Origin: Actinospica robiniae DSM 44927
GTDB taxonomy: Bacteria > Actinomycetota > Actinomycetes > Streptomycetales > Catenulisporaceae
DNA length: 64,000 nt
NCBI RefSeq assembly: GCF_000504285.1
Contig: NZ_KI632511.1
Coordinates: 1,485,372 to 1,549,371 of the forward strand
Reading direction: 5' to 3'
The position numbers and the translations under genes were made by a program. The notes under the pieces are model-generated. The model ran no database searches. It was not told the origin of the DNA and saw only the letters and a program-made list of their open reading frames with translations. This document shows, piece after piece, positions 1 to 64,000 of this stretch. Position 1 is the stretch's first letter; each line of letters starts with the position of its first letter.

Positions 1-264
1 GCCCGCAGGTCCCGTGCCCATCCCGGCCGCGATCCCGTCGACACCCAGCGCAGCGGCGGCCGCCGCTGCAGCCGCGGCGGCCGGTCCGGCGGCCCGCTCC
101 CCGGCGCCGCCGAGCAGCGCGAGCACCGCGGTCATCTGCTTGCTCAGCACAAGGTCGAGGCCTCCCGCCGCGCTGCCTGGCAGACCTTCACGGATCCGGG
201 CCCTGAAGGCGCTAAGGCCCCGGCGCTGCCGGCGAAGGTCCGCAGTTCCTGCAAGACATTGCAC
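1..264 (-). CDS. Partial ORF at window edge, unknown
   Basis: A reading frame is open from a GTG at 264 to the window edge, downstream of the slipin gene on the same strand. The predicted product is Arg-rich, then has a hydrophobic stretch (LVLSKQMTAVLALLGG), then an Ala-rich run of about 11 alanines. I do not recognise a family. The Ala/Gly bias could simply reflect high G+C, so this may not be a real gene. Confidence 0.2.
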   Translation of the reverse strand, partial: MQCLAGTADLRRQRRGLSAFRARIREGLPGSAAGGLDLVLSKQMTAVLALLGGAGERAAGPAAAAAAAAAAALGVDGIAAGMGTGPAG

Positions 265-405
265 GCCGCCGGGGTCTGGGGAGACACGGCCACTCTACCG
301 CTGAACCGCCCGGGCCCTGACGAGCCCGCACGGCGGCGGTGCCCGGCGGCGCTGGACCGCGTCCGGCATGGCGCCCGCTCCTCCCGTGCCCGGGCGGGCA
401 TTGTG

Positions 406-1269
406 TCACTTCCCTGCATCGGGAATGCCGTTGATCGTGGCGGCGGCCGGCGGCGCGCCGGCTGCGATGACCGGGGAAACCGCGACGGCGGGGCCGGCGG
501 CGGTCTTCTCTCGGGCAAGGAACGCGCCGAGTTCGGCGATGGTGGTCATCAGCGGAGCAGGGAAGACGATGGTGGTGTTCTTGTCCACGCCGATCTCCAC
601 CAGGCTCTGCAGGTTGCGCAGTTGCAGGGCGAGGGGGTGGGCCATCATGGTGTCCGAGGCGTCGCCGAGCGCCGCCGCGGCCAGGGACTCGCCTTCGGCA
701 CTGATGATCTTTGCCCGCTTCTCCCGCTCGGCCTCCGCCTGGCGGGCCATGGCGCGCTTCATGCTCTCGGGCAGCTGGATGTCCTTGAGCTCGACCAGGG
801 TCACCTCCACGCCCCATTCGACGGTGCTGACGTCCAGGATCTGGCGGATGTCGAGGTTGATTCGGTCGGTCTCGGACAGGGTCTCGTCCAGCGTGTGCCG
901 GCCCACGACCTTCCGCAGCGTGGTCTGGGCGATCTGGTCGATCGCCGCGTGCACGTTCTCGATCGCCACCACTGACTTGATCGCGTCCACGACGCGGAAG
1001 TAGGCGACTGCGGAGACGTCCACGCTGACGTTGTCGCGGGTGATGATGCCCTGGGACTGGATCGGCATGGTGATGATCCGCAGCGAGACGCGGTGCAGGA
1101 CGTCGACGAACGGGATGATCATCCGGAAGCCGGGCTTGCGCGCCCCGAGCACGCGTCCGAGCCGGAAGAGCACGCCCTGCTCGTATTGCTTGACGATCTT
1201 CGCGGACAGGGCGAACCCGAGCAGGCACAATGCCGCGACGATCACGATGAGGATGATCAGGAGCTTCAC
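406..1269 (-). CDS. Slipin (SPFH/band-7 membrane protein)
   Basis: 287 aa with a GTG start. Residues 1-22 form a hydrophobic membrane anchor. The SPFH domain follows, with a typical slipin core (YEQGVLFRLGRVLG, then RIITMPIQSQGIITRDNVSV and VDVSAVAYFRV). A charged coiled-coil region (ARQAEAEREKRAKIISAEGE) precedes a Pro/Ala-rich tail. Slipins are stomatin-like scaffolds that oligomerise on the inner face of the membrane, often beside NfeD-type proteases; none is visible here. A degraded copy of the C-terminal 70 residues lies at 11895-12100. The family is clear; the specific role is unknown. Confidence 0.9.
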   Translation of the reverse strand: MKLLIILIVIVAALCLLGFALSAKIVKQYEQGVLFRLGRVLGARKPGFRMIIPFVDVLHRVSLRIITMPIQSQGIITRDNVSVDVSAVAYFRVVDAIKSVVAIENVHAAIDQIAQTTLRKVVGRHTLDETLSETDRINLDIRQILDVSTVEWGVEVTLVELKDIQLPESMKRAMARQAEAEREKRAKIISAEGESLAAAALGDASDTMMAHPLALQLRNLQSLVEIGVDKNTTIVFPAPLMTTIAELGAFLAREKTAAGPAVAVSPVIAAGAPPAAATINGIPDAGK

Positions 1270-1303
1270 GAGGGAACCTTTCCTTGAACGTAGTGGTGCC
1301 GCG

Positions 1304-2014
1304 TCACTCCTGGACGTCGAGTTCGACCGGAGGCAGGTTGCGCACTTGGTCCTTGGTGAGGTCGAGCCGGACAGCGTGCTTCATGTCGATGACCGCGCCG
1401 ATCGGGATGGCCACCCTCTTCTGGTCCCACAGGTGGCTCTCATCGAGCAGCACGTGGGTCACCTGGTGGTCTGTACGGTCCACGATCAGGCCCTGGACCC
1501 GGCCGATCGGCCCGTCGAGGGCCTGAACGCGATCGCCACGGCGTACCTGGATGCCGCGGACGGGTACGCGATCGCGAGCGGGCGTGCGGGTCGCGCCGCC
1601 GCCGAGGATCGATCGCTCCGCGCCGGTACGTACGTCCGAGGCGTCAGCTCCCCTGGCCAGGCCACCTCCGAGGCCGAGCCGGTAGTGCGGCCAGGTGAGC
1701 ATCTGTTCCTGCCGGTAGCCCCAGTGACCGCTCGCGCCGGCGAGGAAGTGCGTCTCGAGCGCGCGTTCGAAGGTCTCGAACTCGGCGAGGGAACAGCGCA
1801 ACACGATCTCGTCGGGCCTGCCTCGGCGCGGGAATCGCACCACGTCGAGGGGGATGAGGCGGGAAGCGTTCTGCCGGTGGTCCGGTTTCACGATCAGATG
1901 GGTCAGGACGCGGTCCACCGGCTCGATGACCACGCGACTCAGCTGCCCGCATACCCCGTCGCTGCACCGGACCGGGCTGCCGATGGTGAACTGTCTCGTA
2001 GGGTCTCTCGTCAT
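1304..2014 (-). CDS. PRC-barrel domain protein
   Basis: 236 aa from the ATG at 2014; the frame is open further upstream, but the extra 27 residues are Arg/Thr-rich and look non-coding. Two PRC-barrel-like halves are visible. The first (about residues 5-80) contains FTIGSPVRCSDGVCGQLSRV and HLIVKPDHR. The second (about 150-230) contains VRRGDRVQALDGPIGRVQGL and THVLLDESHLWDQKRVAIP. Such proteins occur in actinobacterial stress loci and may bind RNA or membranes, but function is unproven. It lies 34 bp upstream of the slipin gene on the same strand and may be co-transcribed with it. Confidence 0.75.
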   Translation of the reverse strand: MTRDPTRQFTIGSPVRCSDGVCGQLSRVVIEPVDRVLTHLIVKPDHRQNASRLIPLDVVRFPRRGRPDEIVLRCSLAEFETFERALETHFLAGASGHWGYRQEQMLTWPHYRLGLGGGLARGADASDVRTGAERSILGGGATRTPARDRVPVRGIQVRRGDRVQALDGPIGRVQGLIVDRTDHQVTHVLLDESHLWDQKRVAIPIGAVIDMKHAVRLDLTKDQVRNLPPVELDVQE

Positions 2015-2200
2015 GGGTCTTCGCCGCTTTCTTCGCTGGGTTGTCGTTCGGTGACGAGCGGCGAAGAAGGGCGGGGTCCAGACGGATCCAGGCACGCTGA
2101 GTACTTTGATGCTCCCACTGATCGGCCGCCGGCGATACCGTGTGAGGCCGTGGCGCCCTCAGGCTGCTCGTGCGCCGGCGCGAGCGCGTGCCGCCGATCT

Positions 2201-4276
<2,076 letters not shown>

Positions 4277-4591
4277 CACACCGGCCGAATCAAGCGGAGG
4301 GCGAAGCGCTGGCTGCATGCAGGGCCGAGACGCGCACCCGGAGTGGGCGGCGCGGCGACGATGGCTGCGAGGGTGAGACGGGTCATGCCGTGGCCCCTAT
4401 CCGATACCGCAGTATCAGCGAGATGGGAGACCGCCGTCATGACCGAAGCGAGGTCTGGACCTGAGCAAAGGCGGGGCCGCGAGAGGCGCCACGATGATCG
4501 TGAGCGCCGCAGTGGACTTATCGGCTTCAACCTATCACCGCTGGCAACCGCCGCTCAGAACACGCGGGCAGTGGCCGCGCCGCCAGCGGAC

Positions 4592-4951
4592 TCAGGTGGA
4601 CTCAGGTAGTCGAGCGCCGAGAGCGGCGAGCAATCCGGCGATGCAAGACAGTCGTGCCGCTGCGATCTGTCCGGTTTCCGCGGCTCGATCCGACAAAACG
4701 GGCCGGTGCACCAGGCGGGTCCCCGAGCACAGGGTGAACGCGGTCGCCGCTGCCGCGAGCACCAAGGCCAGAGCGATCCCGGCCACCAGATCGCGCGTTT
4801 CCGTGCTCGGCGCGCCGGGGAGCCCGGGCGAAATCGCGTCGTACAGCGTGCCCACGATCGCGCCGATGCCGAGCCATACGAGGATGAACACGCCGATGTA
4901 GAGGATGGTGCGTCGCTTGTTGCTCGCTATCTGCTCGTACACGCTGCCCAC
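4592..4951 (-). pseudogene. Truncated M48/HtpX-like protease N-terminus
   Basis: 119 aa. The first 60 residues (VYEQIASNKRRTILYIGVFI, then GIGAIVGTLYD) match the start of the HtpX-like M48 membrane zinc protease usually encoded next to lemA. A second hydrophobic helix (ALALVLAAAATAFTLCSG) follows. No HEXXH zinc motif exists, and the remaining sequence does not resemble the protease body. The ATG lies 3 bp after the lemA stop, so the two-gene arrangement survives while the catalytic part is gone. It might persist as a small membrane protein. Confidence 0.65.
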
Positions 4952-4954
4952 GCC

Positions 4955-5539
4955 TCAGTTCGCCGTCGAGCCGCTCGGCGCGGCGAAGTCGACGACCGGG
5001 GTCTCCCGATCGGCGGCGGTTTCGAAGAACTCGAACGGACGGAACCCGAAGGGACTGGCCAGCACGGTCCGGGGGAAGGACTGCGTCGCGGTGTTGTAAT
5101 CGCGGACGCTGGTGTTGTAGTGGCGCCTGGCGTATTCGAGCTTGTCCTCGCTGGTGGCGAGCTGCTCCTGCAATCCCAGGAAGCCTTCCTGCGCGCGCAG
5201 CGCCGGGTAGTTCTCGGTCACCGCGAACAGCGAGCGCAGTGAACTGCTCAACGCGTTCTCGGCGCTCGCGATGGCGGCCGGGTTCGTGCCGGCGCCAGCA
5301 CTGATCGCAGCCGCCCGCGACGCGGTAACCGCCTCGAACGTGCCGCTCTCGTGCGCCGCGTAGCCTTTCACGCTCGCCACCAGGTTCGGGATCAGATCGT
5401 GCCGGCGCTTGAGCTCCACATCGATCTGGGACCAGGCCTCCTTGGTGCGGTTGCGCTTCTTGACCAGGCTGTTGTAGCCGGCGACGGCCACCAGTGCCAC
5501 AACCAGCAGGACGATGACGATGACGGTGACAGCGAACAT
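4955..5539 (-). CDS. lemA: LemA family protein
   Basis: 194 aa from the ATG at 5539, preceded by GAGGAG. Residues 1-22 are a membrane anchor. The LemA helical-bundle core follows (YNSLVKKRNRTKEAWSQIDV, RRHDLIPNLVASVKGYAAHE, and a late NTATQSFPRTVLASPFGFRP). LemA proteins expose a helical domain outside the membrane; their role is not settled, though they are commonly paired with HtpX-like proteases. Here the partner is truncated. The start was chosen because the longer upstream frame is Arg/Pro-rich and lacks family similarity. Confidence 0.9.
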   Translation of the reverse strand: MFAVTVIVIVLLVVALVAVAGYNSLVKKRNRTKEAWSQIDVELKRRHDLIPNLVASVKGYAAHESGTFEAVTASRAAAISAGAGTNPAAIASAENALSSSLRSLFAVTENYPALRAQEGFLGLQEQLATSEDKLEYARRHYNTSVRDYNTATQSFPRTVLASPFGFRPFEFFETAADRETPVVDFAAPSGSTAN

Positions 5540-5774
5540 GAAGGCGCGCTCCTCGGGTCGTTCGGAGTTTCGACCGGGGCGCATCGATGACGCTGTGCAG
5601 GGCGCTCGGCCGGAGAGCGGCCGGACCTGACGCCGGAGCGGGTTCGATGCGCGGGAATGGCAGCGCCGAGGGCCGGGGCGTCGTGGACGGCAAATGATCC
5701 GACTCTCACAGTACCCGCAATCGCCTCGGGCCGACACCACCACAGCGTCCGGCTCGTTCGAGCACCGAGGGGCG

Positions 5775-6296
5775 TTACGTTGCCGGGTCGGTCCCGGGAT
5801 CGCCGGTGCGCGGAGTCGATCGCGCGACGCGTTCGCGGGAGGTGACGATCTCGGTTTCGGCCGCGGCCCGGTCGGCCCACGAGGCGCCGTCGACGGACTT
5901 GCCCGGCTCCAGCGCCTTGTAGACCTCGAAGAAATGGGCGAACTCCAACCGGTCGAACTCCGACACGTCCTCAAGCTCACGCAGGTGGGCCACGCGCGGG
6001 TCCGTGGCCGGCACGCACAGGACCTTGTCGTCGCGGCCGGACTCGTCGCTCATCCGGAACATCCCGAGTGCACGGACCCGGATGACCACGCCGGGGAAGA
6101 TCGGCTCGCCGTTGAGCACCAGCGCGTCCAGCGGCTCTCCGTCCGAGCCCAGCGTCCCGTCAACGTACCCGTAGTCCGCCGGGTAGCGGGTCGCGGTGAA
6201 CAGCATCCGGTCCAGGCGTATCCGGCCGCGCGCGTGGTCCATCTCGTACTTGTTGCGCGAACCGGCCGGTATCTCGATGGTGACGTCGAACTCCAT
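5775..6296 (-). CDS. ppa: Inorganic pyrophosphatase (family I)
   Basis: 173 aa from the ATG at 6296. It hydrolyses pyrophosphate to two phosphates in the cytoplasm, driving biosynthetic reactions. Family I signatures are present in order: [35 protein letters not shown] with its cluster of metal-binding aspartates, and [13 protein letters not shown]. Length is typical for a bacterial enzyme. The last ~15 residues ([14 protein letters not shown]) are a non-conserved tail. The upstream frame remains open but is Arg-rich and unlike the family. It appears intact and monocistronic. Confidence 0.95.
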
Positions 6297-6841
6297 GAGG
6301 AGCTTCCTCGCGATCAACTGCGCCCGCGTTCCGCTGGCCGCCGCCCGCAGCGGCGGCAGGTCCGGAACGCAGCCGTTATAGGCAGGGCAACGATCGGGGC
6401 CCGCGGCCCCGGGTGCGTTGGCCGGCGCGCCACTCCGCTCACCACACCACGTCTGCAGGATATCGGGCGAGCATGGAGCGCGCACCCGGGCGGCAGATGA
6501 TCGGCGGACTGAAACACCCGATACTCCGGGGATCGTGCCAGCTAGCCGATCATGGCGTCCATGGTCCCGGGCAACGCTGTCGAGAGACGCCCGAGGCCAT
6601 CCGGGTCTCGCGGTGCCCCCACACGTGGACGGCCGGTGCCACGGCACTCGGCGTTCTGTCGCCTGGGCGTGGCGCAGGGCATACCGGGCGCTGCACCACT
6701 CATTCACGCAGCCTGACCTCCCGACACGTAGCCCAGACATCCGGACCGACACTTCACCCGTCCACTCACCCTGCATGACAGCATTCTGGCCCGCTCGCTG
6801 CGCCACCGGGCCAGAACACGAAGATCCTCATGACGCTTCTG
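6297..6841. other. Intergenic, no supported gene
   Basis: This stretch upstream of ppa has several overlapping open frames, all Arg/Pro/Gly-rich with no recognisable motif. It probably carries the ppa promoter. Given the transposase fragment immediately to the right, part of it may be degraded insertion-sequence DNA. Confidence 0.4.
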
Positions 6842-7010
6842 CGGAGTGCGCCGCAGTGCCCGCGGATGAACCCCCACGCCGAACGGGTCGTGCGCACCAT
6901 CCGATCCGAGTGCACCGACCGCATGCTCCTCGTCAGCGAGCGGCACCTGCAGCGCTCCCTGGAGCTTGCCTCAAGCACTACAACACCGGCAGAGCCCACA
7001 GAGCGCCTGA
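6842..7010 (+). pseudogene. Integrase-core transposase, 3' fragment
   Basis: The frame reads PRMNPHAERVVRTIRSECTD then RMLLVSERHLQRSL, the end of the rve integrase core of transposases of the kind whose N-terminus reads [11 protein letters not shown] frameshift near 6965 moves into CLKHYNTGRAHRAPD, the next conserved block. Only the last third survives. A 5' fragment of the same kind of transposase lies at 15357-15609. Confidence 0.7.
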
Positions 7011-7069
7011 CCCCAAGACGAGCGCGCTGGCCACAGCCGATTGGCTGTTTACGATCCCCGCAGGCTCCC

Positions 7070-7963
7070 TCAGTTCAGGCGAAGCGTGCGGTCGATGATC
7101 GCGGCGGCCACATCGTCCACCGGCCGGTTCTCTGCGAAGGCGTGCGCTCTGATCAGAGCGAGCGCGTCCGCGGCGCTGCAGCGGCATTGCACCGACACCA
7201 TGCCGGCGGCCTGGTTCACCACGGCACACGGATCGCCCTGCTCGAGAAACGGCGGCCGGCCCACGGGTTGATCGGCATCGGGTGCGCTCCACGGGGGTAG
7301 CAGCGACACGGCCAGAGTGACCGCGGCCGCTTGGAACGTCTCCAGATCCGGGCCGTGGGCCCGCGGCGGGTCGAAGATGGTGAGGGCTCCCAGGCGGGCA
7401 CCGGCTGCCGCGACCGGGACGGCCGCGACCGCACGGATGCCCAGTTGCTCCACGGCGGGACCGTAGATCGGCCATATCTGCGCCATCTGCATGCCGGCGG
7501 CGATGATCGGGCGGCACAGCCTCACCGTTTCACGGGCCGGCCCCTCGCCGAGGGTGAACTCGAGGCCCTGGGCAGTCCTGCTGGCCGGGTCAGAGGCCGC
7601 GGCAAGGGTTTCGGCCTCATCGGGCCCGAACAATGTGAGCGCGGCGCCCGCCGCACCGAGGGTCTCTGCGACGGCCGCCATGAACCTGGGCTGGACCTGC
7701 GGGTCGACGGATCCCTCGTGCCAGCGGCGCAGCCGGTCGGCATGGACGCTGTGGATCCGGGCCGCGGTTCGGTGCTGCTGCTCGACTTGGCGGTGCACGG
7801 CCGCCATGCGCCCGTGGAATCCCCGCATCTCCTCGGTGGCCGTTTCCATCTGTGCCTCATGCCGGATGGCGATCTCGGCGGCACGCGCGGCGCGGCGGTG
7901 CTCGACAGCCGCGTTCTGCACCGCTTGGTCGAGTTCCCGGCCAGATTCAGGCGGGAGGGGCAT
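7070..7963 (-). CDS. GAF and ANTAR domain regulator
   Basis: 297 aa. Residues 1-75 are helical (ERHRA/EEMRGFHGRM-type sequence). Residues ~90-225 form a GAF sensor domain, and 235-297 an ANTAR RNA-binding domain (AAGMVSVQCRCSAADALALI, AFAENRPVDDVAAAIIDRTL). ANTAR proteins act as transcription antitermination factors by binding paired hairpins in nascent RNA; the GAF part probably senses a ligand or partner. It begins 63 bp after the cheR stop on the same strand, suggesting a cheB-cheR-ANTAR unit. Confidence 0.85.
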   Translation of the reverse strand: MPLPPESGRELDQAVQNAAVEHRRAARAAEIAIRHEAQMETATEEMRGFHGRMAAVHRQVEQQHRTAARIHSVHADRLRRWHEGSVDPQVQPRFMAAVAETLGAAGAALTLFGPDEAETLAAASDPASRTAQGLEFTLGEGPARETVRLCRPIIAAGMQMAQIWPIYGPAVEQLGIRAVAAVPVAAAGARLGALTIFDPPRAHGPDLETFQAAAVTLAVSLLPPWSAPDADQPVGRPPFLEQGDPCAVVNQAAGMVSVQCRCSAADALALIRAHAFAENRPVDDVAAAIIDRTLRLN

Positions 7964-8026
7964 GTTCGCAGGATACGCCGCCCCGCGGCAAAGCGCTCGC
8001 GCATCGGAAAAGGGGCGGACGCGGTG

Positions 8027-9889
8027 TCAGGCGCGGTCGGTGCCCTCCATCAGCAGGACGACGCCGCCGCCGTCCATCGGGGAACAAGCGATCGAACACA
8101 GGATGGTGCGGCCGATGCGGTTGACGGCGGCGACGTCCACCGGCCCGGACCGGGCCCCACTCGTCTGGCAGCTCGCGACGACCTTGCGCACCTCGTCGGT
8201 CGGCAGGCCGAAGTCCAGGGAGAAGAACGGCCGCAGGCGGACCTCGCCGGAGCGCAGCCCCCACATGTCTTCCGCGCCCCGGTTCCAGCTGTGCACTCGC
8301 AGATCCGCGTCCAGCACCACCACGCCGGCCGCGATGCTGGAGAGCACGCCCTCCAGGAAATTGCGGGCCTCATCCAGTTCCCCGGAGCGGATCCGCATCT
8401 CCTCGTTCATGGTCTCCAGTTCCTCGTTGCCGGACTGGAGCTCCTCGTTGGTGGTCTCCAGCTCCTCATTCGTCGACTGGAGTTCCTCATTCGTGGTCTC
8501 CAACTCCTCGATACTGGACTGGAGCTCCTCATTCGTGGTCTCCAACTCCTCGTTCGTGGACTGCAACGCGTCGTAAGCCGCCTCCAGCTCCCCCCGGGTG
8601 CGGGTGAGCTCGTTGTTCAGCCTCGTCGTGACCGTGGTGTCCAGGAACGTCAGCGCGACCCCGACCGGCTGGCCGTCGGCGGCGGACATCGGCTGGATGA
8701 CGATGTCCAGGAACTGGATGTCACCGTCGTGCAACTGCCGTTCGGCCGCGGCAACCCGGACGGCGTGGCGCTCGGTTTCGGCCTGCTCGATCAGCGAGCG
8801 CAGCTCGATCGGCCGGTAGGAGATCTCCAGATCCCGAAACGGCCGGTTCAGGTCGTACGTGGTCAGGCCGAACTGGGCCCGAGCGGCGGCATTGATCAGG
8901 ACGATCGCGCCATCGGGGTCGAGCGCGATGGTGGCGCTCGGGGAGGTCTCCAGGGTCAGGTCGCGCAGTTGGCGCCTGCGCCCGGCCTCCCGGACCTCCG
9001 CGCCGCTGGTGGCGTCCATCTTCAGCGGCGCCGGATTGTAGGGCGCGACCGATTCCCCCGGGCGGCGCCGGAAGATCCGCTGGCGCATGTTGGCGACCTC
9101 GAAGCGCTCGCCGTCGGACAGCAGCATCTCGGCCTTGCCCAGGAACAGGTGGCCGCCCTCACGCAGGGCGAAGTGGAATCGGTCGACGATCCGCGACTGG
9201 GCCTCGGAGTTGAAGTACATCAGGGTATTGCGGCATACCAGGAGGTCGAGGCGGGAGATCGGCGCGTCCCGGGTGATGTCGTGCCGGCCGAAGATCACCC
9301 GCCGGCGCAGGTCGGGCCGGAACGCGAACTGGGAACCGTTGGGCTCGAAGTACTTGGCCCGCAGTTCCGGAGCCAGGGGCTCGAGCGCCTTGGCCGAGTA
9401 CAGGCCGCTACGCGCCTCGCGCAGCGCCTCCTCGTCGACGTCCGTGCCGTAGATCTTGACGCGCCGGGCGCATTCCTCGACGCCGAGGACCTCGGCGAAC
9501 AGGATCGCCAGGGAGTACGGCTCCTGGCCGCTGGAGCACCCGGCGCTCCACACCCGGATCTCCTCGTCCGCCCCGCGGGCCGCGATCAGCTCGGGCAGCA
9601 CCTCCCGCTGCAGATAGGCCCAGGCCTCGGCATCCCGGGTGAAGCCGGTGACGTTGATCAGGATCGTGTTGAACAGGGCCCGGAACTCCTCGGCGTCGGC
9701 CTCCAAGCGGTCCCGGTAGTCGGCGTAGTCCCCGATCCGGGCGTCAGCCATCCTCTTGCGAATTCTCCGGCCCAGCGTGGAACGCTTGTAGCCGGCGAAG
9801 TCGAAGCCACGGGATTCCCGGATGAAGACCAGCAGCTCTTCCAGGTCGCCACCGGGCTCCGGATCCGGTGCGACATCGTCCGCGGTCAT
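8027..9889 (-). CDS. cheR: CheR methyltransferase with coiled coil and PAS domains
   Basis: 620 aa. Residues ~10-270 are a CheR-type protein-glutamate methyltransferase (TLGRRIRKRM, NVTGFTRD, VWSAGCSSGQEPYSLAI as SAM site, YGTDVDEEAL, DLLVCRN). Residues ~310-425 form a PAS-like domain. A striking coiled coil of repeated TNEELETTNEELQS heptads spans about 440-500, and a terminal PAS domain follows (~510-610). It overlaps the cheB gene by 4 bp (ATGA). Such CheB/CheR-PAS pairs outside chemotaxis operons usually serve hybrid signalling; no chemoreceptor is visible here. Confidence 0.9.
   Translation of the reverse strand: MTADDVAPDPEPGGDLEELLVFIRESRGFDFAGYKRSTLGRRIRKRMADARIGDYADYRDRLEADAEEFRALFNTILINVTGFTRDAEAWAYLQREVLPELIAARGADEEIRVWSAGCSSGQEPYSLAILFAEVLGVEECARRVKIYGTDVDEEALREARSGLYSAKALEPLAPELRAKYFEPNGSQFAFRPDLRRRVIFGRHDITRDAPISRLDLLVCRNTLMYFNSEAQSRIVDRFHFALREGGHLFLGKAEMLLSDGERFEVANMRQRIFRRRPGESVAPYNPAPLKMDATSGAEVREAGRRRQLRDLTLETSPSATIALDPDGAIVLINAAARAQFGLTTYDLNRPFRDLEISYRPIELRSLIEQAETERHAVRVAAAERQLHDGDIQFLDIVIQPMSAADGQPVGVALTFLDTTVTTRLNNELTRTRGELEAAYDALQSTNEELETTNEELQSSIEELETTNEELQSTNEELETTNEELQSGNEELETMNEEMRIRSGELDEARNFLEGVLSSIAAGVVVLDADLRVHSWNRGAEDMWGLRSGEVRLRPFFSLDFGLPTDEVRKVVASCQTSGARSGPVDVAAVNRIGRTILCSIACSPMDGGGVVLLMEGTDRA
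8400..8575 (-). repeat. Heptad-coding tandem repeat inside cheR
   Basis: About 170 bp of near-identical units of 42 bp encode alternating TNEELETTNEELQS heptads. This is the coiled-coil linker typical of CheR-PAS proteins. The repeat is prone to length change by slippage. Confidence 0.8.
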
Positions 9890-10593
9890 TGGCCCGCCGA
9901 TCCGACCAGATCGCGGATGACCTGGGCGATCTCCTCGAGCGGAAGCACGAAGTCGACCACACCAGTCTCCACGGCCGCCTGCGGCATACCGGCGAAATCC
10001 GCCGATCCCGGGTCCTCGGCGATGACGGTGCCGCCGCGGGACTTGACCGCGGTCACTCCCATCGCACCGTCCTTGCCGGTTCCGGTCAGCACGCAGGCGA
10101 TCGCCCGCGCACCGTAGGCGCCCGCCATCGACTCGAACAGCAAATCCGCCGACGGACGCACGAAATGCACCAGTTCGCTGTCCGACAACGCCAACAGCCC
10201 CGCCGCGCCGACCAACAGGTGCTGGTTGGGAGGGGCTACATAGATGGTGCCGGGGCGGGCCAGCTCGCCCACCTCGGCAAGCTTGACCGGCAACTGCGTG
10301 CTGCGCCCCAGCACGTGGGCGATGACGGTCTCGTGCCGCGGATCAAGGTGCTGCACCACCAGCACCGGGACCGGGAACCCGACCGGCAACGCACCGAGCA
10401 GCACCCCCAGCGCGGTGATACCGCCGGCCGACGAGGCCACCGCGACCACCCCGTACCGCGCCTCCGGCCCGTCGGGCCGGGATACCTCCCGCGCCACCTG
10501 CTCGCTCACCAGCGGGCACCGGGCTGCCGGGGAACACACTGCAGACCCGCCCAGCACGCGTATGCTGCCCGCGGCTCCCAGGGCGTCGAGCAC
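9886..10593 (-). CDS. cheB: CheB-type methylesterase, stand-alone
   Basis: 235 aa from the ATG at 10593; a GTG at 10509 would remove 28 unconserved residues and is equally plausible. There is no receiver domain, only the methylesterase fold. The triad is visible as Ser in VAVASSAGG, His in VLVVQHLDPRH and Asp in VLTGTGKDGAMG. It removes methyl groups from glutamate side chains, opposing CheR. The 4-bp overlap with cheR indicates translational coupling. With no CheY-like domain, activity is probably constitutive or controlled by partner proteins. Confidence 0.9.
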   Translation of the reverse strand: MLDALGAAGSIRVLGGSAVCSPAARCPLVSEQVAREVSRPDGPEARYGVVAVASSAGGITALGVLLGALPVGFPVPVLVVQHLDPRHETVIAHVLGRSTQLPVKLAEVGELARPGTIYVAPPNQHLLVGAAGLLALSDSELVHFVRPSADLLFESMAGAYGARAIACVLTGTGKDGAMGVTAVKSRGGTVIAEDPGSADFAGMPQAAVETGVVDFVLPLEEIAQVIRDLVGSAGQ

Positions 10594-10842
10594 AAAGTTG
10601 TGGACACGGCTTGAAGGCTAGCGGACCGACACAGTAGATCGTGCGAGAAAGAGACCCGACCTGGCCAGATTCGGCCGATCCAGGTATCGGCGGACAGTCA
10701 GGCGCTCCAGGACCCCAGCGAGCCCGCACCCGGCGCGAGGACCCGCCGCGCGAAGCCTGTGAACCCACCAACCGGCCTCGTCGGGTTCGAAGCGGGCCAA
10801 CCAAGGTGCTACCGGGTCGACTACGCTCAGGACAATCAGGGA

Positions 10843-11628
10843 ATGGAGGCCGAGGTGCAGGAGCATGACGTGGAGCAGACGGCTGAAAGCCGCGAACAGC
10901 GTATCGCAGGCACCTTCGCCGCGCTTTCCGACACTCTCGCCGACGACTTCGACATCATCGACTTCCTCGGCGCGCTGACCAGACGTTGCGTGGACCTACT
11001 CCCGGTGGCCGCGGCCGGGGTACTGCTGGGCGACCACGGTGGGCAACTGCACCCCCTGGCCGCTTCCGACGAGATCGCCCGGCTGCTGGAACTGCTCGAG
11101 ATGCAGAACGACGAAGGACCGTGCCTGGACTGCTTCGGCAGCGGCACTCCGGTCATCAACGGAGACCTAGACGCGGCCGGCACCGCCTGGCCCGCCTTCG
11201 CCGCCCACGCCCGCGCCAGCGGCTACCAGATCACCCACGCGCTGCCGCTCCAGCTGGGAGACACCGTCGTCGGCGCACTCAACCTCTTCGGCTGCACCCC
11301 CGAACCGCTCGGCCGCGCGGACGTCGACCTCGGACGGTCGCTGGCCGAGGCCGCAGTCGGCGGGATCTCGCACCAGCGCGCCGTCGCCTGCGGCGGCGAG
11401 GCGGCGCTCCAGCTCCAGCTCCAGCTCCAGCGCGCCTTGACCAGCAGGATCCTGATCGAGCAAGCCAAGGGAGTGCTCGCAGAACGGATGCAGGTCCACG
11501 TCGACGACGCGTTCGCGGTCCTGCGCGACCATGCCCGCAGACACCACCAGCCACTGTCGGAACTGGCCCGCGCGGTCGCCGAAGGCGGCGACCTCGAGGG
11601 CCCGAACGACAAGATCCGACACTGGTAA
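10843..11628 (+). CDS. GAF and ANTAR domain regulator
   Basis: 261 aa from the ATG at 10843; a GTG at 10870 with AGGAG six bases upstream is a competing start. The GAF domain (~20-165) has the actinobacterial pattern FAALSDTLADDFDIIDFLGA, NDEGPCLDCF and PLQLGDTVVGALNLF. The ANTAR domain (~190-250) has LIEQAKGVLAERMQVHVDDA and VLRDHARRHHQPLSELARAV. It is divergent from the cheB gene. A short Gln-Leu repeat (QLQLQLQ) links the domains. Likely a cytoplasmic antitermination regulator; the target RNA is unknown. Confidence 0.88.
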   Translation: MEAEVQEHDVEQTAESREQRIAGTFAALSDTLADDFDIIDFLGALTRRCVDLLPVAAAGVLLGDHGGQLHPLAASDEIARLLELLEMQNDEGPCLDCFGSGTPVINGDLDAAGTAWPAFAAHARASGYQITHALPLQLGDTVVGALNLFGCTPEPLGRADVDLGRSLAEAAVGGISHQRAVACGGEAALQLQLQLQRALTSRILIEQAKGVLAERMQVHVDDAFAVLRDHARRHHQPLSELARAVAEGGDLEGPNDKIRHW

Positions 11629-11894
11629 GCCCGCCACCGCACGGCAACGGGCGGCCGCACCCACCCGCCGTCGCGCGCCCGCGTAGACCTGAAAGTGCCG
11701 AAAACATATGCGACGTGCTGGCATTCGTGAAGGACTCCCCCGGCGCGGTCCCATCGGCGCACCCGCAGCGTGTCGAGGTCGATCACGTCGTCCGGCAGCG
11801 GACGCAGCGGCGCAGCCAGCCCGAGGAAGCGGTGCGGACGATGCGTGGACTCGGTCATGCTGGTCTTATCTCCCACGTTCGTGCGGGCGTTGCG
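11629..11894. other. Intergenic, no supported gene
   Basis: A minus-strand frame ending here starts MTESTHRPHRFLGLAAPL and could be the 5' end of a lost gene, but it runs into the antisense of the GAF-ANTAR gene with no family similarity. Confidence 0.3.
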
Positions 11895-12100
11895 TCAGTT
11901 CCCTGTTTCGGGTACGCCGTTGATCGCAGCGACGTCCAGCGGCGGGCGGGTCGCTATCACCGGCGCCGCGGCTGCGGTCGTCTCGCGGGCGAGGAATGCG
12001 CCGAGTTCGGCGATGGTGGTCATCGGCGGAGCAGGGAAGACGACGGTGGTGTTCTTGTCCACCCGATCTCCACCAGGCTTTGCAGCCTCCGAAGGCAAGC
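11895..12100 (-). pseudogene. Slipin C-terminal fragment (duplicate)
   Basis: The frame encodes DKNTTVVFPAPPMTTIAELG and ends INGVPETGN, nearly the same as the C-terminus of the intact slipin at 406-1269 (DKNTTIVFPAPLMTTIAELG, INGIPDAGK). Just upstream, LQSLVEIG is present but one base is missing before the Asp codon, so the frame is broken. Similarity stops near 12100. It is the 3' end of a second slipin gene. Confidence 0.85.
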
Positions 12101-12188
12101 CCCGTCGCTGCACCGCGCCGGTCATGCGCCGACGGTTGGCCCCCGGCCGCGCACGTGCCGCCGCGGACACGGCCCCGGCCGCTCGTGC

Positions 12189-12401
12189 ATGGCCCTGATC
12201 ATCCAGCTGGGGAGAGCCGAACTGCACGCCTTTCTCCGTGCCCTGCCCTCCGATCGCTTTCCCACGCTGGTCGCCCTCGGCCAACACGTGTGGGTCGACG
12301 ACCGCGACGAACGCTTCACCACCGGTCTGGCCACCATCCTGCACGGCCTCGATACCACCAGGCCCCTGGCCGGCGGCGACGCGACGCCCGACCAGCGCTG
12401 A
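12189..12401 (+). pseudogene. TetR-family C-terminal fragment
   Basis: 70 codons reading MALIIQLGRAELHAFLRALP, DRFPTLVALGQHVWVDDRDE and FTTGLATILHGLD. This resembles the ligand-domain end of actinobacterial TetR regulators (RFPxLxALGxHV..DRDxRF..GL). No DNA-binding helix-turn-helix is present upstream, so it is a remnant. Confidence 0.6.
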
Positions 12402-12955
12402 GCTGGGACGGTCGGCGCCGCCTTCCCCACGAACAGCTCAGGCCCGTCCAGGTTCCCCGGACTCCGTCAGTGAGGCGACACTGGTCCGGAGGGGAGTTTG
12501 CGATGCGCAGGCTCATCCGCCGGAGTTCCGGCCCCGTGCTGACCGGCCGGCCCAGTCCGGGGGCAAGCCGCACTCCGAGCCGGCGCGTGATCCTCGTATC
12601 TCAGCGTCCTGACCGCGCAACCGGTCGCCCGGTCAGGTGTGCCGTCCGGGTTTCGGGGCTGCGCCGTGAACTTCGTGCGTCCGGCCCGGTGGAGGTGGCC
12701 CTTCCCGGCCCAGCGTTTGAGGAGAGCCGGCTGCGGGAGTCTCACCGTCACCGCTCGCACAACCGCGCGTGAGCCTCTCGGCTCTCACGGCTCCCATCGT
12801 CCAGACGGCGGGTTTGAGCCCGAGCTTCCAGTGCCCGAAGGCCAGGGCTGTCTTCGGGCGGTTTCCGCCGGCAGTGAGCACCGCCCACCACCGGCCCGCA
12901 GGCCCGCCAGTCCGCCGGCCGATCATCGCAGTACTCCTGCCGATGAACAGCTCCC
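12402..12955. other. Intergenic, no supported gene
   Basis: No frame in either direction has recognisable motifs. Open frames here are Arg/Pro-rich and overlap one another. Confidence 0.4.
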
Positions 12956-13486
12956 TTACGCCGATTCCTGCGCAGGGCCGCCCTCGGACTCCCAGTCGGC
13001 GATCCGCTCGGGGTCCGAGGCGTGCCCTGTCGGATCCGCATCCGACGCGGCGAGCAGTGCACTGGCGGACTGCAGGTTGCCCTCGGTGGCGGCGTTGACC
13101 ATGAGGCGCTCCGCGGTCTCGGCGTCGAGTTCCGGGGGTACGACGAGCAGATCCCAGCGCGCGCCTCCGCGCAGGGAGATCAGGCAGATGTCGCTGCGGT
13201 CCTGCTCGGCGTCGAACCATCCCACGCTCACCACGTGATCGCCGGTGACCACCTTCTTCGGGATGTCGGGCCACATGGCCACCTGCACCGTGGCGTGATA
13301 GATCCGTCCCCACACCGGATCGAGCGCCGCGACCAGCGCGGGCAATTCACGCGTCAGGTCGCGCGAGCGCGGCCACCAAGCCCCGTTCACCATGCCCGGG
13401 TGATCGCTCGGCTGCTTGAGCCGCAGGCGAACCGCGGTCGGCGGGAGATCGCCGCGGAATGCGGGAGGAACGTTGGCTGCAGTCAT
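12956..13486 (-). CDS. DUF5994 family protein
   Basis: 176 aa. The pattern RLRLKQPSDHPGMVNGAWWP, RSRDLTRELPALVAALD and LLVVPPELDAETAERLMV matches a small actinobacterial family I know as DUF5994, of unknown function. No signal peptide or membrane segment is visible, so it is likely cytoplasmic. A fragment of a related gene carrying a nonsense codon lies at 53230-53390. The gene appears intact and stands alone among IS fragments. Confidence 0.75.
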   Translation of the reverse strand: MTAANVPPAFRGDLPPTAVRLRLKQPSDHPGMVNGAWWPRSRDLTRELPALVAALDPVWGRIYHATVQVAMWPDIPKKVVTGDHVVSVGWFDAEQDRSDICLISLRGGARWDLLVVPPELDAETAERLMVNAATEGNLQSASALLAASDADPTGHASDPERIADWESEGGPAQESA

Positions 13487-13649
13487 GTGCGGGCCTGTCC
13501 CCGGGCCGGCAAAGGTCCGGAATCATCTATCCGCCGGATGGCGGGCCCGCCCTGCTCGGCGAGCCTCGATACGCGCCCCCGGTCGGTACCAGCCTACGAC
13601 CTGCCGGAGCAGCTCGCAGCCGGCCTTCCGGCCCGCCTCGCTCAGGATG

Positions 13650-13868
13650 AACTGCCTTAGGATCAACCGCGCGCAGTTCGTCATGCGGACTGAGCAGGCG
13701 AGTCCACCGGTCGAGGTCGGCTGCGATATTCGCCGCTAGGACCCAGGCGACGTTCACCTCCTTGCCTGCTTTGACCTGGTGTTCGGCCGCGCCGCGGTCG
13801 CGGTGGAGAGCGTCGAGGAAGAACGGGTGGTGGCTGCCGGGCACGCCCGGGAGGGCCGAGAGCGGCAC
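13650..13868 (-). pseudogene. IS1380-like transposase, C-terminal fragment
   Basis: The frame reads FFLDALHRDRGAAEHQVKAG, then NVAWVLAANIAADLDRWTRL and DELRAVDPK. This resembles the end of IS1380-family transposases (RHR..AEDRI...AKD...NxAW...IAADL.AW..L). The N-terminal catalytic part is missing and the frame decays past 13650. Confidence 0.5.
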
Positions 13869-14110
13869 ACGATCTCGATTCGTTCGCTCACCTGCACGAT
13901 CGCATCGGTCAGCTGGTCGATGCGCTCAACGCGGATGCGGCATACGAACGCGTGATGTTCCCGGAAGCTGCCGGTCAGCGCCTCGACGAGGTCCGGGATG
14001 CGGGTACGCATGCGGGCCTTGGCCATCTCGGCGAATACATGCACGTCGCGTTCCCCCTCGACCTGGGCGCGGAGCATGGGCCGGCCGGAGACTCCGAGTT
14101 TCGGCAGGTA
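13869..14110 (-). pseudogene. IS110-family transposase, internal fragment
   Basis: The frame reads LGVSGRPMLRAQVEGERDVH, AKARMRTRIPDLVEALTGSF, REHHAFVCRIRVERIDQLTD. This is the central segment of IS110-type DEDD transposases. It abuts an IS1380-like fragment within a few bases, so one IS probably inserted into or recombined with the other. Confidence 0.7.
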
Positions 14111-14303
14111 GATGGGGAAAACCAGCCGATCGAAACGGCAAGGCGTCCCAAACCGACCTCACTCACCGGCGCGGTGGCGCTTGGGCCTGGGCCGACGGCG
14201 GTCCTCGCCGTCCTGGTTACGGCGCGTCGCGCCGCAGCCGTTTCCCGGAGCTGCGACGATCGACGTGGCATGGACAGGATCGCAGACGGAGACGCCCACC
14301 ACG

Positions 14304-15347
14304 TTGACCGAACCCGACGATCTCACAGCCCCGCTCGGTAAGACACTGTTCAGCACCGCCGGCAGCTTCTACCTGCTCGGCGCGGCAGTCAGCCTCGCAG
14401 CCGATCTCTCCTACTGGGCGCAGCTGCCCTCGGGCGGGCGCGGCCTCGGGTCGGTGTGGATCCTCGCTTTCACGTGTGTGGCCATCGGCGCGGTCGTCGG
14501 GTTCGTGCTCCTGGTGGCCCGCACCAGGCTGCCTGTTCGCTTCGCCGCGGTTCTGCCTTTTCTCGCGGTCGTACTGATCACGGTGCCTATGCTTGCGGGT
14601 AGGCGGTTGGCGCCCACCGGCGCGATCCTGCTGCTGTGGCCCGTGATGTACGCCGGGAGCCTGCTTGCTGAATCCGTGGCCTGGATCACCACCGTGGTGA
14701 GCCTGATCGCCCTCTTGGCCGCGAGCGTGGCCGATCCCGACCGGACCCTGACCAACTTCGGCCCCACAGCAGCGACAGTCGTGCTCACGTTCTACGCCAC
14801 GGCCGCCCTCCAGCGACGCCGCCGCCGCCTCGTAGCGCGCCTCACGCATCAGGCGGGCACCGACACCCTCACCGGTCTGGCCACCCGGCGCACCTTCCTG
14901 CAGACGCTCGCGCGCGAGGTGGCTGAACATCGGCGCCGTGGCAGTCTCCTATGCCTGTTGATGATCGATGCCGACCGATTCAAACAGGTCAATGACACGG
15001 CCGGCCACGACATCGGTGACGAGGTGCTGCGCCGGCTCTCCGCGCTGCTCCTGCGCGACACGCGCGGTGGCGACCTCCCGGCCCGATTCGGAGGCGAGGA
15101 GTTCATGCTGCTCATGGTCGACTGCTCCCTGACCGACGCGACCGCCCGCGCCGACGAACTGCGGGCCTCGATCGCCGCCGAGTCCACCGGCTGGCCCCAT
15201 CCCCTCACCGTCAGCATCGGCGTTGCCGAACTCTCGACCCACGTGCCCGAACCCGACGCCGGATCCTTGCTTCTCAGGCACGCCGACGAGGCCCTCTATG
15301 CGGCCAAACAAGCCGGACGAGACCGAGTACGCACGCGCGAAAGCTAG
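14304..15347 (+). CDS. Membrane diguanylate cyclase (GGDEF)
   Basis: 347 aa from a TTG at 14304; the frame is open for 64 more codons upstream, but that part lacks family character and the start is uncertain. Six or so hydrophobic helices fill residues ~10-165. The GGDEF domain follows (DTLTGLATRR, LMIDADRFKQVNDTAGHDIG). The active-site signature is GGEEF at 263-267, and RGGD at 254-257 is exactly five residues upstream, the arrangement of a product-binding I-site. It should make c-di-GMP from two GTP with feedback inhibition. In Streptomyces c-di-GMP controls development. Confidence 0.9.
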   Translation: MTEPDDLTAPLGKTLFSTAGSFYLLGAAVSLAADLSYWAQLPSGGRGLGSVWILAFTCVAIGAVVGFVLLVARTRLPVRFAAVLPFLAVVLITVPMLAGRRLAPTGAILLLWPVMYAGSLLAESVAWITTVVSLIALLAASVADPDRTLTNFGPTAATVVLTFYATAALQRRRRRLVARLTHQAGTDTLTGLATRRTFLQTLAREVAEHRRRGSLLCLLMIDADRFKQVNDTAGHDIGDEVLRRLSALLLRDTRGGDLPARFGGEEFMLLMVDCSLTDATARADELRASIAAESTGWPHPLTVSIGVAELSTHVPEPDAGSLLLRHADEALYAAKQAGRDRVRTRES

Positions 15348-15356
15348 ACCGCGTCT

Positions 15357-16500
<1,144 letters not shown>

Positions 16501-17195
16501 GTCACGCCCGGGCTAGGGGCGCTACTGTGGAAGCAGTCCAAGACGCTCCAGCCCCTGGCGCCGTGATTTCCGGCGTGCAGCATGTGGGAAAGGGCAGGCG
16601 CCGGCCACCATATCCGGCGGGCCCAGTCCTTTCTCGCATCTGGCGCCTCAGAGCCGAAGGCTCAGGGCATATCCATGGACACATCAGATTGGCGAAACCA
16701 CCTCCAGACCCACATGGGCATCGAGTTCGACGCCTCCCGGATGCAAGTCCCCTCATGCCCTTCCCGAAGTCCACGCCACGCCCCGGCCGCCGAGCGCCGG
16801 GCTCGACGGGGCCCTGTCTCGCCGCGCGTACGCCCTCGGGAAAGGGCCGTCGGCCGGATGAGGCGCCTACGGCAGGCGGAGAACTGCGTCAATACGCATG
16901 CCTGGCTGATCACGCGAGCCTGCATGCGGGACAGCACCGCGGACCAGAACGGCGACTCAGGAGCGGCCTGGCTTGTCGGCAGCCTCGTCGAGCCGCCCAT
17001 CAACGCAGCGGCGTACGACGACGCGCCGGCTGAGGCCGTACGTGGCGTGCGCGCCAGCGACCTGTCGCTCTTCTCCAACCGGCGGGGCGGTCCCGAGCAT
17101 GTGATCGCCCCCGCTGCTCCGGAACAGCGACCGGCACCTGTCCGACACGCTGGACCGTCCGCGATCGCTTCGACGCGCAAGGAGCCCGTGACGTC
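16501..17195. other. Intergenic, no supported gene
   Basis: Several open frames exist but none has family motifs. The last bases carry the nuoD ribosome-binding site (AAGGAG about 11 bases before the ATG). Confidence 0.4.
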
Positions 17196-18536
17196 ATGAC
17201 GCCGCTGGAACCGGAGACCATTTCGAGCAACCAGGACACCGCGCCGGACGACCCGCCGATCATCACGGTGGGCGGCGGCGACTGGGAGGAAGTCCTACGC
17301 GCCACGGCCGAATGCGCGGACGAGCGCATCATCGTGAACATGGGGCCTCAGCACCCTTCCACCCACGGCGTCCTGCGGCTGATTCTGGAGATAGAGGGCG
17401 AGAGCGTCATCGAGGCCAGGTGCGCCATCGGGTACCTGCACACCGGGATCGAAAAGAGTCTCGAGTACCGCAACTGGACCCAGGGCGTGACGTTCGTGAC
17501 CCGCGCCGACTACCTCGCGCCCGTCTTCAACGAGGTGGCGTACTGCCTCGCGGTCGAGCGGCTCCTGAACGTCACCGAACAGATACCGCCACGCGCGAGC
17601 GCGATCAGGGTCCTGCTGATGGAGCTGAACCGGATCTCCTCGCACCTGGTCGCCATCGCCACCGGCGGCCTGGAGCTCGGCGCGCTCACCGTGATGACCA
17701 ACTGCTTCCGCGAGCGCGAACTGATCCTGGACGTCATGGAAGCGGTCACCGGCCAGCGCATGAACCACGCCTTCGTGCGCCCCGGCGGCCTCGTGCAGGA
17801 CCTGCCGCCCGGCGCCGACGCCGCGACCCGCGAGGTGCTGCGCATCCTTCCGGGCCGCATCCGGGACCTCGAACGCCTCCTGGACCACAACCCGATCTTC
17901 CTGGCCAGGACCCGCTCGATCGGCTACCTCAATCTCGCCGGGTGCCTCGCGCTGGGGGTGACTGGGCCCGTCCTGCGTGCCACCGGGCTGCCCCACGACC
18001 TGCGCAAGGCGCAACCGTACTGCGGCTACCAGGACTACGAGTTCACCATCCCCACCCGTGACGGCGCCGATGTCTACAGCCGCTACCTGATCCGGATAGC
18101 CGAGATGAAGGAATCGCTCAAGATCATCGAACAGTGCCTGGACCGGATGCCCTCGGGCCCGGTCATGATCGCCGACCGTAAGGTCGCCTGGCCCGCGCAC
18201 CTCGCGCTCGGCGGCGACGGCCTGGGTACCTCCGCGGACTGGATCCGGGAGATCATGTTCGAGTCGATGGAATCTCTCATCATCCACTTCAAACTGGTGA
18301 CCGAAGGCTTCGCGGTCCCGCCCGGCGCCGTGTACTCGGCGGTGGAATCCCCTCGCGGTGAGCTCGGCGCCCACGTCGTGAGCGACGGCGGCACCCGCCC
18401 CTACCGCGTTCACCTGCGTGACCCCTCCTTCAACAACCTCCAAGCCGTACCGGCCATGGTCCAAGGTGGCATGCTCGCCGACGTCGTCGCCGTCCTGTCC
18501 TCGCTCGATCCCGTACTGGGCGGCGCCGACCGCTAG
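17196..18536 (+). CDS. nuoD: NADH-quinone oxidoreductase subunit D
   Basis: 446 aa, full length for NuoD. This is the 49-kDa peripheral-arm subunit of complex I, shaping the quinone site with NuoB. Signatures: [65 protein letters not shown], and the C-terminal [20 protein letters not shown]. An acidic 45-residue N-terminal extension precedes the domain. None of the other nuo genes is nearby, so this is an orphan, perhaps a paralogue of the housekeeping copy or a relict of a moved operon. Confidence 0.95.
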
Positions 18537-19046
18537 TAAATCCCGGCAAGGCGACGCGGCGTGACCGACGCGACGGCGGGCTCGAGACCGTCCTGCACGT
18601 GCCCGGCGTCGGGTGTCGGTCACCGCGCACCTCGCCGGGGAGGAGCAGTCGTTCCCGCGGTCGGTCGCGGCGCGCCCCGCCGATCACCCGCGAGATTTCG
18701 GCGCCGATGTGCACTCCGGAAAGAAGGGCAGCCCGACCCGACCGCACGCCGCTGCCCCACACACCCCGCCCGGCGACAAGGCAAGTGCTCTGATACATGG
18801 TCCGATGGACCGGCTGTGCACAGCCTGGCCATCGCGACTCACGCGCTGAGGCCCGAGGGGAGCGAGCAGAGGGTCTCTAGCCCCCGCGTACACCACTGAT
18901 GTCATTGGCCCTCTGGCCGGAAAGTCCCGCCGGTTCGCTCGACCGCTTCCTGCCTGCGCGTGCATGGCCATGTCCCCTTCTGCGGCCCGCGGGACCGACC
19001 AAGGGGTCGATCGGCGTGGGGCGATACGAGCGTGGCCCCGCCCCCA
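18537..19046. other. Intergenic, no supported gene
   Basis: Overlapping Arg-rich frames only. Probably degraded DNA between nuoD and an IS110 fragment. Confidence 0.4.
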
Positions 19047-19202
19047 TTGATGCGGCACGAACTCGACCCCGGCCTGTTCGGCATCTACGGCTGCTCCACC
19101 CTGACCGCGGCGGATATCCTGGGCGAGACCGCCAAGATACACCGCTTCAAATCCAAGCCCGCCTACGCCGTGCACAACGGCACCGCGCCGCTGGCGCCGA
19201 GG
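19047..19202 (+). pseudogene. IS110-family transposase, C-terminal fragment
   Basis: The frame reads ELDPGLFGIYGCSTLTAADI, LGETAKIHRFKSKPAYAVHN and GTAPLAP, the transposase_20 block of IS110 elements (GCGTLTAAKILGETA..FRSKDAFARHNGTAPLP). Flanking parts are lost. Confidence 0.8.
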
Positions 19203-19827
19203 GTGCCGGCGTCGCCTTGACCACGTAGAGCTCCCAGGTCCCTTGCCGGGGCGTGCACCCAGACCTCGCCTCGGGTGAGCGTGTACTGCGTCAGATAGCC
19301 GTTCTGCTCGTTTCAGCCGTGGGCCGGTTGAGATTTCCGCGGGGACCCCTATACCCGCGGCATCATGGCGCACTACTGTCAGTAGCACCGTCCCGGACCC
19401 CGGCGTCGTGCGCCGGGGCGAGTCACGCCCCGGCCGTGAAGAAGCCGGGGCCCTGGTGACCGCAACACTGAGTACCGCGATAGTTCCCCTCCTGACCGCA
19501 GCCTCCGCGGCTTGGCGATCCCGCCGACGACGCGGCGGCGCGCACGACGCTTTCGACGCACCGTGGCCGGACACTCTCGGCGAGCACACGGTTCTCGGGT
19601 ACGACGCGGCACACGGTGCCGCGGCGCCCGCCGTCTTGTCCCACGGCGGCAGTTGCCCGCCGCGCCGTCCCTGGCGCGCTCGCGCCTGCGCCGATCCGGT
19701 GAGCAGCGCGGCGGTGATCGCTACCCGGCCCAGTCGGCCGGCTGGGCGCTCTGGTGACGTCCCGCCTCCGCCTGCGGTCGAACGCCTGGCCGGTTCGCCC
19801 GCACCGCCGCCTGCTGCGGATCGCGCG
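19203..19827. other. Leader region of the sigma-factor gene
   Basis: The sigma-factor frame is open back to 19408, but codons before 19828 give an Ala/Arg/Pro-rich sequence unlike any sigma N-terminus. It probably contains the promoter and leader. No other gene is supported. Confidence 0.35.
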
Positions 19828-20748
19828 GTGACGGTGGAGCTGTTGCGGCGGATGGGTGCGCTCGGGCCGGAAGACGGGCTGCGGGTGAGCCTGCGTGAGG
19901 CGGTCATCCGGGACCACATGCGCGATGCGTGGTATATCACAGCGCTCTACAGATTCCGTGGCGCACAGGGCGAGGACGATGTACAGCTCGCCTACCGGAG
20001 CCTGGCCGCAGCGGTGGACCGCTTCGATCCCGAGTCCGGCGGCAGCTTCCTGAGCCAGGCCGTCCCAGTGATCCTCCGGGAGGTCAAGGCCAGTCGCCAG
20101 GACGACGCCGGAATTCTCCGTGCTTCTCGGCGAACACGGCAGGTTGCCGAGGCACTGCGCGTGAGCGCCGGGCAGCTCACACGGGAGTTGGGGCGTTGCC
20201 CGAGCATCCCGGAACTGGCCGTGGCCATGGGTGAGAGCTGCGAGGACGTCGCCGAGTCGCTCGACGCCGCACTGGGATTGACGGCGGCCCGCAACGACCT
20301 GCCAGAGGCGGCATCGCAGGGCGTGACCGGGCCCAGGGAGCGCGGCGCGCCCGTGACGCAGCCGAGTCGAGAGGCATTCGCGGTCATGTTCGCCCGGCTG
20401 GAGTACCGGGCCAAGCAGGTGTTGTTGATGCGGTTCCTGCGCAAGATGAGCCCGGCGCAGATCGCCGCCGAACTCGGTGTGCGCCTGGAAGAGGTCTCAC
20501 GACTCCTGGATCAGAACCTGGGCCGGCTCGGCGCGGCGCGGGGCGACCCGCTCGGCGACCTGACCGACAGGCAGCACGCAGCCCCCGACCCCGACCTGCC
20601 CCCGACCTCGCCGACGGGTCGCGAGAGATCACGGCTCAGCCCGTGCACCATGGACCCGGCCTGCTCGCCGCATGAACCTTCAGCCGGTCAGCCAGAGACA
20701 GCGGTGCGCCGACGGACTGCCCGAAGACCAGTTGACGAAAGGCAATGA
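19828..20748 (+). CDS. SigB/SigF-type RNA polymerase sigma factor
   Basis: 306 aa from a GTG at 19828. Region 2 is recognisable (FRGAQGEDDVQLAYRSLAAA, VDRFDPESGGSFLSQAVPVI, LREVKASRQDD), region 3 includes LTRELGRCPSIPELAVAMG, and region 4 has RLEYRAKQVLLMRFLRKMSP, AQIAAELGVRLEEVSRLL. It is divergent: the usual YAxPTIxGEIKRHFRD is SQAVPVILREVKASRQDD. The C-terminal ~60 residues are an unconserved tail. It likely directs polymerase to stress promoters. Its stop is one base from the start of a CsbD-like gene, itself a typical SigB-type target. No anti-sigma factor is adjacent. Confidence 0.75.
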   Translation: MTVELLRRMGALGPEDGLRVSLREAVIRDHMRDAWYITALYRFRGAQGEDDVQLAYRSLAAAVDRFDPESGGSFLSQAVPVILREVKASRQDDAGILRASRRTRQVAEALRVSAGQLTRELGRCPSIPELAVAMGESCEDVAESLDAALGLTAARNDLPEAASQGVTGPRERGAPVTQPSREAFAVMFARLEYRAKQVLLMRFLRKMSPAQIAAELGVRLEEVSRLLDQNLGRLGAARGDPLGDLTDRQHAAPDPDLPPTSPTGRERSRLSPCTMDPACSPHEPSAGQPETAVRRRTARRPVDERQ

Positions 20749-20749
20749 C

Positions 20750-20923
20750 GTGAATGTCGCGAAGAAGTCCAAGCACACCGCCGAAGCGCTCAAGGGCCGT
20801 ACCAAGAGATTCCTCGGCCGCGTCACCGGCAGCCGCCGCCTTCGCGCCGAGGGCCGCGGCAACCAGGTCAAGGGCGACACCGAACAAGCCGGAGCGAAGA
20901 TCAAAGACGCCTTCGAGCACTGA
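20750..20923 (+). CDS. CsbD-like small stress protein
   Basis: 57 aa from a GTG at 20750 preceded by GAAAGG. The sequence is Lys/Arg-rich then reads AEGRGNQVKGDTEQAGAKIK, the end of CsbD-family proteins. CsbD proteins are small, hydrophilic and induced by general stress; the molecular role is unknown. The N-terminal half (ALKGRTKRFLGRVTGSRRLR) is more basic than usual. It starts one base after the sigma-factor stop, so the two are probably translationally coupled. A second, more canonical copy is at 54999-55184. Confidence 0.7.
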   Translation: MNVAKKSKHTAEALKGRTKRFLGRVTGSRRLRAEGRGNQVKGDTEQAGAKIKDAFEH

Positions 20924-21501
20924 CACCTGGCCTTGATCACCCTCGCCATGAGCGGACCACCGACCTTGATCGTCTTCCCGGAGGAGACTCAGTGATCACG
21001 CGAACCAGGTCCGCCGGCGCACGGGCGGCGCCAGGCTGGGTATCGCAGGGTTAGCGGCTCTCACACCCGTGACAGTTCACGCGGCCGCCCCGACACCCCG
21101 CGCGACCGGGGTACTCTCCGGCGCGGGCCAGGCCCGGGACCTGGTCGCACGACCGGGCACACGCGTTCTTCTCCCGCCCGAGCTGGAACGCCGAGTTTCT
21201 CGGGGTCGTGCTCCCGCATCTGATCGTCAGGACGCTGCCCTCGCCTCAGACGGCGGGTGACGATGGCGGTGGAAGACACGCCGTTCAAGCGGCGCGGGAA
21301 GTAGGTGTTCGGCACCCGCCCGGCAGCACGACGGCGCCGCGCCCGGCACCAAGCCGGCCGGGCGCGGGAACCGTTTCGTGGTGGTCGGGATCATCGTGGA
21401 GTTGCCGTACCTGTCCGCCTCGATCACCACCGGCGCCGCCTCGGATCTCGGACGGATGCGGCAGGGCGGGGTGCGACGGACGGGTGGGCGCGGCCGCGTG
21501 G
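20924..21501. other. Intergenic, no supported gene
   Basis: No motif-bearing frame seen. The minus-strand gvpO frame, after its frameshift, runs into this stretch as far as 21285. Confidence 0.4.
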
Positions 21502-21845
21502 TCAGGAGTCGGCCGAGCCCCGGTAGTAACGTCGAAGCGTCTGCGATAACCGAGTAGGTCGCCGTCCTCGTCGAGGTCGACCTCGTAGGTGGCCATCAGG
21601 CTCGTGGTGCCCGGGATCCGAGCCACCTCCACCACGTCCACACAGACGCGCCAGTTCTTGCCCTCGACCCGCCCCACTTCGGAGCTGCCCTCGGCGGGGT
21701 GCCCGATGAGCCGGGTCGGACTCGTCGCGGCACGGCGGGCGGCCTCCTCCGCGCCGGTGACGCGCGTGGCGCGCTGCCAAGCCGGCGGGCGGGCGGTGGA
21801 ACGCTGCGACCTCGACGACTGCGACCTGGATGACTTGGCTTCCAT
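21502..21845 (-). pseudogene. gvpO: Gas vesicle protein GvpO, frameshifted copy 1
   Basis: From the ATG at 21845: a Ser/Arg-rich head (EAKSSRSQSSRSQRS), then the GvpO core (RLIGHPAEGSSEVGRVEGKN, WRVCVDVVEVARIPGTTSLM, ATYEVDLDEDGDLLGYRR). Near 21545 the frame shifts; the original end (LRRYYRGSADS then stop) is present in the next frame. The annotated frame continues about 75 unrelated codons to 21285. GvpO is an accessory factor for gas vesicle formation. This copy sits 34 kb from the gvp cluster and closely matches copy 2, including the upstream CTTTAG box. Confidence 0.8.
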
Positions 21846-21849
21846 GATC

Positions 21850-22097
21850 TAAAGATTTTGCGCGAGGGCCGGATCCACTCCGGCTTCGGCGGCCAGAGCG
21901 ACTTCGTTGTGGGTGCGTTGCCCTCCCCCGGTGGCCGGGCGATCATCGCGTTGTCTTCCTGGCATGCGAAGACGGGCAGCTCCACGATCGTCGGGCACTT
22001 CACGGAACCGGTCACCTCGCTCCAGCACACGGCCGTGGTCACCGAGGTCGGCCGGGCCGACCTGTTCGGCCTGTGCCAGCGCGACCAGACGGAATGA
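21850..22097 (+). pseudogene. Acetyl-CoA hydrolase/transferase, C-terminal fragment
   Basis: The frame reads REGRIHSGFGGQSDFVVGAL, PSPGGRAIIALSSWHAKTGS and STIVGHFTEPVTSLQHTAVV, then TEVGRADLFG. This is the C-terminal domain of acetyl-CoA hydrolase / CoA-transferase proteins (GGQxDFVxGAxxSxGGxxIIALxSxxKxGxSxIV). The N-terminal domain is missing and the end is short. Confidence 0.7.
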
Positions 22098-22812
22098 GAC
22101 CACTGGATCTCCAGAACGGTCGGGAGCATTCGGAGGCAACACGGTGAAATCAGTGATTTTCCGCATTGACTAGAAGTTCTAGCAGGGTCCCGAACCTCCC
22201 CGGCAAGGCCCAGCCGTTCTTGTGCGCCGGTCGACTGAATAGTCTTCTCAGCTGACGAACAATTCATCGGTCTCCCCGACGCTGCCTATTCAAATGCCCT
22301 ACTGGCATCGGTATGCACCAGCGCTGCGCCCCGCCAATCCCACGATCGCGCCAGCTCTTCCCCGCCCGGCTCAGCCTGCCGGAGATCAGCACTGGGCCGT
22401 GCCCTGCCGCATCCGAATCGACGCGCACGAAGGCGAACACCGCGATCGTGACGATGCGGCCCCGCAGAATCTGTCGCAGAACCCGGGTTCTGCAGGAGCG
22501 GGCGCGCGCCAGCGCCATCAGCCCTCCCGCCGAGGCGCGGATCCCGACGCCGGCACACCGTCACCGCTGTCTACGGGGCGACTCCGGATTCACCGGCTCC
22601 AGCTCCGCGGACCGGGCTCGCGCCGCCTCTACGCCGGACACCGCCTGGCCAGAAAGGCGGAGCACCCGCCAGGCTCATCCCGGGGTACAGAGCAGGCCTC
22701 GGTTTCGATCTCGTCTTATCAATTTCGGCGCTTGATCAGCGGTTCGCTCTCGCTCGCCCTCCCGATCCCCATCTGACGCATCACCTGCACCTTTTCCCCG
22801 ACCGCTGCCGAG
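22098..22812. other. Intergenic, no supported gene
   Basis: No recognisable frame. It lies between the CoA-transferase fragment and the 3' boundary of a group II intron. Confidence 0.4.
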
Positions 22813-23085
22813 TAGCCGGGGGAATCGCCCCCCCCCCCCCCCGGCTCTCACAGATCCGTACGTGACGATTGCTCATTGTCAACGGCGATTGAAAACCGAC
22901 CCCCTGGCGTCTCGTACTTCTTGTGCAGCCACCGCATCAGGTAGGCATGATGCGCGCCAGGAGAGGAAACAGCGCGGAGCGGTAGAACGCCCCGTAATAC
23001 TGCATCCAGCCGCGCACGATCGGATTGAGGTCTTCCGCGCAGCGTCGTGCGCGCACATTGTGACGGCTTCGCGGATCGCTTTGGA
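22813..23085 (-). mobile_element. Group II intron 3' end with maturase C-terminus
   Basis: Read on the minus strand, the maturase domain is seen in two frames: SKAIREAV, then NPIVRGWMQYYGAFYRSALF, then after a shift AYLMRWLHKKYE. Downstream the RNA 3' end follows: CACGTACGGATCTGTGAGAG and a G-run paired with CCCCCGGCTACTC, resembling the terminal domains of actinobacterial group II introns. The usual G-stretch appears as 15 consecutive residues (22828-22842). The intron is split by the IS5-family element to its right. Confidence 0.7.
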
Positions 23086-23089
23086 CTGT

Positions 23090-24021
23090 CCACGATCTGA
23101 CACGCCGTCATGACGGCACGAAACCCCTGGTAGAAGCAGTCTTGTCTAGGGATCGCTTCACACCGAGGGGTTTCGTTGCCTCCTATCATCGCAGATGATC
23201 CGATCACGTTCACCTGCGTGCTCGAAGCCCGCCGCGAAACGGTGGATTTTGTAGCACGACTACTTCACCTGCGGCGATGCGCGCTCGGTACGCGCTCGGG
23301 CACGCGATCACTCGGTCCGTTCAAGCAAGCCGTGCTCGCGCTGCGCTGTTTCCTCGACAACACCCGCGTGCGCCAACTGGCCGTCGACAACGCGATCAGC
23401 GCCTCTACCGCCTACGACTACCTCAACGAAGCGATCGACGTGCTCGCCGCGCGCGACCCGTGCGTACACGACGCGCTGCTCGCCGCCAAGGCCGCCGGCG
23501 CGACCCACCTGAACCTCGACGGCACGCTCATCCACACCGACCGGGTCGCTATGCGCGGACCGAACGGGGCCGACCTGTGGTGGAGCGGGAAACACAAACA
23601 CCATGGCAGCAACATCCAGGTCCTGTCATACCCCGACGGGTTCCCCTGCTGGGTCTCGGACGTACGCCCCGGCCGCGCACACGACACCACCTGCGCGAAG
23701 AAAGCTGAAGGCCTGCTGCCCGCACTCGAACTGTACGAGGCCGAATATCAGATGCCGACCCTGACCGACCTCGGCTACATCAGCCTCTCGCCCGCCATAC
23801 GCCACCCGCACAAAAAGCCCAAGGGCGCCGGGCTCACCGAGACGCAGACCACGTACAACAAAGTCATACGTGGCGTCCACGGCATAGCCGAGCGAGCGAA
23901 CGCCCTGCTCAAGGAGACCTTCGCCGCCCTCCAACACGTCAGCCTCAGCCCCACCCGCATCGGCGCGATCACCAAGGCCACACTCGTCCTACTCCACCTC
24001 GAGCACGGCCGCCCCATCCCC
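23090..24021 (+). mobile_element. IS5-family insertion sequence within intron maturase
   Basis: Maturase similarity stops near 23085 and resumes near 24021 on the opposite strand, with an intact transposase between. I could not identify convincing terminal inverted repeats or a target duplication, so the ends are approximate (within about 15 bp). The transposase stop codon appears to be supplied by the interrupted intron. Confidence 0.6.
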
Positions 24022-24066
24022 GGCGACCGTCCGGCAACGTCAACGGAGCCATCAGCCACCGCTTGA
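23176..24066 (+). CDS. IS5-family transposase (DDE_Tnp_4 type)
   Basis: 296 aa from a TTG. An N-terminal helix-turn-helix (VRQLAVDNAISASTAYDYLN) precedes the catalytic domain. Candidate DDE residues lie in HLNLDGTLIHTDR, PTLTDLGYISL and GIAERANALLKETF. The KHKHHGSNIQVLSYPDGFP block is typical of this group. The final ~12 residues (PATSTEPSATA) are translated from flanking intron DNA in antisense. The gene is uninterrupted and may be active. Confidence 0.9.
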   Translation: MPPIIADDPITFTCVLEARRETVDFVARLLHLRRCALGTRSGTRSLGPFKQAVLALRCFLDNTRVRQLAVDNAISASTAYDYLNEAIDVLAARDPCVHDALLAAKAAGATHLNLDGTLIHTDRVAMRGPNGADLWWSGKHKHHGSNIQVLSYPDGFPCWVSDVRPGRAHDTTCAKKAEGLLPALELYEAEYQMPTLTDLGYISLSPAIRHPHKKPKGAGLTETQTTYNKVIRGVHGIAERANALLKETFAALQHVSLSPTRIGAITKATLVLLHLEHGRPIPGDRPATSTEPSATA

Positions 24067-24430
24067 CGTACAGCACCACCCACGGCAGGTCGCACACCGC
24101 CTCGGCCGCCTTGACCACCAGATCCCACGGCACGCTGTCGAAGAACTTCTGGATGTCCAGATCGATCACCCAGTCCGTCTTCCAGCAGCGTCGTCGGCAG
24201 ATCGCCACCGCATCGAGCGCGGAGCGCTTGGGACGGTATCCGCAGGAGTCCAGGTGGAAGACCGGCTCGGCCCTCTTCTCCAGCACCTCGGCCACCGCCG
24301 TCTGCTCCACCCGATCCGCCACCGAAGGCACGCCAAGGATTCTCGTGCCCCCGCCATGCGGCTTCGGAATCTCGGCCGCACGCACCGGTGGCGGGAAATA
24401 CGTGCCCGAGGAGAGCCGGTTCCAGATCTT
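24022..24430 (-). pseudogene. Group II intron reverse transcriptase, N-terminal fragment
   Basis: The frame reads WNRLSSGTYFPPPVRAAEIP, KPHGGGTRILGVPSVADRVE, FHLDSCGYRPKRSALDAV and DWVIDLDIQKFFDSVPWDLV, then YVKRWLMAPLTLPDG. These are reverse-transcriptase blocks 0-3 of group II intron proteins. The IS5-family element cuts it off before the YADD block. Its far end is fused to an IS4 transposase fragment. Confidence 0.88.
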
Positions 24431-24670
24431 GTAGTAGCCGGCGAAGTTGCGGTCGGCCAGCAGCAGCATCGCGGGCTCGAGCGAGGCGAGCAGGCGGCGG
24501 GCCAGGCCATGCTCACTGAAGCGCGCGACGGCGTCGAAAGCGGCGTCGATGACCGCGTGGGTACCGCACTCGATCAGCGCCATCAGCCTGACCTGGGGGT
24601 TCCCGGACGGTCGCCGATCACACTCGCGGATGCAGTCTGCGATTCGGGGAAAGCGGCGATGAGTAACGCC
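24431..24670 (-). pseudogene. IS4-family transposase, central fragment
   Basis: In the same open frame as the reverse-transcriptase fragment, codons read NPQVRLMALIECGTHAVIDA, ARRLLASLEPAMLLLADRNF AGY. This is the IS4-type DDE core around the second catalytic Asp (LLADRNF). The junction with the RT is seamless in frame (NFAGYYK/IWNRLSSG). The N-terminal part may be the fragment at 25683-25910. Confidence 0.7.
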
Positions 24671-24722
24671 GGCATGGCCATTGACGACCCTCCAACGGCG
24701 TCGCATACTCCTCCCCCCAATC

Positions 24723-24744
24723 GTTCCGGAAACGTTTCCGGAAC
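24723..24744. promoter_or_regulatory. Perfect 22-bp palindrome, LacI-type operator
   Basis: A perfect inverted repeat with no spacer, core GGAAACGTTTCC and symmetric GTTCC/GGAAC outer arms. A central CG within A/T flanks is typical of LacI-family operators that control sugar-utilisation genes. It ends 47 bp before the GH16 start codon, consistent with repression of that gene. No LacI gene is in the window. Confidence 0.7.
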
Positions 24745-24791
24745 CGGGCCGAGCCCTCCCACGGCACGTGCCCCACCATTTCGCAGGAGCG

Positions 24792-25616
24792 ATGATGCTC
24801 AAGTCCGTACACCCACGACGGCGCGCCGTCCTGGCTGTCATCACGGCGGTAGTCCCGGTCGCCGCGCTCGTCACCGTCATCTCGGTGCCCACCACGGCGA
24901 TGGCCGCCGTCCCCGCGCCGCCCGCCGGCTGGACCACCGTGTTCAGCGACGACTTCAACGGTGCCGCCGGAACCGGAGTCAACACCGCCAACTGGCTCTA
25001 CGACACCGGCACCAGCTACCCCGGCGGCGCCGGGAACTGGGGTACCGGCGAAGTCGAGTCGGAGACCACCTCCACCACCAACGTCTACCAGGACGGCCAG
25101 GGCCACCTGGTCATCAAGCCGGTCCTGAGCAACGGCGCCTGGACCTCCGGGCGAATCGAGACGCAGAACACCTCCTTCGAGGCCCCGGCCGGCGGCGAGA
25201 TGGAGATGACCGCCTCGGTCGAGCAGCCCAACCCCGGCAGCGGCCTCGGCTACTGGCCCGCGTTCTGGGCGATGGGCGCCGCAGCCCGCGGCGTGGGCGC
25301 GACCAACTGGCCGAGCATCGGCGAGCTCGACATCATGGAGGACGTCAATGCCCTGAGCGAGGTGTCCCACACCAGCGGCGCCGCTCGAGACAACGAGGTC
25401 CCGGGCGGCCCCGTGTTCGCGCCGCCCCGGACAGGGCCCGAGCAGGGTGGAGCCACACGGTTTCCGACACTGCTTTCTCATCCATCATCGCAGGTCCAAG
25501 CCAGTAGCCGAGCCTCGGGCGAAGTACACGGATCTGCGCGAATGCGCAATAGTCGAAGACCGCCGCAGGCTGTGTGCACAGCGCTCGGCCGATCTGGAAC
25601 GGACACTCGGCGCTGA
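24792..25616 (+). pseudogene. GH16 beta-glucanase, 3'-truncated
   Basis: Starts at the ATG at 24792 (AGGAGC upstream). Residues 1-37 are a secretion signal with Arg-rich head and AMA cleavage region. The GH16 laminarinase fold begins at WTTVFSDDFNGAAGTGVNTA. The catalytic signature ELDIMED is at 178-184 (E178 nucleophile, D180, E183 acid/base). Similarity stops abruptly after EVSHT (~residue 193); the remaining 80 codons are unrelated and end at a chance stop. The last part of the jelly-roll is lost, so activity is unlikely. Family enzymes cut beta-1,3-glucans outside the cell. Confidence 0.8.
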
Positions 25617-25682
25617 TCACCCGCAGCCCCGCGGGCCTGCGGATGGCCAGGGGCGCGTCGATAAACAACTTCGGGTTATGAT

Positions 25683-25910
25683 CTACTTGGCGGGTTCGTG
25701 GCCTGCGATGGATGCGAGCTGGGCGCTCCCGCGCTTGGCGTAACGCGCGGTGACCGCCTCGCGGTCGGCCACCTGCAGCCCGGTGCCGTCGATCGCCACG
25801 TGCGCAGCCCCCGCCAGTGCGCCCCCGGGCTCTCGCGCCGGGCCACCGGACCGGACACCGCGTCGAACAGCGCCTTGAGCGGCGCGGCACCCAGCCGACG
25901 CCGGGCACAG
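25683..25910 (-). pseudogene. IS4-family transposase, N-proximal fragment
   Basis: In two frames the minus strand reads RRLGAAPLKALFDAVSGPVA and GAAHVAIDGTGLQVADREAV. This matches the region of IS4-type transposases around the first catalytic Asp (AIDGT). The next block is at 24431-24670, with the GH16 gene in between, so the GH16 fragment may have been trapped between the two pieces. Confidence 0.6.
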
Positions 25911-26644
25911 GCGAAGGAGGAGGAATGTGGGCACGTCGCAGCCAGCCCGAACCTGCGCGAGGATTTGCCCGCGGCCGGGAGCCCCGGTTTTTGAAGATCG
26001 ATGGTGTGCGTAGGCGTGAATGCGACCGCTCGCGCCGTCCGGAGTGGCGACGGGCACTGTCACGCACTCGTGGGCCGAAATACCACAGTCGGGTAAGCGC
26101 GTCGACCGCACTTGGCCGGAACTCGACCGGACCATAGTCGCACCGGCTCACACGGGGGCTGGCGGAAGCACGCAGAGAGGTACGCGCTTGCGTACGGTGA
26201 AGGCGCTGTGAGGAGATGGAAAAGCGGGACAAACCCGCAGGGTCGATAGGCGCCCAGACCCCGCGCCTCGGTCACTGAAACGCGCCGGCGGAGTGAGCTC
26301 ATCTCTGCGGGCACAAAGTGGAGCGGTCGTCGCCAGGCACCGCTCGACCGAGGAGCGGACATGAACGATCCTACGGGCGCACGGGATGCCCGCGGCGGTG
26401 TGCCGGCGAATCACAACAGCGCCGGCCACACCACGCCTGAATTGCGCGAAGGCGAGGTCGGCGGCCGGGTGCGAGCGTCGGCACCCGCCCCGGAGGACGG
26501 GTTCCGGGCAGAGTTGTCCGACGTTTCCGGCCCGTCTTCGTGCGCGCAGGGGGCGTTGCGGCGAGGTGTCGTGGACGCCGGCGTGGAGCACTGGAGGGGG
26601 CTGTTCATCGACTCGGGCCGTCGGGGACTGGTCAGGTCCGGGCG
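25911..26644. other. Degraded DNA, no supported gene
   Basis: Open frames lack motifs. It probably includes eroded transposon sequence. Confidence 0.35.
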
Positions 26645-26960
26645 CGTGAAGGCGCAGCCGTCAGCCGCCAACCTGGCGGCTGAGAACGCGGCCCTGAAGT
26701 CCGCGCTGCGCACCTGCTGCCGCCGCTTGATACCGCAGGAATCCGCACAGTCGCCGAGGAACGAGTGCGACGTCACGAGCGTATTGCCGACCTGCGCGCA
26801 ACTGGTGGAAGGTTACATGGCGCAACGTCCGGGCTACGGCAATCGCCGGATCCACGAGCTGATGATCGCCGACGGGCACGTCGTTTCCGCCTCCACCGTG
26901 CGCCGCGCGATGGACGTTTCCCAGCGTCGCCCGGGGACTCCCGAAGCAGTCAGCGCATGA
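26645..26960 (+). pseudogene. Possible transposase HTH fragment
   Basis: The frame contains AENAALKSALRTCC and then GYMAQRPGYGNRRIHELMIA, DGHVVSASTVRRAMD. The second block resembles the HTH_21 region of integrase-type transposases (RPGYGYRRIHxLL..GH.VS.STVRR). No catalytic core follows; the frame stops and overlaps the next ORF by 4 bp. Confidence 0.35.
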
Positions 26961-27340
26961 CCCGAGCGCACAGCGCCCCGGCACGGGGAGGGTCGTTGGT
27001 CACCCCGCACTTCTACATTCCTGGACCGTTTGATCCAGACGAACTGGCGGGCGCGCTCACGCTCGCCCACACCGTCGTGATCCGCGACCCCGGACACGAC
27101 ATCCAGGCCGTGTTCGACGTCATGAACGAGGATTACAGCGTGGACCTCACCCAGGACCAGTGCGGGCAGGTCGCTCGCGCGGTCCTGTACTTTCTGTGCG
27201 GGATCGGGGCGCTCGATACCCGGGACGCGATCAGGGCGCTGCACAAATGGCATCTGAGGAACCGGCGCAAGCAGGACGTGCTGGCATGGGCTATCGCGGA
27301 GACGCTGCTAAAGCTCCGGTCGCCCTCCCGCTCGGCATGA
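26957..27340 (+). CDS. Hypothetical protein
   Basis: 127 aa from the ATG at 26957, or shorter from a TTG at 26996 with GGGAGGG just upstream. The sequence (FYIPGPFDPDELAGALTLAH, VFDVMNEDYSVDLTQDQCGQ, ARAVLYFLCGIGALDTRDAI, LHKWHLRNRRKQDVLAWAIA) has a balanced, protein-like composition unlike the antisense shadows around it. It looks helical and cytoplasmic. I do not recognise the family. The stop overlaps the next short ORF (ATGA), suggesting an operon remnant. Confidence 0.5.
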   Translation: MTRAHSAPARGGSLVTPHFYIPGPFDPDELAGALTLAHTVVIRDPGHDIQAVFDVMNEDYSVDLTQDQCGQVARAVLYFLCGIGALDTRDAIRALHKWHLRNRRKQDVLAWAIAETLLKLRSPSRSA

Positions 27341-27612
27341 CCGCGACGGAACTGCGCCGGGTGTGCGAGACGGCCGCCGACGCGCTGTGCGCGGGAGGCG
27401 GACCGGCGCGCCGGATTGCTCACCCCGCAGCCGACTGCGTTCCACGACGGCCGAGTCCGGCGTGGCCTGTCCGTGCACCGCATTGCCCTGGTACGGCCCA
27501 CGACGTCGTGAAACACGGTAGCTCGCCTCGCGATTGCCGCCTCATCCGCATGCCCCCAGGCAGTGAATCAAACTCCTCATACTCGCACTGCTCTCTCGGT
27601 TCCGGCCGGTAG
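27337..27612 (+). CDS. Short ORF, possibly truncated gene
   Basis: Starts with an ATGA overlap to the previous ORF. The first 30 codons (MTATELRRVCETAADALCAG, GGPARRIAHP) look coding; the rest (PRRPSPAWPVRAPH and so on) looks random. It may be a gene whose 3' part was lost. No family is recognised. Confidence 0.25.
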   Translation: MTATELRRVCETAADALCAGGGPARRIAHPAADCVPRRPSPAWPVRAPHCPGTAHDVVKHGSSPRDCRLIRMPPGSESNSSYSHCSLGSGR

Positions 27613-27659
27613 CCGGACCATTCGGCTGTCGGGCAACGAGAGGCATCGCGCTTCTTGCT

Positions 27660-27930
27660 CCGCCCTTCCAACAGCGCGCGCGAGAAACTCGCGATCATGC
27701 CGGGCTCCGCGGCGAGCCGCCGGCACGCCTCGGTGCGGGAGTAGCCGCCGGACAGGGCCAGCACTCGCAGGACGCGGGGGTCTGCGGCCAGGTCGGAATA
27801 GAGGCCGGCGACGCTCGGGATCGTCAGCTTGAGCATGATCGCCGTGTCGGCGGGCAGCGCCGCGACGTGCCGCTCCAACTCCGCGCGCAGCAGTTCCTCC
27901 GCCTCGAGGGCGGGCAGGAGATGGCCGGCG
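27660..27930 (-). pseudogene. Class I fructose-bisphosphate aldolase, C-terminal fragment
   Basis: The frame reads [60 protein letters not shown] and GMIASFSRALLEG, the end of class I aldolase including the phosphate-binding LSGGYSR block. The N-terminal two thirds are replaced upstream by a TetR remnant. The other half of such a gene is at 15960-16500, with about 17 shared residues ([12 protein letters not shown]) between them. Confidence 0.8.
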
Positions 27931-28300
27931 CTGCTGTAGGTCAGCCGACCGGCGGCCCAATCGATCCAGCACCGATCTGCAAGGCGCGCGCGGGCGTCGG
28001 AGTCCCGTGGCAGCCGGGCGTATATCCGAATTCAGGCTCCATCCGGCATCGCCCGGTTCACGGTGCAGGTAGAAGTCGATGAAGCGCACCATGGCGCTCC
28101 ACGGGGCACAAAACCGGCCCGGGCTCGCTCCGCGGTCCTGGGCGAGGTCCTCCTCGCTCAGCAGCAGCGTCTCGATGAGGATGCGCTCGCGCTTGCCGAA
28201 GTGGTGCAGGACGTGGCCTGAGCTCATCCCCACACGGCCGGCGACATCGCGCGCGTGCACGGCGTCGGGGTCCTGCTCGTGCGCACTTGGGCGGCTACCC
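27931..28300 (-). pseudogene. TetR-family regulator remnant
   Basis: The frame contains AVHARDVAGRVGMSSGHVLH, HFGKRERILIETLLLSEEDL and FIDFYLHREPGDAGWSLNSD, the HTH recognition helix and first ligand-domain helices of an actinobacterial TetR regulator. The first helix of the HTH and the C-terminus are lost. It continues into a short stretch (GRLTYSSAGHLLP) and then the aldolase fragment, giving a mosaic of unrelated pieces. Confidence 0.7.
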
Positions 28301-28904
28301 CTCGCACTGTAGTTTCCAGGTGATGCGCGTGCCCGGACCCCGCGAGGCTGGTTGCCGCCCGCCTGACCCGGCAGCGGCAGGCGGACCACGCGGCTGGTCG
28401 CCGACCGGGCGCGCAGTCGGGAAAGGGGTCGATCACCAAGCCCGTCCTCTTGCTGCCCGGCGTGCTCGAAGCGGGCCAGGATGCGTCGGCGATGGCGACG
28501 TGAATCTGAACGCTGATGCGCGTGCCGACGCCGGACGCGGCACCTGGACCCTCGCCGCGCTCGCCGAGCCTGCCGAGGCCCAGTCCCCCAGGTCCGAGTT
28601 GGACTCGCCTCGGCAGGAACCGCGCAATCCTCAGGTCCGAGGAGCACTTCGGCGCGCCAGCGGAGGCGACCTGCTCCCACCGGCTGGGAACGGGCCCACC
28701 GCGACCAGAGCAGCGTCACGCCGAGGGCGGGGCGCCGTGGGAGCAGAGCCGGGGAGCACGATGGGAGCGCACGAACTCCCACGGCAACGGTCACCGGCTG
28801 CCGCCAGCACCGAACTGGAATTTTACGGATCGCAGGGCTGGCATAACCGCAGGCCATAGGGCAGTCTTGCTATTAAACTCAAGACTCTAAGAGCAATAGT
28901 GCGT
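28301..28904. other. Intergenic, no supported gene
   Basis: No motif-bearing frame. G+C drops noticeably from about 28860 onward. Confidence 0.4.
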
Positions 28905-28950
28905 TGTTCACACCGAAGAGATCACTGGTTCGATCCCAGTATCGCCCACC
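28905..28950 (+). other. tRNA 3'-end-like sequence, possible attachment site
   Basis: A perfect T-arm is present: stem ACTGG/CCAGT around the loop TTCGATC (28924-28940), followed by an acceptor-like strand ATCGCCC and ACC. No matching full 5' half or anticodon arm can be folded at proper spacing, so this is not a complete tRNA. Integrated elements commonly carry such a tRNA 3' end as one attachment site. No integrase gene lies beside it. Confidence 0.35.
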
Positions 28951-28969
28951 GCGAAGTATTCAGGTCAAG

Positions 28970-29033
28970 CCCATGCGTTACCGAAATGTAATCATGGGCT
29001 TTACTTGTATCTGCTCCCAGAATTGTGGGAGCA
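28970..29033. terminator. Two hairpins in an AT-rich segment
   Basis: The first has arms AAGCCCATG/CATGGGCTT (28970-29000) followed by a T-rich stretch, like a factor-independent terminator. The second has arms CTGCTCCCA/TGGGAGCAG with a short loop (29011-29033). Further GGGAGCA copies follow. They separate the tRNA-like sequence from an IS3 fragment. Confidence 0.4.
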
Positions 29034-29104
29034 GGGAGCACGCTGGGAGCAGGGCCGAAAAGGACAATACCTTTGTCCCGATCTGCTGAACTGAACTCAT
29101 TCGT

Positions 29105-29242
29105 CAGCGTCTGCGCGGTGCCGATCCCGAGCTTCGCCGCGATCGACTTGATCGCCGCGTGCTCGGAGGGGTACTGGTCCTTCGTCTCCAGCACCAGGCG
29201 CACGGCACGGTCACGGAGATCCTGTGGGTATGGCTTGCTCAT
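29105..29242 (-). pseudogene. IS3-family orfA, 5' fragment
   Basis: 46 codons read MSKPYPQDLRDRAVRLVLET, DQYPSEHAAIKSIAAKLGIG then TAQTL, the N-terminal HTH of IS3-family OrfA. The sequence then leaves the family, so orfB and the rest of orfA are missing. Confidence 0.75.
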
Positions 29243-29425
29243 GACGGACTTGATCCTTCCAAAAGATCAAGCCTGGATCAACTCCGGTACGGTTCAGGGG
29301 TCCTCTCCACCCGAGTGGACGTCGTCGTGTGCATCCTTCCTTACCGCCTCAACCTATGATCGCATTGAGGCCCCACCGCCCAGTGGGGTCCTCACCTGGA
29401 CGGATAGCATTTTCGACACCGGCAA

Positions 29426-31260
29426 GACCCTGGTGGTTTATTCGTCAGGCGATAAGTGAGAGTTCGAGGCGGCCGAGGTGACTTGTTCTGGTTCGGTCGA
29501 GAATCTGGCCGTTCCAGTAGGCGTCGAGGCGGATCAGGTTGATAGCGCATGCGGTCAGGACGTGGTGTAGTCGGGTCTTGTCGATGCCTCGGTAGCGTGT
29601 CCGGCGGATCCCGAGGTCGATGGCCTGGTTGATGGTGCCCTCGACTCCGGCGCGGAGGGCGTATCGGGCCTGCCAGGCCTTGGTCGACTGGTCGGCGCGG
29701 GCTTTGAGCTGGAGCTCGTGGACTTCTCGCTGGGGCACGGTGACTTGTCGGCCGCCTTTCTTGCGGCGGGTGCACAGGTCTCGGGCCGGGCATCGGATGC
29801 AGCCGGCCGCCGGGAACGTCACGACGATCTTCGCGGTGCCGTTCTGGACGCATGGGGTCCACGCTGAGCTGCTCTGGCCTTGCGGGCAGGTCGCACTCCG
29901 GGCGCCGAAGTCGAAGGTGAAGGCCGACCGGTCGTATCCGGCACCGGCTTTGGCCTGCGCCGAGGTGTCGGCCAGCAGAGGGGTGACCAGGTCGATCCCG
30001 TGCTCGGCCTTGGACGAGAGCACCAGAGCCGCAGACGGGTAGCCGGAATCGAGGTAGTGCTCGGCCGGGGTCAGGCCCCGATCGGCGAGCATGGTGTGGA
30101 CCTGCGCGGTCATCGCCACATCCGGCACGGTCGCGTTCGTGGTGGCGACGTTGGTGATGATGTTCGGCGGATCCAGCCTGCGGGAGGCATCGCCGGGAGC
30201 AGGCTCATCCGGCCAGTCGCAGGTCTCGGTCAGATGGACCTTGTAGCCGCACCAGAACAGGTCATCGCCTTTGGCCGCCCACCGGGCCTCGGGATCATAG
30301 GGGGAGGCGATCCGCGATGGGGCCGGCGGGATGCCGTCCTTCTCCGCATCCCGCCGTCTGATCACCTGCTTCCCGGTCTCCTCCTCGTACACGTAGTAGT
30401 TCTGCAGCAGCACCCGCCGCAACACCCCCACCGCCGGAATTTCACGCAGCCACACCGGCGCCGAGGCCGCGTACACGGCGTTGACCAGGGCGAACCCGTC
30501 CTGGCCGTAGTCGGCCGTGAGCTGGTCGCGTTTGGTTTGCGAGGTCGGCAGACGCCAAGAATCGATCCGCCGCCCGTAGCGCGCCGACCAACCCGCGACA
30601 TCGAACTCGGACGCGAACCACCCCGGAGCCGCCGCGACGAGGGCTTCGGCCGCGGCCCGCACCGACTCCCCGGCCAGCTCCAGCCGGTTCAAATCCCGCA
30701 CCGCCGAGACCACATGCGTGGAATCCGTACGCTGCTTCCCACCCGCCTTGACCAGGCCCCGCTCCACCAACGCGACCAGCAGCACGTCCAACAGATGCTG
30801 CTCGAGCCCACCTTCGAGCACCCGGGAACGGAACTCCGGCAGCACGCTGTGATCGAATCCGGGATCATCCAGCCCCAGCCCGAGCGCGTACTTCCACGAC
30901 AGATCCCGGCCCGCCGCCTCCGCAGCCTGCCGATCGGTCAGCTTCTGCGCCATCTGAAACACGCTCACCAGCGCAAGGCGCCCCGGCGAATAGCCCGGCC
31001 GACCCCGCACCCCGAACCCCGCCACGAACCCCTCATCCGGGAACACCTCCCCGAGCATGTCCCTGACCTGCACCGCCAACGGCAGCACCTTGCGCCGGTA
31101 GATCGCCTTGATCGCCGCAGCAACCTGCGGATCCGGCTCCGGCCACGGCGCGGGCTGCATCGACACGACCCTCATCCTCCCCGCAGGCGAAGATCGGAGA
31201 CAAGCCGCCCGCCAGGCAACCCTACGAGATCAGAACCCTGCCGAATAAACCACCAGGGTC
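29426..31260 (-). mobile_element. Complete IS1182-family element
   Basis: Terminal inverted repeats are clear: GACCCTGGTGGTTTATTCG at 29426-29444 and its complement ending at 31260, extending about five more bases with one mismatch. The bases CGGCAA flank both ends directly (29420-29425 and 31261-31266), a probable 6-bp target duplication. It carries one transposase gene and looks recently inserted. Confidence 0.88.
29445..31175 (-). CDS. IS1182-family transposase
   Basis: 576 aa, full length. The DUF772-type N-terminal domain (RPGYSPGRLALVSVFQMAQK, SWKYALGLGLDDPGFDHSVL) precedes the DDE domain. Catalytic candidates are Asp in QRTDSTHV, Asp in HYLDSGYPSA and Glu in AGVEGTINQAI. A cysteine cluster (CIRCPARDLCTRR) sits before the last block, as usual in this family. 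The stop lies inside the left inverted repeat. No frameshift is seen; likely functional. Confidence 0.93.
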   Translation of the reverse strand: MRVVSMQPAPWPEPDPQVAAAIKAIYRRKVLPLAVQVRDMLGEVFPDEGFVAGFGVRGRPGYSPGRLALVSVFQMAQKLTDRQAAEAAGRDLSWKYALGLGLDDPGFDHSVLPEFRSRVLEGGLEQHLLDVLLVALVERGLVKAGGKQRTDSTHVVSAVRDLNRLELAGESVRAAAEALVAAAPGWFASEFDVAGWSARYGRRIDSWRLPTSQTKRDQLTADYGQDGFALVNAVYAASAPVWLREIPAVGVLRRVLLQNYYVYEEETGKQVIRRRDAEKDGIPPAPSRIASPYDPEARWAAKGDDLFWCGYKVHLTETCDWPDEPAPGDASRRLDPPNIITNVATTNATVPDVAMTAQVHTMLADRGLTPAEHYLDSGYPSAALVLSSKAEHGIDLVTPLLADTSAQAKAGAGYDRSAFTFDFGARSATCPQGQSSSAWTPCVQNGTAKIVVTFPAAGCIRCPARDLCTRRKKGGRQVTVPQREVHELQLKARADQSTKAWQARYALRAGVEGTINQAIDLGIRRTRYRGIDKTRLHHVLTACAINLIRLDAYWNGQILDRTRTSHLGRLELSLIA

Positions 31261-31285
31261 CGGCAACGGTTATCGCCGGCAAGAC

Positions 31286-32038
31286 TCAGGGCCGGCAGAC
31301 CGCTGCCGCGGCCAAGGAGCGCGGCTGCATGCCGCAGCGCTCATAGAGCCGTATGGCGGGGACGTTGTCCGCGTCGACGATCAGTGCTGCCTGCCCGTGT
31401 TCGCGGATCAGCTCGTGCAGCGCGAAGGTGAAGGCAGCTCGTGCGTAGCCCTTGCCGCGGCCCACTGGCATCGCCGACACGCCCGCGAGAAAGCCGACCG
31501 TCGGTACGGACCACGCCTCGGCCGTTACCGCGGCCAGCGCACCGGATTCGTCCCGCGCACCGCACCAGCGACGCACGCCCGACACCCCGGGCCGCGCGTA
31601 GGACGTGGGGAAACCCTCGAGCAGCAGCTGCTCGATCTCGTCCTCGTCGCCGGCCGAGAGCCAGGCTGCATCACAGAGGCCTTCGATGCCGGGGTGCGCT
31701 GGAGACATGGTGGACTGCATCCACAGGAACGGTGCGACGAGCTCAAGCCCCGCGACGCGCCGTGCCAGACTGCCTATGAGGTGCTGGTCGCCGATGGGGC
31801 GGAAGCTCGGACCGATCTCCCGGAGCACAGCGGCGACGAGGCCGGCAGCGGCGTGCTCCGGGCCGGTGACGGCGAGGCGATCCCGGCCGGAGAGCGAAGG
31901 CGAGGCGACCGCCACCGCGCCTTCCGCGCACCAAGCGCGCACCCCGGCGCCGAAACCCTGGGTCACCCAACGGATCAGCGGGTCACCGTCGTCGAGCTCT
32001 TCCAACGTCAGCCGATCGGGAATCGCCATGATCTTCAT
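31286..32038 (-). CDS. GNAT-family N-acetyltransferase
   Basis: 250 aa from the ATG at 32038. The N-terminal half is variable; the C-terminal half has the GNAT fold with the acetyl-CoA loop (VSAMPVGRGKGYARAAFTFA) and the final strand (ADNVPAIRLYERCGMQPRSL). It transfers an acetyl group from acetyl-CoA to an amine; substrate unknown. The IS1182 element lies 25 bp beyond its stop, so the coding region escaped insertion. Possibly monocistronic. Confidence 0.85.
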   Translation of the reverse strand: MKIMAIPDRLTLEELDDGDPLIRWVTQGFGAGVRAWCAEGAVAVASPSLSGRDRLAVTGPEHAAAGLVAAVLREIGPSFRPIGDQHLIGSLARRVAGLELVAPFLWMQSTMSPAHPGIEGLCDAAWLSAGDEDEIEQLLLEGFPTSYARPGVSGVRRWCGARDESGALAAVTAEAWSVPTVGFLAGVSAMPVGRGKGYARAAFTFALHELIREHGQAALIVDADNVPAIRLYERCGMQPRSLAAAAVCRP

Positions 32039-32418
32039 CCGATCATCCTTCGCACTCCGGGACCGGCCCGTCAAGACGCAAGCGCCAGCGGGCGATCCGC
32101 CGTGGTGCGCGCCTGGAAACCTCCCACGGCTTCGCCCGCACGGTGCCCGTGCCCCAGGATCGGGCAGGGTGACGTGCAACGCGGACATCGACGCAGACGA
32201 ATAGCTCCTGTGATCAGGGCATGAAGGAGTGCCGCGTACGCGGCGGCGCCCAGCCATGGCGCCGCCGCGGCACCCGCGCCGCTACCGGCGCGGACCACCT
32301 CCACCGGCGGGCCCGTCCTCCCGAGCCCCTTCCTCCACGCGAACTGCCGGCCGCGCTACACGACTGTCACGAGAACCGCCTCAGATGTTCCAGGTGTGTA
32401 CGCCGCAGTCCTCGCTAC
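32039..32418. other. Intergenic, no supported gene
   Basis: It contains the upstream region of the GNAT gene. No frame shows family motifs. Confidence 0.4.
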
Positions 32419-32446
32419 GACGCCCGCCGCGGGTGCGGCGGGCGTC
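32419..32446 (-). terminator. Strong hairpin, distal terminator
   Basis: Perfect 12-bp stem GACGCCCGCCGC / GCGGCGGGCGTC with a GGGT loop, downstream of the lectin gene. It has no U-tract, as is common in actinomycetes. Confidence 0.6.
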
Positions 32447-32472
32447 TCAGCACTTCGCGCGCCCGTCATGTT

Positions 32473-32499
32473 CCGTCCGGGCGCGACGCGCCCGGACGG
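32473..32499 (-). terminator. Strong hairpin just past lectin stop
   Basis: Near-perfect palindrome with 13-bp arms (CCGTCCGGGCGCG and its complement) around one base, 10 bp after the lectin stop codon. Together with the second hairpin it forms a tandem intrinsic terminator. Confidence 0.65.
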
Positions 32500-32509
32500 C
32501 GCGGGCCGC

Positions 32510-33544
32510 TCAGGCCCAGGTCTGGCGCTGGAGCCACAGGGAACGGGCGGTCCCAGAGCCCTGGGTGAAGACGTAGAGCAGGGCTTCCTGATTGGCGATG
32601 GCGGGGCTGACGTTGGCGGGGCCGATGACGCCGCCGAGGGACTGGAAGTCGGTGTAGGAGCTCTCGTTCTCGGCCGTCTGCACGGCCACCCACAGAGCGT
32701 TGTCGGTGCCCTTGACGAAGACGTTGATCCGGCCGTCGAGGCCGAGGGCGGCGGTGGGCCGGTCGATGATCGCCCCGCCGAGGCTGACCGAGGTGTTGAA
32801 GGAGTCGTAGTCGTCGCTCTGCCCGACGCGCCAGGCCGCGGCGTCCGAGCCGCGGTAGAGGATCTGCACCCGGGCCGCGGCGTCGAGCACGACGGAGGGC
32901 CGGGTGGTCACGCCGGTGGTCTGCTGGGCGAAGGACTGCCAGGAGTCAAGGCCGTTCGGGCTCTGCTGCTGGATCGTCCAGAGGCTGTTGGAGCCGCCCA
33001 GGACCGCGACCACGATGCGTCCGGAGCCGTCGAGGATCGGCGAGGGCGTCGCGTAGATCGCGCCGCCGAGGGAGACCGGGGCGGTGTACTGCTCGTAGTA
33101 AAGGCCCTGGTTGCGCACGTACCACAGCGCGCCGTCGGTGCCGCGGAAGAAGACCTGGATGCGGCCGTCGGCGTTGAGCGCAGCAGCGGGGTCCCCGCCG
33201 ACGCTGGTCACGATCCGCGTCGGCGTGCCGAAGCCGACGTTGGGCGCGTTCTGTGTCACGACTTCGATGTCGCCGGACGTGGTGCGGTAGAACACCCGGA
33301 TCTTGCCGTCCTTGCCCCGCACGGCGTTCGGCACACCCGCGATGGCGGCGCCGGTGATCTGAGCCCAGGAGCTCCAGGTCCGGTCGCGCTGCTCCCAGAT
33401 GGTCCAGAGGGTGTTGGAGCCGCCCTGGACGAAGACCTGGACGCGGTTGTCGGCGTTGAGGACCGGCGCCGGCTCGGCGACGATGGTGCCCTGGAGGTTG
33501 ATCCAGGTGCCCCAGTTGGTTCCCGGAGTAGTGGACACAGGCAT
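32510..33544 (-). CDS. PLL-like beta-propeller lectin
   Basis: 344 aa. Six to seven repeats of about 45-50 residues share the pattern W..(sequence)..LGG.I...P....DGRI.VF..GxDxALW (for example LNADGRIQVFFRGTDGALW and LGLDGRINVFVKGTDNALW). This matches the PLL/tectonin-like propeller lectins that bind fucose or O-methylated glycans. There is no signal peptide, so it may act in the cytoplasm, be released on lysis, or use another export route. A tandem terminator follows it. Composition is less Arg-rich than its neighbours. Confidence 0.75.
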   Translation of the reverse strand: MPVSTTPGTNWGTWINLQGTIVAEPAPVLNADNRVQVFVQGGSNTLWTIWEQRDRTWSSWAQITGAAIAGVPNAVRGKDGKIRVFYRTTSGDIEVVTQNAPNVGFGTPTRIVTSVGGDPAAALNADGRIQVFFRGTDGALWYVRNQGLYYEQYTAPVSLGGAIYATPSPILDGSGRIVVAVLGGSNSLWTIQQQSPNGLDSWQSFAQQTTGVTTRPSVVLDAAARVQILYRGSDAAAWRVGQSDDYDSFNTSVSLGGAIIDRPTAALGLDGRINVFVKGTDNALWVAVQTAENESSYTDFQSLGGVIGPANVSPAIANQEALLYVFTQGSGTARSLWLQRQTWA

Positions 33545-33796
33545 GAGTTATCCCCTTTCACGCGCTGCGCACAGACTGCCTTGCGCAATTGTGCTCACTC
33601 GAGTCATTCCACCCAAATGGCCCACTTCACACGATATCAGTTGATATAGTCTGCCTGATCTATGAAGTCGGATGAGCACTCGTCCACTCACACGGTCGCC
33701 TGCGAACCGCACTGGAGTCGATCCAAGACGTGGACGGAAGCTGGGACGGTTCACAGCGCCCCACCGCAGCACAGCCGGACACATAAGATTGCGGCC

Positions 33797-34582
33797 GTGA
33801 GCGAACCGACCGGCGAGATAGCCACGGGCATCAACCCTCGCGGCTTCGGCGAGCCCGTGCTCCGGCTCGACGGACGGCGCAGCATCCTCGCGCTCTGGCC
33901 TCAAGACGCAGTAGGCGAGGTCTGCGCCGCAGGACCTGAACGGACCGGAGGATACGTAGGCCCCGTCCAGGGCGATGCCGCGATCTTCCCGAACGCAACG
34001 CTCCGGTACATATGCAAGGCCTGCGCCCGCGCGAAGGCCGGATTATACGAGCTCGAACTCACTGGTCATGTCTGCTCGTACTGGTCAAGCGCCACATGCC
34101 ACGTCGACCGGCGCGCTTACTCTCCCGGGGAACTCGAGGAGCTCTCACCGCGCGACCGCATCGACTACGTGACAGAACAAGACCAGTACTCGAAGCGGGG
34201 ATGGACCGTCCTCGCAGTCGAACCCGCCACCGACTGGCCCCCACAGCAAGCTATTCATACTGGGACATCGAGATCTGCGCCACGCGCGACCTACCGCGCC
34301 AGCACTAGATCAACAAGCCCGACGAATCACACGCTGAGACCGCAACAGACCGAGGCGTATCCAGAGCGGCCCTGGTCGTTTTCGCAGATCCTCATCACCC
34401 GCGCAACTCATCGACCAGGTCCACGAACACAGCTCCGGGTGTCCGCTGTCATCCAATCGGGGCGTTTGACAGCGAAACTAGCCGTTTTGGCTTCTACGTC
34501 AGCGAATCTAGTCGTGTGGGTCGGCGCGCTGGAGGTGCTGGGTGGCTGTGCTGGCGGGAGTGGATACTGGGCTCTACTTTGA
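33797..34582 (+). CDS. Hypothetical ORF, possibly cut by transposon end
   Basis: From a GTG at 33797 the first ~150 codons look coding (VSEPTGEIATGINPRGFGEP, LRLDGRRSILALWPQDAV, YICKACARAKAGLYELEL). After about 34270 the composition degrades and the frame runs through the putative transposon left end (34447). No family is recognised. It may be a gene interrupted by the insertion. Confidence 0.3.
   Translation: MSEPTGEIATGINPRGFGEPVLRLDGRRSILALWPQDAVGEVCAAGPERTGGYVGPVQGDAAIFPNATLRYICKACARAKAGLYELELTGHVCSYWSSATCHVDRRAYSPGELEELSPRDRIDYVTEQDQYSKRGWTVLAVEPATDWPPQQAIHTGTSRSAPRATYRASTRSTSPTNHTLRPQQTEAYPERPWSFSQILITRATHRPGPRTQLRVSAVIQSGRLTAKLAVLASTSANLVVWVGALEVLGGCAGGSGYWALL
34467..34514 (+). repeat. 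Direct repeats at transposon left end
   Basis: ACAGCGAAACTAGCCG (34469-34484) and TCAGCGAATCTAGTCG (34499-34514) match at 13 of 16 positions and are 30 bp apart. Spaced direct repeats just outside tnsA are expected of TnsB-binding sites. Confidence 0.55.
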
Positions 34583-35291
34583 GCTCTCGCACATGGATCT
34601 CGTGCTCGGCCGCAGGCGGCGCCCGTTGCCGGAGTGCGTGACGGTCCGTTTCGAGAGCGTGCCCCCGGTGCGGGGGTTCCGCTGGTCTCGCGGGGACCGC
34701 CATTTCTCGGGCTGGTACTGGTCGGCGACCGTTGGCCGTCACGTCGGTTTCGAGTCCTGGCTGGAACGGGACCGGTTGCTCCTGCTCGACTTCGATCCGC
34801 TGGTGGTCGGGATCTCGTCGCAGCCGTTCTGGCTGCATTGGCACGATGGCGACCGAGAACGACGCCACGCGCCCGACTACTTCGTGCGTTTCTCGGGCGG
34901 GTCGGCGGCCGTCGTCGATGTCCGTGCCGATGACCGGATCGAGCCGAAAGACGCCGCCGCGTTCGAGATGACGCGCCTGGCGTGTGCGCAGATGGGTTGG
35001 GAGTTCCAACGGCTGGGGGCGCCGGATGCGGCGCTGGTGGCGAATGTGCGGTGGCTCTCGAGGTACCGGCACCCGCGGTGCCTGCGTCGGGAGGCTGCCG
35101 CCCGGCTGCGCGAGGTGTTCGCCGAACCGACCGCGCTGCTGCGTGGAGCTGATCGGGCCGGGGATCGGCTGGAGACGCTGCCGACGTTGTTCCACCTGCT
35201 GTGGGGACAGGAGTTGTCCGTCGAGGATCTGTCTGCGCAGTTGTTGGGGCCGAGCACGCTCGTGCGCCTGTCCCGGGCCGGTGCGCGGTGA
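34542..35291 (+). CDS. tnsA: TnsA-like transposase endonuclease subunit
   Basis: 249 aa from a GTG with GGAGGTG upstream. It matches actinobacterial TnsA-like heteromeric transposase nucleases: GRHVGFESWLERDRLLLLDF, DPLVVGISSQPFWLHWHDG, RRHAPDYFVRF, VVDVRADDRI. By analogy with TnsA (E63, D114, QxK132) the catalytic set would be E71, D112 and D126-V-R128, with Arg where Lys is usual. TnsA cuts the 5' strands at transposon ends, allowing cut-and-paste movement with TnsB. Its stop overlaps tnsB (GTGA). Its last ~70 residues may contact TnsC. Confidence 0.85.
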   Translation: MAVLAGVDTGLYFELSHMDLVLGRRRRPLPECVTVRFESVPPVRGFRWSRGDRHFSGWYWSATVGRHVGFESWLERDRLLLLDFDPLVVGISSQPFWLHWHDGDRERRHAPDYFVRFSGGSAAVVDVRADDRIEPKDAAAFEMTRLACAQMGWEFQRLGAPDAALVANVRWLSRYRHPRCLRREAAARLREVFAEPTALLRGADRAGDRLETLPTLFHLLWGQELSVEDLSAQLLGPSTLVRLSRAGAR

Positions 35292-37171
35292 ACGATGTGG
35301 AGCGGAGGGTGCCGCCCACAGCGCGGTTGGCGGAGTTCCCGAAGCCAGCGGCGGACCGGGCCCGCTGGTGGGAGGCCCACATCCTGGAGGTGCTGCGCGG
35401 GCTTCCACCGGATGCGCCCGACGGTGCCGCGCCGCGCCCGCAATTTGATCCCCGGGAGCACTCGCTGGCCCAACGCGAGCGTGCCAAGGCTGCCGAGTTG
35501 AGCGCGGCCGGGCATCGGGTGACTGCCAGCGGGATCAAGCAGCGACGTCAGCGCTACCAGCGTGAGGGCCTGATCGGTCTGGTCGATGGACGTAGCGCCA
35601 AGCAGATGCCCGTATACGGGCGTAGCGACCCTGTGGTGGTCGAGGCGATGCGGCAGGCGATCGCGGAGAGCGCCGACGCATCCTCGAAGACCATCGGTTT
35701 CACCGTCTGGCGGGCCCGGCAGATCCTGGCCGAACGCGCGGGCGAGGAAGCCATGGATGTCCCCACCCAGCGCAAGCTCTACCGGCTCTTCGCCAAGCTG
35801 GCCGTCGGTAGCCACACCACCGGCTCGGCCCGCACCCGACGTTCCGTCGCCCTCAGGCCGCCCGGCCCGTTCGGCGAGGCTCCGGCCGGTGCGCCGGGCG
35901 AGGTGATGCAGATCGACTCCACCCCGTTGGACGTCCTGGTCCGCTTGGATGATGGAATCGCGGAGAAGGTCGAGTTGACCGCGCTGGTCGACATCGCGAC
36001 CAGGTCGATCACCGCGGCGGTGCTGCGGCCGACGACCAAAGCAGCCGATGCCTCGGTGCTGCTGGCCCGCAGCGTCACGCCGGAGACCATGCGGCCGGGC
36101 TGGCCGGAGGCGTTGCGGATGTCGCGTTCGGTCCTGCCGCATCGACGGCTACTGACACTGGACGAAAGACTCGAACATGCGGCCGCGAGGCCGGTGATCG
36201 TGCCGGAGACGATCGTCTGCGACCACGGCAAGGCGTTCATTTCCCACAACTTCCGTGCCTCATGCCGGTATCTCGGCATCAACCTGCAACCTGCGCACAA
36301 GGCGACCCCGACCGACAAGGGAACGATCGAGAAGACGCTGGCCTCCGTGGCCACGCTGTTCGCTCAGTTCGCCGCCGGCTATACGGGCAGAAGCGCGGAC
36401 CGCCGCGGACAGCACCTGCAGGACGGCCCGCTGTGGTCGCTGCCTGAGTTGCAGGAACTGCTCGATGAGTGGGTCATCGCCGTGTGGCAGGTCAGGCCGC
36501 ATGATGCGCTGCGCGACCCGGACTCGCCTGGGAGGGCGTTCACCCCCAACGAGAAGTACGCGGCGTTGCTCTCCTCTTGTGGCTACGTCCCGCTCCCGCT
36601 GAGCGGCGAGGACTACATCGAACTGCTGCCCGAACGCTGGCAGGCGATCAACTCCTACGGCATCCGGATCAAGCACCGCACCTACGACGGCCGCGAACTG
36701 AATCCTCTGCGCCGTCAACACTCCGGGGTCACCGAGAAGAAGGGGTTATGGGAAATCCACCATGATCCATACGACGTCACTCGGGTGTGGGTGCGCGACC
36801 GGCGTGCGGGCCGGTGGATCACCGTGTACTGGAAGCACCTGCACCGCGTCGGTGTTCCGTTCGGGGAGATGGCCTGGGACCGGGCTGTGCAGCAGGTGCC
36901 GGATGGCACCGAAGCGCAGATCGCCGACGCCGCAGCCGCTCTGCTCCAGCGCGCCCACGCCGGCCCCAGCCAGAATGCCGAGGCTGCGGGCAAGCGCTCA
37001 CGGCGCGACCGGCGCATCGCCGCACGCACCCGAGCCGCTCCGACCAGTTCTCAGATCCCTGACCCGCCGACCATCGAAGAGACCGGAAGCGAACCCGCCG
37101 ACGACACATTGGCCCCAGTCATCCCGCTAGGCCTGTTCGACCCGCTCGAAGACCCCTGGAGGCGCCCGTGA
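35288..37171 (+). CDS. tnsB: TnsB-like DDE transposase (rve, Mu C-terminal)
   Basis: 627 aa from a GTG overlapping the tnsA stop. N-terminal HTH domains (ASGIKQRRQRYQREGLIGLV) bind end repeats. The RNase-H core carries D210 (MQIDSTPLD), D312 (VCDHGKAF) and E348 (KGTIEKTL), exactly 35 residues between the last two. A Mu-type C-terminal barrel (KHRTYDGRELNPLRRQHSG, DPYDVTRVWVRD) follows, then a basic tail that probably binds TnsC. It joins 3' ends to target DNA. The gene is uninterrupted, and its stop overlaps tnsC (GTGA). Confidence 0.92.
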   Translation: MNDVERRVPPTARLAEFPKPAADRARWWEAHILEVLRGLPPDAPDGAAPRPQFDPREHSLAQRERAKAAELSAAGHRVTASGIKQRRQRYQREGLIGLVDGRSAKQMPVYGRSDPVVVEAMRQAIAESADASSKTIGFTVWRARQILAERAGEEAMDVPTQRKLYRLFAKLAVGSHTTGSARTRRSVALRPPGPFGEAPAGAPGEVMQIDSTPLDVLVRLDDGIAEKVELTALVDIATRSITAAVLRPTTKAADASVLLARSVTPETMRPGWPEALRMSRSVLPHRRLLTLDERLEHAAARPVIVPETIVCDHGKAFISHNFRASCRYLGINLQPAHKATPTDKGTIEKTLASVATLFAQFAAGYTGRSADRRGQHLQDGPLWSLPELQELLDEWVIAVWQVRPHDALRDPDSPGRAFTPNEKYAALLSSCGYVPLPLSGEDYIELLPERWQAINSYGIRIKHRTYDGRELNPLRRQHSGVTEKKGLWEIHHDPYDVTRVWVRDRRAGRWITVYWKHLHRVGVPFGEMAWDRAVQQVPDGTEAQIADAAAALLQRAHAGPSQNAEAAGKRSRRDRRIAARTRAAPTSSQIPDPPTIEETGSEPADDTLAPVIPLGLFDPLEDPWRRP

Positions 37172-38160
37172 CCATCGTCGATCCGGCCACCAAGCCGACG
37201 GCCGACGCCGCCGGCCAGCATCTGAGCACCCTCGCCGGATGGCGTCGATCCCTCGCCGACCCGCCGCCGATGCCGAGCCCGGCCGACGATGACGAATCGC
37301 GTCTCGAACATCACGCCCGGCTGCTGGTGGTGGCCACCTCCACGGTCCGCCACACCGTCACCTGCGGGCGCAGACTGGTGCTGCTCAACCGCCACGCGAT
37401 CAGCGCCCGCCGCGGCCTGATCGTCTCCGGGCCGGCCGGGACCGGCAAGACCATCGCCATCACCCAGCTCGGCCGTTCCCACGAACTGCTGGACCAGGCC
37501 CGCCACCCGCATGTGGCGGACCGCATCCCGGTTCTCTACATCACCGTTCCGCCCGCCGCGACCGCCCGCATGATCGCGGCGGAGTTCGCCCGCTTCCTCG
37601 GCCTTCCCATCAGGGCCCGCTCGAACATGACCGACATCATCGAAGCCGTCGTCGGCGTGTGCACCGACGCGCGAACCGGGCTGGTCCTGGTCGACGAGCT
37701 TCACAACATCTCGCTGGCCACCAGGGCCGGGGCGGAAGTCTCCGACACTCTGAAGTACTTCTCCGAACGCATCCCGGCCACCTTCATCTACGCCGGCATC
37801 GACGTCGAGGACTCCGACCTGCTCTCCGGAACCCGCGGTGCCCAGATCGCCGGCCGATTCACCCTGATCCCCTCTCGCCCGTTCCCCTACAACGAGGAAT
37901 GGAAAGGGCTGGTCGCCACCATGGAAGACACCCTCCGGCTGCGCGATCACCGCCCCGGCACCCTCACCGGCCTGGACCGGTTCCTTCACGACCACACCGG
38001 CGGCATGATCGGCGCTTTATCCCACGCCATCCGCGGAGCCGCGATCGACGCGATCCTCACCGGCACCGAGAAGATCACCAAGAAGAGCCTCCAGACGATC
38101 CCGCTGGACCACACCGCCCAGTCCACCGCCTCGCTCGCCACCAAGACCGCCACCCGGTGA
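37168..38160 (+). CDS. tnsC: TnsC/TniB-like AAA+ ATPase
   Basis: 330 aa. Walker A is GPAGTGKT (88-95), Walker B LVLVDELH (172-179), with a sensor-type region at TFIYAGIDVED. The family polymerises on target DNA in an ATP-dependent manner, linking the target selector (TniQ) to the TnsAB transposase and giving target immunity. It overlaps tnsB and tniQ by GTGA, so stoichiometry is probably set by coupling. It appears intact. Confidence 0.92.
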   Translation: MTIVDPATKPTADAAGQHLSTLAGWRRSLADPPPMPSPADDDESRLEHHARLLVVATSTVRHTVTCGRRLVLLNRHAISARRGLIVSGPAGTGKTIAITQLGRSHELLDQARHPHVADRIPVLYITVPPAATARMIAAEFARFLGLPIRARSNMTDIIEAVVGVCTDARTGLVLVDELHNISLATRAGAEVSDTLKYFSERIPATFIYAGIDVEDSDLLSGTRGAQIAGRFTLIPSRPFPYNEEWKGLVATMEDTLRLRDHRPGTLTGLDRFLHDHTGGMIGALSHAIRGAAIDAILTGTEKITKKSLQTIPLDHTAQSTASLATKTATR

Positions 38161-38804
38161 ACGCCCCCACGACGTATCAGGCCCCGCTGGCCCCGCTGCC
38201 GATGAACGTCCGGCCGCACCTCGGGGAGAGCGCTGCCTCCTATATCCGGCGGCTGGCCCGCGCCAACCACCTCAAACCCAGCGAACTGCACGAGATACTC
38301 ACCGGCCCGGGCAGCTCCACCGTATCGATCCGCCCCGAACGCCTCGCCGCCCTCGCCAGCCGTCCGATCGAAGACCTGGCACGGGCTCTGCCCGACCTCC
38401 TACCGCCACCGCCCCCACGCCCTCGCCCTCGCCCACGTGCATCCCGCTCCCACCGGCCAGCGCGACCAGACCCCACGAAAATCGACCAACTGGTGCTCTA
38501 CTCCGCGATCCGCGCCGACGCACAGCGCGGATACCCGCTGCGCCTGCTCGCCGCCCGGCACCACGTCCACCGCCGCACCGTCCGATCCGCCCTGGCCGCG
38601 CTCAGCCCACAACGACGGCAGGTGCACTCGCGCTTTACCCGGATGCTCGATCACACGCGCGAGCGCATCGACGCACTGCTCGACCAAGGCCTCACGGCCC
38701 GCGAGATCTGGTGCCGCATCCTCGACGAACACGACACCCCGATCGGATACGTCAGCATCTGCAGCTACATCACCCGCAAGCGCAAGAACGCTCCGACCGC
38801 ATAG
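38157..38804 (+). CDS. tniQ: Short TniQ with C-terminal HTH module
   Basis: 215 aa from a GTG overlapping tnsC. The N-terminal TniQ signature is PMNVRPHLGESAASYIRRLA, RANHLKPSELHEILTG. After a Pro/Arg-rich linker (~80-100) comes a helix-turn-helix (LRLLAARHHVHRRTVRSALA) and a helical segment (ERIDALLDQGLTAREIWCRI, GYVSICSYITRKRK). That second part resembles the N-terminal region of IS21 IstA rather than the zinc-finger body of long TniQ/TnsD. TniQ recruits TnsC to chosen targets; here the HTH could supply the DNA contact. Confidence 0.8.
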   Translation: MNAPTTYQAPLAPLPMNVRPHLGESAASYIRRLARANHLKPSELHEILTGPGSSTVSIRPERLAALASRPIEDLARALPDLLPPPPPRPRPRPRASRSHRPARPDPTKIDQLVLYSAIRADAQRGYPLRLLAARHHVHRRTVRSALAALSPQRRQVHSRFTRMLDHTRERIDALLDQGLTAREIWCRILDEHDTPIGYVSICSYITRKRKNAPTA

Positions 38805-38830
38805 CGGCCACGATAAAAAGGACACGCTCG

Positions 38831-39196
38831 ATGCTCACCCCGGAGGAAGTCGCCACCGCGAAGCAGATGCAGGCCCGCGGCTGGAAGATCTCGGTGATCG
38901 CCCGCCACCTCCACCACGATCGCAGAACCGTCCGCGACTACCTGACCGGGCAACGCCTCCCAGGCGTTCGCCACGCTGGCCCTGATCCCTTGGACCCGTT
39001 CGCCGGGTACTGCCAACGGCGTTTCGCCGACGACCCGCATCTCCAGGCATCCACCCTCTTCGAAGAACTGGTCGAGCTCGGCTACCCGGGCGCCTACTCC
39101 ACCTTCACCCGAGCCCTTCGCCGCCAAGACCTTCGGCCCCACTGCCACATCTGCACCAGCTCCGATCAGCCGAAACCGGAGAACAGGGAGCAATAA
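38831..39196 (+). CDS. IstA-like helix-turn-helix protein
   Basis: 121 aa from the ATG at 38831 with AAAAAGGA upstream, 26 bp after tniQ. It reads KISVIARHLHHDRRTVRDYL (HTH), then DPFAGYCQRRFADDPHLQAS, TLFEELVELGYPGAYSTFTR and ALRRQDLRPHCHIC. This is the N-terminal DNA-binding and helical region of IS21-type IstA without any DDE domain. Its complete size and position as the last operon gene suggest a functional accessory protein, perhaps a target-site adaptor or regulator, rather than a fragment. The Cys-X2-His-X-Cys end is unexplained. Confidence 0.7.
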   Translation: MLTPEEVATAKQMQARGWKISVIARHLHHDRRTVRDYLTGQRLPGVRHAGPDPLDPFAGYCQRRFADDPHLQASTLFEELVELGYPGAYSTFTRALRRQDLRPHCHICTSSDQPKPENREQ

Positions 39197-39287
39197 AACC
39201 AGAGCCCTGCTTTACTGTGGGCCCGGCTCAGACCGTCAACGGCGAAACTGTTCCGCCTCCCGCCGATCACTCCGCTAACCTGGCCGC

Positions 39288-39650
39288 ATGTGCAGGTACG
39301 CAGAGACCCCCTACAAGGTCCACTACGTGTGCCTCCCATGCCGCAGCACCAGCAAACACCCTTGGGACGGCGCGAACCACCTCTGCCCGCGATGCCGCAA
39401 CCCCATGATCTTCGCCGGCCACGACTTCTCCGCACCCAGACGGCGAGACGCCTCCGGCTGGACCGCCGTGGCCGCGGTGCTCACCGCGGGACTGCGCTAC
39501 GAGGGCTTCGAAACCTGCGGTTGCTCACGCGACCCGGAATTCCGCCCCCGCACCAGCGCACAGGTACGCCAGCGGCGCCGACTCGCCACACGGCGCGGCA
39601 TCCCGGAAGCGGACCTCCTTGCCTCGCGCGATCCCTACGACCCCGTCTGA
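39288..39650 (+). CDS. Zinc-ribbon protein of unknown function
   Basis: 120 aa. It has paired cysteines (YVCLPCRSTSK and HLCPRCRNPM) that likely bind zinc, followed by FAGHDFSAPRRRDASGWTAV and LRYEGFETCGCSRDPEFRPR. This is a small actinobacterial family, sometimes mislabelled deoxyxylulose-5-phosphate synthase. Function unknown. It lies between the Tn7-like operon and the candidate right end and could be cargo or flanking. Confidence 0.7.
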   Translation: MCRYAETPYKVHYVCLPCRSTSKHPWDGANHLCPRCRNPMIFAGHDFSAPRRRDASGWTAVAAVLTAGLRYEGFETCGCSRDPEFRPRTSAQVRQRRRLATRRGIPEADLLASRDPYDPV

Positions 39651-39689
39651 CTGCCCGCCGCCACCGCGGCCGACCACCTTCCCCAATCT

Positions 39690-39754
39690 TGACAACGAAG
39701 TCAGTCGACGCAGGTCAGAGCACTATCGCAGGCTAACTTCATTGTCCAAGGACA
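39690..39754 (-). repeat. Candidate right end of the Tn7-like element
   Basis: Read inward from 39754 the minus strand begins TGTCCTTGGACAATGAAGTT, strikingly like the Tn7 terminus pattern TGT-N5-GACAATAAAGT. A partly matching copy in the other orientation (TTGACAACGAAGTCAG) is at 39690-39705. The inner motif GACAATGAAGTTAGCC matches the left repeat GACAGCGAAACTAGCC at 12 of 16 positions. It also overlaps the end of a minus-strand reading frame, so coincidence is possible. Confidence 0.35.
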
Positions 39755-40123
39755 GCAACGAGCCGAGCGGGCCGCAGAACGCGGGCTCGGCGGCGAGGCG
39801 GCGAACTCCTCGGGCAGACCCTCGATCAGGCCCGGCCACAACGCCAGCGGATCCGACCGATACGGGCTCATCCCGGACTCGTGATCGAACCCGTAGGCCC
39901 ACGCACCGCCGTGCGTGAACACAAGCGCGTATTCATCGCCGGACCCGTTGTGCATGGACGCCGTCTGCTGCCCCGGTGCCCACGCGGCATCGAAGGAGGA
40001 ATACCGAAACTCCCACTCTGGGCTCAGGATCGGATCGAGCGCGGCCATCACGCGGCAGCGGTCCCGGACCACCTCGACGTCAGGCAGGCGGGCGATCAGT
40101 TCATGGACCGACACGCCGCACAT
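39701..40123 (-). CDS. Hypothetical protein, C-terminus altered
   Basis: 140 aa. The body (VSVHELIARLPDVEVVRDRC, LDPILSPEWEFRYSSFDAAW, ASMHNGSGDEYALVFTHGGA, FDHESGMSPYRSDPLALWPG) fits a common actinobacterial protein family of unknown function. After GLPEEFAA the frame gives SPPSPRSAARS, whereas a neighbouring frame reads AEPAFCG, the expected continuation. A frameshift near 39800 and perhaps the transposon end have changed the tail. Confidence 0.6.
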   Translation of the reverse strand: MCGVSVHELIARLPDVEVVRDRCRVMAALDPILSPEWEFRYSSFDAAWAPGQQTASMHNGSGDEYALVFTHGGAWAYGFDHESGMSPYRSDPLALWPGLIEGLPEEFAASPPSPRSAARSARCCPWTMKLACDSALTCVD

Positions 40124-40199
40124 CCAACCTCATCCGCCCGCTCGGCCACCATGAGCAGGCCGGCCTCCGGGGAAGCAGGCCGTCCGGGTTCTCCGTCTG

Positions 40200-41240
40200 T
40201 CATGGCGCGGCCGAGCCGTCAGGGCTCTCGCCGCCTGCGGGTGCCGGGCGTCGGGCACGTATCGCGCTAAGACACAGGGCGATCGCGAGCAGTCCGCCAA
40301 GAAGCAGAACCGCGACATACGGGTCCTGAATCTCATCTCTGCTCTGAGCCAGGTCGTCGGCTCGGGACAAGGCGACCGGCACGAGGTCCGGGATCGAAGC
40401 GGCCGGCCCGTAAGCGGCCAGGGCGGTGAGCGACTCGACGGCCGCCAGCGCGGCGAAAGCTCCCGCGCACAGCCCTGCGACCAGACCGTCCCTCGCCCGG
40501 GCACGCGGCTGACGGCCGCTCGGTGCCAGAACGCCGGCCACGATCATGGCCCCGGCGGTCAGCGCGAACAGCGGGCCCGTGCCCGTCGGCATCGGACGGG
40601 CCGTAGCCAGCACCACCGTCCAGATCGCCGCGGCACCGCCGCCGGCTCCGGCGCCGATCGCCAAGACCCGGGCGGGAACGGCGTCCCGACGCGCCGTCGC
40701 GCGTACGGTGACGGTGAGAAAAGCCAGCAGATAGCCTGCCGCGACGGCCGCGTAGATCGGTACGCCCACCGCTGCCTGCTCGCCCGGATTGCCGTTCGAA
40801 GCGACCGACACGGCGCTGCCGAGCACGAGCGCGCCGACCAGCAGGCAGCCGCCCGCACGCACCAGGCGCGGCGCCCACCCCGGGCCCACCGGCCCAAGCG
40901 CGCCCGGCCGCCGACCCCACCAGACCACCATCAGCAGCATCGCGACCGTGGCGAGCACCGCCCAGCGCAACGGCGCGTAGCCGATCGTCCGAGACCACCA
41001 CGCGGCCGCCGCCAAGGCGCCGAGCATCATCGCCGGGTAGCCGAGCGTACGCAGCACCGCCGGACGGGTCAGGGCCACCCGCAGGCATCCGAACGCGAAA
41101 CGCCACCGGGCGGCCGGGGTCTCCAGAGCGGCCAGTTCGGCGCGCATCGCGTGGCCCCACTCGGCGCGCTCCCGGGGAAACAGCGCCACCGCTGCACCCA
41201 GGATCCAGCCGGCCGCATCCCGGCTGGGCCGCGTCACCAC
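40200..41240 (-). CDS. Integral membrane protein partner of PadR
   Basis: 346 aa with roughly eight hydrophobic helices (for example YPAMMLGALAAAAWW, WAVLATVAMLLMVVWW, VAVLLLGGLLAIALCLSAI). The soluble N-terminus (FPRERAEWGHAMRAELAALE, RWRFAFGCLRVAL) is typical of actinobacterial membrane proteins encoded after PadR regulators. The start (GTG at 41240 or 41237) overlaps the padR stop. Function unknown; likely under PadR control. Confidence 0.75.
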   Translation of the reverse strand: MVTRPSRDAAGWILGAAVALFPRERAEWGHAMRAELAALETPAARWRFAFGCLRVALTRPAVLRTLGYPAMMLGALAAAAWWSRTIGYAPLRWAVLATVAMLLMVVWWGRRPGALGPVGPGWAPRLVRAGGCLLVGALVLGSAVSVASNGNPGEQAAVGVPIYAAVAAGYLLAFLTVTVRATARRDAVPARVLAIGAGAGGGAAAIWTVVLATARPMPTGTGPLFALTAGAMIVAGVLAPSGRQPRARARDGLVAGLCAGAFAALAAVESLTALAAYGPAASIPDLVPVALSRADDLAQSRDEIQDPYVAVLLLGGLLAIALCLSAIRARRPAPAGGESPDGSAAP

Positions 41241-41596
41241 GCACCACGCAGCGTGGCGCGGCCGGGGCCGTCTCCTTCCGTCGCCGGCACGACGGGAGAA
41301 GCCTCGGGCTCAGGCAATACGAGCTCTGCGGCCATCTCCCGGCCCGAGTCGGTCAGCCGGTACAGGTGGCGCGGCGGGCGCCCCGGTGACGGCTCGTCCT
41401 CCCAGCTAGCCTCCACCAACCCCCGGTCGCTGAGCCGGATCAGGATCGGGTAGAGCGAGCCCGCCTTCAAGCCGACCTCACGGCCGAGCTCGTAGCCGTA
41501 ACGCCACCTCGACGGTTCGGCGGCGAGAGCATGGAGCACCGCAGTGGTCTGAGGCGATGGCCTGCGGATGCGGCGAGAGCGGGGATCCCGAGTCAC
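41234..41596 (-). CDS. PadR-family transcriptional regulator
   Basis: 120 aa. The winged helix is clear: VLHALAAEPSRWRYGYELGR, LKAGSLYPILIRLSDRGLVE and PPRHLYRLTDSGREMAAEL. The short C-terminus probably dimerises. PadR proteins repress their own operon and release DNA on ligand or stress. A palindrome (CTCTA-N6-TAGAG) lies eight bases before the start codon and is a likely autoregulatory operator. The gene overlaps the membrane-protein gene. Confidence 0.9.
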   Translation of the reverse strand: MTRDPRSRRIRRPSPQTTAVLHALAAEPSRWRYGYELGREVGLKAGSLYPILIRLSDRGLVEASWEDEPSPGRPPRHLYRLTDSGREMAAELVLPEPEASPVVPATEGDGPGRATLRGAW

Positions 41597-41603
41597 ACAG
41601 TAA

Positions 41604-41619
41604 CTCTATCTAAGTAGAG
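41604..41619. promoter_or_regulatory. Candidate PadR operator
   Basis: Inverted repeat CTCTATCTAAGTAGAG immediately upstream of padR, in an AT-rich patch amid high-G+C DNA. Its position would overlap the promoter or leader of the operon. Confidence 0.5.
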
Positions 41620-41663
41620 AATTCGCTGACAACCCCTCACCGGGGCCGCCGAGGACGCCGCCA

Positions 41664-41845
41664 GCTGCGACCCCGATGTCGGGCTACGTGCCGTGGCCGC
41701 GCTACGCGCGCTCACCGAGCGCCTTGAGATCCTGCAAGTCGACGACGTGCGCCGGCTGGGCTGGTCTTGGCAACAGATCGCGGCGCGATTGGGCGTGACC
41801 AAGCAGATCGTGCACCGCAAGCACGGCCCGAGAATTCGGGGATGA
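41664..41845 (+). CDS. HTH protein, apparently 5'-truncated
   Basis: The frame after a TGA codon reads CDPDVGLRAVAALRALTERL, EILQVDDVRRLGWSWQQIAA and RLGVTKQIVHRKHGPRI, a small HTH family commonly paired with Clp-N proteins. No ATG or GTG precedes the conserved start; the first GTG is at 41691, inside the domain. Either the 5' end is lost or an unusual start is used. Its TGA overlaps the next gene's ATG. Confidence 0.6.
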
Positions 41846-42405
41846 AAATGACAGGACGCATAGACGGCGAAGCGCGCGCGGCAGTGATGCTTGCGCAAGC
41901 TCAGGCGCGCAGCCTGGGCCAGAGATTCATCGGCTGCGAGCACCTGCTCTACGGATTGGCCGGGGCCGGCGACCGCGTCGGGAGCACGTTGCGGGAACAC
42001 GGCGTGACTCCGGACGACGTCGGGAGGCAAATTCTAGTGTCATTTCCCGGCGGTACCGCCGCGGCGACCGCCCCGGGCGACCTCGACGCCGTCCGCGCGC
42101 GCCTCGAGGACGCCTTCGGCCCCGGCAGCCTCGATCGTCCGACCCACCGCTCCCGACGCTCGTGGTTCACGCGCCGCCCCGGCCGCCGGGCCCCGAGCGG
42201 CCACCTGCCCGTCACCCGCCAAGCACGGTCGTGTCTGGAGTGTGCGGTCGCGAGCGCCGCAACGGCAGACCCGGCTGCCGCGCCGGACACCGCAGAACTC
42301 GTCAAAACCCTGCTCCACTCACCCGCCAGCGCACTGCGCGCCGTCCTGGCCGGCCTCGGTGTCTCGCTTCCGCGACTGGCCGCGGAGATCGAGCAGCTCG
42401 GATAG
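41842..42405 (+). CDS. Clp N-terminal domain protein
   Basis: 187 aa from an ATG overlapping the HTH gene's stop. It contains a Clp-N repeat-like segment (ARAAVMLAQAQARSLGQRFI, GCEHLLYGLAGAGDRVGSTL, HGVTPDDVGRQIL) and a second weaker helical repeat at the end (ALRAVLAGLGVSLPRLAAEI). There is no AAA+ ATPase domain, so it is not a chaperone itself. It may be an adaptor or regulator; the HTH/Clp-N pairing is common in actinomycetes. Confidence 0.8.
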   Translation: MKMTGRIDGEARAAVMLAQAQARSLGQRFIGCEHLLYGLAGAGDRVGSTLREHGVTPDDVGRQILVSFPGGTAAATAPGDLDAVRARLEDAFGPGSLDRPTHRSRRSWFTRRPGRRAPSGHLPVTRQARSCLECAVASAATADPAAAPDTAELVKTLLHSPASALRAVLAGLGVSLPRLAAEIEQLG

Positions 42406-42614
42406 TGCCACATCAGCGGGCTGGCAAGCCGTGGGTACAGGAAGGGATGCAGACGGCTGAGGAGCCTGATGGCTCGGTGTCAGATCGGTTTGAGGGACAC
42501 GCGACGCGCGACGGGGCGGCGCGATTTCTCGCCGCCTCGGCACAATGAACCGCCAAGGGGCGGTCACGTCCACGGTGGTGGTGTAAGGCCACCGGTTGAT
42601 CCGTGGTCACTAGT

Positions 42615-42945
42615 TTATGCGGCGAGGGGCACGAGGGCCGTCTCTGTGCCCTGAATTCCCTCGATCGTGTGAGCGCTTCCGACCTTGCGACACCGTTCGA
42701 GGACTTCGGCGCCCATGTAGCGGCGCTGTTCGGTCCACTCGTCGGACTGCTCGGCCGGCACGGCGCCGACCAGGCGCAGGATCGCGTCGCGGTCGGGGAA
42801 GATCCGGACGACGTCGGTGCGTCGGCGATCTCCTTGTTCAGCCGCTCCTGCGGGTTGTTCGACCACACCTGACGCCACACCTCCCTGGGGTAGGCGGCGA
42901 AGGCGAGCAGGTCCTCGCGGGCGTGCTCGAGGTGCTCTCAGACGA
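42615..42945 (-). pseudogene. IS256-family transposase, C-terminal fragment
   Basis: Two frames read [25 protein letters not shown] then [40 protein letters not shown]. This is the end of IS256 mutator-type transposases. One frameshift near 42825 and loss of the catalytic core make it inactive. Confidence 0.85.
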
Positions 42946-43277
42946 AGCCGCCCGGGTCGACGTCGTCATCGACGCGATCGGCGGCGACTACGGCCCGCGC
43001 TCCTTGACGGTGTTGCGGCCGGGCGGAATTCTGCTCAGCATCTCGGGAACCGGATCCGACCGGCGCGTCAAACCTGACGATGCCGCTGCGCTCGGACTGC
43101 GCTACACGGAATTCGGATACCGTCCCTCGGGCGCGGATCTCGACCGCATCGCCGAGCTTGTCACCTCCGGAGCGCTCCGCGTCCACATCGACGTTCCGCC
43201 TGGAAGAGGCGGCCGAGGCACACCGACTCGGCGAGACCGGCCGTGTCCGGGGCAAGACAGTGCTCGCCGTGCACTGA
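42946..43277 (+). pseudogene. Quinone oxidoreductase-like, C-terminal fragment
   Basis: The frame reads [50 protein letters not shown], then after a frameshift near 43198 LEEAAEAHRLGETGRVRGKT VLAVH. This is the C-terminal half of zinc-independent quinone oxidoreductases. The NADPH-binding loop and N-terminus are gone; the IS256 fragment abuts the break. Confidence 0.8.
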
Positions 43278-43610
43278 CCCTGGTTTGTCAGTCGGGGATG
43301 TAGTGGTACAGGCCTTGGCCTGCTTCGACGGCTTGCATCAGGGCTTGTAGCCGTGCGGGTGGTGGTGGCTGTGACCGGGCCCGCCGCCAGCGCTGTGGTG
43401 CGACGCAGGGGTGAGCAGGCGGGACCTGCCCTAGTGCCCGGGGCCGGTCGCCGGTCGCCGGTCGCCGGGACAGGGGTCGCACGGGCCCCCTCTCCGCGGC
43501 CGGCGTCCGGTTCCGGTGGATCAGATTCCTCTGGCGGGCCTGGTGGCGGCGGGTTCGTGAACAGGACCAGGTGATCGGCATCCTGGACACGGAGTCAACG
43601 GCGCCGGTCG
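43278..43610. other. Intergenic, no supported gene
   Basis: Only motif-free, Pro/Arg-rich frames are seen. Confidence 0.4.
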
Positions 43611-46064
43611 TCACGGATCCAGGCCGGTTTCGGGGATCTGCAGGCCGGCGAGCAGATCGCGGGCGATGGCGTGCTGCGCCGGGGCGGCTGCGGGGTCGGT
43701 GAGGGCCAGGACCGCGGCGATTCCGCGGCGCGCGAAGGCCTCGTGGTAGGTGTTACGCCGGGCGATCGCCATGTCCAGCGATTCCCGGTAGCAGTCCATG
43801 GCGGGTCCGAGGTGCCCGGCGGCGAGGTGGACCCGACCGCGCAGGTTCAGGATGTAGTTGTCCGCGCCCTCGGCCTGCGCGGCGGCGGCCTCCGCGAAGT
43901 CCAAGTGCGTGACCTGCTCGCCCCTGCGCAGTTGGACGGTCGCGAGCCGGTAGTGGGCATGCGGCTCGAAGGCGCGGTGCCCGGTCTCCCGGGTCAGGGC
44001 AAGCATGTGCCGGAAGTGCTCGTCGGCCTCGTCGAGCCGGTCGGCGCGCAGCGCCAGGAGGCCGAGCGTGCAGTGGCACAGCGTCAGCGGGTATCGGCCG
44101 TCCGGCTCCTGGCTCAGCAGCAGCGCCTCGCGGGCGTGCGCGGCGGCCTCCCGGTCTCGGCCGAGCATGGCCAGCGCGTAGCCGAGTGACGCGATGGACA
44201 TGGCGTTGCCGCCGGCCTCGCCGTATTGCCTGCGCAACGCCGCGGCCTGCTCGTAGACGGGCAACGAGGCGGCGTAGTCGCAGTTGGCGAAGTCGATGAA
44301 CGCGATGTTGTGCAGCGCGACCACCTCGGCCTGCCGATCGCCGGCCGCGCGGGCGAACTCGAGTGCGCGGCTGAGCTCCGCCCGTGCCCCGCCCCGGTCC
44401 CCGGCACTGGTCCGCAGGTTTCCGCGGCTTCGGTGCAGCCGTGCCAACGCCACCGGGTCTCCGAGCCGTTGCGCGGCGGCGAGGCCGATGCGCACGATCT
44501 CGGCGATCTCGGCGGACCCGGGCCGGATCTGCAGGTAGCCGATCATGATCTGGCTCAGGGCCGAGGCATGGCGGTCGCGCCCGGATTCGTAAGCCAGGCG
44601 GATGGCGGCGGCCAGGTTGGCGGCCTCGGCATCCAGCCAGTCCAGCGCGTCGGCGGTGCCCGTGATCGGGGGAAGAGGGCCACTGGGGCAGCCGGGCGGC
44701 TCCACCCGCCATATCTGCGTGGACAGGTGCGCCCCGGCGAGAACGGCGACGTGCACGTAGTAGTCCAGCAGCCGGACCATGGCGGCCTCCCGCTGTGCCG
44801 CGGGGTCGGTGGCCACCGCGGTGTGCCTGGCGTAGTCGCGCAGTAAGTCATGGAATTGATATGCATCGGGACGGCGCTGGTGCAGCAGGTGGGCATCCAG
44901 CAGCTGCGCGAGCAGCCCGTCGGCGGTCTCCAGGGTGACGGCGGCGAGCGAGGCGGCCGCGAACCGGTCGATCTCGGCTCCAGGGGCGAGGGCCAGCAGC
45001 CGGAACATCCGCCGGCCCTCGGCGTCCATGCGGCGATAGGACAGGCCGAACGCGCCGGCCACACCGCGCTGGCCGGTCTCCAGGGTGGGCAGCCTGCGCT
45101 GTTCGTCGCGCAGCAGTTGGGCCAGATGCTCCAGCGTCCAGGCCGGCCGGTGCCGCAGCCGCGCGGCGGCGAGCCGGATTCCCAACGGCAGGCAGCCGCA
45201 CAGCCGCACCACCTCTGCGCCGACTTCGCGCTCGCCGGTCTCGCCGAGCGCGGAGGCGAACATCGCGGCAGCCTCAGGCTCGGACAGCACGTCCAGCGAC
45301 AGGTTGCGGGCACCGTCGAGGTCGATCAGACGCCCTCGGCTGGTGACGATGGCCCGGCAGCCCGGCGCCCCGGGAAGCAGGGGAAGAACCTGGGCGGCGC
45401 CTGCGGCGTTGTCCAGCACGACCAGTACCCGCCGGCCGGCCAGTTCGGCCCGCCAGCGTGCGACGGCCGCCTGCTCGTCGCGCTCGTCCTGCGGCATCTC
45501 GGCGTCCGGTACGCCCACGCCGGTCAGCAGGATCCGCAGCGCTCTGACCGGTTGGAGCGGTTCGTATCCCGGCGTATACCCGTGTAGGTCCAAGAAGAGC
45601 AGGCCGTCGGGGTAGCGCTCGGCGAGTCGGTGGGCGACGTGCACGGCGAGCGTGGTCTTTCCGACCCCCGCCATCCCGTCGATCGCGTCCACCGTCCCGT
45701 CGGCGCCGTCGAGCAGCAGCCGCACGGAATCGTCCCGGCCGGTGAAGTCCGGCACGTCAAACGGGAGCCGGTTGTTCCTCGTCGTCCGCGGCCGGGGTGT
45801 ACGCGCGCGGTCCCACAGCGGCAGCAACTCGCCCGGATCGCGGCGAACCAGCCGACACAGGGCCACGACCACGGGCCACGGCGGCAGCAACCGCCCGGAC
45901 AGGTAGCGGGACAGGGACGAGTCACTGACGAAGATCAGCGACTCCAGTTCTTTCAGGCTCTTTCCGGACAACTCGCGCATGAGCCGCAACTCGCCGGCCA
46001 GCGCAGCTCCGGGTTCGCTCGCCCCACCCTCGAACCGCCCCGTCCTCGTCACGTCCCACAGCAT
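43611..46064 (-). CDS. XRE-NB-ARC-TPR transcriptional regulator
   Basis: 817 aa. Residues ~22-85 are an XRE-type HTH (LRLMRELSGKSLKELESLIF, SSLSRYLSGRLLPPWPVVVA). An NB-ARC ATPase domain spans ~100-400 with Walker A GMAGVGKTT at 130-138 and VLVVLDNAAGAAQVLPLLPG; tetratricopeptide repeats fill ~480-800. These STAND ATPases switch between ADP and ATP states on ligand binding to the TPR sensor. It lacks the SARP activation domain. It is divergent from the epoxide-hydrolase homologue across 147 bp, so it may control that gene. Confidence 0.88.
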   Translation of the reverse strand: MLWDVTRTGRFEGGASEPGAALAGELRLMRELSGKSLKELESLIFVSDSSLSRYLSGRLLPPWPVVVALCRLVRRDPGELLPLWDRARTPRPRTTRNNRLPFDVPDFTGRDDSVRLLLDGADGTVDAIDGMAGVGKTTLAVHVAHRLAERYPDGLLFLDLHGYTPGYEPLQPVRALRILLTGVGVPDAEMPQDERDEQAAVARWRAELAGRRVLVVLDNAAGAAQVLPLLPGAPGCRAIVTSRGRLIDLDGARNLSLDVLSEPEAAAMFASALGETGEREVGAEVVRLCGCLPLGIRLAAARLRHRPAWTLEHLAQLLRDEQRRLPTLETGQRGVAGAFGLSYRRMDAEGRRMFRLLALAPGAEIDRFAAASLAAVTLETADGLLAQLLDAHLLHQRRPDAYQFHDLLRDYARHTAVATDPAAQREAAMVRLLDYYVHVAVLAGAHLSTQIWRVEPPGCPSGPLPPITGTADALDWLDAEAANLAAAIRLAYESGRDRHASALSQIMIGYLQIRPGSAEIAEIVRIGLAAAQRLGDPVALARLHRSRGNLRTSAGDRGGARAELSRALEFARAAGDRQAEVVALHNIAFIDFANCDYAASLPVYEQAAALRRQYGEAGGNAMSIASLGYALAMLGRDREAAAHAREALLLSQEPDGRYPLTLCHCTLGLLALRADRLDEADEHFRHMLALTRETGHRAFEPHAHYRLATVQLRRGEQVTHLDFAEAAAAQAEGADNYILNLRGRVHLAAGHLGPAMDCYRESLDMAIARRNTYHEAFARRGIAAVLALTDPAAAPAQHAIARDLLAGLQIPETGLDP

Positions 46065-46069
46065 CCCAC

Positions 46070-46085
46070 GACCATGTCGATGGTC
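46070..46085. promoter_or_regulatory. Inverted repeat in divergent intergenic region
   Basis: GACCAT-GTCG-ATGGTC lies five bases upstream of the NB-ARC start and about 125 bp from the hydrolase start. It could be an operator, but may be a chance palindrome. Confidence 0.3.
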
Positions 46086-46211
46086 TTACATTCGGCCTGG
46101 TGAAGGGGCTGCTTCCGGACGGGGCATCCCGCACACGCCGCGAAACGGCCGCGAGGGCCACGCCGCGCTCCATGCTGTGGGCAGTTCCCACCCCACCGAT
46201 CTGGAGCAGTG

Positions 46212-47354
46212 ATGACCCACGCCGCCATCCGCGCCTTCTCCGTCGACATCTCCCAAGCGGACCTCGACGACCTGCACGACCGGCTGACCCGTACCCGCTG
46301 GAGCGGCGAACTGCCCGGCATCGGCTGGGCCCGCGGCGTGCCCGCGGACTATCTCAAAGCCCTGGCCGAGTACTGGTCGGCCGGCTATGACTGGCGCAAG
46401 GCCGAGGCGCGGCTGAACGAGTTCCCGCAATTCACCACCGAGATCGACGGGCAGGAGATCCACTTCCTGCATGTCCGCTCGCCGCACCCGGACGCCACCG
46501 CCCTCGTGCTGCTGCACGAGTGGCCGACCTCCGTGGCCGCCTTCATCGACATGATCGCCCCGCTCGCCGATCCGACGGACCCGGCCGACGCGTTTCACGT
46601 GATCATCCCGTCGCTGCCCGGGATCGCCTTCTCCGGTCCACTCGCCGGTCCGGGCTGGACCTACGCCCGCACCGCCGGAGCGATCACCGCGTTGATGAGC
46701 CGGCTCGGCTACGACGGCTACGGTGTGCAGGGCGCCGGCGGCGGCGCGTTCATCGCCGCCGAGATGGGCCGCCGCGAACCGCAGCACGTCCTCGGCATTC
46801 ATGTCAATGCCCTGCTGGCCTTCCCGTCAGGGGACCCGTCCGACTTCGCCGGGCTCACACAGGCCGAGCGGCACCGGGTCGAACGCCTGCAGAACTTTCG
46901 CGAGGACATGATGGGCTTCGCGCAGGTCCAGTCGACCCGGCCGCAGACGTTGGCCTACGCCCTGCACGACTCCCCGGTCGGGCAGCTCGCCTGGATCGTG
47001 GAGAAGTTCAAGGAATGGACCGACCCGGCCGGCGAGCTGCCGGAAGACGCCGTCGACCGAGACGCCATCCTGACGAATGTCAGCCTGTACTGGTTCACCG
47101 GCACGGCAGGCTCGTCCGCTCACCTCTACTACGAGAACGCACACGACGTGAACGCGTGGAGCGCCAAAGCCCGCGGCACCGTCCCCACCGGCGTGGCGGT
47201 GGCCGCCGCCGACATCACGGTCCGCCGCTTCGCCGACCGGGACCACAACGTCACCCACTGGACCGAACTCGCCAGTGGCGGCGCCTTCCTGTCTCTCGAA
47301 CAGCCGGACCTCCTGGTCGAGGACATCCGGGCCTTCTTCCGAACCCTCCGCTGA
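46212..47354 (+). CDS. Epoxide hydrolase-like protein lacking catalytic residues
   Basis: 380 aa from the ATG at 46212 (GGAG seven bases upstream; GTG at 46209 also possible). It has the epoxide-hydrolase N-terminal domain (TRTRWSGELPGIGWARGVPA, YDWRKAEARLNEFPQFTTEI) and alpha/beta-hydrolase fold (STRPQTLAYALHDSPVGQLA, WIVEKFKEW). In active relatives the oxyanion motif is HGWP, the nucleophile is Asp in GGDWG, and the base is His in GGHFAA. Here they are HEWP (102-105), GAGGG (174-178, Gly at 176) and GGAFLS (Ala358). Two catalytic residues are thus missing in an otherwise intact gene, pointing to a pseudoenzyme, perhaps a ligand sensor. Confidence 0.9.
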   Translation: MTHAAIRAFSVDISQADLDDLHDRLTRTRWSGELPGIGWARGVPADYLKALAEYWSAGYDWRKAEARLNEFPQFTTEIDGQEIHFLHVRSPHPDATALVLLHEWPTSVAAFIDMIAPLADPTDPADAFHVIIPSLPGIAFSGPLAGPGWTYARTAGAITALMSRLGYDGYGVQGAGGGAFIAAEMGRREPQHVLGIHVNALLAFPSGDPSDFAGLTQAERHRVERLQNFREDMMGFAQVQSTRPQTLAYALHDSPVGQLAWIVEKFKEWTDPAGELPEDAVDRDAILTNVSLYWFTGTAGSSAHLYYENAHDVNAWSAKARGTVPTGVAVAAADITVRRFADRDHNVTHWTELASGGAFLSLEQPDLLVEDIRAFFRTLR

Positions 47355-47818
47355 GTCTGCTCGGCCTCGGGTCGCTCACCGCTAGCTCGCTGTAGAAATC
47401 TGCCCCAGCGCTCGCCTGGCCGCATCGCCGACATGCCCACGGGCAACCGAGTACGTGGGCACGCCGACGCCGTGCCAGCCGAACGCTGGAACCGATTGCT
47501 CATCCAGCGAATTTCCGGATCGGGACACGAGCCGACTGCACCGGAGAGCCCCGCCGGGAAGGCTGCGGGCAACGGAATCGGGCCATCGCGCAAAGAGGAT
47601 CTCTGCGCGATGCCTCGTGTGCCGTTTGTCCGGCCCCCGACCGGCCCCGACCGGCGGATCGTGGATCACCTTCCCGTGCTCTCCTAGCGCAGCATCCCCC
47701 GCCGGAAGCTAGCCTGACGGTTGGAGAGAATAAACGGACCCAAACGGACGACCCGAGTGCCGGAATGCGATGTCGCCGAGAGCGACTACACCGTCGTCAA
47801 CCGGTCCGGAGCCGAGTA
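47355..47818. other. Intergenic, no supported gene
   Basis: No motif-bearing frame before the reverse-transcriptase remnant. Confidence 0.4.
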
Positions 47819-48200
47819 GCCCGGGCATCATCCAGTACTACACTACCTGCTCGCCCACGACGCCTTCCGGCTGCGCCGCCTGCGGTGGGTCATGGAGACG
47901 TCGATGCTCAACCGTGGCCGGCCAAACACCACGCCACCGTGACGAAGACGGCCACCCCCTTCAAGCGAACCGTCACCTCGCACGGGAAGCGGACCTGCTT
48001 CGAGGCCGGGATCGAGCGGATCGGCAGGGAACCACTGGTCGAACGATTCGGGGCCATCCCGCTCAAGCGCCACATGAACGCGGCCGCGTTCGACCGCGTC
48101 TCCTCCGGCCCCAGGTACCCAGTGAAGAAGCTCGTCAAGCGGCTCCGGGCTGGGAAATGCGAGCTCTGCCAGCACGTCGACCGGGCCGTGAACCACGACC
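47819..48200 (+). pseudogene. Group II intron maturase/HNH remnant
   Basis: Across frames the plus strand reads GIIQYY, LLAHDAFRLRRLRWVMETSM, AKHHATVTKTATPFKRTVTS, GKRTCFEAGIERIGREPLVE, RFGAIPLKRHM and RAGKCELCQHVDR. This is the C-terminal maturase and HNH region of a group II intron protein different from the one at 22.8-24.4 kb. At least three frameshifts are present and the HNH motif is incomplete. Confidence 0.7.
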
Positions 48201-48379
48201 CCAGATCAACCGACACCCTCTCAGGATCCACACTCGTCTTCGACCACGACCGGAGGGTCGGCGCCGCGGGCGTGTCGGATAGGCAAAGGCATCGCGAAGC
48301 AGTCGCTCCCCTCTACCAAACGGCCGGCGTGCGAGTAGCACCTCCGGACGCGGTCGCGCCAGTGGCACACAGCGGGGAC

Positions 48380-48455
48380 GGCGTCTCGGATGCGGCGCGA
48401 ATCCGGGAGCTGGAGCGGGAGCTGCGCGAAGCGCGTCAAGAGGCTGATTTCCAAA
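48380..48455 (+). pseudogene. IS3-type orfA fragment
   Basis: About 25 codons read SDAARIRELERELREARQEA, DFQKR, like the leucine-zipper end of IS3 OrfA. The region is short and the call is tentative. Confidence 0.35.
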
Positions 48456-48743
48456 AACGTATCGATGGGCCCCTACGGGTCCGCACGGGCGCGCAATGAG
48501 AATCCGGCCGCGCACGTTGCGTCCGTGCGCCGATGCCGTAGGGGCGCGTCGCCGGCGACGATCGTGGTGGGTGTCGTCCGGCGGACGTCGGTGCCGCGTG
48601 GTACTACGAGTCCGAAAGAATATGACGCTGGGGCTTGAGGGATTGCTGACTGCTGCCGCGAGCGCGTATCTCACACTCTTTATTGGAAGGCCCCTTCGGG
48701 TGGCACCCGCTGTAAGATAAGCAGATCCTGAACGCAGGCCGCG

Positions 48744-48900
48744 GTGGATGTCTTGGTGACCCGGTGCGCGGGTCTCGATGTACACCGCGACACCGTGGTG
48801 GCCACGGTGCGCTCGCCTGGGAAACGCAGGGGCATGCGGGCGCAGGAGACCCGGACGTATCCCACGACCCAGACATGCCGCGTTCGGAGTAATGAGCTCC
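48744..48900 (+). pseudogene. IS110-family transposase, 5' fragment
   Basis: The frame reads DVLVTRCAGLDVHRDTVVAT, VRSPGKRRG and TRTYPTTQT, the N-terminal DEDD block of IS110 (CAGLDVHKDTVVA with its catalytic Asp). The sequence then leaves the family. Bases 48690-48740 may hold the original IS end. Confidence 0.8.
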
Positions 48901-49180
48901 TCCGGCTGGTCGACCGCGACATCCTGTACGCGTTTAAGGCTCGTGTCTGGAACCGTGCGTATGACGAGATCGGGTGAACGGGTCTTCGAGTGGATCTGCC
49001 GTGACCGCCAGGGCGGGCCCGAGCGTACCGGGACCTGTATCGGCTCCGTGATACCCGGTCACCGGGCCGGCTCCGCAGAGCCGCTGGGTTCGAACCGGGT
49101 GAGGGCGCGGAACGGTGCCTCGGAACCGGCCGCGCGGCAGCCGGGATCGGCTCCGGCAGGCATCGAAAAAGGAAGCGGCG

Positions 49181-50422
49181 ATGGCGCGGGATGAACAGTG
49201 GCCTGACAAGGCCATGGTGGACCGGTCCGAAGGGTTCGGCGAGCGGCTGCTCGGGGTGCTGCTGGACCGGGCGCACGAGATGCCCCCGGCGCTGATCGCC
49301 ACGCTGGTCGCCGAAGAGGTTGCCAGGGTGGGCGGGCGCGACGTCTCGATTCTGCTGCAGGACTACGGCCAGCGGATGCTGGTGCCGCTGCCGGGCAGGC
49401 GGCTGACCGTCGGCGCACCCGAGCCGATCGGCGACTCCCCCGCCGGCACCGCCTTCCTGCACGCGACCCCCGTGGAGGTCCCGGAGGCCGACGGCGTCCG
49501 GCTGTACCTGCCGCTGCTCGACGGCAGCGACCAGGTGGGGGTGATGGCCCTGACCCTGGACGCCGTCGACGACGACGACCGACGACTGCTGCGCCGCCTC
49601 GCCGGCCTGGTCGCCGACACCATCGTCACCAAGCACAGCTACACCGACCGCTTCTTCCAGGCCCGGCGCCGCGAACCGATGAGCCTGGCCGCCGAGATCC
49701 AGTGGTCCCTGCTGCCCCCGCTGGCGATGACCGTCCCCCAGGCCAAGGTCGCCGGAATCCTCGAACCCGCCTACAAAGTCGCCGGAGACAGCTTCGACTA
49801 CGCCCTCAACGACGACCTCCTGCACATCGCCATGATCGACGCGATGGGCCACGGCCTGGACGCCGCCACGATGGCGACCGTCGCCATCGGCGCCTACCGG
49901 CACGCCCGACGCTCCGATATCGGACTGGCCGAGATCTACGCGTTCATGGACCGGGCCATCGCCGAGCAGTTCGGCCCCGACCACTTCGTGACGGCGCAGA
50001 TGATGATCCTGGACATCGCCACCGGCCGTCTGCAATGGGTCAACGCGGGCCACCCCGCACCCCTGCTGATCCGCGACCACGAGGTGCTCGGGAAACTCGA
50101 GAGCCCGACCACCCTCCCGGTCGGCTTCGGCGGCGAACAACCCCGGATCAGCGAGCAGACCCTGCACCCCGGCGACCGCGTGCTCTGCTTCACCGACGGC
50201 CTGATCGAAGAACACGAAACCGGCGAAGAACAGTTCGGCGAGGAACAACTCATCAGCTGGATCAACCGCACCGAGCACGCGGAGAAAGGAGTGCGCGCGG
50301 TCGTACGCGCCCTCTCCCACGCCCTGATGCACCAACGCGGCGGCACGACCAGCGACGACGCGACCTTACTCATGATCGAGTGGCGCGGGGGCGTCGCCGA
50401 CCACCTCGCCACCCTGGACTAA
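49181..50422 (+). CDS. GAF-SpoIIE (PP2C) serine phosphatase
   Basis: 413 aa from the ATG at 49181 with AAAAAGGAAG upstream. A GAF-like sensor (~25-160) precedes the SpoIIE/RsbU phosphatase. Metal-binding aspartates are in KVAGDSFDYAL, MIDAMGHGLDAA, LCFTDGLIEEH and SDDATLLMI. These phosphatases dephosphorylate anti-anti-sigma factors to release SigB-type sigma factors; the sigma factor at 19.8 kb is a conceivable pathway end point. No kinase or anti-sigma gene is adjacent. The C-terminus is complete. Confidence 0.9.
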   Translation: MARDEQWPDKAMVDRSEGFGERLLGVLLDRAHEMPPALIATLVAEEVARVGGRDVSILLQDYGQRMLVPLPGRRLTVGAPEPIGDSPAGTAFLHATPVEVPEADGVRLYLPLLDGSDQVGVMALTLDAVDDDDRRLLRRLAGLVADTIVTKHSYTDRFFQARRREPMSLAAEIQWSLLPPLAMTVPQAKVAGILEPAYKVAGDSFDYALNDDLLHIAMIDAMGHGLDAATMATVAIGAYRHARRSDIGLAEIYAFMDRAIAEQFGPDHFVTAQMMILDIATGRLQWVNAGHPAPLLIRDHEVLGKLESPTTLPVGFGGEQPRISEQTLHPGDRVLCFTDGLIEEHETGEEQFGEEQLISWINRTEHAEKGVRAVVRALSHALMHQRGGTTSDDATLLMIEWRGGVADHLATLD

Positions 50423-50691
50423 GCCGCAGGCCGCCGCACGATCAGGGTCCATGGGGCGACGGCTGCGGCGAGGCCGAGACGCGGCCACGTGCGCCGTCGG
50501 GGGAGCCGCGCGGCGGGAGCGCGGCGGCGGACAGTGCGCATCCGTGGCCGTGGCGGGCTTCTTCGGCCCGGGCGCGCACCGAGCACCGGATGGCCGAGTG
50601 TGTCCGCCGGACGGGTGAGTGGTCAGACCCCGTAGCCGGCTCCCGAACCGAGCCTCCAGGCCCGTCCCGGCCTCCCTTACCTCGAGGCCGT
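50423..50691. other. Convergent intergenic region
   Basis: Space between the convergent SpoIIE and permease genes. No gene or clear hairpin terminator was identified. Confidence 0.4.
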
Positions 50692-52509
50692 TCACCGGCT
50701 GGTCAGCCGGTAGGGCAGGGTGCACACGAGGACGTCGGTCCGTGCGCGCAGCACGGTGGCGAGCAGGAGTCCGCGCTGGTTCTGCAGGATCCGGTAGCGG
50801 CGGGCGCGGGGTTCGACTTCGGGGATCAGGACGGCGATCTGCCGCCCGTCCTGCTGGGCGCGGCGGACGTAGGCGAGGATCGGGTGCACGAGCGAGCGGT
50901 GCGGGCTCTCGACGATCTCCAGGCGCACCCCGGGATTCCACTGGTCCCACGCGTCGCGGAACCGTGCGCTACGCTCGGACTCGAGGTGGATGCTCACGGC
51001 CACGACCTCGTCGCCGAGCGAGAGCGCGGCCGTCAGAGCGTACTCGGTGAGCCTGCTGATCTCCCCGACCGGCACGATCACCAGGCTCCGGGTGGCGTGC
51101 GGGCGGCCCGGGACGATGCCGAGGCCGAGCTCGCTCCCCACGACCCGGTAGTAGCTCTGCACCCGCGCGAACAACAGCATCAGCGCGGGTACCGCGATCA
51201 CGACCAGCCAGGCGCCCTCGGTGAACTTGGTGGCGACGAACACGATCGCGGCGATCGCGGTCAAAAACGCCCCGGTGCCGTTCAGGACCGCTCGCCGAGC
51301 CCAACCGCGCGGGCGCTGGCGGTACCAGTGGCGCAGCAGGCCGGCCTGGCTGATGGTGAACCCGATGAACACCCCGATCGCGTAGAGCGGGATGAGCCGG
51401 CTGGTGGCCGCGTCGACGGCGATCAGCAGGACGGCGGCGAGCGAGGCGAGGACGAGGACACCGACCCGGTAGACCGGCCGTTCCGCACGCAGGGCGAACA
51501 GGTGCGGCAGACGGTGGTCCCTGGCCAGCAGGCTCATCAGCACCGGCAGACCGCCGAAACTGGTGTTCGCGGCGAGGGCGAGCACGAGGGCGACGAGGAT
51601 GTTCGTCGCGGAGTACGCCCAGCCGTCCCCGAACGAACCCGCGGTGGCCTGGGCCAGCACCGTCACCCCGGTACGCGGCGCGATGTGCTCGCGCACCACC
51701 AGCACCGCGAGCCCGATCAGCATCGGCCCGAGCAGCACCCCGAGCACGAGTTCGGTGCGCTGGGCGCGTTGGGCCCGGGGCTCGCGGAAGGACGGGACGC
51801 CGTTGGCGATCGCCTCGATACCCGTCAGCGCGGAACAGCCGGCCGCGAACGCCTTGAGGACCAACAGCACGCCCAGGGACTCGGTGATCCGGATCGGCGC
51901 GGCGGCCCCGACCACCGCGGCCGGGTGCGCGCGCACGACCCCGACCACGATGACACCGAAGATCGCGCAGACGAACACCACCATCGGGAGCATCAAGAAC
52001 CTGGCGCTCTCGGCGATGCCCCACAGGTTCACGACGGTCAGCAGGACCAGACCGACCAGAGCGACCTCGAGCAGGCGCGGTGCCAGAACCGGGAAGGCCG
52101 AGGCGAGGCTCCCCGCGCCCGCCGCGAGGCTGACGGCGACCGTCAGCACATAGTCCACCACCAGGCTCGCCGCGGCCAACAGGCTGACCGTGGCACCGAG
52201 ATCCTGCTTCCCGACCGCGTACGCACCGCCGCCGTCCGGATGCACCGCGATGACCTGGCAGTACGAGGCCACGAGCACGGCCAGCAGGCCGGCGATGGCC
52301 AGCGCGATCGGCAGGGACAGGTGCAGCGCGGAAGAACCGGCGCCCACCAGCACCAGCAGCATCGCCTCCGGGCCGTACGCCACAGAACTGAGCGCGTCGA
52401 GCGAGAGCGCGGCCAGCCCGCCGAAGCTGGTCAGATGATCCTTGCCGCCCTCCCCGTGGCGCAGCGGCACCCGCGGTGCCACCCGCCGCGGCGCCGTCGA
52501 AAGACCCAT
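50692..52509 (-). CDS. APC-family permease, KimA-like potassium importer
   Basis: 605 aa with about 12 membrane helices in residues 25-440 and a soluble C-terminal domain of ~160 residues. The N-terminal signature GKDHLTSFGGLAALSLDALS, SVAYGPEAM and the soluble segment (RSLVIVPVGEISRLTEYALT, RFRDAWDQWNPGVRLEIVES) fit the APC subgroup that includes KimA/YdaO, a high-affinity potassium/proton symporter inhibited by c-di-AMP. Potassium specificity is inferred from family likeness; amino-acid transport is the alternative. The gene is intact and monocistronic. Confidence 0.8.
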   Translation of the reverse strand: MGLSTAPRRVAPRVPLRHGEGGKDHLTSFGGLAALSLDALSSVAYGPEAMLLVLVGAGSSALHLSLPIALAIAGLLAVLVASYCQVIAVHPDGGGAYAVGKQDLGATVSLLAAASLVVDYVLTVAVSLAAGAGSLASAFPVLAPRLLEVALVGLVLLTVVNLWGIAESARFLMLPMVVFVCAIFGVIVVGVVRAHPAAVVGAAAPIRITESLGVLLVLKAFAAGCSALTGIEAIANGVPSFREPRAQRAQRTELVLGVLLGPMLIGLAVLVVREHIAPRTGVTVLAQATAGSFGDGWAYSATNILVALVLALAANTSFGGLPVLMSLLARDHRLPHLFALRAERPVYRVGVLVLASLAAVLLIAVDAATSRLIPLYAIGVFIGFTISQAGLLRHWYRQRPRGWARRAVLNGTGAFLTAIAAIVFVATKFTEGAWLVVIAVPALMLLFARVQSYYRVVGSELGLGIVPGRPHATRSLVIVPVGEISRLTEYALTAALSLGDEVVAVSIHLESERSARFRDAWDQWNPGVRLEIVESPHRSLVHPILAYVRRAQQDGRQIAVLIPEVEPRARRYRILQNQRGLLLATVLRARTDVLVCTLPYRLTSR

Positions 52510-52660
52510 ACGGCTCTCCCGCTCAGTAGACCAGCGACGGACGAGGGCGGCGCGCTCGGATGTCGGTGGCGCCGGAGGTCATGCGGGCGACCGCATGGGC
52601 ATCATCGACGGTACCGCCCGGCGCGCCCGTCGGCATCCGCGGCGCACCGCCCCGGGCTGT

Positions 52661-53216
52661 TCAGCCCGCCTCGTCGAGGACGCGTGAGCCGATGACGCCC
52701 ATCGCGTCGAGGCGCCGCACGGCCTGGCGGTAGGAGTCGAACAGTCCACACTCGCGATACGGCATGCCGATCCGGGCGCAGTAGGCCCGTACCAGCGGCC
52801 TGGCGCGTTTCAAGTTGGCCCGGGGCATGCTCGGGAATCGGCCCAGGCCGTGCCTGCTCGCGGCCGCCTGCATGGTGAAGGCCAGTGCGCCGGCGTCCAC
52901 GTCGGGGTCGCGGCCGGGCTCGTCGGGGTGCGCGTGGTGCCGGTTGTGCTTCTCGTTCCACCAGCCGTAGCTCAGCCCCACCAATGTATTGGCATGGATC
53001 ACGTCGACCACGGCGTTCGCGCGCGTAGCCTGCCGGGATCTGTCCGTGCCCCGCGGCCGATGAATCCGAGTTGTCCGAAGACCACGGCCGGATAGACGGC
53101 CACCGCCGGCTGCCACCAGGAATCGCCCACCAGCGCGAACGCCGCCCCCGCCGGCTCCCAAGGCGAGAACCGTCGAGGCTATCTTCGCCGTGGAGTACCA
53201 GGGGCGGCCTTCCGGC
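52661..53216 (-). pseudogene. Fatty-acid desaturase, frameshifted and deleted
   Basis: Across frames: RPWYSTAKIASTVLALGAG, FALVGDSWWQPAVAVYPAVV, FGQLGFIGRG, RQATRANAVVDVIHANTLVG, LSYGWWNEKHNRHHAHPDEP, GRDPDVDAGALAFTMQAAAS, then RFPSMPRANLKRARPLVRAY. The second histidine box (HNRHH) is intact, but at least two frameshifts scramble the first box and about 100 or more residues with the third box are deleted between GLGRF and PSMPRAN. It cannot be active. Confidence 0.85.
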
Positions 53217-53229
53217 AGGCCGGCCGATC

Positions 53230-53390
53230 TCACCTGCCCCGGCTGATCCGGCCCCGGGCCGCGTCCAGCACGGCGACGAGCGGGGGAAGCTCCGCGCCCA
53301 GATCGCGCGGGCGCGGCCACTACGCGCCGTCGACCATGCCTGAATGCTCGGTGCGGGGCTTGAGGGAGTTCGGACCGACGGCGGCAAGAA
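53230..53390 (-). pseudogene. DUF5994 fragment with nonsense codon
   Basis: The minus strand reads SLKPRTEHSGMVDGA, a TAG in place of the first conserved Trp codon, then WPRPRDLGAELPPLVAVLDA. It matches the intact DUF5994 protein at 12956-13486 (DHPGMVNGAWWPRSRDLTRE). It is cut where desaturase similarity begins. Confidence 0.7.
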
Positions 53391-53462
53391 GTGCTCCTGC
53401 TGCGGCCGGATGCTGACGATGGTCACGATGCGGACCCGTCCCTGGGTTGTCGAACCCGGATC

Positions 53463-53837
53463 TCATGACCCGCCCGAGACGATGCCGCCTTTGACGGCGG
53501 TCTTCGAGATGCCGTCGGTAACAGCCGGCCCACCCCCCGGCCGGTCAGTATGCCGTTCGCCGCGGTGTCCGAGCAGGACGGCCAGGACATCGCCGACCGC
53601 GGGTTCCCGGCTGCCTGGTTCGAGCAGCGGGAGGTGTGCCTGGATCTGGTAGCGGTTGCGTCGCCCGTCCTTCTCCTTGATCACGTATCCGGCCGCGGTC
53701 AGATCGGTGACGATGCCGTACGCGCTGCGCTCGGTCAGCCCGAGACTGACCGCGATCTCACGCAGCCGTACACCCGGGTCGCGCGCGATGCACAGCAGGA
53801 CCCGGGCGTGATTGGTCAGGAAGCTCCAGTTCTCCAC
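53463..53837 (-). CDS. Winged-helix transcriptional regulator
   Basis: 124 aa. A MarR/ArsR-like winged helix fills residues 1-65 (LTNHARVLLCIARDPGVRLR, EIAVSLGLTERSAYGIVTDL, TAAGYVIKEKDGRRNRYQIQ). The rest (LPLLEPGSREPAVGDVLAVL) is a short helical tail found in an actinobacterial family of small regulators; the final ~35 residues look unconserved and may be altered. Target and ligand are unknown. Confidence 0.75.
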   Translation of the reverse strand: MENWSFLTNHARVLLCIARDPGVRLREIAVSLGLTERSAYGIVTDLTAAGYVIKEKDGRRNRYQIQAHLPLLEPGSREPAVGDVLAVLLGHRGERHTDRPGGGPAVTDGISKTAVKGGIVSGGS

Positions 53838-54013
53838 AGATACAGGCTAACATATTCTAGAAACTCATTGCTAGTTTCTTGTTTCCGAGGTAGGTTGGAA
53901 ACAAGGCGCCGGGAGGATCGACCGCAGACGGCGGCCAGGCTCCCGGGCCACCTTGGGGGAAGCACGCGAGGCGGCACAGGCCCCGGCTCCCCCGCTTTCA
54001 AGGGAATCCCCTC

Positions 54014-54418
54014 ATGACCGACCAACTGACCCCCGAAGCACCCACCGTCCCGCCGCGATCCGTGGACGGCAGCACCGTCCGACCCCCGCCGACGCCCCCG
54101 ACCGCACCGACGCCCGCACCCCAGGCACCTGCCGAACCGTCTGCACCCGCGAGACCGGCACGAACGAGGACCAGCAGCGTGCGGATCGCACTGATCGCCG
54201 GCACGCTCGCCCTCGCCGCGGTGCTGATCTTCATCATCCAGAACACCAGCGGCGTGAGCATCAACTTCCTCGGCGCGCACCTGCACGTGTCACTAGCCGT
54301 CGCCATACTCCTCGGCGCCGTCGCAGGCGCATTGATCATGGCCGGCGCGGGAACCGCCCGGATCACTCAGCTACGGCGGAACATCCGCCGCGAACGACGC
54401 GACTCACGCGACCGGTAA
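54014..54418 (+). CDS. LapA-domain membrane protein
   Basis: 134 aa. A Pro/Thr-rich cytoplasmic head (~1-55) is followed by two membrane helices in the LapA/DUF1049 pattern: RIALIAGTLALAAVLIFIIQ, NTSGVSINFLGAHLHVSLAV, AILLGAVAGALIMAGAG. A basic tail (RRNIRRERRDSRDR) ends it. LapA proteins help assemble envelope components in proteobacteria; the actinobacterial role is unknown. The start fits spacing after AAGGGAA. Confidence 0.8.
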   Translation: MTDQLTPEAPTVPPRSVDGSTVRPPPTPPTAPTPAPQAPAEPSAPARPARTRTSSVRIALIAGTLALAAVLIFIIQNTSGVSINFLGAHLHVSLAVAILLGAVAGALIMAGAGTARITQLRRNIRRERRDSRDR

Positions 54419-54998
54419 CCAGCCCGCAGCAGTCGGACCCGACACCCGGTCGGTCGCCTCAAACCCGCGAGCCGGGAGGAGATGGTGAGGTGACTGCGAT
54501 GGGCCGGTCTCGTCCCGGCGGGCGGAAAGAGCACGCCCGGATGATCCCGGGCGGGCTCTGACATCGCCGTCGAGAAGAGTTCACACGCGGTCACAGGAGA
54601 ACTCGACGACTCCAGCCCGCCGGAGCGCACCGCAGCACTGACCGACTGCGAGTCAATCGGCGGCCACACCCCACTCGGGCACAAAGCGCGCTCCCCACCT
54701 GCCCCTCGCCGTTCCCCCTCGACCAATCATCGCTCTTCTTGCTCGCATCCGTCATCATCGCCCTGATCGGCCTCCGACTCCCCGCGCCGCACCGCGCTCG
54801 ACGAAACAGCAATCGACCGCGTAGAAGCCGTCGTCACCCGGTGAGCTCACCACACCCGGCCGCGACCTCGGCCTCGCGGCACTGCGGCCGGGGTGTATCC
54901 GCGTGAAAATCAGCCCGGGTATTCGGGGTTCAGCAGTTCGATCATGGGCACTGGCCGATGGTGGCCAAAGCAGGCAAATCAGCCGAAGGAGTCTCGCC
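54419..54998. other. Intergenic, no supported gene
   Basis: No motif-bearing frame. The end carries a GAAGGAG ribosome-binding site for the CsbD gene. Confidence 0.4.
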
Positions 54999-55184
54999 AT
55001 GAGCACGATGGACAAGGCCAAGAACGCAGCCGAGAAGGCCAAGGGAAAGGTCAAGGAGTACGCCGGTCAGGCGAAGGGCGACAAGCGGATGGAAACCGAG
55101 GGCAAGGGCGACCAGGCCAAGGGCGGTGTCAAGCAGGCCGGCGAGAAAATGAAGGACGCGGCCAAGGACACCACGGGGCACTGA
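54999..55184 (+). CDS. CsbD family protein
   Basis: 61 aa from the ATG at 54999 with GAAGGAG upstream. It is a canonical CsbD sequence: STMDKAKNAAEKAKGKVKEY, AGQAKGDKRMETEGKGDQAK, GGVKQAGEKMKDA. Highly charged, Lys-rich and probably intrinsically disordered; induced by general stress in other bacteria. It converges on the gas-vesicle cluster. Confidence 0.9.
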   Translation: MSTMDKAKNAAEKAKGKVKEYAGQAKGDKRMETEGKGDQAKGGVKQAGEKMKDAAKDTTGH

Positions 55185-55223
55185 GCCGCACCGAACTACT
55201 CGGAATCGCCGGAGGGGCGGCGT

Positions 55224-55581
55224 CTACCAATCCTTGGAGAGCAGAGTGCCGAGGGGGCCCAAATCGAGGCCGAGGTCCTCGCGATCGGACGCCGTGCCGC
55301 TCGCGCAGTTCGCCCATGCGCTGATCCAGCAGCATGAGCGCGGTGCCCAGTTGCTCCTCTTTCTCGGGAGCGAGATCGCCACGGTCAAGCCGCCGGATCG
55401 CCTGTCGTTCCATGAGTTGCCGCAGCAACTCGACGACGGTGAGCACTAGGCAGGCCAGGTCCCGGGCCGGTGCCGACGGATCGAGATCCACGCGGGCGCT
55501 CGGCCGCGACCCGGCCTCTTTCGCCGTGGTCGCCTCGAGCGCCCCGACCATGCTGGTCAGCGCATCGGTCGTGTTGGTCAC
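55224..55581 (-). pseudogene. gvpK: Gas vesicle protein GvpK, frameshifted
   Basis: Starts at the GTG overlapping the gvpS stop (GTGA). The core RVDLDPSAPARDLACLVLTV, VELLRQLMERQAIRRLDRGD and ALMLLDQRMGELRERHGVRS is intact. An extra base in TCGCGAG near 55293 shifts the frame; the expected end (EDLGLDLGPLGTLLSKDW, stop at 55224) is in the next frame. As read, an unrelated tail runs to 55129. GvpK is an essential minor gas-vesicle protein. Confidence 0.82.
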
Positions 55582-55862
55582 AGCGGACCTCCGTTGTCCC
55601 ACGGCGCGGGCACACTGTCGCTGACGGAGGCGAGCAAGGCCCGCAGCGAAAGGCGGACGAGAGGGACCTCCGCTAGAGCGATCACGAGGTCCCCCTCGAC
55701 GACCACGCCGGTGGCCAGGACCCGATCCAGGAGGTCCACCAAGGGCACTCCGATCGGAGCGGCGCTGTCCGGGCCGATCCACGCGGCGGTCCGGTCGCCC
55801 GCACTCGTCCACGGCGCCGCCCTGGTCGATGTGGCCGGGATGCTGCCCGCAACCGGTGTCAT
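55578..55862 (-). CDS. gvpS: Gas vesicle protein GvpS (GvpA family)
   Basis: 94 aa from the ATG at 55862. The GvpA-family amphipathic core VPLVDLLDRVLATGVVVEGD, LVIALAEVPLVRLSLRALLA is complete. GvpS is a minor relative of the shell protein found in actinobacterial clusters. It overlaps gvpK and originally gvpL by 4 bp. No lesion is visible. Confidence 0.85.
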   Translation of the reverse strand: MTPVAGSIPATSTRAAPWTSAGDRTAAWIGPDSAAPIGVPLVDLLDRVLATGVVVEGDLVIALAEVPLVRLSLRALLASVSDSVPAPWDNGGPL

Positions 55863-56732
55863 TGGTCTGCGTCCCACTGGACGAACGAGTAAGGCACTCA
55901 CGGCCCGGACACTTCGATCTCGACGAGGTCGGCGCGGGCCCTTAAGCCGGCGACCGCGTCACGCAGTTGCTCGGCGCGGCGTCCGTCCACCAGGTAGGCG
56001 CCGTTGAGGATCTGAGAACGGTGCCGGCCGGTCACCTGCGTGCCGTGCAGGCGTCGGTGAGCCGCGTCCTTCGCCAACGACGCGAGTGTCTCATCGATGC
56101 GGGCGGCTTCGGCCACGGCCGCGGCCTCCCTGTCTTGTTGACGTTGTCGGCGCGCGCGAACGCGGTCGAGGTACGCCCGGCCCGCACCGTGCGCCGACTG
56201 CATCGATTCACTTCCGCTGCGGTCACGCTCGTCGGGGGCGTCGGGGCCGGTGGCGCCCTGCGTCAAATGGACCTTCACCGCCCATTCCGCGTTTCCGCGA
56301 AGTCGGTCGAGCAGAACGCGGAACTGTCCGGCCCGGGCCGAGAGCGTGGCCAGCGCACGGGTGCGATCGGTGAAAAGGGTCGCGAGCGGGAGCGGGACGA
56401 CGGCGCCGCCCACCGCCGCCGCAGTCACCAGGGCGTCATGCGTTCGTGCGCCGATCTCCAGATGAGCGGGATCGGCGAGCCGTTCGCGCAGCGCCTCCTC
56501 GCCGAAGTCCGCGACAGGCACCTGCTGCGCGAGCGCCCGCAGCCCCGCCCCTCCGGCCAGCGAGAGCTGGTACAGGTCCGATCCGCCCTCGTATCCGGCG
56601 CAAGCCGCGGGCAGCGAGCCGCCCGCGTCCTGGATCGCGAATACGCACGTCAACATGACCGACGTCGGTATCGGGCAACGAGAGGGCGGCCGCCTGGTCT
56701 TCAGGTGCCCGCGCTTGCGCGGCGATGGTCAT
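55859..56732 (-). pseudogene. gvpL: Gas vesicle protein GvpL, frameshift and nonsense
   Basis: The likely original start is the ATG at 56732 (GGAAAGG upstream, overlapping the gvpJ stop). After about 25 codons a shift near 56660 is needed to enter LTCVFAIQD. The core (VADFGEEALRERLADPAHLE, AEWAVKVHLTQGA, SQILNGAYLVDGRRAEQLRD) is intact, from an alternative ATG at 56656. At EVSGP a TGA replaces the conserved Trp codon of GPWVPYSFV; VPYSFVQWDADQ continues to a second TGA overlapping gvpS. GvpL interacts with the vesicle assembly factors. Confidence 0.8.
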
Positions 56733-57116
56733 GACCGTGCCTTTCCCACCGCGGTACGGCGGCGAGGCGCGCGAACCTCGTCGTCGGACCGGCCTGCGAG
56801 CTGTTCGAGATGCGCGATGCGATCGAGCAGTTCGCGCCGCCCGGCTTCGCGCCCCGGAGGAGGAGAGCGCGGGGTCCGTCTCCCACCAGTCGATCCCTGC
56901 TTTGCGCGCCGTTTCGACCGAGGAGATGAACAGCCGCAGCCGGATCGTCAGAAGCTCGATGTCCAGCAGATCGATCTTCACGTCCCCGACGACCACGATG
57001 CCCTTGTCCAGTACGCGCTCCAGCACGTCGGCGAGGCTCGCGGTCGCCGGAGCCGCCCAGGGGGACGGATCGCGGTCGGTGCGGTTCTCCCGGAGGCCCG
57101 GCTCAGCGCCGGTCAT
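56729..57116 (-). pseudogene. gvpJ: Gas vesicle protein GvpJ, frameshifted
   Basis: From the ATG at 57116, overlapping the SRPBCC stop by 14 bp: ASLADVLERVLDKGIVVVGD, VKIDLLDIELLTIRLRLFIS, SVETARKAGIDWWETDPALS. Near 56860 an indel after the Ser run shifts the frame; the expected coiled coil (GREAGRRELLDRIAHLEQLA, ending VGKARS at 56729) is in the next frame. GvpJ is a minor shell protein involved in tip formation. Confidence 0.8.
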
Positions 57117-57795
57117 CCTCTTCCTCGTCTCCCTCTGCGTCCTCCTCGTCGTCGTCCTCGTCTTCCTCGTCTTCCTCCTCGTCGTACTCGTCCTCGTCGT
57201 CTTCGTCCTCGTAGTCGTCCTCGGGCTCCTCCGCGCCCTCGTCGTACTCGTCCTCGTACTCCTCGTCCTCCGGACGCTCGTCGTCCTCGAGGCCCTCCTC
57301 GTGCGACCGCACCACTTCACCGTCGCGGATCTCGCCCCGCCAGCCCTCGAGGTCCTCGTCGGCGTGCAGGGTCACCTGGCGGGCGAAGTGCTTGAGGTCG
57401 AGCCGCAGACGCCGCCCCTGCGCCCGCCAGATGTTGCCGGTCTTCTCGAAGAAGCCCGAAGGCGTGTACTCGACGACGACCACGATCCGGGTCAGGCTCG
57501 GGGCCAGTTCATGGAAGGTGACGACGCCCTCGGTGCTGCCCTTCGCCCCTTCGGAGGTCCATCTGATGCGGTCGTCCGGGATCTGCTCCTGGACGGTCGC
57601 GGTCCAGCTGCGGTTCGACCACATGATCTTCGCGCGCCACGACGTGGTGACGTCGTCCTTCTTGTCGACGCCCTGCACGCCCTTGGTGAACGTGCCGAAC
57701 TCCTGGAGTTCGCTCCACTGGTCATAGACCGTGCGGATCGGCACGGGAACGTCGACGGACTCGATGATGTTGACCGACTTGACGTTCCCGGCGCC
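57103..57795 (-). pseudogene. SRPBCC-family protein with acidic tail, 5'-truncated
   Basis: The fold is complete from KSVNIIESVDVPVPIRTVYD through QWSELQEFGTFTKGVQGVDK, GSTEGVVTFHELAPSLTRIV and KTGNIWRAQGRRLRLDLKHF, followed by a tail of about 60 mostly Glu/Asp residues. This cyclase/dehydrase-like protein is a regular member of actinobacterial gvp clusters. Homologues have about 60-100 residues before this point; here that part is replaced by gvpF sequence in another frame and no start codon lies at the junction, so expression is doubtful. Confidence 0.75.
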
Positions 57796-57799
57796 GCCG

Positions 57800-58528
57800 C
57801 TGTGCGCGCCGCAGGTCGCGAGCAGAAGCTGTAGCAGGGCAACGGGCCGGTCAGGCGCAACAGGGCGCGGTTTCGGGCCTCGACGGCGAGTTTCGCCACC
57901 GCTTCGCGCGCGGCTTCGACCTGATCCGTGTCGATCAGGAAGCTGATGTTGGCCACGTACCCCTCCGCCTCGGGGCCGGCCGCGGTCTCCTCGGCCAGCG
58001 CGGCGAGCCGTCGCGACGCCTCCTGCGCCACCGCCTCGGCGCGTTGCCGCAGACCCTCGGCGACGGCCTCGCCCAGCCGGATCCGCGCGGTGTACTCGGC
58101 CTCGCACCCGGTCTGCGCGCGCAGGCCGCGAATCCTCGGGCTTTCGCGGACCAGGTCCGGCAGGCCGCCTTCCGCCACGGCGATCTTGAGATTCATCTCC
58201 GTCCTGCCCGTGACCCGTTCGAGCGCGACGAGATTCGCCTCGGTATCGCGTTGGTGCGTCGCGCGCAGGGCCTGCTCGTCCTCGGCGATCATGCCGAAGC
58301 AGGCGGGGAGCACCGGGGCCGATCGGCCGATCTCGGCCAGCACGTCCTGATGGGCCATCACGTCGCGCCGCCGCGCCCGTACCAGCGCCGGCGCCTCGCC
58401 GACCACCGCGGCGGTCGCCCCGGCCGAGACCAGGCGCACGGGCGCGGGCGGGGTGCCGACGCCGCAGAGGCCGGGCGGCACCGACGCCTCGCTCGTGGTG
58501 ATTCCGTAGACGAGAGACGCACGCTCAC
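57800..58528 (-). pseudogene. gvpF: Gas vesicle protein GvpF, frameshifted, end lost
   Basis: The natural start is a GTG overlapping the gvpA stop (GTGA), but the next codons run out of frame; CTCTC where CTC is expected suggests a 2-bp duplication near codon 6. The body is intact in one frame: LVYGITTSEASVPPGLCGVG, RRRDVMAHQDVLAEI, VLPACFGMIAEDEQALRATH, EMNLKIAVAEGGLPDLVRES. The end GPLPCYSF is followed by unrelated sequence where the gvpG gene and the SRPBCC N-terminus should be. An ATG at 58571 inside gvpA could still start translation. Confidence 0.75.
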
Positions 58529-58992
58529 CCCTCCTCGCTCTCGACGCGGCGCCGCGCGCGCGACCGGCCACGACCCTCGCCGTCCTCGTCGCGCCCGCGT
58601 GACGCGTACTCCTTCTCCCGCCCGTCGTGGCCGGTCACCGCGTCCCTGAAGCCCTTGGCCCTCTCCCCCACCGCGCTCAGCGCCTTCTTGCCGCCCTTCT
58701 TCCCGATCGCCGTCGCGGCGCTGCCGGACAGCCCGCCGAACAGCTCCGGGACGGTGCGGCTGGTCGAGTCGTGCTCGAGGTCCAGCCGGTTGCACACCTC
58801 GGCGAAACGCAGGTACGTGTCGACGCTCGCCACCACGATGCGGGCGTCGATCTTGATGATCTCGATGCCCACCAGCGATATTCGGACGAACGCGTCGATG
58901 ACGATGCCGCGGTCCAAGATCAGCTCCAGCACGTCGTACAGCGTGCCGGCGCGACGGGTGTAGGGAACGAACTCACTGGTCAGGACGGTCAT
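58525..58992 (-). CDS. gvpA: Gas vesicle structural protein GvpA
   Basis: 155 aa. The shell-protein core (TLYDVLELILDRGIVIDAFV, RISLVGIEIIKIDARIVVAS, VDTYLRFAEVCNRLDL) is complete and is expected to form the ribbed gas-permeable wall. A charged 80-residue extension follows (GKKGGKKALSAVGERAKGFR, then acidic/basic repeats), typical of actinobacterial GvpA relatives. It is preceded by GAGGAGT. It is one of only two intact genes in the cluster. Confidence 0.9.
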   Translation of the reverse strand: MTVLTSEFVPYTRRAGTLYDVLELILDRGIVIDAFVRISLVGIEIIKIDARIVVASVDTYLRFAEVCNRLDLEHDSTSRTVPELFGGLSGSAATAIGKKGGKKALSAVGERAKGFRDAVTGHDGREKEYASRGRDEDGEGRGRSRARRRVESEEG

Positions 58993-59062
58993 GGGAGACA
59001 ACTCCTCGGGTCTCGGACGAACGCGGCCGGGCGGGTTGCGGCGGGCGGGAGAAGCCGCGCGC

Positions 59063-59463
59063 TCAGGAGTCGGCCGAGCCCCGATGGTACCTTCGCAGCC
59101 TGCGATAGCCGACCAGGTCGCCGCCCTCGTCGAGGTCGACCTCATAGGTGGCCATCAGGCTCATGGTGTCCGGGATCCGGGCCACCTCCACCACATCCAC
59201 GCACCCCGCCAGTTCTTGTCCTCGGCCCGCCCCACCTCGGAGCTGCCCTCGGCGGGATGGCCGATGAGCCGGGTCAGGCTCGAGGCGGCACGGCGGGCGG
59301 CGTCCTCCGCGCCGGTGATGCGCGTGGCGCGCTGCCGGACCTGCGGCCGGGTGGCGGAACGCTGAGACCGGGACGAGGTCGACCTGGCCGGCTGCAACCG
59401 GGAGGACTTCGACCTGGGCGGCTGGGACCTGGACGAGGGCGACCCGGATGACTTGGCTTCCAT
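59063..59463 (-). pseudogene. gvpO: Gas vesicle protein GvpO, frameshifted copy 2
   Basis: A Ser/Arg/Pro-rich head longer than in copy 1 precedes RLIGHPAEGSSEVGRAEDKN W. One base is missing near 59205, so the frame changes to GAWMWWRWPG; the correct continuation (CVDVVEVARIPDTMSLMATY, then EVDLDEGGDLVGYRRLRRYH, ending RGSADS at 59063) is in the neighbouring frame. Total length is two bases over a multiple of three, as expected for one deletion. It would be the first gene of the gvp operon. Confidence 0.8.
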
Positions 59464-59639
59464 GGGCTAAAGTCTTTGCGCGCCCGCCAGGCGACGCATC
59501 TCAAGCTGAGCCGTTAGAGGCAGGACCGACCGGCTCGGCCTGTGCCGGGAGGGAAACCGGCGCACCCGGACGTCTTCGCCGCCACCATGAATGCTCTGAT
59601 TCAGCCGGGCGGACGCGGCACCGCGGACAGGGTTCCGCG
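59464..59639. other. Upstream region of gvp operon
   Basis: It contains the gvpO leader with the CGCGCAAA...CTTTAG element shared with copy 1. Eroded methyltransferase sequence may extend into it. Confidence 0.35.
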
Positions 59640-60243
59640 ATGGCATGACGCGGCCTACACGAGCCCTTCGCGCGCCGCGACGGAAGCGCGGGCGGCGACG
59701 GACCGCGGGTCGCCGGAGTCCGCCCGGTCGAAGCGGACGAAGACTCGAGGAGGAAGTCCGTTCGGCGCTTTGGGTGTGCTCGGGGACGGGATGGCGCCAG
59801 TGCACCGCGACCAGGTGGCCGCCCTGGCCGAGGGGGCCGGTGGCGGTGCGCGCGGTCCGGGTGAGGTCGTCCGTGCCGAGGTAGTAGAGCATCTCGGAGA
59901 GCACGATCAGGTCGAACGAACCCTCGGGCCACTGCCCGGGCACGGTGCCGAGTCGGGCGCTCGGGCGCGGGTGGCGCTCGAGCCGGGCGGCGGCCTGCCG
60001 GACCGCGGCCGTTTCGCGGCCCCAGGAGACCAGTCGTCGCAGCGTTCTGCGAGATATCCGCTGAGCACACCGACCGAACAGCCCGGTTCGAACGCGCGGC
60101 GGTATCGGGCCGCCGGCAGAGCCGCCAGCGTCAGGGAGTACTTGCGCTGCTCGTACCAGCGCTCGGCCAGCCGCCACGGGCGTCGTCCGCGCGGTACATG
60201 GCGCGAAGTACTCGCTCGGCACGCCCATGCTCGCCAGGGTCAT
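59640..60243 (-). pseudogene. NodS-like SAM methyltransferase, frameshifted
   Basis: Starts at the ATG overlapping the upstream stop (ATGA). Fragments across frames: VPSEYFA, MYRADD, ERWYEQRKYSLTLAALPAAR, YRRAFEPGCSVGVLSGYLAE, RCDDW, AAVRQAAARLERHPRPSARL, GTVPGQWPEGSFDLIVLSEM, LYYLGTDDLTRTA and HLVAVHWRHPVPEHTQSAE. The SAM-binding EPGCSVG motif is intact but three or more frameshifts break the gene. In actinomycetes this methyltransferase is usually encoded after a PIG-L deacetylase, as here. Confidence 0.82.
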
Positions 60244-61139
60244 GTCAGGACCACCTCGAAGTCGCGTCGGAAGTGCTCGAGGTCGCCTGCGGCGAGGATC
60301 GCCGCGTCCTCGGGGCCGGGGCCGAGCGGAGCAATCTGGCTTTCGTGGCAGTCGATCGCCCTGTTCTTCAGAGCCACCGTCTCGGCGGGCAGATCGATGC
60401 GCGAAGCCCGCTGCCACCGGACACGCGGGTCGCCGGGAAGGGCCCGATGCCACATCCACACCGGGTACTGCCACACCGGCACCCCGAGCTGCGCCCCGAC
60501 GGCCACCGCCGCCCGCCCGACACTCTCGTGGTCCGGGCGCATATCGAAGCTCCGCGGGGCCACGCACACGTCCGCTTCGGTCCCGGCGATCAGCCGCCTG
60601 ACCGCGTCGGCCAGTTCGCCCGGGCGCACGCTCAGGCCGCCGTCCGGCAGGCCGAGCCGCTCGATGCGGCTCTTCTCGAGCCCCAACGCGGCGAGCGACG
60701 CGGACCGAAGGCCGAACTGCCGGGCGATTCGGGCAGTAGGCCCGCGTGCGGCGCGCACCCGGCCAGCAGCAGCCCAGGCCTCGGCGTCCGCAGCGCCGGC
60801 GTCCTGCTCCATACCGGCAACAGTCTCCTGCTGTCCGCGGCGTAGCACGACGCAGCGCCCGTCCCGCATCGGGTGCGCCAGCACGACGGGCGCGTGGCTC
60901 CAGCGCAGTCCGAAGCGTTCCAGCTCCAGCGCGCGCATCGCGGGCGAGGCGGCCGCAAGGTGATGGAAGGAGCAGAACAGGTCGCTGATGAACGCGGGAT
61001 CCACACCGCGGTCGCTGCGCACCGCCCCGCCGGGTTCCTCCTGTGCCTCCAGCACCTCGACCTGCCAGCCCGCATCGGCCAGCACGTTGGCGGCCACCAG
61101 ACCGTTCGGGCCGGCACCGGCCACGATCGCGTCTGCCAT
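60240..61139 (-). CDS. In-frame FAD-oxidoreductase/PIG-L chimera
   Basis: 299 aa. Residues 1-~130 are the N-terminus of a phytoene-desaturase-like FAD oxidoreductase (DAIVAGAGPNGLVAANVLAD, dinucleotide fold; EEPGGAVRSDRGVDPAFISD; LFCSFHHLAAASPAMRALEL). Residues ~150-299 are the C-terminal part of a PIG-L (LmbE-like) deacetylase (CVAPRSFDMRPDHESVGRAA, DLPAETVALKNRAIDCHESQ). The oxidoreductase loses its substrate domain and PIG-L loses its zinc motif (AHPDDE), so neither activity is expected. The single frame suggests a deletion fused two genes. Confidence 0.8.
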   Translation of the reverse strand: MADAIVAGAGPNGLVAANVLADAGWQVEVLEAQEEPGGAVRSDRGVDPAFISDLFCSFHHLAAASPAMRALELERFGLRWSHAPVVLAHPMRDGRCVVLRRGQQETVAGMEQDAGAADAEAWAAAGRVRAARGPTARIARQFGLRSASLAALGLEKSRIERLGLPDGGLSVRPGELADAVRRLIAGTEADVCVAPRSFDMRPDHESVGRAAVAVGAQLGVPVWQYPVWMWHRALPGDPRVRWQRASRIDLPAETVALKNRAIDCHESQIAPLGPGPEDAAILAAGDLEHFRRDFEVVLT

Positions 61140-61415
61140 GGATCCGATCCCTGCTTCCGGTGTCCGCTCGACGGCTCCAGGCCCATCGAAGCCCCGCTCC
61201 ACACGCCCGACAACGCTTCCGCGCCGTGCAGGTGACGGCTTCGCCGCGTTCAGGCCGCCACGGCCCACTCGCGCGAGGGCGACGAGCTTCGTCCAGCGGA
61301 CCTGCAGCGGCGCGGATAAAGTGGTCCTGACTCAGCGTGACGTCAGACGGCGCAGCGGATCCTTCGAAGACAGCAGAGAACAAGCGCGCGAACGTCAGGG
61401 ACAGGAGGCATCGCC
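61140..61415. other. Divergent intergenic region
   Basis: Separates the chimera from the SpoIIE gene. No gene is supported; it should contain the promoters of both. Confidence 0.4.
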
Positions 61416-62741
61416 GTGGGCGCAGGACGGCCGGACGCCGCGCATGCCGCCGAGCCGTCCGAGGACGGGAACCAACCGGGTGGGGCTATGAGCCTGTCCG
61501 GGCTTCTGACGGCGGCGGAGGCGGCGCCTCCCGTGGAATCGCTCGACGTGGTCGCGCGCATGCTCAAGGACCGCTTCGGGGCCGTGTCGGTGTCGTTCTT
61601 GATCTCCGACTTCTCCGGCCGTTCGGTCGTGCGGCTCGGGGCGGCGGGAAGCGTCGTGACCAGCGAGCCGGCCTCGCGCATCGCCGTGTCGGGCACGGTG
61701 TACGAAGAGGTGATCCGCACTCAGCGGCCCAAGGTCGAGGATGACGGAGCGGGTGCATCGCGGATCCTCGCGCCGGTGACCAACCGTGGGGATGCGATCG
61801 GTCTGTTGGAGCTGTTCCTGCCCGCGGGCCCGGGCCCGGGCCCGGAGATGATGCGCGGGATCAGTGAGGCCGCACACGCACTGGCGTACATCGTGATCGC
61901 GAACCGGCCCTTCACCGACGTCTACCAGTGGGGCCGGCGCACCGTCCCGCTGAACCTCGCCGCGGAGATCCAGCACCGGCTCCTGCCCGAGTCGCTGGCG
62001 TGCGAGGCGGCGCAGTTCGCGCTCGCCGGGGCGCTGGAACCCGCCGACCACGTCGGGGGCGACACCTTCGACTACGTCGTCGACCGCGAGACCGTCGAGC
62101 TGTCGGTGACCGACGCCATGGGCCACGACGTGAACGCCGCGCTGCTGGCCACGGTGGCGATCGGCGCCCTGCGCCGGGTGCGGCGGGCGGGCGCCGATCT
62201 GGCCGAACAGGCCCGCGAGGCCGATCAGACCGTGCGGGATCACGGCGACCGGGGTTACGTCACCGGCCAACTGCTGCGGGTGAACCTGTTCGACGGCCGG
62301 ACCGAGTTCGTCAACGCCGGACACCCCTGGCCGCTGCGGATGCGTGACGGGCAGGTCCGACAGCTCGTCCCGGAGATCGATCTGCCCTTCGGCCTCAGCA
62401 TCCGAGACGCCAGTCCCCACGCTTACCGGGTGCAGGAGCTGGACCTGCGGCCGGGCGACCGGCTGGTGATGTTGACGGACGGCATGCTCGAGCGCAACGC
62501 CAAGGAGATCGATCTGCCGGACCTGATCGTGCGCACCCGCGCACTGCATCCCCGCGAAGCCGCCCGCAGCCTGATCGGGGCGATCGTCGAGGCCAGCCAC
62601 GGCCATCTGCTGGACGACGCCACCGTCATGTGCCTGGACTGGCGGGGATTCGCGCACTCCCGGCACGACGCCGCCACCGGCGCCGACCTCACCGACGCCT
62701 CACGACCGTCGGACGAGGCGGAATCCACTGTCGGGCGATGA
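61416..62741 (+). CDS. GAF-SpoIIE (PP2C) serine phosphatase
   Basis: 441 aa from a GTG with AGGAGG upstream. Residues ~30-165 resemble a GAF sensor (EVIRTQRPKVEDDGAG, LAPVTNRGDAIGLLELFL), then the SpoIIE domain with VGGDTFDYVV, VTDAMGHDVNAALLATVAIG, DRLVMLTDGMLER and LDDATVMCLDW supplying the metal-binding aspartates. A short repeat encodes PGPGPG at ~145. It resembles the phosphatase at 49181-50422 in layout. Probable role: dephosphorylating an anti-anti-sigma factor in stress signalling. Confidence 0.9.
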   Translation: MGAGRPDAAHAAEPSEDGNQPGGAMSLSGLLTAAEAAPPVESLDVVARMLKDRFGAVSVSFLISDFSGRSVVRLGAAGSVVTSEPASRIAVSGTVYEEVIRTQRPKVEDDGAGASRILAPVTNRGDAIGLLELFLPAGPGPGPEMMRGISEAAHALAYIVIANRPFTDVYQWGRRTVPLNLAAEIQHRLLPESLACEAAQFALAGALEPADHVGGDTFDYVVDRETVELSVTDAMGHDVNAALLATVAIGALRRVRRAGADLAEQAREADQTVRDHGDRGYVTGQLLRVNLFDGRTEFVNAGHPWPLRMRDGQVRQLVPEIDLPFGLSIRDASPHAYRVQELDLRPGDRLVMLTDGMLERNAKEIDLPDLIVRTRALHPREAARSLIGAIVEASHGHLLDDATVMCLDWRGFAHSRHDAATGADLTDASRPSDEAESTVGR

Positions 62742-62824
62742 CTCGGAGCCGGAGGCGTGGAAGGCGGGGGATCCCGCCCGAGACCAACACTTTCGGCACC
62801 GGCGCTCGGCGTCCGGGCGGCCGG

Positions 62825-62992
62825 CTACCGCTGCGGTCGCCGCCCGGAGCGCCTCCAGCGCCACCCGCTGTACACCAGGTCGGCGGCGAACAGAACGGCT
62901 CCGATCACGAGCAGGTAGAGCAGTCCGTGCGCGACGACGCCGATGATGCCGAGCGCGACCGCGACGATGATCACGAGCAGAAACAAGACCAT
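62825..62992 (-). CDS. Small hydrophobic membrane protein
   Basis: 55 aa from the ATG at 62992 with AGGAGG upstream. Two hydrophobic helices (LFLLVIIVAVALGIIGVVAH, LLYLLVIGAVLFAADLVY) and a basic tail (RWRRSGRRPQR) make up the whole protein. Similar short proteins are common next to PRC-barrel genes in actinomycetes, but the function is unknown. It lies 29 bp after the PRC-barrel stop and is likely in the same operon. Confidence 0.75.
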   Translation of the reverse strand: MVLFLLVIIVAVALGIIGVVAHGLLYLLVIGAVLFAADLVYSGWRWRRSGRRPQR

Positions 62993-63021
62993 GGAGGGCG
63001 CCTCCTGATGCGGCTGGATGG

Positions 63022-63378
63022 TCAGCGGCGGGCGAGTTGCCGCTCGCCGGCGGCGCCGGGCTGGTAGGCCAGGCCGTAGTGCTGGAAGATCGCCGCCTCG
63101 TCCGCAGCAGGCAGCACGTTGTCGACGCCCATGGCGGGGCAGCCCTTGACCAGCGACTTGGCGTAGTTCACCCTCACGTAGCCCGGCCCGACGATCGCGC
63201 CGTCCAGCGGGACGAAGACTAGGCGGTGGCGCGTGGGCAGGCCTACTTCGACGGTGGCCATGGCCGGCTCGTCGGTGGCGGTGTCGACGTAGACCGACTC
63301 GAGAACGCCGACCTTGCGCCCCCCGGAATCGAGCACGTCGTGCGTGCGCCACTCGCGAATATCCGCCGCCTCGATCAC
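63022..63378 (-). CDS. PRC-barrel domain protein
   Basis: 118 aa from a GTG at 63378 (GAAGGAAGG upstream). The PRC-barrel core is DIREWRTHDVLDSGGRKVGV, LESVYVDTATDEPAMATVEV, RLVFVPLDGA, followed by YVRVNYAKSLVKGCPAMGVD and a C-terminal IFQHYGLAYQPG. This actinobacterial version is often stress-associated. It is shorter than, and not closely similar to, the PRC protein at 1304-2014. Confidence 0.85.
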   Translation of the reverse strand: MIEAADIREWRTHDVLDSGGRKVGVLESVYVDTATDEPAMATVEVGLPTRHRLVFVPLDGAIVGPGYVRVNYAKSLVKGCPAMGVDNVLPAADEAAIFQHYGLAYQPGAAGERQLARR

Positions 63379-63559
63379 TGTGTGCCTTCCTTCGCCGAAG
63401 TCGCGGTGGTGGCGCCGATGCGCTTCAGCGGCGCGTTCCCTCCCGCACGTCCCGGGTACCCGGCCGGCCTCGGTGCATGCAGTGAGTGAGCAGGGCAGTG
63501 CGCAGCAGGCTTCCTGCCCGTCGGCCGGGCCTGGCGCAGGACTGGCGGCGTCCGGCGCG

Positions 63560-64000
63560 CGGTCTTCGCGTCGCCGCTGCGCATCGGAGCGATCAGTGTC
63601 GTGACGCTGCTGGTCCACCACAACGCTCCCGGATCCTTGCGCGACGGGCAACTGGTCGACGCCCTGACGTTGGCCTAGACCCTCACCGCCCTGCTGCTGA
63701 GCCGGGGAACGGACGAGGCGACGCGCGCGTTCGCCGAGGGCGAAGAGCGCTGGCCGCGATTCGCCGAAGCCGCCGGCGCCCTCGCGTTCGTCTCCGTCCA
63801 CGCCCTGCCGCTACGACTGCGCGAGCGGGTCATCGGAGCCCTGAACCTGTTCTGCTCCAGCCCCGAACCCCTCGGCGAGGAAGACGTACGCGTCGGCCAG
63901 GCCCTGGCGGACGTGGCCACCATCGGGATCCTGGCCCAGCGCAGCCGCGAGCAGGCCGACCTGGTCACCACCCAGCTGCAGACCGCCCTCAACAGCCGCA
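63560..64000 (+). pseudogene. Broken GAF (probably GAF-ANTAR) gene, runs off edge
   Basis: One frame reads LLVHHNAPGSLRDGQLVDAL, TLA then a TAG (63676-63678), then TLTALLL, RGTDEATRAF, WPRFAEAAGALAFVSVHALP, LRLRERVIGALNLFCSSPEP and LGEEDVRVGQALADVATIGI. The second part is a GAF domain like those of the other GAF-ANTAR proteins; the first resembles the end of a different GAF domain. The stop and missing 5' end indicate a pseudogene, unless translation restarts downstream; the C-terminus lies outside the window. Confidence 0.6.

Follow-up and report, generated by a model that had tools for sequence, protein, structure and literature searches.

An apparently complete Tn7-like element of Actinospica robiniae with IS21 IstA-like domains in its putative target-selection proteins

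Tn7 inserts at a fixed distance from a conserved chromosomal gene, at glmS, with a 5-bp target duplication, and carries a long TnsD as well as TnsE. In Tn6022, a short TniQ stands beside TnsF, a captured DNA-binding protein derived from a tyrosine recombinase, in one operon, and one TniQ-TnsF fusion has also been described (Faure et al. 2023, PMC10293859). CRISPR-associated transposons carry Cas12k or Cascade genes within the element, while elements of the Tn5053/Tn402 type lack tnsA and contain the resolvase gene tniR. An actinobacteria-dominated second TnsB clade has been distinguished, none of whose transposons had been experimentally characterized (Benler et al. 2021, PMC8649781), and a TnsA-like actinobacterial family is represented by the NCBIfam model NF033179. 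In the IS21 family, a full IstA with a DDE domain is followed by IstB, and the HTH1 and HTH2 domains of IstA bind the terminal repeats (PMC10122671).

Here we analyzed a 64,000-nucleotide stretch (the window) of contig NZ_KI632511.1 (positions 1,485,372 to 1,549,371, forward strand; assembly GCF_000504285.1) from Actinospica robiniae DSM 44927. An earlier note, made from the sequence alone, had described an intact Tn7-like operon encoding TnsA, TnsB, TnsC, a short TniQ and an IstA-like HTH protein (orf5), and we confirmed this observation. The note's interpretation, on the other hand, was only partly supported, as detailed below. Labels beginning with L denote individual loci collected for comparison.

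The element and its genes

The first four genes overlap at each junction by GTGA, and orf5 starts 26 bp after the tniQ stop, as the note had stated. The note had missed both element ends, a sixth gene, and the IstA-like nature of the TniQ tail.

Table 1. Features of the Tn7-like element (coordinates within the window).
Feature	Position	Strand	Description	Basis
Whole element	34440..39754	+	Tn7-like element, 5315 bp, TGTCC...GGACA ends	Ends aligned by eye with those of relatives whose ends are fixed by 5-bp duplications
Left end	34440..34541	+	TGTCCGCTG terminus and three TnsB-type repeats (34450-34464, 34470-34484, 34500-34514)	Same layout by eye in L033, L043, L046 and many of L110-L160
tnsA	34542..35291	+	249 aa, endonuclease subunit	NF033179, 303 bits (cut-off 110); TnsA-N (Pfam), 26.2, just under its cut-off of 26.5; E71, D112, D126-V-R128 present
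tnsB	35288..37171	+	627 aa, DDE transposase	D210, D312, E348, 35 residues between the last two; PF09299 (Mu transposase C-terminal), 22.4 (cut-off 21.7); rve, 24.7, under its cut-off of 32.6; Tn6677 TnsB 9y7b, E 3e-4
tnsC	37168..38160	+	330 aa, AAA+ regulator	TnsC/TniB PF05621, 51.2 bits (cut-off 22.4); GPAGTGKT and LVLVDELHN kept; VchTnsC 7rzy, E 6e-6; ShTnsC, E 1e-4
tniQ	38157..38804	+	215 aa: TniQ N-terminal domain (aa 15-79), proline-rich linker, IstA-like double HTH (aa about 103-215)	PF06527, 33.0 bits (cut-off 27), only over profile positions 1-74 of 142; NF033546, E 2e-8, aa 118-212; AlphaFold2 model, pLDDT 83.7; structural neighbours
orf5	38831..39196	+	121 aa, free-standing IstA DNA-binding region (HTH1+HTH2), no catalytic domain	NF033546 (IS21 transposase), aa 12-98, E 5e-15, below the full-length cut-off as expected for a fragment; solved IstA 8q4d, E 8e-10; 8b4h; 54-58% identity to the N-terminus of five full-length IstAs (L193, L195-L198)
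orf6	39288..39650	+	120 aa, Cys-rich protein of unknown function, cargo or accessory	No family above cut-off; found in 1 of 80 loci, the window itself
Right end	39692..39754	+	TnsB-type repeat and terminal GGACA	CTAACTTCATTGTCCAAGGACA against CTAACTTCGCTGTCAAAGGACA of L043

The right end was set by alignment with relatives, since a generic repeat search gave no end pair among the families listed, and fuzzy pattern scans of the window were at chance (6 found, 6.58 expected) or only somewhat above it (53 against 37, with 3 of 100 shuffles as high; 30 against 20, with 2 of 100). The element is flanked by CCGGG on the left and GCAAC on the right, so this copy has no target duplication, which is a mark of a clean insertion and not of membership in the Tn7-like family. 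None of the six genes is a Cas gene (the best PADLOC Cas hit was Csa3, E 0.0016, on TnsA), none matches a resolvase, and neither tnsE nor a long TnsD gene is among them, in agreement with the note with respect to tnsE, tnsD and Cas genes. TnsA had no match among solved structures at E 1, and an Rfam scan of 33000-41500 gave nothing. For the TniQ model, Foldseek alone gave no match at E 0.001 or better (the best row was IstA, E 0.22), and therefore the fold argument rests on sequence and on a second structural comparison with middling Z values; the Z values obtained for the TniQ tail and orf5 (7.0-7.4) are in the range that common HTH arrangements reach.

Movement and insertion sites of related elements

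We scanned 133 loci (80 including the window, and a further 53 from genome contigs; some cut short by contig ends), of which 130 yielded 135 tnsA-anchored elements (L137, L161 and L162 gave none). These include records fetched twice (L046 and L112; L044 and L127, judged in part by identical TnsB). Target duplications of 5 bp were found in 26 of the 135 elements, compared to 0-4 of 135 for eight decoy offsets. This search accepted only 5-bp repeats, TGTC[CT] left ends and [GA]GACA right ends, so elements with TGACC ends are missed; L033 has a 6-bp duplication. Besides, in Streptomyces sp. TRM49041 four contigs carry the same 9644-bp element, with left and right contig edges that we infer to pair as CCTCA (L117/L118, at acnA) and CATGT (L138/L119, elsewhere), i.e., identical copies at two sites. 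The operon type is thus not a fixed remnant, a possibility the note had raised.

Many of the close relatives sit at shared sites, which were called by motif. Of the 135 elements, 20 lie upstream of the aconitase gene acnA in Streptomyces, 10 (9 distinct loci) at a second site, by an SPDY gene, and 6 were flagged at a PadR site, of which 5 were seen by eye; these 6 include L159, called by motif only, and L048, whose left end is missing. The remaining 99 elements sit at none of the three sites, some because their flank is missing (such as L118, L119, L123 and L152, which count as having no site). The site genes were named in one locus each for acnA (L124; NF006757, 1447.7 bits) and PadR (L040), and in two for SPDY (L121, L112). 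The acnA insertions lie 39-41 bp from a conserved palindrome in 18 of 18 measurable cases, where the first base was set by a motif and confirmed by duplications in L043, L124, L128 and L155 and, by contig pairing, in L117. By our count from the listing, 41 of the 53 loci from genome contigs have an IstA-like TniQ tail, of which 16 are at acnA and 8 at the SPDY site; of the 12 without, L111, L113 and L160 are cut off or broken before tniQ.

The acnA sequence is present in 106 of 122 genomes searched, but in 0 of 14 of the window's family. It is absent from the genome of A. robiniae itself, allowing up to 3 mismatches, and from the window's flank, which rejects membership of this element in the acnA subgroup. 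Its flanks match none of the three sites, and comparing 150 bp of either flank with left ends of other elements found nothing. A Pfam search of nine neighbouring ORFs returned a PadR regulator, Clp N, GNAT, NB-ARC/TPR, a DDE transposase, FG-GAP under its cut-off, and three without a match, with nothing that explains the site. The target of the window's own copy remains unexplained, although target choice is partly explained for its close kin.

The target tends to follow TniQ rather than TnsB. The acnA site occurs in three TnsB lineages (the main set, L143 and L062), and L033 and L040, with two zinc-type tniQ genes, nest among acnA rows of the TnsB tree (support 90) yet use the PadR site. However, L062 is a broken element on a long branch, and the SPDY site belongs to one TnsB subclade, so there the contributions of TniQ and TnsB cannot be separated. 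The acnA-type TniQ is also not exclusive to acnA, as L138, identical to L117, and L125, with a TniQ close to those of L124 and L129, stand elsewhere.

Whether orf5 always accompanies tniQ had been proposed as a test of the note's reading, and it does not: as a separate gene beside tniQ, orf5 was seen in 1 of the 133 loci, the window, which rejects orf5 as an obligate part of the operon. A like domain (IstA-N) is, on the other hand, fused in frame to TniQ in L041/L239, L042, L141, L144 and three plasmids; in L103 the hit lies in a stop-to-stop frame of 517 aa. A search with the fusion protein found 3 full-length places in 2 of 391 genomes of the order, none full-length in 394 genomes of the class (at most 4 candidates scored per genome in both), and 3 plasmids over 80% coverage. 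Orf5 is nearer to IstA (54-58% to the five full-length IstAs; 47% to L168) than to the TniQ-fused versions (39-42%), so it looks like a separate capture, and the fusions sit elsewhere in the TnsB tree.

Putative target selection by IstA-like domains

We propose, with moderate confidence overall, that the locus is a complete cut-and-paste Tn7-like transposon. What the analysis itself establishes is the gene set with intact active-site residues, the two ends and, for relatives, the 5-bp duplications, recent movement and repeated insertion at shared sites; the activities of the proteins, including binding of TnsB to the repeats, are inferred. In this view, TnsA and TnsB would cut the two strands at the ends, TnsB would join them to the target, and TnsC would link the transposase to a target marked by TniQ. 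We hypothesize that in this clade TniQ is reduced to its N-terminal part and carries at its C-terminus an IstA-like double helix-turn-helix that reads the chromosomal target about 40 bp (acnA site) or 56-59 bp (second site) from the insertion point. Orf5, the DNA-binding half of an IS21 transposase captured as a separate gene, may supply a second DNA-reading module working with TniQ, and thereby a second targeting route, as TnsF does beside the short TniQ of Tn6022. The lack of the acnA site in the window's host family fits insertion elsewhere. We are highly confident that the element is a complete Tn7-like element and consider target reading by the TniQ tail probable, although inferred without evidence of DNA contact, whereas a role of orf5, a single instance as a separate gene, in target choice remains tentative.

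Of the alternatives, the one that survives best, though unlikely, is that the window's copy is an immobile remnant joined to unrelated flanks by later rearrangement. The lack of a target duplication, the flanks unlike any of the three sites and the single copy in its genome would agree with this, but all five transposition genes and both ends are intact, and its TnsB falls in a starred set with 40 other rows, some of which come from a genome with recent copies. Somewhat less likely, orf5 could be a regulator or defence factor, i.e., a truncated IstA that binds IS21 ends or the element's own ends and represses transcription or competes with IS21 transposase, without any role in target choice. 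Its lack of a catalytic domain, the binding of terminal repeats by IstA HTH domains (PMC10122671) and its position last before the cargo-like orf6 are consistent with this possibility. Against it, a like domain is fused in frame to TniQ right after tnsC in other elements, and no IS21 relative of orf5 was found in its own genome at E 0.001 (1 match, orf5 itself; 11 of 13 candidates scored). That orf5 is the accidental leftover of an IS21 insertion behind tniQ is unlikely, since, although it was seen as a separate gene in one locus only and shortened IstA frames occur in other genomes (for instance L164, L202, L204), the 26 bp separating it from tniQ leave no room for an IS21 left end, the frame is open and ends just past the domain border, and we saw by eye no IstA catalytic or IstB remnant between orf5 and orf6.

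A more speculative and unlikely possibility, not excluded by the data, is that orf5 and its TniQ-fused counterparts are stolen transposon-end readers that steer Tn7-like elements into or beside other mobile elements. Hints come from the five fusion-type sites whose left flank was seen. L141 sits between istA and istB of an IS21 element (TSD TCGGG; IstB 230.8 bits over its cut-off of 200), L144 lies about 20 bp head-to-head from the left end of another Tn7-like element (82-83% identity of its flank to the L065, L143 and L140 left ends), L042 lies about 20 bp from a left-end-like sequence (67.6% to L058), and L239 adjoins a weakly end-like sequence, while L237/L238 (one site, two plasmids) show no end that we recognise.

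Overall, these results give a little-studied actinobacterial branch of Tn7-like elements defined ends, an attachment site and a testable targeting model. If the TniQ tail reads the acnA site, these are compact (about 5 kb), RNA-free, site-preferring integration systems native to Streptomyces, an industrially important genus. The capture of IstA DNA-binding domains would show that Tn7-like elements recruit selectors from other transposases, extending the modular model of Faure et al. 2023 (PMC10293859).

Comparison with described Tn7-like and IS21 elements

The element shares with the TnsA_like_Actin elements (NF033179) the TnsA family, the tnsABC-tniQ order and the actinobacterial host, and we infer that it falls in the second TnsB clade of Benler et al. 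2021 (PMC8649781). The ends, the acnA target, the IstA-like TniQ tail and orf5 do not occur in the passages of that study consulted, and paper searches, limited to one library of openly licensed PMC papers, did not find them in print. With respect to Tn5053/Tn402, tnsA is present and no resolvase match was found, and with respect to CRISPR-associated transposons, no Cas12k or Cascade gene lies within the 5.3 kb. In comparison with Tn7, insertion at a fixed distance from a conserved gene and the 5-bp duplication are both seen in relatives, but the TniQ of the window shows no zinc-finger cysteines, and the relatives' site is the acnA upstream region and not glmS. The orf5 model (aa 1-115) aligns with IS21 IstA (aa 1-109) at 32% identity and Z 7.2 (8q4d, 8b4h; PMC10122671), but orf5 ends at aa 121, while full IstA relatives run to about 450 aa, and it has neither a DDE domain nor an IstB. 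As in Tn6022 (PMC10293859), a short TniQ is accompanied in one operon by a captured DNA-binding protein, and fusions of such a protein to TniQ also occur, but TnsF derives from a tyrosine recombinase, whereas here the module derives from IS21 IstA.

Gene content and boundaries of the element

The observation of the earlier note holds, as the five genes lie where it had placed them, with three GTGA overlaps and a gap of 26 bp before orf5. Family scans identified TnsA (NF033179, 303 bits), a Mu-type transposase, TniB/TnsC, TniQ, and an IS21-like HTH protein. The DDE triad (D210, D312, and E348, with 35 residues between the last two) and the Walker motifs are intact. TnsA keeps E71, D112, and D126-V-R128, and arginine at the last position is common in the family (R 97, P 18, and K 14 of 134 rows).

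Relatives from 293 genomes of the order (174 of 293 with a match at E 0.001, 134 above cut-off) often show a common left end, i.e., TGTCC followed by repeats, about 100-160 bp before tnsA. Pairing with a right end and a duplication fixed the ends of eight of the first 20 relatives and, under a strict script, of 26 of 135 elements, while with decoy 5-mers taken 7-40 bp further left the same script found 0-4 of 135. The boundaries of the window element were set by alignment and it has no target duplication, with CCGGG on the left and GCAAC on the right. Besides the five genes, it holds orf6, a Cys-rich protein for which the family scans returned no family.

Coordinates of the element and of a neighboring transposase gene
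Feature	Position	Strand	Remarks
Tn7-like element	34440-39754		boundaries by alignment
DDE transposase gene	29445-31175	-	DDE_Tnp_1_6; about 3 kb left of the element

Streptomyces sp. TRM49041 has four contigs with the same element, identical over 9644 bp. Their left and right edges pair as one copy at acnA (CCTCA) and one elsewhere (CATGT), each with its own 5-bp duplication, although this pairing is our inference across broken contigs. Thus, the family is not a fixed remnant, while the genome of the window itself has a single copy. The right flank of four loci (L124, L128, L131, and L155) soon begins with another left end of the family, pointing to a probable tandem insertion at the same site, and at loci L125 and L145 two elements of different lineages stand head-to-head, tnsA to tnsA.

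A sub-group of the same TnsA family (loci L063, L064, L066, L067, L073, L077-L081, L083-L086, and L088-L093) has TnsA active-site positions replaced throughout, with both E71 to G and D112 to Q in 20 of 20 rows and also E75 to M in 19, while TnsB keeps D, D, and E in 19 of 22 rows, the other 3 being extra degenerate TnsB copies. Of these 20 loci, 12 carry tniQ upstream of tnsA. Several lie near Streptomyces-type chromosome ends, with one copy per end at equal distance (3.2, 5.2, 15.7, 19.4, 26.8, and 27.1 kb in genomes G042, G195, G149, G186, G169, and G234, respectively), although L079 (genome G126, 5.6 Mb) is an exception and many others are on short contigs. This suggests a telomere-linked Tn7-like group with a dead TnsA.

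Insertion sites of related elements

A search of genome contigs with TnsB of the window gave 53 named loci. Over all 135 elements examined, 20 sit upstream of acnA, 10 upstream of an SPDY-domain gene, 6 were flagged upstream of a PadR gene, and 99 are at none of these, the genes having been named in loci L124, L121, L112, and L040. Of the 41 genome-contig loci with an IstA-like TniQ tail, 16 are at acnA, 8 at the SPDY site, and 17 at neither or with no usable flank. At acnA, the distance from the palindrome TCTCGATGTCGAGATAAC to the first base of the element is 39-41 bp in 18 of 18 measurable cases (of 20 loci, L062 and L143 having another kind of left end), while at the SPDY site it is 56-59 bp in 9 of 10 cases and 66 bp in L113. 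The acnA sequence, with up to 2 mismatches, is present in 106 of 122 genomes searched, i.e., in 106 of 107 of the genome group g4, inferred from the named loci to be Streptomyces, and in 0 of the other 15, among them 14 of the window's family. It is also absent from the genome of the window at up to 3 mismatches.

In the TnsB tree (68 rows, built with a quick method), the window falls in a set of 41 rows (support 99) and outside a set of the other 40 (support 82), which are mostly Streptomyces where named. Insertion at acnA occurs in three separated TnsB lineages, while L033 and L040, with two zinc-type tniQ genes in place of the HTH-tailed one, nest among acnA rows (support 90) but use the PadR site. 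The target thus tends to follow TniQ, but this is a preference and not a rule, as L138 (identical to L117) and L125 carry acnA-type TniQ and stand elsewhere.

TniQ tail and orf5 as candidate selectors

The TniQ alignment (23 rows) and the AlphaFold2 model (pLDDT 83.7) show a TniQ domain up to about residue 80-88 and, after a disordered linker, two predicted HTH units at 103-215. In a second structural comparison, the neighbors of the tail include the Pax6 paired domain (Z 7.4), IstA 8b4h (Z 7.0), and a V-K CAST chain of 500 residues, probably TnsB (Z 6.2), while those of the head are TniQ chains (Z 4.3-5.6). These Z values are middling, but the IS21 profile match (E 2e-8) and the weak profile hit to 8q4d (E 0.012) point in the same direction. 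In two Nocardia elements (L151 and L152), the frame of TniQ with the IstA-like tail was seen by eye to run on into a P-loop, phosphotransferase-like stretch.

Orf5 matches the N-terminus of five full-length IstA proteins from g4 genomes at 54-58%, and of one from another family (L168) at 47%, and it stops just past the second HTH. In the solved IstA complex, HTH1 (1-39) and HTH2 (55-104) contact the terminal repeats (PMC10122671). The earlier note had proposed to test whether orf5 always accompanies tniQ, and this test is failed, since as a separate gene beside tniQ it was seen only in the window among 133 loci; the interpretation given in that note is supported only in part. However, an IstA-type domain is fused in frame to the N-terminus of TniQ, right behind tnsC, in loci L041/L239, L042, L141, and L144 and in three plasmid records. 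By TnsB, L041, L042, L144, and L141 group with the non-fusion L157 (support 86 for the five), away from the window. Orf5 is closer to IstA than to these fusions (39-42%), from which we infer at least two captures. While the gene identities, the shared sites, and the mobility of the family are shown by sequence, apart from the contig pairing, a selector role of the TniQ tail and of orf5 is inferred.

A bolder hint comes from the surroundings of the fusion-type elements. L141 lies inside an IS21 element, between istA and istB (IstB over its cut-off, IS21 transposase piece E 6.5e-38), and L144 and L042 lie head-to-head about 20 bp from other left ends. In the left 600 bp of L042, inverted repeats of about 44 bp were also seen by eye to enclose a small MITE-like stretch next to the element. 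L239 adjoins a weakly end-like sequence, and the Rhodococcus pair shows no such neighbor. Considering that nested insertions are common in accessory DNA, and that L125, which is not a fusion type, also stands next to another left end, these cases are a lead only in the absence of a background rate.

Comparison with described systems

Among openly licensed papers, we found no description of this system, and none combining Tn7-like elements, aconitase, and an insertion site. IstA and TniQ are mentioned together in a few papers, including Faure et al. (PMC10293859), whose main text contains neither 'actinobacter' nor 'aconit'. The NCBI family name occurs in one paper on genome rearrangement in Kitasatospora, which lists transposases (PMC7188733). 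Benler et al. 2021 (PMC8649781) report an actinobacteria-dominated clade without experimental work. Overall, the element is a real and apparently complete member of a little-studied branch, with what looks like a new kind of selector module.
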